Part shown: piece by piece, positions 1 through 44,059 of the stretch
Position numbering within the stretch: the stretch's first letter is position 1
Layout of the letters: every line of letters begins with the position of its first letter
Source: Clostridia bacterium
Lineage (GTDB): Bacteria > Bacillota > Clostridia > Christensenellales > Borkfalkiaceae
Direction of reading: 5' to 3'
DNA: 44,059 nt
Assembly (NCBI GenBank): GCA_017462985.1
Contig: JAFTQB010000062.1
Coordinates: 1 to 44,059, forward strand
The notes under the pieces: generated by a model
The model's database searches: none
Told to the model about the DNA's origin: nothing
What the model saw: the letters and a program-made list of their open reading frames with translations, nothing else
Position numbers and translations under genes: made by a program

Positions 1-1
1 C

Positions 2-601
2 GAAAGCACGCGTATATTCGCGGCGATCGGTGCGGCGCTTTGTTTCGGCGTTGCCATCGCTCTCGCGTTCAAGATCGGCGGCAGCAGCGGCGGCGCGGAT
101 ATTTTAGCCGTGATCATTCAAAAGAAATTCCCCGCTCCGTCTATCGCCTGGATGATCTTTGCCGTCAACGCGGTGATCATCGGTTCGTCCTTTTTCGTAT
201 TCTACGATCCCTCCTTGGGCGGCGCCGGCGCGACGGAAGGCAAGGTGCTTGCCCTCAATTTGATGCCTATCGCCCTTTCCCTTTTCGAATCGTATATCGA
301 AAGCAAAACAAACGACGCCGTTACCAACGGTTTCCAATCCGCGATCGAATTTAGAATCATTACCGATAAACCGGAAGAAATGTCGCTCGCGCTCATGACG
401 GAACTTTCCCGCGGCGTTACCTCTATCCCCGCAACGGGTATGTACACCAAAGAAAATCACGCGATGATCGTCTGCGTGATCAACCGCCGACAAGTGGTAG
501 CCTTAAAAAAAGTAATGCGGAAAGTCGATCCCAACGCCTTTGCCGTGATGTCGAACGTATCGCAAGTTTTGGGTCTTGGCTTCTATTCTTCGGAAGATTG
601 A
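2..601 (+). CDS. YitT family membrane protein (5'-partial)
   Basis: The reading frame is open from the window edge, so the N-terminus is missing. What remains is the last membrane segments followed by a cytoplasmic DUF2179-type domain. The motif GGSSGGADILAVIIQKKF, near the start of the visible part, is the characteristic YitT signature (usually GGSTGGTDILA). A hydrophobic segment follows (IAWMIFAVNAVIIGSSFFVFY). The C-terminal part with EFRIITDKPEEM and ATGMYTKENHAMIVCVINRRQ matches the DUF2179 fold of this family. These are conserved Firmicutes membrane proteins of unknown transport or signalling role. A terminator-like hairpin follows the stop codon, so this is the last gene of its transcript. 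Confidence 0.9.
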   Translation, partial: ESTRIFAAIGAALCFGVAIALAFKIGGSSGGADILAVIIQKKFPAPSIAWMIFAVNAVIIGSSFFVFYDPSLGGAGATEGKVLALNLMPIALSLFESYIESKTNDAVTNGFQSAIEFRIITDKPEEMSLALMTELSRGVTSIPATGMYTKENHAMIVCVINRRQVVALKKVMRKVDPNAFAVMSNVSQVLGLGFYSSED

Positions 602-672
602 AAAAAGCCTTTTGTTTCAAGGCGCGAGGCGCATTTTTTGACGAAAAGTGATCAAATATTGAAAAAATCCGT

Positions 673-722
673 AAAAAATCGCAAAAAATCCTTTATTTTC
701 AAGGGTTTGCGCGATTTTTTTT
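673..722 (+). terminator. Intrinsic terminator after the YitT gene
   Basis: An imperfect hairpin pairs AAAAAATCGC with GCGATTTTTT, with inner pairing of AATCCTT and AAGGGTT, and ends in a T-run. It separates the YitT gene from the HU promoter. Confidence 0.6.
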
Positions 723-733
723 GTTCCAACCCC

Positions 734-762
734 TTGACAAACGGTTCTTTATCCGTTATAAT
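734..762 (+). promoter_or_regulatory. Perfect-consensus sigma-A promoter of the HU gene
   Basis: TTGACA (734-739) and TATAAT (757-762) are separated by exactly 17 bp. Both hexamers match the consensus at every position, as expected for an abundant nucleoid protein. Transcription should start near 769, leaving a leader of about 54 nt. Confidence 0.9.
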
Positions 763-822
763 GTAGTTAATTACAGGAACGGACAAGTTCTGTAAAATCA
801 ATCTTAAAGGGGATAGAACTCT

Positions 823-1095
823 ATGAACAAAAGTGAATTGATTAAGGCAGTGGCAGCAAAAGCAGGCTTCACCAACAAAGACGCGGCGATCGCATACGAA
901 GCGCTCGTTGACGTAGTTACGGAAGCGTTGAAAGCAGGCGACAAAATCCAACTCGTTGGTCTTGGCACCATCGAAGTGAAAGAAGTTCCCGCTAAGACGG
1001 GCATCAACCCTCAAACGAAAGCTAAGGTTGAAATCCCCGCTTGCAAGAAGCCCGTTATGAAGTTTGGTAAGGCTTATAAAGACCTGTTCAACTAA
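823..1095 (+). CDS. hup: HU family DNA-binding protein
   Basis: This 90-residue protein has the full HU/IHF length and pattern. It starts MNKSELIKAVAAKAGF, has the helix pair ending in the GDKIQLVGLGTIEV turn, continues with the DNA-binding beta arm around INPQTKAKVEIPA, and ends KPVMKFGKAYKDLFN. HU dimers bend and compact DNA without strong sequence specificity. The arm is slightly divergent: GINPQT replaces the usual R-x-GRNPQT, so the Arg/Gly residues before NPQT are not canonical. An AAAGGGGA ribosome-binding site lies upstream of the ATG. The gene is monocistronic, between a perfect-consensus promoter and a strong terminator. Confidence 0.97.
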   Translation: MNKSELIKAVAAKAGFTNKDAAIAYEALVDVVTEALKAGDKIQLVGLGTIEVKEVPAKTGINPQTKAKVEIPACKKPVMKFGKAYKDLFN

Positions 1096-1111
1096 TCACT
1101 GACAACGAATT

Positions 1112-1146
1112 AAAAAACGAGGTAGCGCGTCTACCTCGTTTTTTAT
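1112..1146 (+). terminator. Terminator after HU
   Basis: A perfect hairpin (AACGAGGTAG / CTACCTCGTT, loop CGCGT) extends into flanking A- and T-runs. Confidence 0.92.
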
Positions 1147-1188
1147 TCTTGTTTTTTCGACATTTTTCCTCTTTTTTTGTCAGGGCTC

Positions 1189-1217
1189 TTGATTTTTGCT
1201 TATAAATATGATATATT
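1189..1217 (+). promoter_or_regulatory. Promoter of the first acyltransferase gene
   Basis: TTGATT (1189-1194) and TATATT (1212-1217) are separated by 17 bp, just downstream of the HU terminator. Confidence 0.7.
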
Positions 1218-1250
1218 GATAATAGCTTATTCCCCTTTCGAGGTACAAAA

Positions 1251-2516
1251 ATGGCAAAGAAAAAAATGACCGTTGCGCAAAAGATCCGCGCGCGGAAAAT
1301 CAAAACACCCCCTAAATTTATCTATCGCTTGCTTGCAGGCGTTTGGAAACTTCTATTTGAGAAAAAATACGGCGTGAGCTACACCTACGAAGCCGATCCA
1401 AGGAAAGAAAAAGGTCCGCATATCGTTGTGAGTAATCACGCTTCGCGCGCGGACTATATCTTTACGGGGCTTCCCTTGCTTCCCAACTGCTATAATTTCG
1501 TAGCGGGCTACAACGAATTTCACCGTTCGCATTTAGCGGGCGTATTCGGATTATTGCAAGTGATTCCAAAGAAAAATTTCACGCCCGATATCTATACGAT
1601 CAAGGCGATCACACGCATTTTGACGAGCGGCGGCAATATCGTGCTCTACCCCGAGGGGATGAACTCCATTTCAGGCGCAAATCAGCCCGTGGCGATCGGT
1701 ACGGGCAAGCTAATCAAGCATTTCCGCGTACCCGTGTACTACACCAAAATTCAAGGCGGATATTTAACGATGCCCAAATACAACCTCGACGAACGCTGCG
1801 GCAAGGTGGAAGTCGTGATCGGGAAAATGTTCACGCCTGAGGAAATCGACGCGATTTCGCCCGAAGCGATCGAAAAGAAGATGAACGAAACGCTTTATCA
1901 CGACGATTATGCGTGGAACAAGATCAAGGGCTACGAATACAAAAACGACGGCAACCTTGCCAAAGGTTTGGAAACGCTTTTGTATTATTGCCCCAAGTGC
2001 GGCAAGGAATTTACGATGAAAGGCGAGGGAAACGTATTCCGCTGTACCCATTGCGGCAACGGTATGACCATAAAAAATACCTACGAAATGATACCCTTGG
2101 ACGATTCCTGCGTGATCCCCGCAACGCAAACGGAATGGTTTAATTTGCAACGGGAACGGGAAAAGCTCGCCGTACAGGCGCCAGACTTTTGTTTGACGGC
2201 GAAAGTAAAATTAGGGAACTTACCCGATTTTGAATTATTGAAAGAACAAAAGACGAGCGAGATCGTAGGCGAAGGAACGATCACTTTGACGAAAGACGGC
2301 TTCACTTACGAGGGCACGAGAAACGGCGAAAACTTCCGTTTCCACCTTTCAACGGGGGAATTGCCGACTTACGGTATGTGCACGGATATTTCCCGTTTCT
2401 ACACCTTTTATAACGGCGAATTTATGGAATTTTATCCCGAAGAAAACAGCGTGGAAAAATGGTTTTTATGTACGGAAGAAATGCATAGATTTATGGGCGG
2501 AAAATGGAAAGAATAA
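1251..2516 (+). CDS. PlsC-like 1-acylglycerol-3-phosphate acyltransferase with C-terminal zinc ribbon
   Basis: The N-terminal half is a PlsC/LPLAT domain. The acyltransferase HX4D motif is NHASRAD (H63, D68), and the second conserved block is VLYPEGMNS (E135), where most relatives have EGTR. Residues 160-215 complete the domain. A zinc ribbon then follows with Cys pairs CPKC (247/250) and CTHC (265/268), after which comes about 150 residues of beta-rich sequence I do not recognise. Enzymes of this type transfer an acyl chain to lysophosphatidic acid at the inner membrane face in phospholipid synthesis. The zinc-ribbon extension is not part of standard PlsC and could bind a partner or nucleic acid (inference). 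GAGGT (1240-1244) supports the start. A paralogue with the same architecture lies at 26624-27901. Confidence 0.85.
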   Translation: MAKKKMTVAQKIRARKIKTPPKFIYRLLAGVWKLLFEKKYGVSYTYEADPRKEKGPHIVVSNHASRADYIFTGLPLLPNCYNFVAGYNEFHRSHLAGVFGLLQVIPKKNFTPDIYTIKAITRILTSGGNIVLYPEGMNSISGANQPVAIGTGKLIKHFRVPVYYTKIQGGYLTMPKYNLDERCGKVEVVIGKMFTPEEIDAISPEAIEKKMNETLYHDDYAWNKIKGYEYKNDGNLAKGLETLLYYCPKCGKEFTMKGEGNVFRCTHCGNGMTIKNTYEMIPLDDSCVIPATQTEWFNLQREREKLAVQAPDFCLTAKVKLGNLPDFELLKEQKTSEIVGEGTITLTKDGFTYEGTRNGENFRFHLSTGELPTYGMCTDISRFYTFYNGEFMEFYPEENSVEKWFLCTEEMHRFMGGKWKE

Positions 2517-2524
2517 AAAACGGC

Positions 2525-2567
2525 AAAAATACGGCTTGGAACGAAAATGTTCCAAGCCGTATTTTTT
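2525..2567 (+). terminator. Terminator after the first acyltransferase gene
   Basis: A long perfect stem (TACGGCTTGGAAC / GTTCCAAGCCGTA, loop GAAAAT) is flanked by A5 and T6. Confidence 0.92.
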
Positions 2568-2582
2568 ATTGTATTGGCGTTA

Positions 2583-2692
2583 TTTTGTACGAGATTGTCA
2601 CGCGCGCAAGCGCGCTCGCAATGACAGGGGGGGGAAGGAAAACTTGCCGCGCTACGCCCCGCGGGATTCTTGCGCAAACGTTCAGAATGACA
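2583..2692. repeat. Interspersed palindromic repeat, copy 1
   Basis: The segment starts TTTTGTACGAGATTG and runs to GCGCTCGCAATGACAG, matching the family seen at 36690, 38694 and 39184. A second repeat type follows from 2660 (GCGGGATTCTTGCG ... TTCAGAATGACAG). The short frames that can be read here are repeat-derived, and I see no gene between 2516 and 2755. Confidence 0.75.
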
Positions 2693-2696
2693 GCAC

Positions 2697-2726
2697 GAAA
2701 AACAAACCTTCTCGTCCTCGTGAAGG
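2697..2726 (-). terminator. Probable terminator of the LRR lipoprotein gene
   Basis: Read on the minus strand, CCTTCACG-AGGA-CGAGAAGG (one mismatch) is followed by TTTGTTTTT, about 30 nt after the stop codon of the lipoprotein gene. Confidence 0.55.
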
Positions 2727-2754
2727 AATGTTAAATTACGCCGCTTTTTCATCT

Positions 2755-5700
2755 TTACAAATATATTGTCCCATCGGTACAAATAACTTTAATAAAACTA
2801 TAATGACACCAATCAGACAACTTTTCTATGGAATTCCATTCTTGCATGGTTCCCTCATAAGAAACACATTGAATCATGTAGTGATAAAACGCAAATTTAC
2901 CAATTCGTTTTACACTTTTAGAAATTATTATGTCGGCGGAACTATCGCTCCTTACTTCACAGTCAGAAAAAGCATAATCCCCTATTACAACAACACTTTG
3001 CCCGATTATTATTGGTTGTGTAGGATTACAAAACTGAAAAGCGTATTCACCAATAGCAATAACATTATCGGGAATCGTTATACTTGATAAATCGTTATTA
3101 TAAAAAGCTTTATCTGCAATAACCCTTGTTTGCTCGTGAATGATACAACTCGTAGTATTAAGACCCTTTGACTTGATTAAAACGAGATAAAGATTTTCTT
3201 CGTTTCCTAAATAATACGCATTATCGTATTCGTTATAATGCAAGTTGTTACAATTTGTAAATGCAGAAGCGGAAACCTCTTCGATATTGTTCGGAAGGTT
3301 AATATTCTTTAAACTACAACCATAGAAAGCATTATTTTTAATCTCCGTTATGCTTTCGGGAATCGTTATATTTTCACTCAACTGACCATCTAAATATAAC
3401 TTTGCGCCATTATGCAAGGGATTGGAAGAAGATGAATTAAAACCAATCTTACACCAATTTTCAATATCCGTAATATAAACATCCGTTAAATTCTCACAGC
3501 CACTAAAAGCCGAATTTCCAACTTGGACGATATTATCCCCTATCGTTACGCTCAACAAATTGCTACAATTATTAAACGCCTGATAATAAATCAATTTTGT
3601 ATTTTCGTGAACAAGACAATCGGTAATATATTTATCTTTTGCTTTTATTAAAACTAAATAAGGATTACTTTCATTACCTAAATAATAAGCTTTATCATAT
3701 TCATTGTATTGCAAATTCCCACAATAATCAAAAACTCTTATGTCAATTGAAATTATACTATCGGGAATTGTTATGTTCTTCATAGGTGCACAACCATAAA
3801 ATGCATAATACCCTATCTTAGTTACGCTATCGGGAATTACTATTTTCGTTACGAATTCCCATTCCATAAACGCATAGGGTTTAATTTCGGTAACCGTATT
3901 CGGAATGACAATCTCCCCTTCAACCAATATTTCATTTATGTAAAACTTCGAACAAACGGCTACAGGGCTTGAACGTTCATCCGCAAACGAAATATTGCAC
4001 CAATCGGCTATATTTCCTGTATAGTATAAATTATTTATATTTGTGGAGTTAAACGCGGATGATTCAATAACGGATACGCTTTTACCAATTGTGAAGTTTG
4101 TTACTTCATCACAAAAACAAAACGCTTGATAATCGATAGTGCTAACATTATCTCCTATTTCAACATTTGTTAAGCCACTACAATGAGCAAAAGCCCAAGG
4201 ACCGATAGACGTTACACTATCGGAAATTTTTACACTCGTTAAATCCTCACGATAATAGAAAGCGTATCGATAAATTTCCGTAATAGTATTTGGGATGATT
4301 AAGTCCTTTTCCGCTCCCGTATATCCAAGCAAAATTTTTCTATCGACATCATTATAAAAGACGTAACCGTTTTCGTCAACAAGTTTACTCCCATCTTCCG
4401 AAGAATAAATATTTAAAGCATAATAACCGACGTAACCATTATTATTGCTAGTTTTTACTTCAAGAGACGATCGATTATACACTTCTACTAGCTTATAACA
4501 ATTATAAAAAGCATTACCGTCTATCGACGTTACGTTCTCACCTATCGTTACGCTTACCAAATTCGTACACCCGTAGAACGCGTAATCTTCGATCAACGTT
4601 ACGGAAGCAGCTATCACTACTTTAACAATCGTCGTATTTTCATAGAAAACCCTTTTGGAAATAACCGTTACGCCGTCGGGAATAACGATTTCCGTCGCCG
4701 TACCCGTATACTGCAATAACGTTTTCGTCGTATCCGTGGTATATAAAACAAATCCGTTTTCGTCCGTTTTCACCTCGCCCAATTCTTCGGGATTTTTCGT
4801 TACCGTAGTAGCGTTTTGTCCTATACCTCCGTACTCGCTTCCGCCGACCGCAAGCTCCAAGCTTGATTTGTTGTAAACTTCCACCAAGCTGTCGCAATTC
4901 GTAAACGCACCGCTTTCAATATCCGTTACCGAACCGCCAACCGTGATATGCACCAAATTTTCACAGCCCGCAAAAGCACTGCTACGAATAATCACGATCG
5001 TTTCCGAAACAACAACCTTCACGATAAACGTACAACCGTAAAACGCGTTTGCGCCGATCTCTTTCACAGGCAACCCGCCATATGTTTGCGGTAGCACGAT
5101 TTCCGAAGCCGTACAGCTTCCAACGCCGCTTATGGTATAATAAGATTTATCTTCGCTGAGCGTATATTCCAGCCCCTCTGTTTTCGGAGCTTGACAAACG
5201 GTACAGTTTCCGTTTTCATAAGTATGCGCGACAGTCGATTTTTCTTTTTTCATTTGCGCATTTCCGCAATCCGTACAACTGCGCGAATACCACGCGCCCG
5301 CGCAGGAAGAAAGCAAGTTCTGCCATTCGCCGTACGTATGCCCCGTCGCCTTCGTAAATAAGTATTCCTCGTTACCGCACAGCAAGCAAGTACGCGTTTG
5401 GTAGCCGATCGAACAACAGCTTTCTTTTTCACCGTACGCCCATTCGCCGTAGGAGTGTTCGCAAGCCGTCAAATCGCTCCCGTCCTCGCCCTTTACTTTT
5501 CCGAGATTTTTTTCTTCTTGCCCCGTTAATTTTACGATCAATTCGCCTTCGGTATTTACGTAAATACTTTCAATCCCTACTCCGTCAATACCGTTTGTTC
5601 CGTTTGATCCGTTCGATCCGTTCTGACCGTTTTCACCCGTTACCTTGCCGAGATTTTGTTCTTCTCGCCCCGTCAGCTTCACAATCAATTCGCCGCTTGA

Positions 5701-6150
5701 ATTTATGTAAACGGTTTCAATACCCACGCCGTCCACGCCGTTTGTACCGTTTTGCCCGTTTTGCCCGTTTTCCCCTTTCACGCTTCCGCAATCGATAGAG
5801 CTTCCGTTTGAAAGCGTAATGATAAGATTGCCGTCAAGATTGATCGACGCAGAAGAAATTCCTACGCCGTCTTCACCGTCTTCACCCTTTTCACCCTTTT
5901 CGCCGTCGCGCCCCGAAATACTTGCGATAAATTCTTCCAAAGTACCGCTATATCCCAGCTCTTGCGCTTTTGCGTAAACGGTTTGCATATCCCAAACGAG
6001 CGTTTCTTCGCCGTTCGTTCCCGTGCCTCCGGTTCCCGACTCCGCGCCCGTATCGCCGCCGTTTTGCTCGCAACCCGCAAGACCCCAAACGCCAAAAAGC
6101 GTAATCGCGCTCAGCAGTACCGACAATAACAACTTTCCGTATCGTTTCAT
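2755..6150 (-). CDS. Large surface lipoprotein: collagen-like modules plus BspA-type leucine-rich repeats
   Basis: The start is the ATG at 6150: GGAGG sits 6 nt upstream and the signal peptide MKRYGKLLLSVLLSAITLFG with lipobox LAGC (Cys27) follows directly. The frame stays open upstream but has no such support. Residues 80-220 hold three 46-49-residue modules, each a Gly-X-Y run (GEKGEKGEDGEDG, GENGQNGQNGTNG and similar) followed by a DGVGI ... GELIVKLTG strand unit. Residues 230-330 are a Cys-rich region with repeated TYGEW and CxxC pairs. The rest is LRR_5 (BspA-like) repeats of the type VTIGENVTSIDGNAFYNC, interrupted by two YNEYDxAYYLGNE inserts. BspA-type proteins are surface-exposed adhesins or glycan/host-protein binders. 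The ligand here cannot be told. The gene lies behind a structured, terminator-containing leader. Confidence 0.92.
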   Translation of the reverse strand: MKRYGKLLLSVLLSAITLFGVWGLAGCEQNGGDTGAESGTGGTGTNGEETLVWDMQTVYAKAQELGYSGTLEEFIASISGRDGEKGEKGEDGEDGVGISSASINLDGNLIITLSNGSSIDCGSVKGENGQNGQNGTNGVDGVGIETVYINSSGELIVKLTGREEQNLGKVTGENGQNGSNGSNGTNGIDGVGIESIYVNTEGELIVKLTGQEEKNLGKVKGEDGSDLTACEHSYGEWAYGEKESCCSIGYQTRTCLLCGNEEYLFTKATGHTYGEWQNLLSSCAGAWYSRSCTDCGNAQMKKEKSTVAHTYENGNCTVCQAPKTEGLEYTLSEDKSYYTISGVGSCTASEIVLPQTYGGLPVKEIGANAFYGCTFIVKVVVSETIVIIRSSAFAGCENLVHITVGGSVTDIESGAFTNCDSLVEVYNKSSLELAVGGSEYGGIGQNATTVTKNPEELGEVKTDENGFVLYTTDTTKTLLQYTGTATEIVIPDGVTVISKRVFYENTTIVKVVIAASVTLIEDYAFYGCTNLVSVTIGENVTSIDGNAFYNCYKLVEVYNRSSLEVKTSNNNGYVGYYALNIYSSEDGSKLVDENGYVFYNDVDRKILLGYTGAEKDLIIPNTITEIYRYAFYYREDLTSVKISDSVTSIGPWAFAHCSGLTNVEIGDNVSTIDYQAFCFCDEVTNFTIGKSVSVIESSAFNSTNINNLYYTGNIADWCNISFADERSSPVAVCSKFYINEILVEGEIVIPNTVTEIKPYAFMEWEFVTKIVIPDSVTKIGYYAFYGCAPMKNITIPDSIISIDIRVFDYCGNLQYNEYDKAYYLGNESNPYLVLIKAKDKYITDCLVHENTKLIYYQAFNNCSNLLSVTIGDNIVQVGNSAFSGCENLTDVYITDIENWCKIGFNSSSSNPLHNGAKLYLDGQLSENITIPESITEIKNNAFYGCSLKNINLPNNIEEVSASAFTNCNNLHYNEYDNAYYLGNEENLYLVLIKSKGLNTTSCIIHEQTRVIADKAFYNNDLSSITIPDNVIAIGEYAFQFCNPTQPIIIGQSVVVIGDYAFSDCEVRSDSSADIIISKSVKRIGKFAFYHYMIQCVSYEGTMQEWNSIEKLSDWCHYSFIKVICTDGTIYL
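5488..5913 (-). repeat. Three tandem collagen-like/beta modules within the LRR lipoprotein gene
   Basis: Residues 80-125, 126-171 and 172-220 of the lipoprotein are successive copies of one module. The second and third are close at the DNA level too, in the stretches encoding GELIVKLTG and NLGKV. The first has diverged. Confidence 0.8.
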
Positions 6151-6181
6151 AAAAAACCTCCATAAAATAATTTTTTGCAAT

Positions 6182-6215
6182 AAAAAAAGTGTCGTTTCGC
6201 AAAACGAAACGACAC
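6182..6215 (-). terminator. Intrinsic terminator inside the LRR gene leader
   Basis: On the minus strand the stem GTGTCGTTTCG / CGAAACGACAC (loop TTTTG) is followed by seven T. It ends only about 30 nt before the LRR start codon, with no room for a second promoter in between. Full-length mRNA should therefore need read-through. Confidence 0.85.
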
Positions 6216-6357
6216 CCGTAAAAATGTTCTTCCCGCTTTGCTGCGACACAATTTAATAAACAATAATTAAGCAAAGAGCATTATTGTAACGCGAAAAAGA
6301 TACACTTCCACCAAAGAAGTATATGCTCTTTGCAGCTTTTTATTAAATTATGTCGCA
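6182..6357 (-). ncRNA. Candidate structured leader RNA / attenuator of the LRR lipoprotein gene
   Basis: A promoter (6363-6391) predicts transcription starting at about 6356-6357. That is exactly the base of a long imperfect hairpin formed by 6242-6357: 19 pairs (TGCGACATAATTTAATAAA with its partner, one G-U), an internal loop, 11 perfect pairs (GCAAAGAGCAT / ATGCTCTTTGC), and a small apical hairpin (ATACTTC / GAAGTGTAT). A linker and the terminator at 6182-6215 follow. The architecture suits a cis-acting attenuator or a short stand-alone sRNA of about 175 nt. I recognise no known riboswitch class. An alternative reading is a 27-codon peptide, discussed among the rejected items. Function is inference. 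Confidence 0.5.
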
Positions 6358-6362
6358 CTTTC

Positions 6363-6391
6363 ATTTTACCACCTTTTGGATTTTATTGCAA
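6363..6391 (-). promoter_or_regulatory. Promoter of the structured leader / LRR lipoprotein
   Basis: On the minus strand TTGCAA (6391-6386) and TAAAAT (6368-6363) are separated by 17 bp, with an extended TGG before the -10 box. Confidence 0.7.
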
Positions 6392-6401
6392 CAAAAAACG
6401 C

Positions 6402-6422
6402 CTACTTAATTTAATTAAGTAG
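6402..6422. promoter_or_regulatory. Near-perfect 21-bp palindrome upstream of the LRR promoter
   Basis: CTACTTAAT-TTA-ATTAAGTAG has 9-bp arms and sits 11 bp upstream of the -35 box at 6386-6391. It could be an operator. Since the minus strand continues GCGTTTTTTG it could instead act as a weak terminator. Confidence 0.4.
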
Positions 6423-6432
6423 AGCGGCAAGC

Positions 6433-6470
6433 AAAAAGACGAACGCAAAGGCTTTTGGGTTCGTCTTTTT
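6433..6470. terminator. Terminator of the manA-ROK operon
   Basis: Perfect 12-bp arms (AAAAAGACGAAC / GTTCGTCTTTTT) surround a 14-nt loop. It lies 60 bp beyond the stop of the isomerase-kinase gene and works on paper in both directions. Confidence 0.75.
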
Positions 6471-6474
6471 ATTT

Positions 6475-6505
6475 TGTATGAGATTGCCGCATGCAGAGCC
6501 TGCGC
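6475..6505. repeat. Truncated copy of the interspersed repeat
   Basis: GTATGAGATTGCCGCATGCAGAG matches the left end of the copy at 38694 (TTTATGAGATTGCCACG, CGCAGAG). The right half is absent. Confidence 0.5.
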
Positions 6506-6530
6506 CCCAAGCGGTCGTTTTAATTGCTGT

Positions 6531-8381
6531 TTACAGCAAAAGCGCCGCCGCGCCTAATATGCCCGCCCAATTGCCAAGCTCCGCAATCAAAATTTTTACC
6601 TGCGGCCCAAGCTCGCCAGCGAAAATTTCTTCGTCCAAACGCTTTTGCAACGGCTTCACGAGGGTATCCCCTTGCGCGCATACGCCGCCGCCCAAAATTA
6701 CGACTTCGGGACGGAAAATATTGACGAAATTCACGATCCCGCAAGCCAAATGCCCGATATACCAATCCACCGCCTCTTTCGCGTATTCGTCGATATCTTG
6801 GTAATCGAACGCCGTTTTACCCGTTACGTTCTCCAAAGCGCCGATCTCCCACATCTTGCTATCCTTATGCGCTTGCATAACGCGTTTGGTTTCGCGAATG
6901 AGTCCCGTTGCCGAAGCGTACGCTTCCAAGCAGCCCTTTCTGCCGCAAGTACACCGTTCTCCGCCCGCGACGATCACCGAATGACCAAGCTCCGCGCCCG
7001 CGCCGCGGTTGCCTTCGACGAGCTTCCCATCGATGATGATGCCGCCGCCCACGCCCGTGCCGAGCGTTAATAAAATCGCAGAATCGTATTCTCTTGCCAC
7101 GCCGAATTTCACTTCCCCGAGCGCGGCGACGTTCGCGTCGTTGGCGATTTTCACCGTCAAGCCCGTAAGCGCCTGCACTTTTTCGCCGATCGCGAAATCC
7201 TGCCAGCCCAAATTATTCGAATAAATCACGTTGCCCGCCTTGCTGTCGATCATCCCGGGAACGCCCATGCCAATCCCCTCGACGTCGCCCTTGGAAAGCC
7301 CTGCCGCGCAAAGCAATTTCTCCACGAGCGCGGCGATATTTTCAGATACCTTTTCCGCGCCGCCCTCGCTTTGCGTAGGCGCTTTATCCGATACCACGAT
7401 ATTTCCAAGATCGTCTACGATCCCGCCTTTGATAAAGGTTCCGCCAAGGTCGATACCCACGTAATATTTTCTTACTTCCGCCACAATCAATACTCCTTTC
7501 CCTTTGATTTGCACGCTTTCGCTGCTTGCAGGCAGGAAGAAGCTATCCCCCGCCCGAAACTCCTCGCCCGCGATCTCGCCGTTGCCGCTGACCGCCGTTA
7601 CGCATTTAAACGAGTTTTTATCCATCGGCAACGCCGTTTCGCCGTCTAAAACGATTTTCGTCGTCGTAAAATATCTGCTCGCGCCGATCGTTTCGCCGTA
7701 ACCGCGAGAAACACAAAGCGGTCTGCCCTCGTATTTTTTCAGCGAGGTTACTTTGAGCGCTTTATCGATATGCAATTCGCGAGGATTGCCGTTTTTATCC
7801 GTTCTGCCGTAATCGTACACGCGATAGGTTAAGTTGCTGTTTTGCTGGATCTCGCAGATCAAGCAACCGCCGCCGATAGCATGAATCGTGCCCGAGGGAA
7901 TAAAATAGCAATCGCCCGCTTTGACTTCAAAGAAATTCAACAGCTCCGTGAGCGTATTATTTTTAATCGCTTGTTCGTATTCCTCTTCGGTTACGTCGCG
8001 GGAAAAGCCGACGTACAGTCCCGCGCCCTCGTCCGCCGCCACGACGTACCACATTTCCGTTTTACCGAAGCTGTTTTCGTTTTTCAGCGCGTAATCGTCG
8101 GAGGGGTGCACCTGCACGGATAAATTGTCCTTTGCGTCGATAAATTTAATGAGCATCGGGAAGAACGGGAACGCCTCGCAATTTTTGCCAAGTTCCTCTT
8201 TCGTTACCGCCTCGGCAAGCGTTTTACCGTCCGCGATACGCGTTGGCCCGTCTTTATGAAAGGAAAGCTCCCAGCTTTCCGCAACGGGCGTTTTATCCGT
8301 CTGTTTGCCGTAAAATTCTTTTAATCTCATTCCGCCCCAAAGATTGTCTTTACATTCGGGGTACAATCGAATTGCTTGCAT
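6531..8381 (-). CDS. Fused mannose-6-phosphate isomerase and ROK sugar kinase
   Basis: One uninterrupted 616-codon frame joins two complete enzymes. Residues 1-299 are a class I mannose-6-phosphate isomerase (ManA). The metal-site motif QVHPSD (90-95), E109 in KTEMWY, H167 in GTIHAIG and the YDYGR motif (189-193) are all present. From residue 300 a full-length ROK kinase begins: DLGGTFIKGG (311-320, phosphate loop), NDAN with catalytic D415, and the zinc site H467 with C477, C479 and C484 in CTCGRKGC. The isomerase interconverts mannose-6-P and fructose-6-P. The kinase phosphorylates a free hexose, by family glucose, mannose or fructose. If it takes mannose, one polypeptide would carry mannose to fructose-6-P (inference). 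An internal ribosome-binding site precedes a GTG at residue 300. Translation is coupled to the upstream SGNH gene (2-nt gap). Confidence 0.93.
   Translation of the reverse strand: MQAIRLYPECKDNLWGGMRLKEFYGKQTDKTPVAESWELSFHKDGPTRIADGKTLAEAVTKEELGKNCEAFPFFPMLIKFIDAKDNLSVQVHPSDDYALKNENSFGKTEMWYVVAADEGAGLYVGFSRDVTEEEYEQAIKNNTLTELLNFFEVKAGDCYFIPSGTIHAIGGGCLICEIQQNSNLTYRVYDYGRTDKNGNPRELHIDKALKVTSLKKYEGRPLCVSRGYGETIGASRYFTTTKIVLDGETALPMDKNSFKCVTAVSGNGEIAGEEFRAGDSFFLPASSESVQIKGKGVLIVAEVRKYYVGIDLGGTFIKGGIVDDLGNIVVSDKAPTQSEGGAEKVSENIAALVEKLLCAAGLSKGDVEGIGMGVPGMIDSKAGNVIYSNNLGWQDFAIGEKVQALTGLTVKIANDANVAALGEVKFGVAREYDSAILLTLGTGVGGGIIIDGKLVEGNRGAGAELGHSVIVAGGERCTCGRKGCLEAYASATGLIRETKRVMQAHKDSKMWEIGALENVTGKTAFDYQDIDEYAKEAVDWYIGHLACGIVNFVNIFRPEVVILGGGVCAQGDTLVKPLQKRLDEEIFAGELGPQVKILIAELGNWAGILGAAALLL
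7482..7499 (-). promoter_or_regulatory. Internal ribosome-binding site and GTG start at the ManA/ROK boundary
   Basis: AAAGGAG (7499-7493), an 8-nt spacer and GTG (7484-7482) sit in frame exactly where an ordinary ROK kinase would begin. Initiation here would give a 317-residue stand-alone kinase, a normal length for the family. Confidence 0.6.
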
Positions 8382-8383
8382 TT

Positions 8384-8989
8384 TTATCTATCCTTTCTTA
8401 ATATTCTCAAAATGCTTTTCGCCACCGAATCGGCAAGCAGCTCGTAGCCGCCCTTTTCGTAGTGCGTGCCGTCCTGCGCGCGATATTCCACGGGTATCTT
8501 TTCGCTGACGGAATACAGTTTATCCCATTCGCAATCAAGCTCGGTTACTAGCTCGGCAACGATTTCGTTGCGCTCGTTCACGCGGCGCATCCAAGTTTTA
8601 TCAAGCCGCTTATTGCCCTCTTTATATACGATCGTCGTTTCTGCGAGAATGATCTTGCTTTTTTCACCCAAACGAAGCAACAGATTTTTCATCTTGCTTT
8701 TATAAGTCCGCGGCGCCATATGTATTCCGTGCAAGCCGTGATTGAAATGGACGATCTTATAATCGCTGTTTTTCGCAAAATTTTCCACGAGCGCAGGATA
8801 CAGTTTATTATCCACGGCGTACGAAGTGGCAATATAATCGACGTAGCAAAAATCTTTTAAAAGTTCGCGTACAATCGCTTGATACGCACGCGTAATCGAA
8901 TCGCCCACCAAGAGCACGCGCGGCTTATCGCACGCGTTCGTTTCATCGCACCAACTTTGGATCCATTCAAAACGTTCCTTTTGCATCAT
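8384..8989 (-). CDS. SGNH/GDSL-type hydrolase
   Basis: The protein is a small intracellular SGNH hydrolase: RVLLVGDSITRAY contains the nucleophile Ser31 in a GDSI block, and DGTHYEKGGYELLA near the C-terminus supplies Asp173 and His176. There is no signal peptide, so it should act in the cytoplasm on an ester or acetyl group. The substrate is unknown, but position just ahead of the isomerase-kinase gene suggests acetylated sugars (inference). Two adjacent ATG codons (8989, 8986) are possible starts. AAAGG lies 3 nt from the first and 6 nt from the second, so the second may be used. First gene of a two-gene operon. Confidence 0.85.
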   Translation of the reverse strand: MMQKERFEWIQSWCDETNACDKPRVLLVGDSITRAYQAIVRELLKDFCYVDYIATSYAVDNKLYPALVENFAKNSDYKIVHFNHGLHGIHMAPRTYKSKMKNLLLRLGEKSKIILAETTIVYKEGNKRLDKTWMRRVNERNEIVAELVTELDCEWDKLYSVSEKIPVEYRAQDGTHYEKGGYELLADSVAKSILRILRKDR

Positions 8990-9020
8990 AAACCTTTACC
9001 ACCTTTTAACATATACCGAT

Positions 9021-9049
9021 ATTATACCATAATCGTTTTTCAAATTCAA
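9021..9049 (-). promoter_or_regulatory. Promoter of the SGNH-manA/ROK operon
   Basis: TTGAAT (9049-9044) and TATAAT (9026-9021) are separated by 17 bp, with TGG extending the -10 box. Confidence 0.8.
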
Positions 9050-9091
9050 GCCTTTGACGAAAAAATTTTTTGCTTTTTTGCGGTTTCGCGC

Positions 9092-9127
9092 AAAAAAACG
9101 CGGCGAAACGGTCAACGTTTCGCCGCG
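9092..9127 (-). terminator. Terminator after the 9147-9506 gene
   Basis: On the minus strand CGCGGCGAAACG / CGTTTCGCCGCG (loop TTGAC) is followed by seven T. Confidence 0.88.
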
Positions 9128-9146
9128 CGCGTAATTTACGCGAAAA

Positions 9147-9506
9147 TTATTCGCCGAGCACTTCGTTTTTGAGCGCGAGGATTTCTTCCGCGTGTTTTTT
9201 CTTGGAAGCCGCCAAAATCTTTTTATAAATCGGATAGGTGATCGCCGCCATCAAGCCGCCCACCGCGCCGATCGCGATGCCCACGGGCATTGCCGCAGAA
9301 CCGAGCGCCGCGCCGAACGAGGTCATGATCAGGCTCATGCCCGCGCCAAGGCAAAGCGAGCCGATCCCGCCGAATACGTACGCGAACACCGTCGCGGGGC
9401 GTTGCACTTTTGCATGCGCTTTTTTCAATCTGTCCAAAGCGCTGTCCTCTTTCACTTCATATGCCTCGAAAATTCTTTCCGCTTGCTGTCTTTCATTGTT
9501 ACTCAT
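9147..9506 (-). CDS. Small two-helix membrane protein, candidate output of the two-component system
   Basis: The start chosen is the ATG at 9506, with AGGAG 9 nt upstream. An earlier in-frame ATG has no ribosome-binding site. The 119-residue protein has a charged N-terminal stretch (ERQQAERIFEAYEVKEDSALDRLKKAH), two Gly/Ala-rich membrane segments (roughly VFAYVFGGIGSLCLGAGMSL and MPVGIAIGAVGGLMAAITYP) and a basic tail with AEEILALKNEVLGE. Similar small proteins are widespread in Clostridia, sometimes under an unreliable 'dihydropteridine reductase' label. Nothing here suggests an enzyme. It is a paralogue of the next gene upstream (9612-10055). Its promoter has a clear -10 box but a poor -35 box and carries four regulator boxes, so activation by the neighbouring response regulator is likely. 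Confidence 0.75.
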   Translation of the reverse strand: MSNNERQQAERIFEAYEVKEDSALDRLKKAHAKVQRPATVFAYVFGGIGSLCLGAGMSLIMTSFGAALGSAAMPVGIAIGAVGGLMAAITYPIYKKILAASKKKHAEEILALKNEVLGE

Positions 9507-9539
9507 AATTTTAATCTCCTTGTTTTGTTTTACAAGAAT

Positions 9540-9545
9540 ATTATA
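9540..9545 (-). promoter_or_regulatory. -10 box of the 9147-9506 gene
   Basis: TATAAT is read on the minus strand. The expected -35 position (9563-9568) holds no recognisable hexamer, which fits an activator-dependent promoter. Confidence 0.6.
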
Positions 9546-9576
9546 GCGGAAAGATATTTCCAAGTTATCGAAAACT

Positions 9577-9615
9577 TGTAAAAGGTTTGAAAAGTATTTG
9601 TTAAAGTTTTGTTAA
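9577..9615. promoter_or_regulatory. Four PhoP/WalR-like direct-repeat boxes with an exact 11-bp period
   Basis: TGTAAA (9577-9582), TGAAAA (9588-9593), TGTTAA (9599-9604) and TGTTAA (9610-9615) are each separated by exactly 5 bp. TGTWAH-N5-TGTWAH is the WalR pattern, and its complement TTWACA-N5-TTWACA is the PhoP pattern of Bacillus. The boxes lie just upstream of the -35 position of the 9147-9506 gene and run into the end of the preceding gene. Confidence 0.65.
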
Positions 9616-10055
9616 TCCGTCGTTTGTTCTTCTTTTCCCAAAACTTTTTTACAAAGCCGACGAATTTCATCGCCGTATTTTTCCTTGCGCTTTTTCAGCG
9701 TATAGCGATAGATCGGGTATGCCAACGCGCAAAGCGCCGCGCCTGCCCCGCCGAGAATACAGCCGATCGCAAACAAGCCTACGTTATCAGGATTTAACAA
9801 ACACGCCGACATTCCGCCGCCAAACACCAAAATGCCCGCTACGCCAAGCGTTAAGCCGACAATCTCGGCAACGATACGCACGCGGCGTTCCAAACGGTTG
9901 AGTTTTTCAAAATCCGATTCCACGCCGCTTTCCGGTTCGTATTCACGCAAAATGCCCTCTGCTTCCCTGCGTTCGCTCGGCGTGAGCGCACGGTAGGTGT
10001 AGCTGTATTTTTCTTCCGAGCCTTGCCCCGTTTCATTCGTTTGATTTTCCTGCAT
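9612..10055 (-). CDS. Small two-helix membrane protein, paralogue of 9147-9506
   Basis: This 147-residue protein repeats the layout of its neighbour. It has an acidic N-terminus with EGILREYEPESGVESDFEKLNRLERRV, a first hydrophobic segment (VGLTLGVAGILVFGGGMSAC), a second (FAIGCILGGAGAALCALAYP) and a basic tail YRYTLKKRKEKYGDEIRRL ending KKVLGKEE. The second helix with YPIY and the tail with the VLG ending line up with the neighbour, so the two arose by duplication. It overlaps the upstream membrane-protein gene by 23 nt, so it belongs to the response regulator/kinase operon. Function unknown. Confidence 0.75.
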   Translation of the reverse strand: MQENQTNETGQGSEEKYSYTYRALTPSERREAEGILREYEPESGVESDFEKLNRLERRVRIVAEIVGLTLGVAGILVFGGGMSACLLNPDNVGLFAIGCILGGAGAALCALAYPIYRYTLKKRKEKYGDEIRRLCKKVLGKEEQTTD

Positions 10056-10968
10056 TTTCTTCCTCCAATCTTTTTTGTTCCTTTTTGCCCGTTACGGCTA
10101 CTATCACCCCCAACGCAATCAAGAACAGGATCACGCCGCCGCCCGTCAAGGCGTTGAAAGCGTCGATATTTTCCACACCGCTGGCAAAGGACGCGAACAT
10201 TGCCGTTTGCAACGACAAAAGCGAGATCGCCGCCCAAGCGAGGTTGCCGCAAATAATCGAACGCACCGTATAATCTTTTTGTTTTTTGATCTTGACAATC
10301 TGCACAATCGACATAGTAACCTTATAAAAGGTCATCGCCGCAAAGACGTAGATCATCATTCCCGCATACTTGAACCCGCCGCCGCGAAATACAATTTCGA
10401 GTACCGACGAGATAAGCGCCACGCCCACGCCGATCAGCATCCAACCGCAAACGGTATAGGTTTTGACCTTTGCGTACTGCTTCCCCGCTTTGTCGTCGGC
10501 AAAGCGTTTTTCCGATTTTTTCTCGCCCGAAAGCACCAACGCGCGCATTGTGCAAAACACCAAATGATATACGGCGAGCGAAGCGTACCAAAAGGATTGA
10601 CCGACGAAAGCCATCACGCCCAAAAAGAGGGAATACGCCGTGGAAAAGATCAAACCAAAGGTGGAAAATACCTTGGAACGGTAGCCTTTATCCGTCATCA
10701 AACGCTCGGTGAACGCGTACCTGCCCGCCACGTTTACTACGCCACTTTTAATTTTCTTCGCCAGATCGATACACACGAACACGAACGCCGTGAGCGAGAT
10801 CGCCGCCACTGCGTACACGGGATACGACCACCATTCTTCCGACCAACCCATCGCCACAATCAACAAGGCAAAGCCGCAAGAGATCACGGCGAGCACGGTG
10901 GAAACGAGCGCGAACCATTTGGGAGGCGAGAGCAAAAACGCGCCTAATTTTTTAAAAAAATCCTTCAT
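10033..10968 (-). CDS. Multi-pass membrane protein of the two-component operon
   Basis: I do not recognise this family. The 311-residue protein has about eight hydrophobic segments (for example around residues 18-40, 51-68, 103-125, 176-196, 205-220 and 280-297), short charged loops, and a basic/acidic C-terminal tail (KKEQKRLEEENAGKSNE). It starts within a 4-nt overlap of the histidine kinase stop codon and overlaps the following gene by 23 nt, so it is translationally coupled in the operon. Such placement suits a target or accessory sensor of the kinase (inference). Confidence 0.75.
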   Translation of the reverse strand: MKDFFKKLGAFLLSPPKWFALVSTVLAVISCGFALLIVAMGWSEEWWSYPVYAVAAISLTAFVFVCIDLAKKIKSGVVNVAGRYAFTERLMTDKGYRSKVFSTFGLIFSTAYSLFLGVMAFVGQSFWYASLAVYHLVFCTMRALVLSGEKKSEKRFADDKAGKQYAKVKTYTVCGWMLIGVGVALISSVLEIVFRGGGFKYAGMMIYVFAAMTFYKVTMSIVQIVKIKKQKDYTVRSIICGNLAWAAISLLSLQTAMFASFASGVENIDAFNALTGGGVILFLIALGVIVAVTGKKEQKRLEEENAGKSNE

Positions 10969-12008
10969 ACGCCGCTCCTCAATTTCACCGTAAAAGTAGA
11001 GCCTTTCCCAAGCTCGCTTTCCACGCCGATCTCGCCGCCCATACGCTGAATGACCTTTTTCACGAGCGCAAGCCCCAAGCCGTTGCCCTCTTTCGCGTGC
11101 GAGGTATCCGCTTGGTAGAATTTATCGAAAATACGGCTGCCCTCGGCTTTGGAAATGCCGCAACCGCTATCCGAAAACCTGCCGACGATATATCCGCCGA
11201 CCTCTTTCAATGATACGGAAATTTTACCGCCCGCGTCGGTGAATTTGACGGCGTTCGAAATGAAATTATTGCAAATGATTTCCCAATATCCCTCGGGCGC
11301 GACGAGCGTTACTTCGTCGATATCGCATTCAAGCTGTAAGCCCTTTTTTTCAATCGCGTCTTCAAAAGTCAGTATACATTCGCCCAAAACCTCGCCCGCG
11401 TTGATCGTTTGCATTTCGGGCAAAATTTCGCCGTTTTCCAATTTGTTCAGCTTTAAAATATTCGTTACGAGCGCCGTCAGTTTATCCGTCGCTTCCACCA
11501 AAACGCGCGCGTATTTTTTCACCGTCGCCTCGTCCCTGCCCCCCTTTTCCAAGGCGAGCGCATAGCTTTTGATGACGGAAAGCGGCGTTTTGATCTCGTG
11601 CGAGACGGAAGAAATAAAGTCGGAATGAATCAACTCCGTTTTGGAAAGCTCGCTCGCCAAGGCGTTGAGATGCTCCTTGATGCGATCGAAATCGTCGTAT
11701 ACCGACCAAGAGCTTTCTACGGGCAACCGAACGGAAAAATCCCCCTCGGCAATACGCTGCGCGCCGTCCAAAATTTCGCGTACACGGCGTTCCACCGTAA
11801 GCTTATGGCGAATAAATTCAATCGCCGCGCAAAAAAGCGAGATCGCAAACGCCACAATCAACATAACGAACGCAATCGTACCGTTTTCGATATTCTCCTG
11901 CTCTTGCAGCGTGGAATAGGTGAGCAATACCACCATGACCGCGATACAGACGGGCAAAAAAAACCAGAGGAAGCCCACTAAATTTTTCAGGAGCTTTCTT
12001 CCCTTCAT
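10965..12008 (-). CDS. Sensor histidine kinase with a minimal extracytoplasmic loop
   Basis: Two membrane helices (about 10-31 and 44-64) are separated by only about a dozen residues, so there is no extracytoplasmic sensor domain. This is the arrangement of intramembrane-sensing kinases. A HAMP linker follows (about 68-120), then the HisKA H-box SDFISSVSHEIKTPLS with phospho-accepting His137. The ATPase domain carries the N-box NNFISNAVKFTD, DSGCGIS, FDKFYQAD and the G-box EGNGLGLALVK. It should phosphorylate the response regulator encoded upstream with a 4-nt overlap. No PAS domain is present, unlike many PhoR/WalK kinases. Confidence 0.93.
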   Translation of the reverse strand: MKGRKLLKNLVGFLWFFLPVCIAVMVVLLTYSTLQEQENIENGTIAFVMLIVAFAISLFCAAIEFIRHKLTVERRVREILDGAQRIAEGDFSVRLPVESSWSVYDDFDRIKEHLNALASELSKTELIHSDFISSVSHEIKTPLSVIKSYALALEKGGRDEATVKKYARVLVEATDKLTALVTNILKLNKLENGEILPEMQTINAGEVLGECILTFEDAIEKKGLQLECDIDEVTLVAPEGYWEIICNNFISNAVKFTDAGGKISVSLKEVGGYIVGRFSDSGCGISKAEGSRIFDKFYQADTSHAKEGNGLGLALVKKVIQRMGGEIGVESELGKGSTFTVKLRSGV

Positions 12009-12676
12009 TTGAGTACCGCCTTATACCCCAAGCCGTGCACGGTAACCAACTCGAAGCCGTCGCAAGCGGAAGTCTTTTCACGAATTTTCGCCATATAAAC
12101 GTCTACGCTACGGCTGGTTGCGGACGAATCGTAATCCCAAAATTCATCCATGAGCGCAGAGCGCGTAAAAGTCTTTTTGGGGAAAGAAAGCAATTTAAAC
12201 AGCAAGTCGAATTCCCGTACCGTCAGCGGCAATTCCTCGCCGTCGATATACGCCGTGTGTTCCTCGCTGTCCATCGTCAAGTTCCCCACCGTCAACAAAT
12301 GCTCGTCCTTGGTTTTTGCGCGGCGCAAAATAGCCTTGACGCGCAGAATTAGCTCGTCCAAGTCGAACGGCTTGGTTACGTAATCGTCGATTCCGATCTT
12401 AAATCCAAGCTGTTTGGAGTGTTTATCCGAAAGCGCCGTCAAAAAAAGTATGGGGAGCTTATCGTTTGCTTTGCGCACCTTTTCCGCAAGGGAAAAGCCG
12501 TCCATACGCGGCATCATCACGTCGGTAACGATCATATCGAACTCCCCGTCTAAAAACAGCGCGTACGCTTCCGCGCCGTCCGCCGCCGCTACCGTTTTAT
12601 AGCCCTCGCCCTGCAAAGTATCGCAAACGAGCGCGCGCAAATCGTTGTCGTCTTCCGCTATTAAAATTTTCGTCAT
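12005..12676 (-). CDS. OmpR/PhoB-family response regulator
   Basis: The receiver domain has the acidic pair in ILIAEDDNDL, phospho-accepting Asp52 in DMIVTDVMMPRMDG, Thr80 and Lys102 (YVTKPFD). A winged-helix trans_reg_C domain follows from about residue 130, with the recognition region TFTRSALMDEFWDYD and SRSVDVYMAKIREK and the terminal VHGLGYKAVL. It is the first gene of the operon and the likely binder of the 11-bp-period boxes at 12743-12759 and 9577-9615, which would make the operon autoregulated (inference). Confidence 0.95.
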   Translation of the reverse strand: MTKILIAEDDNDLRALVCDTLQGEGYKTVAAADGAEAYALFLDGEFDMIVTDVMMPRMDGFSLAEKVRKANDKLPILFLTALSDKHSKQLGFKIGIDDYVTKPFDLDELILRVKAILRRAKTKDEHLLTVGNLTMDSEEHTAYIDGEELPLTVREFDLLFKLLSFPKKTFTRSALMDEFWDYDSSATSRSVDVYMAKIREKTSACDGFELVTVHGLGYKAVLK

Positions 12677-12742
12677 AAGCCACTCTCCCTTTTAGTATCC
12701 TATTTATTTTAATAAAAAAGCATTTATAAAACGCAAAAAAAT

Positions 12743-12759
12743 TGTTAAAGTTTTGTAAA
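12743..12759. promoter_or_regulatory. Pair of PhoP/WalR-like boxes upstream of the response regulator operon
   Basis: TGTTAA-AGTTT-TGTAAA: two hexamers separated by exactly 5 bp, the same motif and spacing as the four boxes at 9577-9615. Confidence 0.55.
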
Positions 12760-12761
12760 AA

Positions 12762-12784
12762 AAATCCGCCGCACGGGCGAATTT
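12762..12784 (-). terminator. Terminator of the PP2C phosphatase gene
   Basis: On the minus strand AAATTCGCC / GGCGGATTT (loop CGTGC, one G-T pair) runs into a T-rich tract immediately after the stop codon. Confidence 0.7.
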
Positions 12785-13870
12785 TTATAAATCGAATGCA
12801 ATCACCGTAATATCGTCTGAAAATTGACCGCCGCAAAATACCGAAAGCGCCGTGCGGAGCTTGCCGATATAATCTTCGGCGTTGCGCGATTGCAACAATA
12901 CGCTTTCCGCGCGTTCAATGCCGAAAAGTTCGCCGTTTAAGCCCTTACATTCCGTTACGCCGTCCGTCAACAGCACCAGCATATCCCCGCGTTCGTACGG
13001 GAGTTGTTTTTCTTCGTATTCGTAATCGGTAAACCAATTGGAAATCGGAGGTGCGGGATGTTCGATCTCGTGAATGCCCTGCCTGTTTTTCAATAAAATG
13101 GGCGCGTTGTGTCCTGCGATCGCATAGCGGAGCAAGCGGGTTTCCTTATCGATACGCACCGCCGCAACGGTGATATACGAACGCTCGTCTTGAGAAAGCT
13201 CGGCAAATTTTCCGCTGAGCTTTTGAAGCGCCACGGCAAGATCGGGTTCTTTGCGATCAAAGCCCGCTTTGACGAACGCCGAAAGCATTCCTGCAGAAAT
13301 TCCTTTCCCCGATACGTCGGCAAGCACGCCGTAGGCTTGTCCCGAAAGCTCGTAAACGTCGGGCATATCTCCGCCGATCTGCAAACAGGGAACGTACGCA
13401 AAAGCGTACGGAATACCCGCCGCCTGTTTGCCCGCGGGCAACAGCCGTTGCTGTACCCGTTGCGCCGAAAGTACGTCGCGTTCGAACTCGGTATTGTACG
13501 AAGCTCCCGCAACGCCGATATACAAGCCTTTCTTTTCGTCCAAGCAATAAAAGCGTACGCGCACGGAAATGGTGTTCACCGCGCCCGACGCGCTTTCGAT
13601 CGTGGTGTTGAGCGTTTCCGTTTGCTCGTTGCCGCTTTCGACGACGCGTTTCATGCCTCTATATACGGCGCAATAATTGCACGCGGCAACTTCCCCGCAT
13701 TTGCCCTTATCGCAAGAGAGGACTTTAGAAAGCGCTCCGACGGCGGTTTTATCGATAAAAAAAGCACGGCGAAACGCCGCGTTCGTATACCGAACGCGAA
13801 GTTTTTTGTCGAAAACGATCACCCCTTCGGGGAAACGATCGAGTATTTTTTTATACGCCGTACACCACAT
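12785..13870 (-). CDS. PAS-SpoIIE/RsbU-type PP2C phosphatase with a Cys cluster
   Basis: The N-terminal 120 residues are PAS-like (FPEGVIVFDKKLRVRYTN). They contain a compact Cys cluster, C53-x4-C58-x5-C64-x2-C67, that could hold a metal or Fe-S cluster. The C-terminal domain from about residue 135 is a SpoIIE-type Ser/Thr phosphatase: QRLLPAG, IGGDMPDVYEL, ADVSGKGISAGM, AIAGHNAPIL, LVLLTDGVTE and FSDDITVIAFDL supply the metal-binding aspartates. Relatives dephosphorylate anti-sigma-factor antagonists or similar partners. No STAS or anti-sigma gene is visible here, so the target is unknown. The gene follows the lipid kinase by 18 nt, probably on one transcript. AAAGGA lies 12 nt before the ATG, a slightly long spacer. 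Confidence 0.88.
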   Translation of the reverse strand: MWCTAYKKILDRFPEGVIVFDKKLRVRYTNAAFRRAFFIDKTAVGALSKVLSCDKGKCGEVAACNYCAVYRGMKRVVESGNEQTETLNTTIESASGAVNTISVRVRFYCLDEKKGLYIGVAGASYNTEFERDVLSAQRVQQRLLPAGKQAAGIPYAFAYVPCLQIGGDMPDVYELSGQAYGVLADVSGKGISAGMLSAFVKAGFDRKEPDLAVALQKLSGKFAELSQDERSYITVAAVRIDKETRLLRYAIAGHNAPILLKNRQGIHEIEHPAPPISNWFTDYEYEEKQLPYERGDMLVLLTDGVTECKGLNGELFGIERAESVLLQSRNAEDYIGKLRTALSVFCGGQFSDDITVIAFDL

Positions 13871-13888
13871 ATTTATTTTATATCCTTT

Positions 13889-14758
13889 TTAAGGACGGTA
13901 CAAACGAAGCCCCTTGCAAACCTTTGCTTCGAATACCGATTGATTATAATAAAGCTCGCCGTCAAGCTGCATCGTGCAAGGCTTTTCGGGAACGATCTTC
14001 ACGCAATCCGCTTTGAAATAACGCTTGGGCTTATATTTCATGATCTTGCCGCTCATCAGCATCATAAACGCCTTTATAATACTCCATTTGCTTTTAAAGC
14101 ATTCCACGACCATCACGTCGAGCTTGCCGTCGTCCAGTTTCGCAACAGGGCAAATTTCAATGCCGCCGCCGAACAGTCTGCCGTTGCAAGCCGCGCCGAT
14201 GAGCGTTTTGATTTGAAAGGTTTCCCCTTCGCATTCCACCGTCGTATCGTAGCCGTGGAATTTGAATAAACTGACGATCAGACTTTTGAGATATTTAAGT
14301 TTTCCGCGTCCTTTGCCTTGATTGCAACGTTCCAAAACGTCTACGTCGATTCCGATTCCCGCCACGTTCATACAGCGAATCCCGTTGACTTCCAAATAAT
14401 CGGTCGGCTTACATTCGCCGTGCAAGATGATCTCCACCGCTTTTTTAATATCGTAGGGGATTCCCGCCGAAACGACGAAATCGTTGCCCGTGCCGAGGGG
14501 AATGATTCCGAAATCACATTTTTCCACATCGCGAATCCCGTTCAATACGTCGTGAACGGAGCCGTCGCCGCCGACGGCGATGAGTTTCACGCCCTCTTCT
14601 TTGGTAAGCTCCACGGCAATTTCCTTGCCCTCGCCCGCGCGAGTTGTTTCGTGAATCTGATATTCCTCGCCCGCTTCTTCAAAGCAACGCTTGATCGTAT
14701 TCAGCATACGACGCACTTTCTTATCCCCCGCCTTGGGGTTAATGATCATATGGTACAT
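13889..14758 (-). CDS. Diacylglycerol/lipid kinase (YegS/DagK family)
   Basis: The ATG at 14758 is chosen because AAAAGGAA lies 7 nt upstream and the protein then begins directly with the conserved MYHMIINPKAGDKK strand. The open frame extends further upstream without support. Family motifs are GGDGSVHDVLNG (nucleotide binding) and PLGTGNDF, and the C-terminal DAGK lobe carries GRLFGGGIEICP and DGKLDVMVVE. Such enzymes phosphorylate diacylglycerol or related lipids at the membrane for recycling into phospholipid synthesis. At 289 residues the length is normal. It is expressed from a promoter back-to-back with that of cca. Confidence 0.93.
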   Translation of the reverse strand: MYHMIINPKAGDKKVRRMLNTIKRCFEEAGEEYQIHETTRAGEGKEIAVELTKEEGVKLIAVGGDGSVHDVLNGIRDVEKCDFGIIPLGTGNDFVVSAGIPYDIKKAVEIILHGECKPTDYLEVNGIRCMNVAGIGIDVDVLERCNQGKGRGKLKYLKSLIVSLFKFHGYDTTVECEGETFQIKTLIGAACNGRLFGGGIEICPVAKLDDGKLDVMVVECFKSKWSIIKAFMMLMSGKIMKYKPKRYFKADCVKIVPEKPCTMQLDGELYYNQSVFEAKVCKGLRLYRP

Positions 14759-14848
14759 TCTTTCGTTCCTTTTTTCGTAAATTTTCGCGGCAATTCGCCC
14801 GCGGCATAGCATAAAAAAGTATATTCTTTCCTATTTTTTTACATATCT

Positions 14849-14877
14849 ATTATATAACACTTTGATAATAATTGCAA
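14849..14877 (-). promoter_or_regulatory. Promoter of the lipid kinase operon, sharing its -35 hexamer with the cca promoter
   Basis: On the minus strand TTGCAA (14877-14872) and TATAAT (14854-14849) are separated by 17 bp. The hexamer TTGCAA is self-complementary and is also the -35 box of the divergent cca promoter. Confidence 0.75.
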
Positions 14878-14900
14878 ATTATTTTTCGATTTGGTATAAT
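14872..14900 (+). promoter_or_regulatory. Promoter of cca
   Basis: TTGCAA (14872-14877) and TATAAT (14895-14900) are separated by 17 bp, with TGG extending the -10 box. The start near 14907 rules out use of the GTG at about 14908. Confidence 0.8.
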
Positions 14901-14940
14901 TTTTATTGTGAAAAAAGAACGAAATTTTCGGGAAAACGCT

Positions 14941-16287
14941 ATGAAAAGACTTTTAAGCGACAATTTGACCGTCCTCGCGCGCGCCTGCCCCAAGCCTTTA
15001 TACCTCGTCGGTGGGTTCGTGAGAGATTATTTATGTGGTTTACGGGCAAAAAAATTTGATTACGATATTTGCGGACCGATGCTTGCAGAAGAATTTGCGG
15101 CGATCGCGCAAGCAAACGGCTTCATTCAAAAAGCCGTTTATAAACACACGGGCACGGTGAAGCTTTCCGACGGTGCGGGCAACGATTACGAATACACCTG
15201 CTTTCGCTCGGATAAATATATCCGCGGCGAACATACCCCTGCGGAAATTTATTTCACTGAGGATATCGTTTTGGACGCGCGGCGGCGGGATTTTACCGCT
15301 AACGCCGTATATTACGACGTCGCGGGCGAACGGTTTGTCGATCCCCTCGGCGGTATTGCCGCGATCAAGGAAAAACGCCTGACCGCCGTGGATAAAGCGG
15401 ACAAGGTGTTCGGAGAGGACGGGCTTCGGCTGATGCGCCTCGCAAGGTTTTGCGCGCAGCTTGGATTTACGCCCGACGAAGAAGCGTTTTCGGGCGCGAA
15501 AGCGCACGCAGAGCTTATCGACGATATCTCGCCCGAACGCATTTTTTCAGAATTGGGACAAATTCTTGCCGCCGACGAAAAATACGGCGTAGCGGACGGG
15601 CATTATCTAGGCTTGCAGGTTTTGGAGCGCATCGGCGTTTTTGAGCGTATTTTTCCCGAACTTGCCAAAGGAAAAGGGCTAGCACAGCGCGCCGATTTTC
15701 ACCGCTACGACGTTTTGGAACATTCTTTCCGCGCTGTGAAATACGCCCCGCCGAGCGTACGGCTCGCCGCGCTTTTACACGACGTGGGAAAGCCTCTTTG
15801 TATGCTTCGCGACGGCAACGCGCACGCGCACCCCGTAGAAGGCGAAACGCTCGCAAAAGAAATTTTAACGCGCTTGAAAGCGCCAAAAAAACTGACGGAA
15901 CGAATCTGCGCGCTCGTTCGGTGGCATATGTATGATTTCGATTGTAAGACGGGCGAAAACAAGCTCAAACGGTTTTTTGTGGACCACAGCGAGCTGATCG
16001 ATGAGCTACTTTTGTTAAAGCAAGCGGATTTTTCCGGCTGTACGGACGATCTCTCGACGGCGCCCACCGTGGAAAAATGGCAAACGCTTTTAAAAAAGAT
16101 GCGTTCCGAGGGCGCGCCGATGAGCTTAAAAGCGCTTGCGGTAACGGGAAAAGACTTGCTTGGACGCGTACCTGCCCCCCGCATTTCCGACGCGCTGCAC
16201 GCGCTTTTGTATCATGCGGTTTGCAACCCGCAGGATAATACGAAAGAACGCTTGCTGAAAATCCTACCGAAAGAATTTTTAATTTAA
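14941..16287 (+). CDS. cca: CCA tRNA nucleotidyltransferase
   Basis: The ATG at 14941 is chosen because the promoter lies immediately upstream and the nucleotidyltransferase motif begins about 20 residues later. The head domain has YLVGGFVRDYLCG (GG at 24-25) and the catalytic DxD in KFDYDI (D40, D42). Further marks are RRRDFTANAVYYD and the RLMRLARFCAQLGF helix. The C-terminal half is an HD-type domain (LLHDVGKPL, ALVRWHMYDF). The enzyme adds or repairs the 3' CCA end of tRNAs. The 448-residue length is typical of the bacterial HD-containing class. The ribosome-binding site is weak (GGGA). Convergent with glpK across a shared terminator. Confidence 0.94.
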   Translation: MKRLLSDNLTVLARACPKPLYLVGGFVRDYLCGLRAKKFDYDICGPMLAEEFAAIAQANGFIQKAVYKHTGTVKLSDGAGNDYEYTCFRSDKYIRGEHTPAEIYFTEDIVLDARRRDFTANAVYYDVAGERFVDPLGGIAAIKEKRLTAVDKADKVFGEDGLRLMRLARFCAQLGFTPDEEAFSGAKAHAELIDDISPERIFSELGQILAADEKYGVADGHYLGLQVLERIGVFERIFPELAKGKGLAQRADFHRYDVLEHSFRAVKYAPPSVRLAALLHDVGKPLCMLRDGNAHAHPVEGETLAKEILTRLKAPKKLTERICALVRWHMYDFDCKTGENKLKRFFVDHSELIDELLLLKQADFSGCTDDLSTAPTVEKWQTLLKKMRSEGAPMSLKALAVTGKDLLGRVPAPRISDALHALLYHAVCNPQDNTKERLLKILPKEFLI

Positions 16288-16293
16288 CGAAAT

Positions 16294-16333
16294 AAAAAAC
16301 GAGCCTCACGCAATTGCATGAGGCTCGTTTTTT
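16294..16333. terminator. Bidirectional terminator between cca and glpK
   Basis: AAAAAACGAGCCTCA and TGAGGCTCGTTTTTT arms surround CGCAATTGCA. The T-run overlaps the glpK stop codon. Confidence 0.92.
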
Positions 16334-17816
16334 ATTCTTCCCAACCAAGACTGCGTTCCACAGCTTTGTGCCATTTTTTCATTTTCGCTTCCGCCGCCGC
16401 GCCGTCCATATTCGGCGCGTACACCTTTTCCACTTTTCGAAGCGCTTTGATCTCCGCTTCGTCCTTCCATACGCCCACCGTCAAGCCCGCAAGCGAAGCC
16501 GCGCCGAGCGCCGTCGTTTCGTGAAGCAACGGCTTGATTACCTCTACGCCCAAAATATCCGCTTGAAACTGCATCAAAAAACCGTCGCGGGAAGCGCCGC
16601 CGTCCACCTTTAAGCCTTTGAGCAAAGCGCCCGTATCCCGTTGCATTGCGTGCACCAAGTCTGCCGATTGATAGGCGATGGATTCCTGTGCCGCACGAAT
16701 GATATGCTCCCGCTTCGTGCCGCGCGTAATACCTACGATCGTGCCCCTTGCATACATATCCCAATAGGGCGCGCCGATTCCCGTGAATGCGGGAACGATA
16801 TACACGCCGCCCGTATCTTCCACCTTTTTCGCATAGTATTCCGCGTCGCGGCTTTCTGCAAAAAACCGCATTTCGTCGCGCAGCCATTGGATCACCGCGC
16901 CGCCGATGAATACGCTTCCTTCCAAGACATATTGCACCCGTTGCCCCTTTCGCGTGGCGGCGATCGTCGTCAAAAGCCCGTTCTCGCTCTTGGGGCATTC
17001 CTCGCCCGCGTTCATCAATAAAAAGCAACCCGTGCCGTAGGTATTCTTGGCTTCCCCTTTTTCAAAACAGCCCTGCCCGAACAGCGCCGCCTGTTGATCG
17101 CCCGCGATCCCCGCGATGGGAATTTTGCAACCCGCAATCTCGGTATAGCCGTAGATCTCGCCCGAACTTTTCACGTTAGGCAGCATACTTTTCGGAACGC
17201 CGAACAGCTTCAACATTTCCTCGTCCCACGAAAGCGTTTTGATGTTGAAAAGCATCGTCCGCGAAGCGTTCGTCATATCCGTTGCGTGCACCGCGCCGTT
17301 CGTCAGCTTCCAAACGAGCCAGCTATCCACCGTGCCGAACAGCAATTCTCCCTTTTCCGCTTTTTCCCGCGCGCCTTCTACGTTATCCAATATCCATTTG
17401 ATTTTGCTCGCGGAAAAATACGCGTCGGGAATCAAGCCCGTGCGTTCGCAAATCAGCTCCGCATAGCCGTCCGCTTTTAATTGATCGATCGTTTTCGCCG
17501 TACGGCGGCATTGCCAAACGATAGCGTTATAGACGGGCTTGCCCGTCGACCGTTCCCAAACGACCGTCGTTTCGCGTTGGTTTGTAATTCCGATCGCCGC
17601 GATGTCTTTCGCGTCGATACCGCTCTTTGCCACCGCTTCCATCATCACGCCGTACTGGCTCGACCAGATATCCATCGGATCGTGTTCCACCCAGCCCTCG
17701 GCGGGATAAATTTGCGCAAATTCACGATTGACGATGGCAATAATATTTTGCCGTTCGTCGACGATCGCCGCGCGCGAGCTTGTCGTGCCTTGATCAAGCG
17801 TAAGAATATATTTCAT
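16332..17816 (-). CDS. glpK: Glycerol kinase
   Basis: A full-length 494-residue FGGY kinase. [18 protein letters not shown] is the N-terminal phosphate loop, [11 protein letters not shown] and [13 protein letters not shown] are GlpK-specific, and [13 protein letters not shown] and [18 protein letters not shown] complete the signature. It makes sn-glycerol-3-phosphate from glycerol and ATP, feeding glycolysis or phospholipid synthesis. The start codon overlaps the MATE stop codon in an ATGA, so the two are translationally coupled. No glpF or glpD is in view, so the pairing with a MATE pump is unusual. Confidence 0.97.
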
Positions 17817-19186
17817 TCCGTTTCCCCCTTTTTTGCGGAAATTTTATCAAAGTTATGCACCCAATCACTTGAAAAATACAGTGCCAGAAAGAATATGCAA
17901 CTGATCGCCCAAGTGGCGGGATAGATGATATACACGAATAAAATATCGTGCAAAATCGAAAGCAACACGGTGAGAGAGATCACCCTGAGCACGCACCAAC
18001 AGGAAAGCATAACGAACATCGGGACGTTCGGTTTTCCCGCGCCGCGAAATACCCCGCCGATCGCGTGCGCCAGCGCAAGCAGACAATAAAACAGCGCTTC
18101 CACCCTACATTGCCGCGCGCCGTTTGCAATCACCGCGCTATCCGAAGTGAACAGCGAAATGAAAAACTCGCCGCCAAAAAAGATCACTACGCCGATGATC
18201 TCCGCAATGATCACCGAACATAGAATCCCAAACCTCGCGCCCGATTTGGCGCGCTCGTATTCCTTTGCGCCGAGGTTTTGACCGATAAAGGTGGTGAGCG
18301 CCATCGAAAAACAGGTGATGGGCAAAAAGGCAAAGCCTTCGATTTTCGCATAGCACCCTACGCCCGAAATGATCGCCTCGCTTTCAAACGAATTGATATG
18401 CCGTTGCACGAACAGGTTGGCGATTGCGATGACGGAATTTTGCACGCCCGAGGGAAGCCCATAGCGCAAAATGCGGCTGAGCATACCTTTTTCGAAGCGG
18501 ATCTCGCCGAGTTTCAAACGGTAGACTTCTTTACAGGAAACGAGGCGAATAAAGCAAAGAAGCGCGCTAACGCCCTGCGAGATGACCGTTGCCGCCGCAG
18601 CCGCCCAAACGCCCCAACCGAAAACGCCGACGAACAAAAGATCCAAACCGACGTTCAAACAAGAAGAAAAGATCAAATAATACAGCGGGCGTTTGCTATC
18701 CCCCACCGCCTGCAAAATGCCGACGAAAATATTATAAAGCACCGCCGTGAAAGCGCCGCCGAAATACACGGAAAAATATTCCACCGAATAGGGCATAATC
18801 GTTTCGGGCGTATCCAAAAGCCGCAAAATAAACGGCGCAAGCAAGCACCCGAAAACGGATAAAAGCACGCCCGCCACCAACCCGAACGCAACGTCCGTAT
18901 GAATGGCTTTTCGCATTTTACCGTATTCCTTTGCCCCGAAATATTTCGAGATGACTACCCCCGCCCCGATCGCCATGCCGTTGAAAAATCCGATCATCAA
19001 AAACACGAGGTTGCCCGATGAAGAAACGGACGCGAGCGCCTCAGGCAAAAAATGCCCGACGATGATCGTATCGGCGGTATTATAAAGTTGCTGAAAAAGG
19101 TTGCTCAAAAAAATCGGCAACGCAAAAAACAACAAACTCCGTTTGATCGGGCCTTCCGTTAAAGACCGCTTTACCTGCTCTTCCAT
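17813..19186 (-). CDS. MATE family efflux transporter
   Basis: The protein has 457 residues with about twelve membrane helices in two related halves. Typical MATE features are [29 protein letters not shown]... at the N-terminus, the [20 protein letters not shown] block and the equivalent [16 protein letters not shown] block in the second half. MATE pumps export cationic compounds using Na+ or H+ gradients. The substrate is not predictable. It overlaps glpK by 4 nt. The 61-nt gap to galK is filled by a terminator and leaves no room for a promoter, so expression comes from read-through or from a promoter inside galK. Confidence 0.93.
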
Positions 19187-19205
19187 ACCTCACTGCTCCG
19201 CACGC

Positions 19206-19238
19206 AAAAAATCCGCCTTGCGATTTGCGCAAAGCGGA
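19206..19238 (-). terminator. Terminator after galK
   Basis: On the minus strand TCCGCTTTGCG / CGCAAGGCGGA (loop CAAAT) is followed by six T. Confidence 0.85.
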
Positions 19239-19247
19239 AAGAATTTT

Positions 19248-20405
19248 TTAGAATTTTTCTACCGTAACGCCGTCCTCGATCGAGGTTTCGTAGAAGCTCG
19301 CCTTATAGCCGATCGCTTCGTAATACGCGCCGCCCACGCGCTTGATAAAGCCGTCCACCGCCGTCTTTTTCACGATCGAAATGGTGCAGCCGCCAAAACC
19401 CGCGCCGATCATGCGCGAGCCCAAGCAATCCTTTTCTTTTCTTGCAAGCGCGCTCAGCGTATCCAATTCCCTGCCCGTTACTTCGTAAAGATCACGCAAG
19501 CTATAATGGCTTTCGTTTAACAGCCGTCCAAGCTCCACAATATCGCCCGCCTTGAGCGCCGCCACTGCGTCTTTGACGCGTTGACATTCCTCTACGACGT
19601 GCTCCGCGCGCTTTGCAATGATCCCCGAAAGCACGTATTTCACTTCGTTGAAATCCTGCGGCGTAAGCTCGGCAAGGCTATTGATCTGTTTCACCTCGCG
19701 AATGGCTTTGAGCGCCGTTTCCACTTCCTGACGGCGAATGTTGTATTTGCTTTCCACCAAGTTATGCGGCTTGTTGCAATTCGCCACGACGAGGCAATAC
19801 GCGCCCAGTTTCAAGGGAACGTATTCGTATTCGAGCGTAGAGCAATCGAGAAGCACCGCATGATCCTTTTTTCCCATTGCGGAAGCAAACTGATCCATGA
19901 TCCCGCAGTTTACGCCCGCGTATTGGCTTTCCGCCTTTTGACCGATCAACGCGAGGTGCACCTTGTCGTATTCCACTCCCGCGAGTTCGCAAAGCGCGAC
20001 GCCCGTCGCCACTTCGATCGCCGCCGACGAAGAAAGCCCGCTTCCGAACGGCACCGTGCAATCGTAGAAAAGATCGCATCCGACGATCGGCGTGCCTTCC
20101 TGCTGCAAATAATACGCCACGCCCGCTTGATAGTTGCCAAGCTTCAACGAACGGTAGTTATCGAGCATATCGATATCCAAAACGATGATTTCGGGTATCC
20201 CGCGAAGCAGAATACGAATTACTTTTAAGCCGTTCGCCCTCGCATACACGTTACAGCGCAAGTTGAGCGCCGCGGGGAACACTTTCCCGCCGCAATAATC
20301 CACGTGTTCGCCGATGACGTTGATACGCCCCGCCGCCGTACACAAATGCGTAGCTTCCGCTCCGAAATTTTCTTGAAAACACTTCAACGCTTCCTGTCTT
20401 TCCAT
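19248..20405 (-). CDS. galK: Galactokinase
   Basis: A 385-residue GHMP kinase with all galactokinase marks: the substrate signature GRINVIGEHVDYCGG (usually GRVNLIGEHTDY), the ATP-binding PFGSGLSSSAA loop, CGIMDQFASAMG, and the C-terminal GAGFGGCTISIV. It phosphorylates galactose to galactose-1-phosphate, the first Leloir step. galT and galE are not in the window. AAGGAG lies 9 nt before the ATG and overlaps the end of lgt (3-nt gap), so the gene is co-transcribed with lgt. The GH2 glycosidase at 27926-29668 could supply galactose, but that link is inference. Confidence 0.95.
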   Translation of the reverse strand: MERQEALKCFQENFGAEATHLCTAAGRINVIGEHVDYCGGKVFPAALNLRCNVYARANGLKVIRILLRGIPEIIVLDIDMLDNYRSLKLGNYQAGVAYYLQQEGTPIVGCDLFYDCTVPFGSGLSSSAAIEVATGVALCELAGVEYDKVHLALIGQKAESQYAGVNCGIMDQFASAMGKKDHAVLLDCSTLEYEYVPLKLGAYCLVVANCNKPHNLVESKYNIRRQEVETALKAIREVKQINSLAELTPQDFNEVKYVLSGIIAKRAEHVVEECQRVKDAVAALKAGDIVELGRLLNESHYSLRDLYEVTGRELDTLSALARKEKDCLGSRMIGAGFGGCTISIVKKTAVDGFIKRVGGAYYEAIGYKASFYETSIEDGVTVEKF

Positions 20406-20408
20406 GAT

Positions 20409-21197
20409 TTATTTCTCCTTTCTTTTTCGTAAAAAACACCAAACGGCTATTGCCGTACCTGCCAAAATCAATAAAATCGCAACGAGCTGCGAAGGGCTTA
20501 AAAAGGAAACCACCGTCGCCCCTACGTCGTCCGCGCGGGCGTATTCGATAAAGAACCGCCAAAGCCCGTAAGCAAAGCAATATGCAATTGCGAGCGGGAA
20601 TTTTTTATCCCCTCTGTTTTTGATAAACAGCGCGATAAGCGCCGCCGCAAGCAAAAATAAAAAGATCGCTTCGAAAAGTTGCACGGGCACGACCTTTTGA
20701 TATCCGTACGTTTCCGTGTGCATCTCGATCCCGTACCATTCCTCCGTCGGCGCGCCGTGGCAACAGCCGCCGAACAGACAACCGATCCGCCCGAACGCGT
20801 GCGCCAAAGGCACGCAACACGCCGCGATATCCAAAATATCAAAAAAGCGTTTTTTCGGTTCGTCTTTATCTTTACAAAAACGCCCCGCGATAAAAAACCA
20901 AACGATTAAAAATACCGCTACGCCGCCGATCAAGCCGCCGAAAAAGGTTGCGCCCGTATTGGAAGCGATTTCGAAAACGCCGCTATCCATATAATTATAA
21001 AACGCCTGAAAAAGCACCGCCGAACCGTAGCCCAAAACGACGGATAAAAACGCACCCACGATCACGATCCTTTGAAGCGCGACGGAAAAGCCGAGCTTGA
21101 CCGTCATTTTATCCGCAACGAAAAAGACGGCGACAATGCCGACGAGCAAAAATATATCGTATAACGTCATTCCTAAAAATACGGGATCGGTATACAT
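20409..21197 (-). CDS. lgt: Prolipoprotein diacylglyceryl transferase
   Basis: The ATG at 21197 is chosen: the promoter is centred upstream at 21229-21257, and the protein then starts with the Lgt-like MYTDPVFLGMTLYDIFLLVG helix. The seven-helix membrane protein (262 residues) contains GATFFGGLIGG and the Lgt signature region AFGRIGCLFGGCCHG, with the conserved Arg next to a Gly/Cys-rich stretch. A C-terminal FFIEYARADD matches the family (FxxEFxRxPD in others). Lgt transfers diacylglycerol to the lipobox Cys of pre-lipoproteins, of which at least five are encoded in this window. The signature is somewhat divergent (GGCCHG instead of NGE). Confidence 0.85.
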   Translation of the reverse strand: MYTDPVFLGMTLYDIFLLVGIVAVFFVADKMTVKLGFSVALQRIVIVGAFLSVVLGYGSAVLFQAFYNYMDSGVFEIASNTGATFFGGLIGGVAVFLIVWFFIAGRFCKDKDEPKKRFFDILDIAACCVPLAHAFGRIGCLFGGCCHGAPTEEWYGIEMHTETYGYQKVVPVQLFEAIFLFLLAAALIALFIKNRGDKKFPLAIAYCFAYGLWRFFIEYARADDVGATVVSFLSPSQLVAILLILAGTAIAVWCFLRKRKEK

Positions 21198-21228
21198 GCC
21201 AATTCTCTCTTTTCCGTTAGTATCATCT

Positions 21229-21257
21229 ATTATATAACAAAACGCGCCGTTTGTCAA
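21229..21257 (-). promoter_or_regulatory. Perfect-consensus promoter of lgt-galK
   Basis: TTGACA (21257-21252) and TATAAT (21234-21229) are separated by 17 bp on the minus strand. Confidence 0.88.
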
Positions 21258-21317
21258 CAGCGCGCCTTTATTTTTACACAACTTTCTTTTTAATTTTCCT
21301 CTTTCGTAAAACCTACG

Positions 21318-21491
21318 TTACGCCACCTCTTTGACGACAAGGACAAACTTTTCACCGCTCGGCAGTTCGATATAAATGCCCTGTTCGAGCGATTGCGGCT
21401 TGCCTTCAAAGCAGGTCTTGACCATCGACAGAATATCCTGCGACATTTCCTTCACGGTAACCTTTTTCACTTTCGTTTCTTCGCATTGCAT
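21318..21491 (-). CDS. Small hypothetical protein (57 aa)
   Basis: The start at 21491 is preferred over an upstream in-frame ATG because GGAGG lies 8 nt before it; the upstream ATG itself overlaps that Shine-Dalgarno sequence. The product MQCEETKVKKVTVKEMSQDI... is hydrophilic, with a KTCFEGKPQSLEQG turn and a predicted beta hairpin YIELPSGEKFVLVVKEV at the end. I do not recognise it. A convincing promoter directly upstream (21527-21556) argues that it is a real gene and not a chance frame. Confidence 0.6.
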   Translation of the reverse strand: MQCEETKVKKVTVKEMSQDILSMVKTCFEGKPQSLEQGIYIELPSGEKFVLVVKEVA

Positions 21492-21526
21492 AAATGTATC
21501 CTCCATAAAGTAGATTTTGTACTATC

Positions 21527-21556
21527 ATTATAGCAAAGATTTATGCGCTTTTTCAA
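21527..21556 (-). promoter_or_regulatory. Promoter of the 57-aa gene
   Basis: TTGAAA (21556-21551) and TATAAT (21532-21527) on the minus strand are separated by 18 bp. Confidence 0.65.
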
Positions 21557-21665
21557 CAATTTTTACTGTCTTACTTTGTCGAAAAATAAGAAGGTTTGTC
21601 GCGGCTTGTCGCAAAGACATTTTTTGCGTAAAAACGCATTATTCGCCCCGAAAAAGAATACAAAT

Positions 21666-21694
21666 AAAAAAACCGCACCTTTTAAAAAGCGCGG
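21666..21694 (-). terminator. Terminator of the cold-shock gene
   Basis: On the minus strand CCGCGCTTTTT / AAAAGGTGCGG pairs with a small internal mismatch and ends in seven T. Confidence 0.7.
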
Positions 21695-21718
21695 ATTTTT
21701 TTAGGCTTTCCCTATCGC

Positions 21719-21934
21719 TTATTCGATCGCTTGTACGTTGATCGCGCGGAGCTTGGCGGGATTTTTGGGATCGACTTCCGTTTCATAGGTAACTTTTTGA
21801 CCCTCTTTGAGCGTTCTGTAGCCATCCGCTACGATCGCAGAGAAATGAACGAACACGTCGTCGCCACCCTCGTCGCCCGCAATAAAGCCGTAGCCCTTGC
21901 CGGCGTTAAACCATCTTACCGTTCCTTGACTCAT
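21719..21934 (-). CDS. csp: Cold-shock domain protein
   Basis: A 71-residue CspA-type OB-fold protein. [18 protein letters not shown] carries RNP1 (KGYGFI) and [10 protein letters not shown] carries RNP2. These bind single-stranded RNA or DNA and act as RNA chaperones. The ATG at 21934 has AGGAGG 10 nt upstream, whereas the open frame upstream has no support. The C-terminal part is slightly longer than in CspA ([17 protein letters not shown]). The promoter at 22028-22056 leaves a leader of about 85 nt, in keeping with the leaders typical of this family. Confidence 0.95.
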
Positions 21935-22027
21935 CTTCGGAGTACCTCCTCGTAAAATTTGTACCCCGATAAAACACGAAACATACAACTTCCCCCCGTA
22001 TCATGGCTTTCACCTAAGTACAAGTAT

Positions 22028-22056
22028 AGTATATCACATTTTTTTTGCGTTTGCAA
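22028..22056 (-). promoter_or_regulatory. Promoter of the cold-shock gene
   Basis: TTGCAA (22056-22051) and TATACT (22033-22028) on the minus strand are separated by 17 bp. Confidence 0.75.
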
Positions 22057-22097
22057 CAACTTTTGAAAAAATTTTTCGCGATTTTTTTCATTTTATA

Positions 22098-22126
22098 TAG
22101 ACAAACGCATAAAAAAAGGTTATAAT
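22098..22126 (+). promoter_or_regulatory. Promoter of uppP
   Basis: TAGACA (22098-22103) and TATAAT (22121-22126) are separated by 17 bp. The predicted leader is very short, with AAGGAG just downstream. Confidence 0.7.
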
Positions 22127-22147
22127 GGATTTATTTAAGGAGCACAT

Positions 22148-23005
22148 ATGGAATTTTTCGAAATATTAAAAGTGATTTTTCTCGGAATCGTGGAGGGCAT
22201 CACCGAATGGCTGCCCGTTTCCAGCACGGGGCATATGTTGCTCGTGGACGAACTCATCCCTTTAAACGCCACCGAAGCGTTTAAGGAAATGTTTACCGTC
22301 GTCGTTCAACTCGGCGCGATCCTCGCCGTCGTCGTTTTGTATTGGAAACGGCTGTTCCCGTGGAGGCGAGCGGAACGCGAAAACGGAAAGAGCAAGATCG
22401 TTGCTGATAAAGGCGTTTTCAGCCTTTGGGGAAAGGTACTCGTCGCGTGTATTCCCGCCGCCGTCATCGGCATTTTGTTCGACGATCTTTTGGAAGCGTA
22501 TCTGCATACCCCGCTCGTCATTTCCATCACGCTCATCGTTTACGGCGTTGCGTTCATCGCGATCGAAAAATGGAACGAAAAACGCGAGCTTCCCTTGCAA
22601 AGCGCTTCGGATATCGGTTATAAACACGCTCTTTTGATCGGCGCGTTTCAGGTGCTTTCGCTCATTCCCGGCACTTCCCGTTCGGGCGCGACGATCTTAG
22701 GCGCGCTCATCATCGGCGTCGCGCGGCCCGCGGGCGCGGAATTCACTTTCTTTTTGGCGATCCCCGTCATGCTGGGCGCAAGCGCGATCAAGCTTTTGAA
22801 ATTTTTCCTCAAAAGCGGCGGTTTTCTTCCCGCAGAGCTTGGGTATTTGCTCATCGGCGCGGCGGTTGCGTTCGCCGTATCCATGCTTGCGATCAAGTTC
22901 TTGACGGACTTTGTAAAAAAACACGATTTTAAGGTGTTCGGCTGGTACCGTATCGTCCTCGGAATCGTCGTGATCGCTACCATGGTCGTTCCAAATTGGT
23001 TTTAA
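22148..23005 (+). CDS. uppP: Undecaprenyl-diphosphatase
   Basis: A 285-residue BacA/UppP membrane phosphatase. The two conserved active-site blocks are EGITEWLPVSSTGHM near the N-terminus and PGTSRSGATI in the second half, each at the end of a re-entrant helix. It dephosphorylates undecaprenyl pyrophosphate so that the carrier lipid can be reused in peptidoglycan synthesis. Overproduction is associated with bacitracin resistance in other bacteria. AAGGAG precedes the ATG. Monocistronic, divergent from the cold-shock gene and convergent with the ATPase gene. Confidence 0.96.
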   Translation: MEFFEILKVIFLGIVEGITEWLPVSSTGHMLLVDELIPLNATEAFKEMFTVVVQLGAILAVVVLYWKRLFPWRRAERENGKSKIVADKGVFSLWGKVLVACIPAAVIGILFDDLLEAYLHTPLVISITLIVYGVAFIAIEKWNEKRELPLQSASDIGYKHALLIGAFQVLSLIPGTSRSGATILGALIIGVARPAGAEFTFFLAIPVMLGASAIKLLKFFLKSGGFLPAELGYLLIGAAVAFAVSMLAIKFLTDFVKKHDFKVFGWYRIVLGIVVIATMVVPNWF

Positions 23006-23021
23006 AGACAACCGAAAAACG

Positions 23022-23056
23022 AAAAAAATCGGAGCTTTTCAAAGCTCCGATTTTTT
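23022..23056. terminator. Bidirectional terminator between uppP and the ATPase gene
   Basis: AAAATCGGAGCTT / AAGCTCCGATTTT with a TTCA loop. It overlaps the stop codon of the convergent ATPase gene. Confidence 0.9.
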
Positions 23057-24611
23057 ATAATTTGCGCGATTCGTGGCAACAAAAATAAACGATCTGCAAT
23101 TTGTCTTTTAAAACGAGCAACGCGTTTTTTGCAAAGGCAAGATTTCTTTCATCCAAATACAAAAACGGATCGTCCAAAATACAGAAAGGCAATTCGCCGC
23201 CATAGGTATTTTCCAAAAGCGCGAGCCGCATACAAAGCTCCACAACGCTCTTTTGTCCGTCGCTCAAATGCTCGCTCGAACGGCGCGCGCCGCCGCTTTC
23301 GAAATACACTTTTAAATCTCCGTCAAGCGCCACGCCGCCGATAAAATCCGCGCCCAAAAGGCTTAAATAGCGCAAAAAACTTTCCGTCATCGGTTGCAGG
23401 TATTTTCCGTTCAAACGCCGCGCCGCCTCTAAAAGCGCGGCGATCGTGGCGTCGATGATTTCCGCTTCTTCTTTTAATCGGAAAAGCTCCGCTTCCGTTT
23501 CCGATAATTCCTGACGTTTTTGCGGCAAGGAAACTACGCGGCTTTCCAATTCGCTCACCAACCGCCGCATATCGGATAGCAAGGAACGCACCTCTTCCCA
23601 AGTGCTTACACCGTATCGGGAAAGCACACCCGCGTTCTCCGCCGTTTTTTCGTCAAGCTCGCGTGCAAGCTCCGCGCTCCTTTGCGCGTTTCCCTCCCGT
23701 TTTCCAATTGCAAAAAACAAAGCAGCCAACAACGTAAGCGCCCCCGCCGCGAGCAGACCAACTCCCAAAACGACCTCAAAAAAGCAGCTCGCCGCGCCAA
23801 TCAGCAAAAGCGTGAACGCCACTGCCCAAACAAGCGAACGCCACCGTCCGCCGCGCTTTATCGGCGCGTTGCGTTCTTGTAAACGCGCTTGCGTTCGTAC
23901 GATCTCGCTTTGCCCCCGTTCTACGGCGCAAAGCTCCGCTTCCGTTCGATACGCCTCGCCCAGCCTCTTTTCGTCCTGTTCGATCGCGAAAATTTCCTGT
24001 TGCAGGGCGACGAGCTTTTCTTCCGTCTGCGGAATTTTGCCCGTATATTTTCCCAACAATCGACGGTCGGAACGAAGCTCTTGCCGCTTGGCTTTCAGCG
24101 CCGCCACCGCTTCCTCGACCGTACCCGAAGAAAGGTTGAGCCTCCCAAGCCGCTCTCCGATCCCGTAGCGCAAGGAAATATCCGTATGCTCCGCGCCGAT
24201 AAACGCCGTGCGTTCGAACGCTTCCACGGGCAAACCGAAAAGCGTTTCCCCTACGCATTCCCCTAGCGCGTTCGTTTGCCGATTTGCGCCGTCGTATACG
24301 CAAAGAGTATCCTTTTTCTTGCTCTTTTTATCGAAAAACCGTTCGATCAAATACCGCTCGCCACGCCATTCGACCGTGAGCGTGCCGCCGAACGCTCCGC
24401 CCGAAAAGGGATAATATAAGCTCCGTTCCCCCTTTTCCGTCGCGTTGTCGCGCTCGCTTTCCAATCCGTAAAGCATGGCTTTCAAAAAGGAAGCGAGCGT
24501 GCTTTTTCCCTCGCCGTTTTGCAGGCAAACGCAGGTGAGCGAGCCGTTGAAAACGAAGCGAGTTTTATGCCATTTTCCGTAATTTTCAATCGTACATTCG
24601 AGTAGCTTCAT
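23055..24611 (-). CDS. SbcC/YhaN-like ATPase with two internal membrane segments
   Basis: The N-terminal ATP-binding lobe has QNGEGKSTLASFLKAMLYG (Walker A, residues 31-38). The C-terminal lobe has the ABC-type signature LSDGQKSVVELCMRLALLE and the Walker B block CILDDPFLYLDERN. Between them lie short coiled-coil arms (about 165-245 and 305-390) interrupted by two hydrophobic segments (259-278 and 281-302). YhaN of Firmicutes is likewise a membrane-associated SbcC relative, but it is much longer; this 518-residue version has reduced arms. It is encoded 2 nt after the nuclease gene, and the pair should form an SbcCD/Mre11-Rad50-like DNA-end processing complex, here probably at the membrane. 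Confidence 0.85.
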   Translation of the reverse strand: MKLLECTIENYGKWHKTRFVFNGSLTCVCLQNGEGKSTLASFLKAMLYGLESERDNATEKGERSLYYPFSGGAFGGTLTVEWRGERYLIERFFDKKSKKKDTLCVYDGANRQTNALGECVGETLFGLPVEAFERTAFIGAEHTDISLRYGIGERLGRLNLSSGTVEEAVAALKAKRQELRSDRRLLGKYTGKIPQTEEKLVALQQEIFAIEQDEKRLGEAYRTEAELCAVERGQSEIVRTQARLQERNAPIKRGGRWRSLVWAVAFTLLLIGAASCFFEVVLGVGLLAAGALTLLAALFFAIGKREGNAQRSAELARELDEKTAENAGVLSRYGVSTWEEVRSLLSDMRRLVSELESRVVSLPQKRQELSETEAELFRLKEEAEIIDATIAALLEAARRLNGKYLQPMTESFLRYLSLLGADFIGGVALDGDLKVYFESGGARRSSEHLSDGQKSVVELCMRLALLENTYGGELPFCILDDPFLYLDERNLAFAKNALLVLKDKLQIVYFCCHESRKL

Positions 24612-24613
24612 CG

Positions 24614-25663
24614 TTACAATTTCTCCCCCGAAAGCGCCTTTAAGCCGAGCGCGAGAATACGCTTTTTGCGGCTTTCGTCGGCATTTGGAACGCTTTCCAC
24701 CAAGCGCACAAATTCCCCTTCAACGCCCACCTGCACCCTGTATTTTGCCAAATCGAGCGCGGGGCAGGTTTCGTCCTTTACGGAAAGCGCAAACCAATTT
24801 TCCTTTAAGGTTTCGTACACGATATTTTCCAAGCCCTCGGTATCGAACGCCGCTTCGCCGCAAAGTACGAGTCGAAGCATATCCTTTTGCGCCACACCGA
24901 TCCTCGCCGCGCGATCGATCGTTTCGGCAACGCTTTTCAAGCCCGAAATATCCAATTTAACGAGCCGAGCGGCGCGATAGGAACGCGGCACGAAAACGGT
25001 TTTGATTTCCGCACCCGTTTCGATCAGTACGAATCCTTTATCCCCAAGCTCGTCAAAGCCTCTGCCTTCTAAACAGCCGCTATACGCGTACCTGCCCCGC
25101 CCGTCCAACGGTTTTTCATCGTAAAAATGGATATGCCCGAGCGCCAAATAATCGATATTTTTGCCCGCCAAAAAGCGCGGCGCGATCGTATTTTCTCCCG
25201 CGACTTCCGCAACCTGCCCGTGCATCATCACGATATTGCGTTTGTTTGACGGAAGCGTCAGCGAGGAATACAGCGAAAGCGCGTTTTGCGCGCAAAGCTC
25301 GATCCCGCTCACCGTAATTTCCCCCAAATCGTAGGTGGTCCACTCAGCGGAAAAGGTTTTCAAATTGGGCAAAGCAGGGGGCGGCAACGCGCGGTCGTGA
25401 TTGCCTTTTAAATAAAAAAAGAGAATTTCTTTCGCCTGTTCGATCACGCCGAAAAAGAACTGCCGATCCCGAAGCAACGGGCAATCGCTATCGAAGATAT
25501 CGCCGCAAAGCAATACGGCTTGCACTCCCTCGCGGCGCGCAAACGCCACCGTATCTTCAAACGCACGGCAAATTTCCTCGCGGCGAAGCGCCGCTTTTTC
25601 GCTTGACAGCCGCGTTTGCATGGACGAGCCTAAATGCAGATCGGCGCAATGAATGATTTTCAT
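24614..25663 (-). CDS. SbcD/YhaO-like metallophosphoesterase (DNA repair exonuclease)
   Basis: A calcineurin-like phosphoesterase with the Mre11/SbcD motif series: HCADLHLGS (D8, H10), CGDIFDSD (D55), KGNHDR (N88, H89), MHGQV and ALGHIHFYDEK. The C-terminal domain (from about 215) is the capping region. Start at ATG 25663 with AAGGAG 8 nt upstream; the GTG three codons earlier overlaps that site. It should supply the Mn-dependent nuclease activity to the neighbouring ATPase. Confidence 0.9.
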   Translation of the reverse strand: MKIIHCADLHLGSSMQTRLSSEKAALRREEICRAFEDTVAFARREGVQAVLLCGDIFDSDCPLLRDRQFFFGVIEQAKEILFFYLKGNHDRALPPPALPNLKTFSAEWTTYDLGEITVSGIELCAQNALSLYSSLTLPSNKRNIVMMHGQVAEVAGENTIAPRFLAGKNIDYLALGHIHFYDEKPLDGRGRYAYSGCLEGRGFDELGDKGFVLIETGAEIKTVFVPRSYRAARLVKLDISGLKSVAETIDRAARIGVAQKDMLRLVLCGEAAFDTEGLENIVYETLKENWFALSVKDETCPALDLAKYRVQVGVEGEFVRLVESVPNADESRKKRILALGLKALSGEKL

Positions 25664-25684
25664 AAAATCCACTCCTTCTCCGCT

Positions 25685-25713
25685 ATTATACCATTTTTAT
25701 CGCCGTTTGTAAA
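25685..25713 (-). promoter_or_regulatory. Promoter of the nuclease-ATPase operon
   Basis: TTTACA (25713-25708) and TATAAT (25690-25685) on the minus strand are separated by 17 bp, with TGG extending the -10 box. Confidence 0.82.
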
Positions 25714-25766
25714 GAAAAACAAACATTCGTTCGTATTTTTTTGTAAAAAATCTTTTCACAAAACGC

Positions 25767-25795
25767 TTGACCTAAAAGGGGTTATGGAGTATAAT
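25767..25795 (+). promoter_or_regulatory. Promoter of nagB
   Basis: TTGACC (25767-25772) and TATAAT (25790-25795) are separated by 17 bp. Confidence 0.85.
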
Positions 25796-25809
25796 AGAAA
25801 GCGAACAGG

Positions 25810-25826
25810 TCGCCCCAAAGGGGCGA
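25810..25826 (+). promoter_or_regulatory. 5'-end hairpin in the nagB leader
   Basis: TCGCCCC-AAA-GGGGCGA forms 7 perfect pairs and lies within about 10 nt of the predicted transcript start. It is followed by A-run, not T-run, so it is not a terminator. A transcript-stabilising stem is likely. Confidence 0.45.
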
Positions 25827-25848
25827 AAAAATCTAACGAGGTGAACAA

Positions 25849-26571
25849 ATGAAAGTTATTATCACGGAAAACTACGAAGAAATGAGCGCGAAAGCCGCCG
25901 AACTGATTATCGGGATCGTAAAAAGCAATCCCAACGCCGTTTTGGGGCTTGCAACGGGTTCCAGCCCGATCGGCACCTATCAAAATATGGCGAAAGATTG
26001 CCGCGAAAACGGCACTTCCTATAAAGGCGTTACTTCGGTAAACTTGGACGAATACGTGGGCTTGACGGCGGATCACGACCAAAGCTACGCGTACTTTATG
26101 CGCACCAACCTTTTCGATCATATCGATATCGATTTGAAGAATACCAATCTTCCGAGCGGTTCGGCAAGCGATCTGCAAGCGGAATGCGATCGTTACAACG
26201 CTCTTTTGGCGGGCTATCAGCAGGACGTACAGGTTTTGGGGCTTGGCTCGAACGGGCATATCGGCTTCAACGAACCGGGCACGCCGTTCGATTCGGTTAC
26301 GCACCTTGTAGACCTTACGGAAAACACGATCAAGGATAACTCGCGTTTGTTTGCTTCCATCGACGAAGTGCCCCGTCAGGCGCTTTCGATGGGCATCAAG
26401 AATATCATGAACGCGAAGAGCATTTTGGTCGTCGTATCGGGCAAGAACAAGGCGAAAGCGGTGAAAGGCATGGTGAAAGGCGAGATCACGCCCGATCTTC
26501 CCGCTTCCGTATTGCAGCTCCACCCGTTCGTAACGGTGATCTGCGATAAAGACGCGGCAAGCGAACTTTGA
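25849..26571 (+). CDS. nagB: Glucosamine-6-phosphate deaminase
   Basis: A 240-residue NagB. The phosphate-binding loop is LATGSSPIGTY, the active-site region is VNLDEYVGL, and GLGSNGHIGFNEPGTPF is the family signature. It converts glucosamine-6-phosphate to fructose-6-phosphate and ammonia, the last step of amino-sugar use. GAGGTG lies upstream of the ATG. It stands alone between its own promoter and a strong terminator. nagA is not in the window. Confidence 0.96.
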   Translation: MKVIITENYEEMSAKAAELIIGIVKSNPNAVLGLATGSSPIGTYQNMAKDCRENGTSYKGVTSVNLDEYVGLTADHDQSYAYFMRTNLFDHIDIDLKNTNLPSGSASDLQAECDRYNALLAGYQQDVQVLGLGSNGHIGFNEPGTPFDSVTHLVDLTENTIKDNSRLFASIDEVPRQALSMGIKNIMNAKSILVVVSGKNKAKAVKGMVKGEITPDLPASVLQLHPFVTVICDKDAASEL

Positions 26572-26583
26572 TTTTTCGATAAC

Positions 26584-26622
26584 AAAAAATAGGGACGGAT
26601 TTTTGATCCGTCCCTATTTTTT
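26584..26622. terminator. Bidirectional terminator between nagB and the second acyltransferase gene
   Basis: AAAAAATAGGGACGGAT / ATCCGTCCCTATTTTTT, 17 perfect pairs with a TTTTG loop. Confidence 0.93.
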
Positions 26623-26623
26623 A

Positions 26624-27901
26624 TCAATTGACTTTTCCGCTTGTTTTTTTCAGCTTAAACAGCTCTTCCGCCGCAAGGCGCGCTTTCACAACGATATCCC
26701 CCGTGTTTTTCGGGAAACAATAATATTGCGCGCTCAAATCCCCCACGCAAACGACGTCCCCCATTTCGTACCAATACAGATCGGAATTGACGCTGTATGA
26801 GGCCGTGGGGCTTTGCGTAAAGTCAAGCTGACCGTCGTCGGAAACGAGGCGGAAGCCGTTTTCACCGTGTGTTAATTTCCCCGAACCGATATCGTAAACG
26901 CCGCTCGTATCCACCATCATCATAATATCCACGTCCGCGTTCAGCTCGTACCTGCCCCCTTCCAACTCCTCTTTTACGCACTTTCTTTCCCACGCATACC
27001 ATTGAGGAATACTTTCTATTTCCGTTTCCCCATCCAAGGCTTTCATTTCGCCCGTTTCCGTCAGTTCGTATTCCTTTCCGCAAGCCTTACAAATGAGCGT
27101 TGCGCCCTTGCCTTCCGTTTGCCCTTCCGCCAAACAATGCGGACATTTATATAAAATACGGTTCAAGCCCACCGCGCGTTCGGGATGATCGATTCGCACG
27201 CCGTTTTCACTTTGATAACGGTATTCGTTAAAGGAAAATTTTTCAAGGATCACCCGATTGATCTCGTCGGGCGACATTTGCTTGATCTGATCGGGGGATA
27301 ACAGGTATTCCACTTCCGCATTGACAAAAACGTTGCGCTTGCGCAATTCATTAAACAGCGGTTGGCGCAGGTGCGCCCCGTGCGTGATCACGCTGACGAG
27401 CGGCACGCCCAAGAGCTTCACGCACTTGCCGAGGCTTTCGGGAAGCGTCGTCGTTGTGCCGTCGAAAGTATACCCCACCTCGGGGTACATCACAACGGAA
27501 GTTTTCAGCTTTTTCAAGCAATATTGCATATCGCGAATAAGTTTTGCGCTCGCCATAAATTTGATCGTAGGCATACACCCGATCTGCCGCATCAACCAAT
27601 TTTTTCCCAGCATCGCGTCCCAAGTTGCCACGATATTCAGCGGGCGCGGATAAAACACGGAAGTTACGATCTCCAAATCGATAAAGCTTGAATGATTCAT
27701 CAAAATGAAGCACGGCTGCTTTTTATCCAATTTTTCCAAGCCCTTTTTCGTGCACGTAAACCTCGCCGCCATAAGATCGGGCAAGCTGACGAGCTTTAAA
27801 AGCGTGCGAAAAAAGATATTCGGCTTTTTCGCCGGCTTCGCCTTTTTTGTCTTGCGCTTCAACACCTCGTTGTACGGCAATTTCGTTACTTTTACTTGCA
27901 T
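26624..27901 (-). CDS. PlsC-like acyltransferase with zinc ribbon, second paralogue
   Basis: It has the same architecture as the gene at 1251-2516: a PlsC domain with NHSSFID (H70-x4-D75) and a second block MYPEVGY (E141), then a zinc ribbon with CPHC (253/256) and CKAC (271/274), then an unrecognised beta-rich tail of about 145 residues. The EGTR-type block is degenerate (EVGY), so substrate handling may differ from ordinary PlsC. It lies 24 nt after the GH2 gene and has GGAG close to the ATG, so it may be the last gene of the MFS-GH2 transcript. The role in lipid acylation is from the family only. Confidence 0.83.
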   Translation of the reverse strand: MQVKVTKLPYNEVLKRKTKKAKPAKKPNIFFRTLLKLVSLPDLMAARFTCTKKGLEKLDKKQPCFILMNHSSFIDLEIVTSVFYPRPLNIVATWDAMLGKNWLMRQIGCMPTIKFMASAKLIRDMQYCLKKLKTSVVMYPEVGYTFDGTTTTLPESLGKCVKLLGVPLVSVITHGAHLRQPLFNELRKRNVFVNAEVEYLLSPDQIKQMSPDEINRVILEKFSFNEYRYQSENGVRIDHPERAVGLNRILYKCPHCLAEGQTEGKGATLICKACGKEYELTETGEMKALDGETEIESIPQWYAWERKCVKEELEGGRYELNADVDIMMMVDTSGVYDIGSGKLTHGENGFRLVSDDGQLDFTQSPTASYSVNSDLYWYEMGDVVCVGDLSAQYYCFPKNTGDIVVKARLAAEELFKLKKTSGKVN

Positions 27902-27925
27902 TTCTCCACCCTTTTCCTTTTATGT

Positions 27926-29668
27926 TTATTCCACCTTTTCGCTTTCCGCTTTAATCTCGTCGTTGATCGCGCGCATTTCCGCCACGGGTACTTTGATCAC
28001 CTTTCGATCGTACGTTACCAACCCGTTAATTTCTTCCTCCACGTCGGAAACCTGCGTATACACGCTCGCGCAAAGTCCTTTTGCGATCAACGGCTTTAAT
28101 TTTTTCAAAAAAAGCTTTTTCAAACCCGCCAAAAGCGCTTCGTTCGTCTTGAAAACCTTATACCCGAATTCCTTTTCGGTGTTATAAATATGCCCGTCCG
28201 TCTTTTTGGAATAGCCGCCGAATTCGCTCAATACCACGGGGCGCGGATCGCGGGGAACTTTGAGCGGCATATAGTAGGTGTGCAAGCTCCGCATCGCCGT
28301 CGCTTCCCTGCCCTGATCGTGCCAACCGCTCACGCTGTCGATAAACCGCGTGCCGTCCATTTCCAAAACCATATACGAAATTTTTTCGCTGTCGAACTGC
28401 CCCCACCCCTCGTTAAAGGGCACCCACGTGCTGATACATGGGCAATTGTACAACGCATTGACCGTATCTTGCGCGGCGTGGATATATTCGTATCTCGCTT
28501 CCGTATTTTCCCGCGCAAAATACCGATAATCGTCGTCTTTATGATGTATTCCCAAAAAAGGAAGCAGCGCCACGTGCGTGAATTTATATTCGCCGCCGCC
28601 GTTGACGAAATCCTGCCAAACCAAAAGCCCTAATTTATCGCAATAATGATACCAAACAAGCGGTTCCACCTTGATATGCTTCCGCACCATATTAAAGCCC
28701 ATTTCTTTGAGCATTTTCAACTCGTCGTAAACCGCTTGATAGGACGGCGGCGTAAGCAAGCCGTCGCTCCAATAGCCTTGATCGAGCACGCCGTTCATAA
28801 AATACGGCTTCCCGTTCAAACAAAGGCGCTTTTTGCCGTTTTTATCCGCTTGTACCGAAAAAGAACGAACGCCGAAATAGGAAAAAATCTTATCGCCGCT
28901 ATCCGTTTCCAAAACAAAATCGTACAGCTTGGGATTTTCGGGCGACCAAAGCTGAAAATCGCTTTCAACGCTCACCTGCCCCCCTGAAAATTCCTTTTCG
29001 ACGAGTACCGCTTCGCCGTCGTAAACGGTAATCTTTTGCTTCCCTTCGTATTCGGAAGCGACAAAAACCGAGCGTTTTTCCGCGTCGGGCGTGATCCTAA
29101 TCGATTTGATATATTTTTCGGGCGCGCTTTCCAACCAAACCGTTTGCCAAATGCCGCTTTGCGCCGTATACCAGATCGTTCCGGGGCGGGTGCTCTGCTT
29201 GCCGCGCACGCGCTCCGTCGCTTCCGTTTCGTCCACGCATTCCACCCGCAACAGGTTTTCGCCCTCTTTGATCGCAGCGGTTACGTCGATACAAAACGGC
29301 GTAAAACCGCTATCGTGCGCGCATACGCACACGCCGTTTAAAAACACTTCACATATCTGATCGACCGCGCCGAAATGCAGCATCGTCGCGCCTTTCAAAA
29401 ATTCTTTCGTCGCAATAAACTCCCGCTCGTATACGAGCGTTTCGCCCCGACCGAGCGTAAATCCTTCTTCTACGCCGCTATTCAGGCTTTCAGGCGAAAA
29501 GGGCACGAGGATATTTTTCCATTCGCCCTGTATCTGCTCCCCGCCTTTCACTTTTTGATAGCGCCAAACGCCGTTCAAACAAAGGTAGCTTTCCCGCCGC
29601 ATTTGCGGGCGGGGATATTCGCTTAAAGGAATTTCTCCCACTTCGTAATCAGATTTTAATCGAACCAT
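27926..29668 (-). CDS. Cytoplasmic glycoside hydrolase family 2 enzyme
   Basis: The domains follow the GH2 order: an N-terminal jelly-roll sugar-binding domain (about 15-180, with LNGVWRYQ and LHFGAVDQICEVFLNG), an immunoglobulin-like domain (185-270), and a TIM barrel (280-570). The acid/base is Glu420 in WVPFNEGWGQ and the nucleophile is Glu482 in VVLSEFGGYS. GH2 enzymes include beta-galactosidases, beta-glucuronidases and beta-mannosidases; the sequence alone does not decide. At 580 residues it is a short GH2. No signal peptide is present, so the substrate must be imported. The coding start overlaps the MFS transporter gene by 20 nt, supporting a transport-and-cleave pair. AAGGAG precedes the ATG. 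Confidence 0.92.
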   Translation of the reverse strand: MVRLKSDYEVGEIPLSEYPRPQMRRESYLCLNGVWRYQKVKGGEQIQGEWKNILVPFSPESLNSGVEEGFTLGRGETLVYEREFIATKEFLKGATMLHFGAVDQICEVFLNGVCVCAHDSGFTPFCIDVTAAIKEGENLLRVECVDETEATERVRGKQSTRPGTIWYTAQSGIWQTVWLESAPEKYIKSIRITPDAEKRSVFVASEYEGKQKITVYDGEAVLVEKEFSGGQVSVESDFQLWSPENPKLYDFVLETDSGDKIFSYFGVRSFSVQADKNGKKRLCLNGKPYFMNGVLDQGYWSDGLLTPPSYQAVYDELKMLKEMGFNMVRKHIKVEPLVWYHYCDKLGLLVWQDFVNGGGEYKFTHVALLPFLGIHHKDDDYRYFARENTEARYEYIHAAQDTVNALYNCPCISTWVPFNEGWGQFDSEKISYMVLEMDGTRFIDSVSGWHDQGREATAMRSLHTYYMPLKVPRDPRPVVLSEFGGYSKKTDGHIYNTEKEFGYKVFKTNEALLAGLKKLFLKKLKPLIAKGLCASVYTQVSDVEEEINGLVTYDRKVIKVPVAEMRAINDEIKAESEKVE

Positions 29669-30995
29669 CGCCGTTCTCCTTTTTGGTTACTTTTTTCAAG
29701 ATGGGAATGAGCGCGAGCATACAAAGCGTTACGATCGCCGCAGCCAAGAAAATTTCGGGCGCGGGGATAAACCGCGTCGTCATCATATCCGCCGAACCTT
29801 GATCGGGCAAGGGAATATTTCTCGCAGCGTTGATGGCGTTGCCGATGAGCGGACCTACCACCATAGGAATAAGTACGCTGAACACCATTCTCACACCCTG
29901 CAATTTTCCCACCGCGTTTTCGGGAGTATAATCGCGCACCGTCGATCCGCAAAGCGCGGAAACGAGGATATAGCCCGTAATCATCACGAACCCGAACACG
30001 CCGAACAATATAAGATCGGCAATTTTGCCCATATCTTTTGCAAAATACATGCCCAACAGCCCCGCCGCCATGATCGCCACGGCGAGATAGAGCATATCCA
30101 CCTTGTCCTTTTTATCCGAAAGCCGCGTAAGCCACAGGTTGACAGCCGCGCCCGCGACGATCGCCACGGCGAAAACCGCGCTGTATTCAAGGACGGAAAA
30201 GCCGAGATATTCTTTCATATAAATGATCATATACGGCATAAAGATCTGACAAGCCACGCCGTAAACGAGCACCAAGCAAAGGGTGAGATAAAAAGGCTTG
30301 TTCCCTTTAACGACGGAGGGTTTGAATCCATAGAAAATATCTTTAAAGCTGCCGCTTTTTGCAAGTCTTGGGCTGTCTTTCACAAAGAAAAGACCCGCAA
30401 AACCGCAAAGGGAAATGACGACGCCGAGCAGCAAGAACAAAAGCTGATACCCGATCGCGTCCACCAAGATCCCGAAGCCGCCCGCGACGATCAGCATTGC
30501 CGCCAAAGGCAAAATGGAAAGCACGCCCTCCACGCCGCCGCGGTATTCGCTTTGCGTGTTGTCCGTTACCCAAGCGTTAAAGGCGGCGTCGTTCGCCGTA
30601 GAGCCGAAGAGCGTCATTACGCAATCGCCCACGACGACGGCGACAAGCGTGATTTGGATTGCCGTTTGTAGATCCACGCCCAAAACCGTTTGCGTCAAAT
30701 TCGGGGAAAGCATTCCAAACAGAGCGACGGTAACGCCCCAGATCGCGTATCCCCAGCATAAAAACGCGCGGCGGTTGCCCGTTTTATCGGAAAGCGTACC
30801 CGCAAAAAGCGTGGCTACCGTTGCCACCACCCCGCTGAGCTGGACCATGAGCGTTACGGCGTTGAGATCTTTCGCCACGGTGTTGTAGACGAACAGGTTG
30901 AAATACATATTTTCCACCGACCACGCGATCTGTCCGACCAACCCGAACAGCAATAAGATCGTCCAATTCCATTTTCCGAATTTTCCGTTTACCAT
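29649..30995 (-). CDS. MFS transporter, probably for a glycoside
   Basis: A 448-residue, twelve-helix major facilitator. GTLSDKTGNRRAFL is the MFS loop 2-3 motif, and TRLSDKKDKVDML is the equivalent loop in the second half. Overall it resembles sugar and glycoside transporters of the MFS/GPH type. The gene overlaps the GH2 gene and shares its promoter (31033-31061), so the substrate is probably the glycoside that the GH2 enzyme cleaves (inference). The ribosome-binding site is a weak GGGG. Confidence 0.9.
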   Translation of the reverse strand: MVNGKFGKWNWTILLLFGLVGQIAWSVENMYFNLFVYNTVAKDLNAVTLMVQLSGVVATVATLFAGTLSDKTGNRRAFLCWGYAIWGVTVALFGMLSPNLTQTVLGVDLQTAIQITLVAVVVGDCVMTLFGSTANDAAFNAWVTDNTQSEYRGGVEGVLSILPLAAMLIVAGGFGILVDAIGYQLLFLLLGVVISLCGFAGLFFVKDSPRLAKSGSFKDIFYGFKPSVVKGNKPFYLTLCLVLVYGVACQIFMPYMIIYMKEYLGFSVLEYSAVFAVAIVAGAAVNLWLTRLSDKKDKVDMLYLAVAIMAAGLLGMYFAKDMGKIADLILFGVFGFVMITGYILVSALCGSTVRDYTPENAVGKLQGVRMVFSVLIPMVVGPLIGNAINAARNIPLPDQGSADMMTTRFIPAPEIFLAAAIVTLCMLALIPILKKVTKKENGDGSIKI

Positions 30996-31032
30996 AAACT
31001 ACCCCAATGATAATTTTTGTATAATTTTAACT

Positions 31033-31061
31033 ATTTTATCATAACTTTCCCCGCTTGTCAA
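31033..31061 (-). promoter_or_regulatory. Promoter of the MFS-GH2 operon
   Basis: TTGACA (31061-31056) and TAAAAT (31038-31033) on the minus strand are separated by 17 bp. Confidence 0.8.
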
Positions 31062-31154
31062 CGGTGATTTTAAAAAAATTTTCCGTTTATCAATCAATAT
31101 TTTTGATAATTAGGCGAAATTTTATAAAAAAATACAATCGTAAAATAAAATCGG

Positions 31155-31183
31155 TTGCGTTTTGATCGTAAATGTGGTAGAAT
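31155..31183 (+). promoter_or_regulatory. Probable promoter of the two large lipoprotein genes
   Basis: TTGCGT (31155-31160) and TAGAAT (31178-31183) are separated by 17 bp with an extended TGG. A second TATAAT at 31192-31197 lacks a good -35 box. The leader would be about 100 nt. Confidence 0.5.
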
Positions 31184-31287
31184 AAGATTGTTATAATAGG
31201 TTTATTATACGCCTTGGGTTTTTCAAGCCGCTGCGGCTACCCTTTGCGCGCGACAAATAATATATGCTAAAATTGAGGAGGTACTCA

Positions 31288-34203
31288 ATGAGAAAAATAC
31301 TCGGTTCATTCGTTTGCGCAACGCTTGCGCTGACCGCTACGGCGGTTTCGTTTGCGGCGTGCGACGACGCGACGAGCGGCAACCAAGCCATCAACTACAC
31401 CGTAAAAGTACAATCGATCATCGGCGCGCCCGTCGGGAACGTTACGGTGGACGCGTACGACGGCGAAGTAAAAGTAGACTCGGCGACGACGAACGCCTCG
31501 GGAGAAGCGGTGTTTAAGCTCCGCCCCGATAACTACGATATCGTCGTAACAAATATTCCCAAGGGCTACGCAAAGGATTTCGAAGCGCAATACCGAACGG
31601 ATAAAAAAGGCTCTACCGTACCCATTACGCTGGATATCGAAATCATTCAAGAAGCGTTCCCCGAAAACTTTACTTATCAAAAGGGCGACGTTATGTACGA
31701 TTTCACCTTGAAGGATATCGACGGCGCCACCCATAACCTCATCGATATCCTCGAAGAAAAGAAAGCGGTGCTCTTGAACTTTTTCTACGACGGCTGCGGC
31801 CCTTGCGCCACCGAATTCCCCTATCTGCAAACGGCGTACGAGGAATACGGCGACGAGGTGGCTTTCCTTTCCGTCAGCGTTCATACTTCCGATACCAACC
31901 GTTCGTTAAAATCCTACCGCGAGGACGATTTCCCCACGCCGCTCACCATTCCCATGGTCAACGGCAACGAGGGCGCGAATATTTGGTCGGCATTCACGAA
32001 TTATTCGGAAAATCCCAACTTACGAGGCTCCGTTCCCGCCACCTTTATTATCGACCGTTTCGGCGTAATGGTTTGGGGGGAAGTCGGCGCGTTTGAGGAC
32101 GCAACGGAAATTCGCGGGCTGTTATCCACCTACGTTGCCGACAATTACGTTCCCGAAACGGATTTTGGAAGCGGTTCGGGCGGCACGGACGGCGGGGAAG
32201 ACGGCGACGGTTCTACGGGATCGCAAATGCCCAAGCCCGAAAACGTAACGATGCCCACTTCCGCGCAGCTGGGAGCGGCGGCAAACGGCGAAAACTTCAC
32301 CGTGGAATACAAAGCGGCGGACGCGTCGATCACGGGCGATTACGAATACGCGTGGCCTTGGATCGTTTCCGAGGATGGGAACAGTATTCAGCCCTCCAAC
32401 TCCGCTTCTCTTCCGAGCAACTCCACGATCGACCTCGATTATTCGTTCGCAGTTGTTTATTTTAAAGTATCGCTGAAAAAAGGTCAAATTCTTGCTTTCG
32501 ATTATAAGGCGAGCTGCGAATACGACTGCGATATTTTGAGCGTAAAGGTGGACGACACGATCGTTCATCAGCTTTCGGGTCCGAAGAGCCGTACCGATTC
32601 TTTCGGAAACACCGAATATTTGGAAGACGAACAATGGAAGACCTGCTATGCGTTCGCGCCCGATCCGCAAACGGCTTCGGAAACGACCGCGCAGGAATAT
32701 ACCGTGGTTTTAATTTATAACAAAGATTATGCGGACGATATTATGGACGATACCGTTTATGTGAACAATCTCCGCGTGATCGATTACGAGGACGGCGATA
32801 CCCTTCTCACGCCCGACGAAAAGGAAACGGGCACGAACATTTTGCGCCACGCGGCGAGCTTGCCCGTCGGCGGCGACGCGCTTCCCCGCTACGAACACTA
32901 CGTGGATATCGTCTACAACGAAGCGGACGAATACTATCACGTGGGCGCGGCGGACGGCCCCCTGCTTTTGGCGAACATTCAATACGGCTCGTATTGGAAC
33001 ATCAATTACAGCGTTTATCAACTCGCTTATAACGGCTATTGCGTATTCGATGGCTTCGATTACGGCAGTATTTTCGATAATTACGCGTGGCTGTGCGTTA
33101 ATTCCGACGTCGGCTATACGCCCGTTACCAAAGAACTGAAATACCTTTTGGAACTCGTAACGGAAAAGAGCGCGTTCGGCAAGGGCGGTTACGACGAGGA
33201 CGGCAAAACGGGCACGGAAAAAGACAATATCGAATGGTTGGAGCTTTGCGTTTATTACGATCATTACGGAACGTCCGACGCTATGGCAAATCCCATTTTG
33301 GGCATTTCCTTCCAATCCGCGATCCCCGTAACCATGCGCGACGCGAACAACCAATTGCAAGATACGGCGACGTTTACCGTCAACGTTGAAAAATCGGGGT
33401 TGATCCCGCGCGGCTATCGCTATGAATTCATTCCCGAAAAATCGGGCGTATACTACGTTCGTTCGCTCGCGACGAAAACGGACACAATCGGCTGGATCTA
33501 CGATCACAAGGAAGCCCTCGTAGCCGAATGCGACGAAAACTTTACGATCGGCGACGGCAATTTCTATTTCACCGAATACCTCAAAGCGGGCGAAACCTAT
33601 TATATCGTTTGCGCGTATAACGATATTTACGGAGTCGGCTCGTTCAACGTCGGCATTGATTATCTCGGAGAACAGCTCGATCATTTCACAAACGCCGCGC
33701 TCGGTCCTTATACGTTCAGCGAAACGACGGGTCAGATCTACGTACCCGACGCGATCGAAGTCGCGCTCGACGGGGACGGCTACTACCGCGCGGTGCGCGA
33801 GGACGGCTCTCTCGGCTCGTATATCTATCTCGACGTATTCAACTCCACGCCGTTCCTGCCCGGTCAAACGATCTATAATATCGTCTTGAACGGCACGAAG
33901 CACGAGGGCGAAGGCTTCGACTTTTCGTACGACCGCCGCGAAAACGGCACGTTCTATCCCAACTATACGCGCGATATGCTCGGATATTTGAACGAAGCGT
34001 ATCAAATGGAAGGCGAGCTGTACGGCTACGTGAAGGTGGACGAAAAGCTGAGAAATATTTTGGAAGTATTTACGATCAAATACGGCTTTGCCGAAGCGTA
34101 CGAAACGGCTTGGCAATTGCTTTGCTATTATCATAAGCACTTGGGGCCTATGGAAGCCGATCACGATTGCAACCCCGCGCCTACGGCGGCGGAAAATAAT
34201 TAA
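31288..34203 (+). CDS. Large lipoprotein with a TlpA/thioredoxin-fold domain
   Basis: The ATG at 31288 follows GGAGGT and begins the signal peptide MRKILGSFVCATLALTATAV with lipobox FAAC (Cys25). Residues 35-120 are a Cna-B/transthyretin-like beta domain (GAPVGNVTVDAYDGEV). Residues 125-300 are a TlpA/AhpC-like thioredoxin fold with a CxxC active site, FFYDGCGPCATEFPYL (C170, C173), and the VPATFIIDRFGVMVW strand. A Gly/Ser/Asp linker follows, then about 660 residues of beta-rich sequence with no recognised family, including the motif YNEADEYYHVGAADGP. The protein should sit on the outer face of the membrane and act in thiol-disulfide exchange. A possible electron donor is the polyferredoxin-TlpA protein at 39278-40897 (inference). 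The next gene starts 15 nt later. Confidence 0.88.
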   Translation: MRKILGSFVCATLALTATAVSFAACDDATSGNQAINYTVKVQSIIGAPVGNVTVDAYDGEVKVDSATTNASGEAVFKLRPDNYDIVVTNIPKGYAKDFEAQYRTDKKGSTVPITLDIEIIQEAFPENFTYQKGDVMYDFTLKDIDGATHNLIDILEEKKAVLLNFFYDGCGPCATEFPYLQTAYEEYGDEVAFLSVSVHTSDTNRSLKSYREDDFPTPLTIPMVNGNEGANIWSAFTNYSENPNLRGSVPATFIIDRFGVMVWGEVGAFEDATEIRGLLSTYVADNYVPETDFGSGSGGTDGGEDGDGSTGSQMPKPENVTMPTSAQLGAAANGENFTVEYKAADASITGDYEYAWPWIVSEDGNSIQPSNSASLPSNSTIDLDYSFAVVYFKVSLKKGQILAFDYKASCEYDCDILSVKVDDTIVHQLSGPKSRTDSFGNTEYLEDEQWKTCYAFAPDPQTASETTAQEYTVVLIYNKDYADDIMDDTVYVNNLRVIDYEDGDTLLTPDEKETGTNILRHAASLPVGGDALPRYEHYVDIVYNEADEYYHVGAADGPLLLANIQYGSYWNINYSVYQLAYNGYCVFDGFDYGSIFDNYAWLCVNSDVGYTPVTKELKYLLELVTEKSAFGKGGYDEDGKTGTEKDNIEWLELCVYYDHYGTSDAMANPILGISFQSAIPVTMRDANNQLQDTATFTVNVEKSGLIPRGYRYEFIPEKSGVYYVRSLATKTDTIGWIYDHKEALVAECDENFTIGDGNFYFTEYLKAGETYYIVCAYNDIYGVGSFNVGIDYLGEQLDHFTNAALGPYTFSETTGQIYVPDAIEVALDGDGYYRAVREDGSLGSYIYLDVFNSTPFLPGQTIYNIVLNGTKHEGEGFDFSYDRRENGTFYPNYTRDMLGYLNEAYQMEGELYGYVKVDEKLRNILEVFTIKYGFAEAYETAWQLLCYYHKHLGPMEADHDCNPAPTAAENN

Positions 34204-34218
34204 GGAGGACGGAAACAG

Positions 34219-36588
34219 ATGAAAAAAACGACGAAAACGCTGAGTATTCTCGCTTGCTCCGCACTCCTCGGCACGAGTCTTTTGGGGCTTGCCGCTTGCG
34301 GCGAACAATCGTATACCGTACGCGTGCTTTTGCAGGACGGCTCTCCCGCCGTTCACACGCAGATCACGCTCACTTCGGGCGAAAATGAATATTCGGCAAA
34401 AACCGACCAAAACGGCTCCGCCTCGTTCACCGCACCGAACGCGGAATACGGCGTAACGCTTTCCAACCTGCCCGCGGGCTATACGGCGGAAAGCTATACC
34501 TTAAAAAATCAAGACTTAACGATCAATTTAGGCGCGCCTACGCTCAGCACTTTTACGGCGGGCGACGGTAGTCAATTTCCCTCTTCCCCCGACGTGGGCG
34601 AAAGCGGAAGATACGAAACGCCCTACGGCACCTATTCCGTTACGATCGCGAGCGCGGACGAGGAACTGTTCTTTAACCTTGATCCCGACAGCACGGGTAC
34701 GTTCGCCGTATTCACGACAGGCAGCGCGGATACCGTGCTCAAGGGCTACGCCGACTATTTCGCGGATACCGAAAAGGACGCCGACAACCGCTCGGAGACG
34801 AATAAAAATTTCTACCGCGAATTTGAATTTACCGATAAATATTATAGCGAATACATTCGCGAAACGATCGGCGTAAAAGCACGCGCGGATAGCTACCCCG
34901 TAACGTTCAACCTCACCTTCACCAAAATTTCCGACGAGTTCACGAAAGAGATCGAATACGAGCGCGTGGAAGTGAAAACGAGCGAAAACTTAACGCAATA
35001 CGCAGAGGGAGCCGAAAATCTCAACCTCGTGGAAGCGCCCTACGATTCGACGATCGTCTATAACGAAACGGACGGATTTTTTCATATCGGCGGCGCGGAC
35101 GGCCCCACGCTCGTGGTAAAGCTGACGACCAATCCCAGTCGGCTTTTTGCGAGAATGGCGGGCGAAGCGGGCGCGACGTTCGAAACGGCGAACGATACGA
35201 TGCCGCAAATGTATTACCTGACTTTTGAAAAAGAGGACGGAACGCTGTATTATAAGGATTATAACGAGCTGATCGACGAGGTATATCCTCAATACGTGAA
35301 CAGCGACGGCGTGTACGGCGTAACGAAAGAGCTGAAAGAATTTTTGTATTATTATATCGTAATGCAAAACAACGACGTCAATATCGACGACAGCGTGGAA
35401 AAAGAGTGTCGTTGGCTTGCGCCCTGCTATTATTACGGCTACGAAGCGGGCACGGCGGAAAACCCGAATCTGATCACACAGCGTTGCCGCATCAGCTTGA
35501 TCACCCCGTTCGGCGGCGCGAAAACTTATTATAAGATTAAAATGGCGGCGGGCAACTATCGTATCTATTCGGTAGGCGACGGCAAAAACGACGCAAAAAT
35601 TTATTATACGGTGAACGGCGCGGCTACTTCCGCAGGTACGGGCGAAGGCTTTGATATTATCGTAAACGTACCGCAAAGCGGCTATGAATTCCAACTTTCC
35701 GCCGTAGATAATCTGATGCGTTGGTTCGACGTGATCGTAGTAAAAGAGGGGGATACTCTCCCGCCCGAGGAAGGCGGCGAGGAAAAATTATCCTCTTACG
35801 AAAATCCGATCGTATTGACCTCCGACGGCGTGGTAACCTCTACGATCCCGTTTATTGAGGACGAAGCAAACACTTGGTACGGCGCAACCTATTACGCCTA
35901 CGAAGCCCCCGACGACGGCACGCTGGCGATCGAATTGAAAACCAATTCCGTATATACGGTGATCTATAACGAAACGCAAAACGCCTATACGCACCTCTTT
36001 ACGGCAACGCCGTTCACGGCGGAAGAGCCGAATATGCCCCAAGATTATGCCGTTTCGCTGACGCACAGTTTGGAAGTGAACAAGGGCGACGTTATCCGCT
36101 TCACTTTCCGCAGAATGGTGGAAAAGAGCAACGCGAATAACGACCTCGGCACTGGCGAAGAAGCGGTGATCATTCCTTCGGAAGCGAAAGAGCTTGAATT
36201 TGAGCTGAGCTTCGTAAGCGCGAACGCAGAACCCGACGGCTCGGCAACGAATCCTTATTCGATCGATGAAATCGGAACGCACACCCGTTTCTTAGCGGCG
36301 CAACCGATGCTTGATATGTTCTATAACGGTTCGATGTGGATCACTTTCAAGCCGACGGAAAGCGGTTCTTATACGTTCTCGATCGGGGACAGTTCGAAAA
36401 ACGTTTTAAAAGTTTATTCCTCGCCGTCCACAGGCAACAATGCACTCGGAAGCACGATGGATAGCAACCCGTTCAGCGTTTCGCTTACGGCGGGAACCAC
36501 CTATTATCTTTATATTAGTTGGAATATTCCCGACACGATCGATAATTCGTTCACGGGAAGCGACGTAACGTTCTCGATAACGAAATAA
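34219..36588 (+). CDS. Large lipoprotein related to its upstream neighbour
   Basis: The signal peptide ends in lipobox LAAC (Cys27), after an AAGGAGG ribosome-binding site. A Cna-B-like domain follows (YTVRVLLQDGSPAVHTQIT, about 31-110), but no thioredoxin domain is present. The middle region matches part of the neighbouring lipoprotein: YNETDGFFHIGGADGPT, GVTKELKEFLYYY and a CYYYGYEAGTAENPN stretch have counterparts in the same order. The C-terminal 200 residues contain two PPC-like beta units (NPIVLTSDGVV, TNPYSIDEIGTHTRF ... SGSYTFSIG ... LTAGTTYYLYISW). Surface or binding function is likely; the ligand is unknown. It shares a transcript with the preceding gene and ends at a clear terminator. 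Confidence 0.85.
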   Translation: MKKTTKTLSILACSALLGTSLLGLAACGEQSYTVRVLLQDGSPAVHTQITLTSGENEYSAKTDQNGSASFTAPNAEYGVTLSNLPAGYTAESYTLKNQDLTINLGAPTLSTFTAGDGSQFPSSPDVGESGRYETPYGTYSVTIASADEELFFNLDPDSTGTFAVFTTGSADTVLKGYADYFADTEKDADNRSETNKNFYREFEFTDKYYSEYIRETIGVKARADSYPVTFNLTFTKISDEFTKEIEYERVEVKTSENLTQYAEGAENLNLVEAPYDSTIVYNETDGFFHIGGADGPTLVVKLTTNPSRLFARMAGEAGATFETANDTMPQMYYLTFEKEDGTLYYKDYNELIDEVYPQYVNSDGVYGVTKELKEFLYYYIVMQNNDVNIDDSVEKECRWLAPCYYYGYEAGTAENPNLITQRCRISLITPFGGAKTYYKIKMAAGNYRIYSVGDGKNDAKIYYTVNGAATSAGTGEGFDIIVNVPQSGYEFQLSAVDNLMRWFDVIVVKEGDTLPPEEGGEEKLSSYENPIVLTSDGVVTSTIPFIEDEANTWYGATYYAYEAPDDGTLAIELKTNSVYTVIYNETQNAYTHLFTATPFTAEEPNMPQDYAVSLTHSLEVNKGDVIRFTFRRMVEKSNANNDLGTGEEAVIIPSEAKELEFELSFVSANAEPDGSATNPYSIDEIGTHTRFLAAQPMLDMFYNGSMWITFKPTESGSYTFSIGDSSKNVLKVYSSPSTGNNALGSTMDSNPFSVSLTAGTTYYLYISWNIPDTIDNSFTGSDVTFSITK

Positions 36589-36593
36589 AAATC

Positions 36594-36632
36594 TTATTCT
36601 CCAAGCGCGTTTGTGCTTGGAGAATATTTTTT
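36594..36632 (+). terminator. Terminator after the large lipoprotein pair
   Basis: ATTCTCCAAGC / GCTTGGAGAAT with a GCGTTTGT-type loop, followed by ATTTTTT. Confidence 0.88.
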
Positions 36633-36689
36633 ATAATGCGGGCTTTATTTGTGAATTGATTGCCTAATGGCAATGGCGTTATGGAAATA

Positions 36690-36867
36690 TTTTATGAGAT
36701 TGCCGCGCTTCACTTCGTTTCGCTCGCAATGACAGTTTGGATTTTTCCGCAACGCAACGCGAAGCGTTGCAATTCACGCGCGAAGCGCAATTCACTGAGC
36801 GTTAGCGAAAATTCACGCTTGCATTGCAAGCAATTCACTTTAAAGCCGTGGCAATCTCGTATAAAAC
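36690..36867. repeat. Composite interspersed repeat with inverted ends (MITE-like)
   Basis: The left end TTTTATGAGATTGCCGCGC and the right end GCCGTGGCAATCTCGTATAAAAC are inverted copies of each other, apart from a 2-bp insertion and a few changes. The interior carries CGCTCGCAATGACAG and a run of short repeats around GCAATTCAC. Together with the promoter at 36944-36972 this accounts for the gap between 36588 and 37073; I see no gene there. Confidence 0.7.
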
Positions 36868-36943
36868 ACAACCAAATTTTCGTAAAATCCCCGCAAAAAA
36901 ACTGTTATTTTTCAATTTTTTATTAAATTATCATTAAAATCGA

Positions 36944-36972
36944 TTGATTTGCCACGGAAAATGTGATAAAAT
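36944..36972 (+). promoter_or_regulatory. Promoter of the 37073 lipoprotein gene
   Basis: TTGATT (36944-36949) and TAAAAT (36967-36972) are separated by 17 bp with an extended TGA. Confidence 0.65.
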
Positions 36973-37072
36973 GATAATATAAAATAGATTTATTCATTTA
37001 ACAATCGAGTTCTACGTAAATTATAAATCTATAAAAAACGATAGAAAAAATATATTTTTGGAGGTATCTCTT

Positions 37073-38626
37073 ATGGCAAACTTTAAAAAGTATGCTATTG
37101 CGGCATTGTCCTTGACGATGCTCGCGGCACTCGGCACAGCCGTTGCTTGCGATAACAGCAACAACGACGACAACCACACGCCTACTACTTATACCTATAC
37201 GGTAAACGTAGAGCTTCCCGCAGAAGCAACGGCTCCTACGGATTGGTATTTGCAATATTGCAACGGCGACGTATGCAAAGAAGCAACGATCACCAACGGC
37301 GTTGCGACCTTTACCACCGAGGAAGATAAAGCTTACGAACTTACCGTAATGAACGCTCTTCCTTATGAACAAGCAGAAGAAGTTACTACTGAAGTCGGCA
37401 CATATACTTATACGATCAATATGTCGCTCATTCCCCAAGGCGAAGAAGGCAACCCCTACACGGCTGATCTTGATACTTACAACACCACTTCCGTCGGTAT
37501 CACGAAATACACGTTGACGATGCAAGCGGCGGGTACGCTGAAATTTACCACCTACGCTGAAGACGGCGTTTTGGCAATCGAAGACGCTGACGGCACCGCC
37601 GTTGCTTTTGGCAACGAACTCACTTTGGATGCAGGAACCTACGAATATTACGTAACTAGCACTGCTGCGGATATGACTTTCTACGCAAAATGGGTCGACG
37701 GCTCCGAACAAGGTCCTTTCGTGATCGGCGGCGAAAACGCGGCAAATCCTTTGACGACCTCTACTCCCGTCGGTACATGGTATTATCAATACGATAATTA
37801 TGTATACGAAGCAAAACAATTCACCGTTGCTACGCAAGCGGACAACTGCGTTGTAAAAATCGACGATTACGGCACCGAAGTGGATTCTCTTATCGTTTCC
37901 GGTTTGAATTTCACCGTTAAAGTAGTCAATACGGGCACGGAAGCTGCTGATTGGACGTTGACCTATGCCGATCCTCCCGAAGGCGTTGAAGCAAATCCTA
38001 AGGCTGTATCGACGGCAACCACTCTTGAAGATATAACGCTTGCAAGCGGTGCTTCTTACTATATCAACCTGCAAGGACAGCTTGCGTTCACCGTTCCCAC
38101 GGGTTGCACCGCTTACTACCGTCAAGGCATGATGCCCGTTACCGTTCAAGCAGGTGAAGTAGTCGCTTATGCAGAACCCCAAATGATGGGTCCTGGAATG
38201 TATTATCCGTTGACCGTATGCCTTACGAATACGTCCGCAGCTGAACTCACCGTTGACGTAGTTGTTACAGCATATACGGCTCCCGCAGGTTCTAACGCAA
38301 GTGCCGCTGTTGAAGTAAGCTTAACGGCAGCGAATACGGCAACCGTAGACGGGCAAACGGTTTATTGGTTCAAGTTTACGAACACTAACGCTCAAAACGG
38401 TACGTTAACGATCACATTAACGGACGCAACTTCTATGGTTTTAACCGCAGCAAATTACGGTTCTTGGCAACCTAACCAACCCGTTTGCGAGGGGTCTTTG
38501 ACTGGTACTGTTACCGTATCTGAATATGAAGAAGTTGTATATCTTTGCCTTACGGCGGCAGAATATGATGCAACGACGATGACGGGTTCGTTCACCGTAA
38601 CGTTCACGCCCGCAACGGCTGCATAA
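37073..38626 (+). CDS. Thr/Glu-rich lipoprotein with beta-domain repeats
   Basis: The ATG at 37073 follows GGAGGT, and the signal peptide MANFKKYAIAALSLTMLAAL ends at AVAC (Cys26). A TTG five codons earlier overlaps the ribosome-binding site. After an Asn/Asp-rich linker comes a Cna-B-like domain (YTYTVNVELPAEATAP), then PPC-like units introduced by EGNPYTADL and ENAANPLTT. The mature protein is acidic and almost free of Cys, apart from two in CNGDVC. It follows the general plan of the two lipoproteins upstream. Codon use is more A/T-rich than theirs. The role is unknown; a surface binding or structural protein is likely. Confidence 0.82.
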   Translation: MANFKKYAIAALSLTMLAALGTAVACDNSNNDDNHTPTTYTYTVNVELPAEATAPTDWYLQYCNGDVCKEATITNGVATFTTEEDKAYELTVMNALPYEQAEEVTTEVGTYTYTINMSLIPQGEEGNPYTADLDTYNTTSVGITKYTLTMQAAGTLKFTTYAEDGVLAIEDADGTAVAFGNELTLDAGTYEYYVTSTAADMTFYAKWVDGSEQGPFVIGGENAANPLTTSTPVGTWYYQYDNYVYEAKQFTVATQADNCVVKIDDYGTEVDSLIVSGLNFTVKVVNTGTEAADWTLTYADPPEGVEANPKAVSTATTLEDITLASGASYYINLQGQLAFTVPTGCTAYYRQGMMPVTVQAGEVVAYAEPQMMGPGMYYPLTVCLTNTSAAELTVDVVVTAYTAPAGSNASAAVEVSLTAANTATVDGQTVYWFKFTNTNAQNGTLTITLTDATSMVLTAANYGSWQPNQPVCEGSLTGTVTVSEYEEVVYLCLTAAEYDATTMTGSFTVTFTPATAA

Positions 38627-38642
38627 GCACTAAACGCAAAAC

Positions 38643-38676
38643 AAAAAGCAAGAGTTTTTCGCTCTTGCTTTTTTGT
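38643..38676 (+). terminator. Terminator after the 37073 lipoprotein gene
   Basis: AAAAGCAAGAG / CTCTTGCTTTT with a TTTTTCG loop and a terminal T-run. Confidence 0.9.
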
Positions 38677-38693
38677 TTTTTTCTATCGCATTA

Positions 38694-38859
38694 TTTTTAT
38701 GAGATTGCCACGCACGCAGAGACTGCGGCTACGGTTTATAGCGACTTTCGCATATGTCGAAAAGCTCACCCGTACTGTCATTGCGAGGCTTTCCCACGGG
38801 ATTGCCGCGCTTCGCTCGCAATGACAGCGTGGGAAAGCCGTGGCAATCTCGTACAAAAT
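38694..38859. repeat. Composite interspersed repeat, copy left of the GIY-YIG gene
   Basis: It begins TTTTTATGAGATTGCCACGC and ends with the inverted GCCGTGGCAATCTCGTACAAAAT. Nested inside are the inverted pairs CTGTCATTGCGAG (38775-38787) with CTCGCAATGACAG, and GGCTTTCCCACG with CGTGGGAAAGCC, so it can fold into a cruciform or a long RNA hairpin. Confidence 0.75.
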
Positions 38860-38872
38860 CTTGCCTTATTTA

Positions 38873-39157
38873 TTATTCAAACTCTTTTGACAAATCTTCC
38901 CATTCGGGATTTTCGCTTTCAATCAAAGCCCTTTTCTTGGCGCGTGAACCCGCTTTGATCTGCTTTTCGCGTAAGATCGCGCCGTCTACACTTTCGGTTG
39001 TTTCATAATACACAAGCTTATTTATATTGTATTTCGCCGTAAAGCTTTCCGCGCTCAACTTTGCTCTATGTTCCTCTAAACGCCGTAATAAGTCGTTCGT
39101 AACGCCCGTATATAAAACGCTATTCGATTTATTGGTCAATATATATACGTAATACAT
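38873..39157 (-). CDS. GIY-YIG domain protein (small nuclease-like)
   Basis: A 94-residue single-domain GIY-YIG protein of the YhbQ/UPF0213 kind. YYVYILTNKSNSVLYTGVTN holds the GIY and YIG equivalents (VYI, YTG), RRLEEHR carries the conserved Arg, and E83 in the ALIESENPEW region is a candidate metal ligand. Its cellular role is unclear in the family; some bind or nick DNA. No Shine-Dalgarno sequence is visible, and a TATAAT about 12 nt before the ATG suggests a nearly leaderless mRNA. It lies between two copies of the interspersed repeat. Confidence 0.85.
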   Translation of the reverse strand: MYYVYILTNKSNSVLYTGVTNDLLRRLEEHRAKLSAESFTAKYNINKLVYYETTESVDGAILREKQIKAGSRAKKRALIESENPEWEDLSKEFE

Positions 39158-39183
39158 TGTATACTTATGATTATATGGCTAGA

Positions 39184-39278
39184 TTTTTTATGAGATTGCC
39201 ACGCTTCACTTCGTTTCGCTCGCAATGACGGTTAGAAGGTGTCATTGCGAAGGAGCGTAGCGCGAAAAAAATCCTTTT
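39184..39278. repeat. Interspersed repeat, copy right of the GIY-YIG gene
   Basis: The first 48 bp are nearly identical to the copy at 36690: TTTTATGAGATTGCC, CGCTTCACTTCGTTTC, GCTCGCAATGAC. A perfect inverted partner GTCATTGCG follows after an 11-nt spacer. The right end differs (GCGAAAAAAATCC). Confidence 0.72.
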
Positions 39279-40897
39279 CAATCCCCTAACAATTCGTTCA
39301 CTTTATACGATAACTTTTCGTAGTTTGTCGAGCCGATATGATAATCGCGGATCACGCCGTCCTCGTCGAGGATCACCGTTTGCGGCCAAGTATCCGTACC
39401 GCCGAAGCTTTCAAACAGCGTTTTTCCCTCTTCCAACACCTCGTCGCTTCCGATCACCCAATTCACGGGCGTATCTACGACGTAATTTAAAGAAAATTCC
39501 GACCATTCGTTTTTGCGATGCTTCACGCCGTTGCGGTGATCAAAGTCGTTATAGCGGTAAACGATCACCACTTCCACCGTATCGGCGTACGCTTCCTGCA
39601 ATTCGTTAAATTCGGGCATTTCCGCAATACAGCTCGAACAGTTCACGTGCCAGAAATTCAGCACCACCACCTTGCCTTTCGCTTCGCTCAGCGAAAAATC
39701 CTCGTCCAGATCGCTGAGCGCAGAAAGCGTGAAATCGGGACATACCTTTCCCACGATCCCGCTCGCGTCCACCTTTTCCACAGGCTGTTCGATAAAATTG
39801 AAATACACAAGCGAGCCTACGAGCACTGCTCCCGCCAAGCCCCAAGCAACGCCTTCCAAAATTTTATTGCGCCGCGTTTCCTTTTGCTTTGCCGTGGGCG
39901 TAGCCGCAACGGCAACCGTTTCGTTCGCTTCCGCAGCCTCTTCCGCCTGTTCGGTTTTCGCCAAGAGCGCCGTCAGCGGCTTTCCCTCCGCCGTAGGCGC
40001 GTCGAGTTGGTTTTCCTTTACAAACAGTTTACTGCCTTTCCAAGAAATCGCTTTTGCGGGGCAGACTTTCATACATTCGCCGCATTGGATACATTCGTGA
40101 TCGCCCACCGTTTTGATATCCATTTTGCACGCCGCAATACAAAGCCCGCAATCGGTACACTTATTTTTATCGAGCTTTACGCCGAGCAACGCGATCTTGG
40201 AAAAAAATCCGTAGATCGCGCCCAAGGGGCAAAGAAATCTGCAAAAAGAACGGAAGATAAAAATACAGGCAACGATGATCGCGATGAGCACCGCCATTTT
40301 CCAAGTGAAAAGGATATTGAGCTGTGCAAATTGGTCGCCGTTTGCGGGATTGGATAATAACCCGATCGCGCCTTCAAAAGTGCCCGCGGGGCATATGTAT
40401 TTGCAAAACGCGGGAACTGCGCCCGCGCCGTTGCCTGCAAATACGATCGGCATCGCAACGACGAACGCAATCAAGATTACGTATTTCAAATAGGATAAAA
40501 TCCGCGTAAATTTGCTCTTTTTCAGCTTCGGGGTCTTGATCTTATACAACAATTCCTGCCCAAGACCCACGGGGCATAAAAATCCGCAGATCGTTCTGCC
40601 CAAGATCAGCCCGAACAATACGATAATGCCGAGCACGTACACGGGCGCGCGGGTATGGGACGCGGCGAGCGCGTTTTGCAAGCTCCCCAACGGGCAAGCG
40701 CCCACGGCGCCGGGACAAGAATAGCAATTCAGTCCGGGCAAGCAAGCGAGCTTGGAATTGCCCGTATAGATACTGCCCGTGATAAAGCCCTTGATATTCG
40801 CGTTATACAAAAGCGCGGTATACACCTGTATCAAGCGGCGCTTGGAAGGCTTCACCCTATCCCACCACGCTTTTAATTTTTGAAAAAATTTCTTCAT
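39278..40897 (-). CDS. Membrane polyferredoxin fused to an extracytoplasmic TlpA-like thioredoxin
   Basis: Residues 1-240 are a NapH/polyferredoxin-type membrane region with Cys-Pro pairs at helix ends (ICGFLCPVG 103-111, FCRFLCPLG 218-226, CKYICP 165-170) and a Cys-rich loop (C52, C58, C61, C68). Two 4Fe-4S motifs follow: C247/C250/C253/C257 and C269/C272/C275/C279. After an Ala/Glu-rich linker comes a further helix (347-366), then a TlpA/AhpC-TSA domain with WHVNCSSCIAEMP (C420, C423) and the TWPQTVILDEDG strand. The likely job is to move electrons from cytoplasmic ferredoxin through the membrane clusters to the outer thioredoxin domain (inference). It starts 4 nt after the partner gene. 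Confidence 0.88.
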   Translation of the reverse strand: MKKFFQKLKAWWDRVKPSKRRLIQVYTALLYNANIKGFITGSIYTGNSKLACLPGLNCYSCPGAVGACPLGSLQNALAASHTRAPVYVLGIIVLFGLILGRTICGFLCPVGLGQELLYKIKTPKLKKSKFTRILSYLKYVILIAFVVAMPIVFAGNGAGAVPAFCKYICPAGTFEGAIGLLSNPANGDQFAQLNILFTWKMAVLIAIIVACIFIFRSFCRFLCPLGAIYGFFSKIALLGVKLDKNKCTDCGLCIAACKMDIKTVGDHECIQCGECMKVCPAKAISWKGSKLFVKENQLDAPTAEGKPLTALLAKTEQAEEAAEANETVAVAATPTAKQKETRRNKILEGVAWGLAGAVLVGSLVYFNFIEQPVEKVDASGIVGKVCPDFTLSALSDLDEDFSLSEAKGKVVVLNFWHVNCSSCIAEMPEFNELQEAYADTVEVVIVYRYNDFDHRNGVKHRKNEWSEFSLNYVVDTPVNWVIGSDEVLEEGKTLFESFGGTDTWPQTVILDEDGVIRDYHIGSTNYEKLSYKVNELLGD

Positions 40898-40901
40898 ACG
40901 C

Positions 40902-41714
40902 TTAGCCCAATCCTATACATTCGGTACAAATAGCGATCGCTTTATTGAGTACGTCGATCACGCCGCCGTTAAACAATCCGACAATCAGCATTGCAACCGC
41001 CGCAGCGCCCACGGCGATCCGCACCCAAAACAGAAACCTTTCCGTTTGCCAAAAGCGCGGCTTTTTTTCTTTGCTTTCCGCGGGCTTCAAGCCCTGCTTC
41101 GCCGCGCCCGCCGCCAAGACTTTCGCCAAGTCAAGTTCCTTTTTCAAGGCGGTACGCTCGAAAACCTCCACGCCGACCGCCACCAAGAACAGCCCGATAC
41201 ACAGGGGAAGCGCGTACGCCACCGCCGAGATCACCGCGCCGTTGATATCCCCTTTGGGGAAATTCGCGGGAGTAAACAGATAAACGAGAAGCAAGATCAA
41301 GCAGACAGCCGAAAGACCTAAAAGGGTAAGGCGCAAAATCATGCGGAGCCGAACGCTCGATTGCAATTTTTCCCGTTCCGCTCCAAGCTCACCGCCAAAA
41401 TTTTCGGGCAAGCGTTTTTGCAATCTTTTCAGCGTGAGCCGATCGTCCCGATACTGTAATTTTTCCTGCGCGGGAAACGCGATCGAAAGCGCGAACGCGC
41501 CGATCGCCAGCACAAGCCAAACGAGACAAAACGGCAATAAAAACGCAAGCTGCTCACCCACGATCTCGCGGGAATAGGTATCGCTTTCCACGCCCGTGAG
41601 ATTGGAAAGATAAACGCCCCAAAGCCGCGTTAAAAACAGCGCGCCGAGCGCCACCGTACACACGCTGAATACGATGGAATACACAAGCCTGATTTTTTTA
41701 CCTTTTTCTGCCAT
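40902..41714 (-). CDS. Membrane protein with a C-terminal CD1871A-like CXXC tail
   Basis: A 270-residue protein with about six membrane helices and a soluble coiled segment (about 85-115). The last helix runs into VLNKAIAICTECIGLG, with C263 and C266. That ending is what defines the CD1871A family of very short clostridial CXXC proteins (one helix plus LNKAINICLECIGIG). Here it is the tail of a much larger protein, which I otherwise do not recognise. GGAGGGG precedes the ATG. Position ahead of the polyferredoxin-TlpA gene, with a 4-nt gap, indicates a joint role in thiol redox transfer across the membrane. Confidence 0.78.
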   Translation of the reverse strand: MAEKGKKIRLVYSIVFSVCTVALGALFLTRLWGVYLSNLTGVESDTYSREIVGEQLAFLLPFCLVWLVLAIGAFALSIAFPAQEKLQYRDDRLTLKRLQKRLPENFGGELGAEREKLQSSVRLRMILRLTLLGLSAVCLILLLVYLFTPANFPKGDINGAVISAVAYALPLCIGLFLVAVGVEVFERTALKKELDLAKVLAAGAAKQGLKPAESKEKKPRFWQTERFLFWVRIAVGAAAVAMLIVGLFNGGVIDVLNKAIAICTECIGLG

Positions 41715-41748
41715 ACGCCCCTCCTTTTTCGATTTCTTTTGCCGTTAT

Positions 41749-41778
41749 ATTATATAATATAACGACAAAAACTGTCAA
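41749..41778 (-). promoter_or_regulatory. Promoter of the CXXC protein/polyferredoxin operon
   Basis: TTGACA (41778-41773) and TATAAT (41754-41749) on the minus strand are separated by 18 bp. The -10 region is an AT-rich palindrome. Confidence 0.72.
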
Positions 41779-41867
41779 GCAATTTGCCCGTTTTCGCTAA
41801 GGAAAAAAATCCCTTGCGTTTTTTTATGAAAAATCGAAGAAAATAACGCGTTGCTCGTAAAAAACCG

Positions 41868-41896
41868 TTGTGTTTTTTCACGATTTATAGTATAAT
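41868..41896 (+). promoter_or_regulatory. Promoter of the last lipoprotein gene
   Basis: TTGTGT (41868-41873) and TATAAT (41891-41896) are separated by 17 bp. Confidence 0.6.
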
Positions 41897-41937
41897 AAAA
41901 TCGTATTATTATCACGAAACGATCAGGAGCTTTCGCT

Positions 41938-44059
41938 ATGAAAAAATTTTTGCTTTCCATACTTGTTGCCTTGAGCTGCGTATTTGCGGCTTTGGGCTTC
42001 GCCTCGTGCAAGCCCGACGGTTACGTCGTTACGTTCGACGCAAAAACGGGAACTTTTTCAAACGGTAAAAATCAAATCGAGGTGGTTGTGGAAAAGGACG
42101 CGCCCGTATCCCCCGACAGCGTAGATACGCCCCAGCTTGAGGGATACCGCTTCCTGTATTGGGAATACGACGGCGCGGAATATACTTTCGACAGCGTGGT
42201 TTCTTCCGATATGACGTTGGAAGCGTATTACGTTCCCGACGAATCGTACGCAGTCAACTTCGTCAACGGCGAGGGTTATCAGATCGTATCCAACGATATT
42301 GCTTCGGGCGATTACGTACGACATTCGGATAAAGTAACTTTTTCGCTTGATATCGGCGCGTTCTACGGCGGTTCGCCCGTTGTTACCGTCAACGGCGAAC
42401 GCATTTCCCCCAACGACGCGGGCGAATACACCTTCCCCGTGAAAGGCGAAACCACCGTTTCCGTGAGCGGGATCGTGGAAGCCGTTCCTTCCCTTTCGGG
42501 TACGGGCACGGTTACGGACGTGTATTTTATCGATACCCCCGCCGACCTCGTGTTTGTGGCGCAGCAAATCAATAAAGGCGTAACGCAATACGTTACCGCG
42601 TATTATCAATTGGAAAACGACATTGATTTTAAAGGCGAAAAGATGGAGATCATCGGCGACGGCAGCACCGATTATTCGTTTTTCGGCGGCTATATCAACG
42701 GTATGGGCTACACGATCAAAAATTTCGTGATCGATTCCCATAAATCCAACTACGTGGGATTGTTCGGGTTGGTTTCCTCCGTCGCGAGCGATTCCAATTC
42801 GGGGACGATTTATAATTTGAACATCGAAAACTACACCATCAACGCCGATCTTTCCCAAGCGGCGGGCGCAACGAATAAATTTATTTACTGCGGTTCGATG
42901 ATGGGCTTCGGTACGGGCGCGAGAATTCTCGTTTGTACGGCGAAAAACGGCGAACTGAACGTTACGGGCGACCGTGACGGCGCGGGCAATCTTTCCATGA
43001 TCGGCGGTTTCGTCGGCGTATTGCAATCCATTTACGATACGAGCATGGGTATTCGCTACGTTTCTTCGCTCACCTATACGAGCGTGGACGCGATCATCAA
43101 CGCCGAAGGCTACGTGATGTCGGCAGGCGGCTTGGTGGGGTATACGCTGAGCAACGAACAGTATTCTTCCGTGGATATCGTCAACTGCCACGCGCATTGC
43201 GATATTGTCGGTCCAATGGAAGCGGGCGGCTTGATCGGCAGACTCGGTTCTTACACTTCCGTTACCAACTGTTACGCGACGGGCAACGCGAACGCCGTTT
43301 ACGATCTAGGCGAAAACCTTTTGGAACAATACCAACAGGCGAGCGCGGGCGGCTTGATCGGCTACGCGGAAAACGACACGATCGTTTCCAACTGCTTTGC
43401 TACGGGTGAAAGCTACGCAGAGGTGCTTTCGGGCGGAGATAAGGACGACGCGCATACAGGCGAGCTGATCGGTTATGCTGATCCGAGCGGCACGAAAGAC
43501 GTGTTTGCAAAGTGCTATACGCCGAGAAATTCCCTGTTCGTTCTCGACGGGCAAAACGCTACTTATAACTTAAAGGATAGTTCCACGGTGAAATCCCTTT
43601 TGTATTGGACGGAAGCCGATTGGATCTTTGCAGATGGGCAATTCCCCGCGATCAATTTTTCGGAAGCGGAATATTCGTATACCTTAACGACGGAATTTAT
43701 CGGCGGAAAGGTGATGATGGAAGATACGCACGAGGAAGTTTCCAAGCTGGAAATTCCTATCGAAAGCTCGTATATGCCCCTTTCGTATTTGATGCTGAAC
43801 GGGTATATTTCCGACGCTTTGCAAGCGACGAACGGCTACCTTTCTTTCGGGTTTTATTTCGATAAAGATTTAACGGAACGCGTGCCCTATTGCTACGTAC
43901 CCACGCGCACGGAAACGATCTACGTCGGTTTTTCGGATATGACGGAAGTGGCGGGCGAAAACGGAAAAACTTACGTGATCCAAACGGGCGAAAAGGACGA
44001 ATATATCCTCACGCTCTATCCCGACGGCACTACCCGTACCTATAACGCCGATTGGCACG
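41938..44059 (+). CDS. Lipoprotein with InlB-type and GLUG-like repeats (3'-partial)
   Basis: The frame runs open from the ATG at 41938 (AGGAG 8 nt upstream) to the window edge: 707 codons with no stop. The signal peptide MKKFLLSILVALSCVFAALG ends at lipobox FASC (Cys24). Residues 28-85 are a Listeria-Bacteroides (InlB B-type) repeat, YVVTFDAKTGTFSNG ... GYRFLYWEYDG. From about residue 195 come GLUG/adhesin-like units (YQLENDIDFKG, FFGGYINGMGYTIKNFVID, YVGLFGLVS, later GGLVGYTLSN and GGLIGRLGSYTSVTNCYATG). Such proteins are surface adhesins or glycan binders. The ligand is unknown. Confidence 0.88.
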   Translation, partial: MKKFLLSILVALSCVFAALGFASCKPDGYVVTFDAKTGTFSNGKNQIEVVVEKDAPVSPDSVDTPQLEGYRFLYWEYDGAEYTFDSVVSSDMTLEAYYVPDESYAVNFVNGEGYQIVSNDIASGDYVRHSDKVTFSLDIGAFYGGSPVVTVNGERISPNDAGEYTFPVKGETTVSVSGIVEAVPSLSGTGTVTDVYFIDTPADLVFVAQQINKGVTQYVTAYYQLENDIDFKGEKMEIIGDGSTDYSFFGGYINGMGYTIKNFVIDSHKSNYVGLFGLVSSVASDSNSGTIYNLNIENYTINADLSQAAGATNKFIYCGSMMGFGTGARILVCTAKNGELNVTGDRDGAGNLSMIGGFVGVLQSIYDTSMGIRYVSSLTYTSVDAIINAEGYVMSAGGLVGYTLSNEQYSSVDIVNCHAHCDIVGPMEAGGLIGRLGSYTSVTNCYATGNANAVYDLGENLLEQYQQASAGGLIGYAENDTIVSNCFATGESYAEVLSGGDKDDAHTGELIGYADPSGTKDVFAKCYTPRNSLFVLDGQNATYNLKDSSTVKSLLYWTEADWIFADGQFPAINFSEAEYSYTLTTEFIGGKVMMEDTHEEVSKLEIPIESSYMPLSYLMLNGYISDALQATNGYLSFGFYFDKDLTERVPYCYVPTRTETIYVGFSDMTEVAGENGKTYVIQTGEKDEYILTLYPDGTTRTYNADWH

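Follow-up and report, generated by a model that had tools for sequence, protein, structure and literature searches.

A candidate riboswitch-like attenuator RNA ahead of surface-protein genes in uncultured Clostridia

In the fluoride and preQ1 riboswitches, a pseudoknot in the aptamer competes with a terminator or an antiterminator. The c-di-GMP riboswitches often control surface genes in Clostridia. A further riboswitch candidate found before surface-protein genes, the SLH motif, is described in passages of Stav et al. (2019, PMC6429828), which place it in Synergistaceae, Clostridia, and Negativicutes, state that in about 60% of its 80 examples the gene that follows encodes an S-layer-homology protein, and suggest c-di-GMP for it. 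Here, we analyzed a stretch of 44,059 nucleotides from a Clostridia bacterium (GCA_017462985.1, contig JAFTQB010000062.1; "the window") and describe a 176-nt leader on its minus strand. Whatever its signal, the leader most probably functions as a cis-acting, riboswitch-like transcription attenuator that operates through two exclusive folds.

We compared the leader with known RNA families. Using Rfam 15, the window gave no match above the gathering cut-off, the best sub-threshold match being PyrR (21.4 of 54 bits). Related loci from the same order (20 loci) yielded two tRNAs only, and among 20 class-level loci, searched with E up to 0.5, nothing exceeded the threshold on the element; a SNORA68 match below the cut-off overlapped the first 26 nt of one class-level copy. 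The literature that was searched contained no description of the element, which does not in itself show its absence from print. As with the SLH motif in the passages cited above, we are dealing with an orphan candidate, lacking an assigned ligand, before surface-protein genes. The SLH motif, as presented there, mostly precedes S-layer-homology proteins, whereas an SLH domain was detected in none of the 31 class-level downstream proteins of our family (28 complete) and was absent among the 25 commonest of the 62 order-level Pfam families. The family is set apart from the SLH motif by its downstream genes, rather than by a comparison of consensus structures, and the two could be related or even identical. 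Given the lack of an Rfam fit and of an SLH domain downstream, we therefore regard it as a class that has no name yet but is of a familiar kind.

The competition proposed below, between a pseudoknot and a terminator or antiterminator, resembles that of the fluoride and preQ1 riboswitches, but the leader has no Rfam match and its promoter is locked to its first stem (P1). The c-di-GMP riboswitches differ from it in the same Rfam respect and in their hosts, since the genomes carrying the leader mostly lack GGDEF. This domain was found in 4/57 genomes of the genus, one of which (G029) carries the leader, and 41 of the 42 leader-bearing genus genomes, many of them incomplete, gave no GGDEF match, making c-di-GMP an unlikely signal. 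A c-di-AMP cyclase was present in 56/57 genus genomes, which allows c-di-AMP without supporting it. Like the raiA motif and 6S-like RNA, the leader is a structured RNA of Bacillota; it differs from both in its covarying antiterminator, in its usual position shortly before start codons, and in having no Rfam match.

The leader (6357-6182; all features of the locus are on the minus strand) folded with −64.2 kcal/mol, compared with a shuffled mean of −34.9 kcal/mol (z = −8.1), and none of 200 shuffles was as good. An earlier note, made from the letters of the window, had proposed a structured leader for a leucine-rich repeat (LRR) protein gene, ending in a terminator about 30 nt from the start codon, and each part of this proposal was borne out. 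The intrinsic terminator and its U tract (6182-6217) comprise arms at 6217-6204 and 6200-6187, forming 14 pairs, and TTTTTTT extending to 6182. The ATG (6150-6148) of a BspA-type LRR lipoprotein gene (2755-6150, 1131 aa; LRR_5, E = 5.7e-113), the proposed controlled gene, lies 31 nt past the U tract, and a sequence scan placed the ribosome-binding site GGAGG at 6157-6161. On the other side of the leader, a predicted promoter-like site (6391-6363) consists of TTGCAA (6391-6386), a 17-nt spacer, and a TG-extended TAAAAT (6368-6363). An intrinsic terminator is thus situated between promoter and start codon, as in an attenuator. In agreement with the earlier note, a promoter scan of the minus strand found no promoter-like site between the terminator and the ATG; a second match was located at 6346-6318, within the leader. 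Directly upstream of the leader on the same strand is one ORF (6531-8381) with phosphomannose-isomerase-like and ROK kinase domains, an apparent fusion. Between this gene and the leader promoter, a hairpin in 6434-6470 (6438-6445 with 6459-6466) is accompanied by T runs on each strand and may stop transcription arriving from either direction.

Within the leader, the P1 5′ strand (6340-6357) is located at or adjoining the transcription start expected from the −10 spacing, and covaries with the P1 3′ strand (6242-6259). The closing stem P1 has 18 pairs in the minimum free energy (MFE) fold and 19 when an 11-bp helix, P2 (6323-6333 with 6281-6271), is formed, at a cost of 0.8 kcal/mol above the MFE; the long hairpin of 19 pairs and 11 perfect pairs described earlier corresponds to this second fold. 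The P3 hairpin, which has a TTGGT loop, occupies 6300-6324. It is followed by a strand termed J, TATCTTTTTCGC (6291-6302), the 5′ half of a proposed pseudoknot, and by GCGTTACA (6285-6292), which is conserved in a genus-level alignment and left unpaired by the model, and is a possible signal-binding part. The P2 3′ strand (6271-6281) and the P1 3′ strand come next, and then a switch strand, Y, with a linker, GCAAAGCGGGAAGAACATTTTTAC (6218-6241), leads to the terminator.

The same genome contains three copies of the leader, the two further ones at 82 and 76% identity (BLASTN). BLASTN with the leader found matches in 20/61 genomes tried, 19 of them within the genus, its own genome counted. We built two covariance models, R1 from 30 copies and R2 from 99 copies. 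R1 (E up to 0.01) matched 42/57 genus genomes, with up to 9 matches per genome, and 41/297 sampled genomes of the order (18/125 genera), while R2 (E up to 0.001) matched 51/391 sampled genomes of the class (34/223 genera); these E-values are rough, and matches with E above ~1e-5 include reverse-strand echoes of the near-palindromic stems. One class-level genus was matched in 10/12 genomes, with up to 8 copies, and a phylum-level sample of 299 genomes gave the window's own genome as the sole match. Scanning with a DNA pattern gave 68 stretches; every one carries the title of a MAG from a Clostridia or Clostridiales bacterium, and the sample names include roe deer, water deer, goat, sheep, and Lapin. 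Two sequence patterns had 0 matches in viral contigs, and plasmids gave no leader match. Judged by these searches, the window leader belongs to a larger family of related RNAs in many uncultured Clostridia.

The working sets comprised 112 order-level and 38 class-level copies, 11 of the latter positioned by search coordinates without realignment. Before alignment, L050 (truncated) and L154 (no match at 1e-6; 99 matches from 100 loci) were left out, as were two reverse-strand matches, and L133, which lacks its 5′ end, was omitted from the representatives and promoter counts. To score each helix, strand pairing within one copy was compared with that of strands exchanged between copies (matched-vs-swapped test). 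Three sets were used: 53 order-level copies below 80% identity (51 for terminator tests, without L167 and L112, in which no terminator was found); 20 representatives of the 38 class-level copies (L300 and L304, in which J was not located, were left out of the swap tests); and 23 hand-picked copies from 19 families.

The order-level set gave z values of −21.0 for P1, −27.5 for P2, −12.3 for P3, and −16.5 for the terminator. The corresponding values for P1 and the terminator were −12.3 and −9.6 in the class-level set (three controls, −2.1 to +0.3), and −10.3 and −11.5 in the 23-copy set (five controls, −1.3 to +0.8), all from tests that correct partly for the kinship among the representatives. 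P2 was 7 bp or longer in 53/53 representatives, with 53 different 5′ strands, and the terminator was found in 95/99 aligned copies. In an alignment fitted to its own structure (A3), 21/25 P1/P3 pairs showed changes on both sides, and its covariation score was 0.354; shuffling lowered it to 0.160 and sliding to 0.085 or less, and 0/500 shuffles scored as high. By this comparison of copies, compensatory changes maintain the pairing of P1, P2, P3, and the terminator alike, and these helices covary strongly, which is the support that the earlier note had sought for the long stem. In addition, copies of different families share the GGT of the P3 loop and large parts of the J and linker sequences. 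The alignments therefore contain what a riboswitch would have, a conserved and covarying domain that resembles an aptamer and is followed by an expression platform.

A mobile repeat or a DNA-level palindrome was rejected because the P2 pairing is kept while its sequence wholly changes. The multiple copies per genome, which differ in their flanks, would be expected of a MITE-like element carrying a promoter and terminator by chance, an explanation that we regard as extremely improbable in view of the divergence of the copies (53 representatives below 80% identity), the compensatory changes that keep the RNA pairing, and the fact that most copies precede a same-strand start codon at a similar distance.

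The strand Y, just 3′ of P1, has two conserved partners: the J strand after P3 or the terminator. The J:Y pairs of the pseudoknot are TATCTTTTTCGC/GCGGGAAGA in the window, GTATTTTCTCTG/CAGGGAGGATAC in L252, and GTGCCTATTTCGC/GCGGGATGGTGC in L160. The pseudoknot reached z = −4.5 in the order-level set, hardly above a control pairing of the P3 5′ strand with Y (z = −4.1), so the case for it comes from the class-level set (z = −5.1; three controls, −2.1 to +0.3) and the 23-copy set (z = −5.6; five controls, −1.3 to +0.8). In the antiterminator of the window, GCAAAGCG pairs with CGTTTTGC (6206-6199) as an inner part, and GTGTCG of the P1 3′ strand (6249-6244) pairs with CGACAC of the terminator 3′ arm (6194-6189) as an outer part; the 3′ partner thus spans 6189-6206. 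The inner part gave z values of −12.5 (order), −7.5 (class), and −9.1 (23 copies), and the whole antiterminator gave −13.5 in the order-level set. The outer part was weak (−3.6, −0.7, and −2.4, respectively). Both pairings of Y therefore pass the matched-vs-swapped tests, the pseudoknot less clearly than the inner antiterminator, and the outer antiterminator appears plausible with weaker support.

The earlier note had suggested a different alternative fold, in which CTTTGCT of the P2 3′ strand pairs with AGCAAAG. The window copy can form this duplex (−7.9 kcal/mol at best), with AGCAAAG at 6242-6236 rather than 6232-6238 and CTTTGCT at 6276-6270. As a conserved switch, it was rejected: over the 53 diverged copies the P2-to-AGCAAAG pairing was no better than swapped (z = −1.4). 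The AGCAAAG stretch does have a conserved alternative partner, namely the loop and 3′ arm of the terminator (6206-6189).

The folding model predicts that the two pairings of Y are mutually exclusive and that the antiterminator also excludes the terminator. When the P1 5′ strand was omitted and nothing was forbidden, the whole antiterminator was the best fold in 46/51 copies and the inner antiterminator in 47/51; L039 formed the inner part only, and four of the 51 (L041, L129, L147, and L151) still favored the terminator in the absence of that strand. With the terminator forbidden, the antiterminator fold had a mean of −27.8 kcal/mol, against −16.6 kcal/mol for the terminator hairpin alone, which covers a shorter stretch. 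An antiterminator that is conserved and exclusive with the terminator is a further property of attenuators. Ribosome-mediated (leader-peptide) attenuation was rejected, a conserved leader ORF being what it calls for; an SD-preceded closed ORF occurred in just 4/52 copies, with starts between leader positions 38 and 128, all TTG.

The MFE folds of the whole leader, which are pseudoknot-free by method, contained the terminator in 33/51 copies and the inner antiterminator in 18/51, and the resting state is thus predicted non-uniformly. Such a split might reflect a signal-free stochastic switch, in which co-transcriptional folding alone would set cells on or off for surface antigens, a usual target of on/off variation. 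A pure folding race needs none of the P3-loop GGT, J, and linker sequences that recur across families, and we consider this explanation unlikely.

The position of the promoter relative to P1 was compared across copies. In the order-level set, a promoter-like pair was present just upstream in 107/111 copies, with the −10 ending a median of 5 nt before P1, compared with 6/111, 8/111, and 3/110 in shifted windows. All 38 class-level copies had a −10, exactly 5 nt away in 33 and with the extended TG in 36; under a stricter criterion, which demanded the TG as well, the shifted windows yielded 0, 2, and 0 of 38. Based on this fixed spacing, the RNA should start at the base of P1. To our knowledge, a fixed distance between the −10 and the first stem is unusual among riboswitches. 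It represents a design constraint that is directly testable.

We propose the following mechanism. Transcription would begin at the first nucleotides of P1, and the RNA would fold into P1, P2, and P3 with the pseudoknot between J and Y. With Y occupied, the terminator would form, and transcription would stop ~30 nt before the start codon of the surface protein (off). Should the pseudoknot, perhaps together with P1, fail to hold, Y would pair with the terminator loop and, once P1 opens, the P1 3′ strand would pair with the terminator 3′ arm. The resulting antiterminator would exclude the terminator and allow the polymerase to read into the gene (on). For the direction of control, we infer that the gene is turned off by a signal that stabilizes the pseudoknotted form, and a small molecule is more likely than a protein to be this signal.

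The placement of the family relative to genes bears on this mechanism. A called ORF followed within 330 nt in 106/112 order-level copies, and in 83/106 the start codon was 40-75 nt past the conserved part. For 88 of these ORFs, the scan identified a ribosome-binding site as well as a terminator, with a median of 29 nt from terminator arm to start. Six of the 112 copies lacked a called gene within 330 nt; L063, L144, and L145 lie 53-207 nt from the end of their contig or locus, and in L041, L147, and L148 the sequence continues. These last three copies, together with a fixed 5′ end at P1, would suit a stable, stand-alone small RNA of ~175 nt, with its 5′ end in P1 and its 3′ end in the terminator, for which read-through into the gene is accidental. 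The earlier note had ranked this as the main alternative. It leaves the covarying inner antiterminator, which would be superfluous for a small RNA, and the usual distances to the start codon and ribosome-binding site unexplained, and now seems very unlikely. The reading as a riboswitch-like attenuator leader of no known class, also offered in the earlier note, is supported by the covarying stems, the conserved antiterminator that excludes the terminator, the terminator close before the ribosome-binding site, and the lack of an Rfam family.

By a crude script, 77/106 order-level ORFs had a signal-like N-terminus, and 66 of those had a lipobox-like pattern; 49/106 ran off the locus end. Pfam families in 103 of them (L164, L073, and L081 left out) included LRR_5 (54), Flg_new (11), collagen repeats (8), and double zinc ribbons (6). 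In the class-level set, 31/37 ORFs were searched (28/31 complete, four of them extended; L242, L248, and L251 were cut by contig ends), giving LRR_5 (5), Cu_amine_oxidN1 (5), DUF6273 (2), and single cases of M23, GDSL, and others. Non-envelope genes, encoding a glycosyltransferase, ROK, and Band 7, were also found downstream. Envelope proteins thus appear to be common targets, yet some targets do not fit. A regulator of LRR genes as such was rejected: the window's genome has 85 LRR_5 matches but three leaders, one of which precedes a lipoprotein without a visible simple LRR pattern.

With regard to the signal, we tentatively favor an undescribed riboswitch class whose ligand would be a molecule different from c-di-GMP and which would coordinate envelope proteins, a reading that we hold with slightly less than even confidence. 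As the aptamer would begin at the first transcribed nucleotides, promoter and aptamer would constitute one fixed cassette. The same two folds could instead respond to a trans-acting RNA-binding protein, which differs from the former explanation in the signal only. A protein could read the short conserved motifs, the P3-loop GGT and GCGTTACA, and the several copies per genome (up to 9) would make a regulon; conserved pseudoknots are more typical of small-molecule aptamers, a linked regulator did not come to light incidentally, and we regard a protein signal as possible and rather doubtful. As an orphan riboswitch candidate, the leader is frequently linked to genes for LRR proteins, lipoproteins, and stalk-domain-like proteins, which points to an envelope or host-contact signal. 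It would supply a regulon marker and a testable mechanism of surface-protein control in mostly uncultured gut Clostridia.

Several additional observations were made at individual loci. Small proteins of 65-82 aa directly follow the class-level leaders of L240, L250, L253, L261, L262, and L264. Those of L240, L250, and L261 had no Pfam match, and a PHROGs search with ten small downstream proteins, including five of these six, gave one weak match (L240). Two copies (L317:2076-2203 and L318:4016-4144) are in unannotated human-faeces scaffolds, MT835845 and MT837627, that are phage by filing only. In L306 (3685-4042), two tandem leaders are located ~90 nt apart on the same strand. The Gut-1 RNA (RF01706), given as human gut only in the consulted part of a 2010 paper (PMC2864571), was detected in L241 (1196-1272, 58.7 bits) and, below the threshold, in L264 (1837-1905, 33.4 bits), in both cases on the strand of the leader and ~195-230 nt ahead of it.
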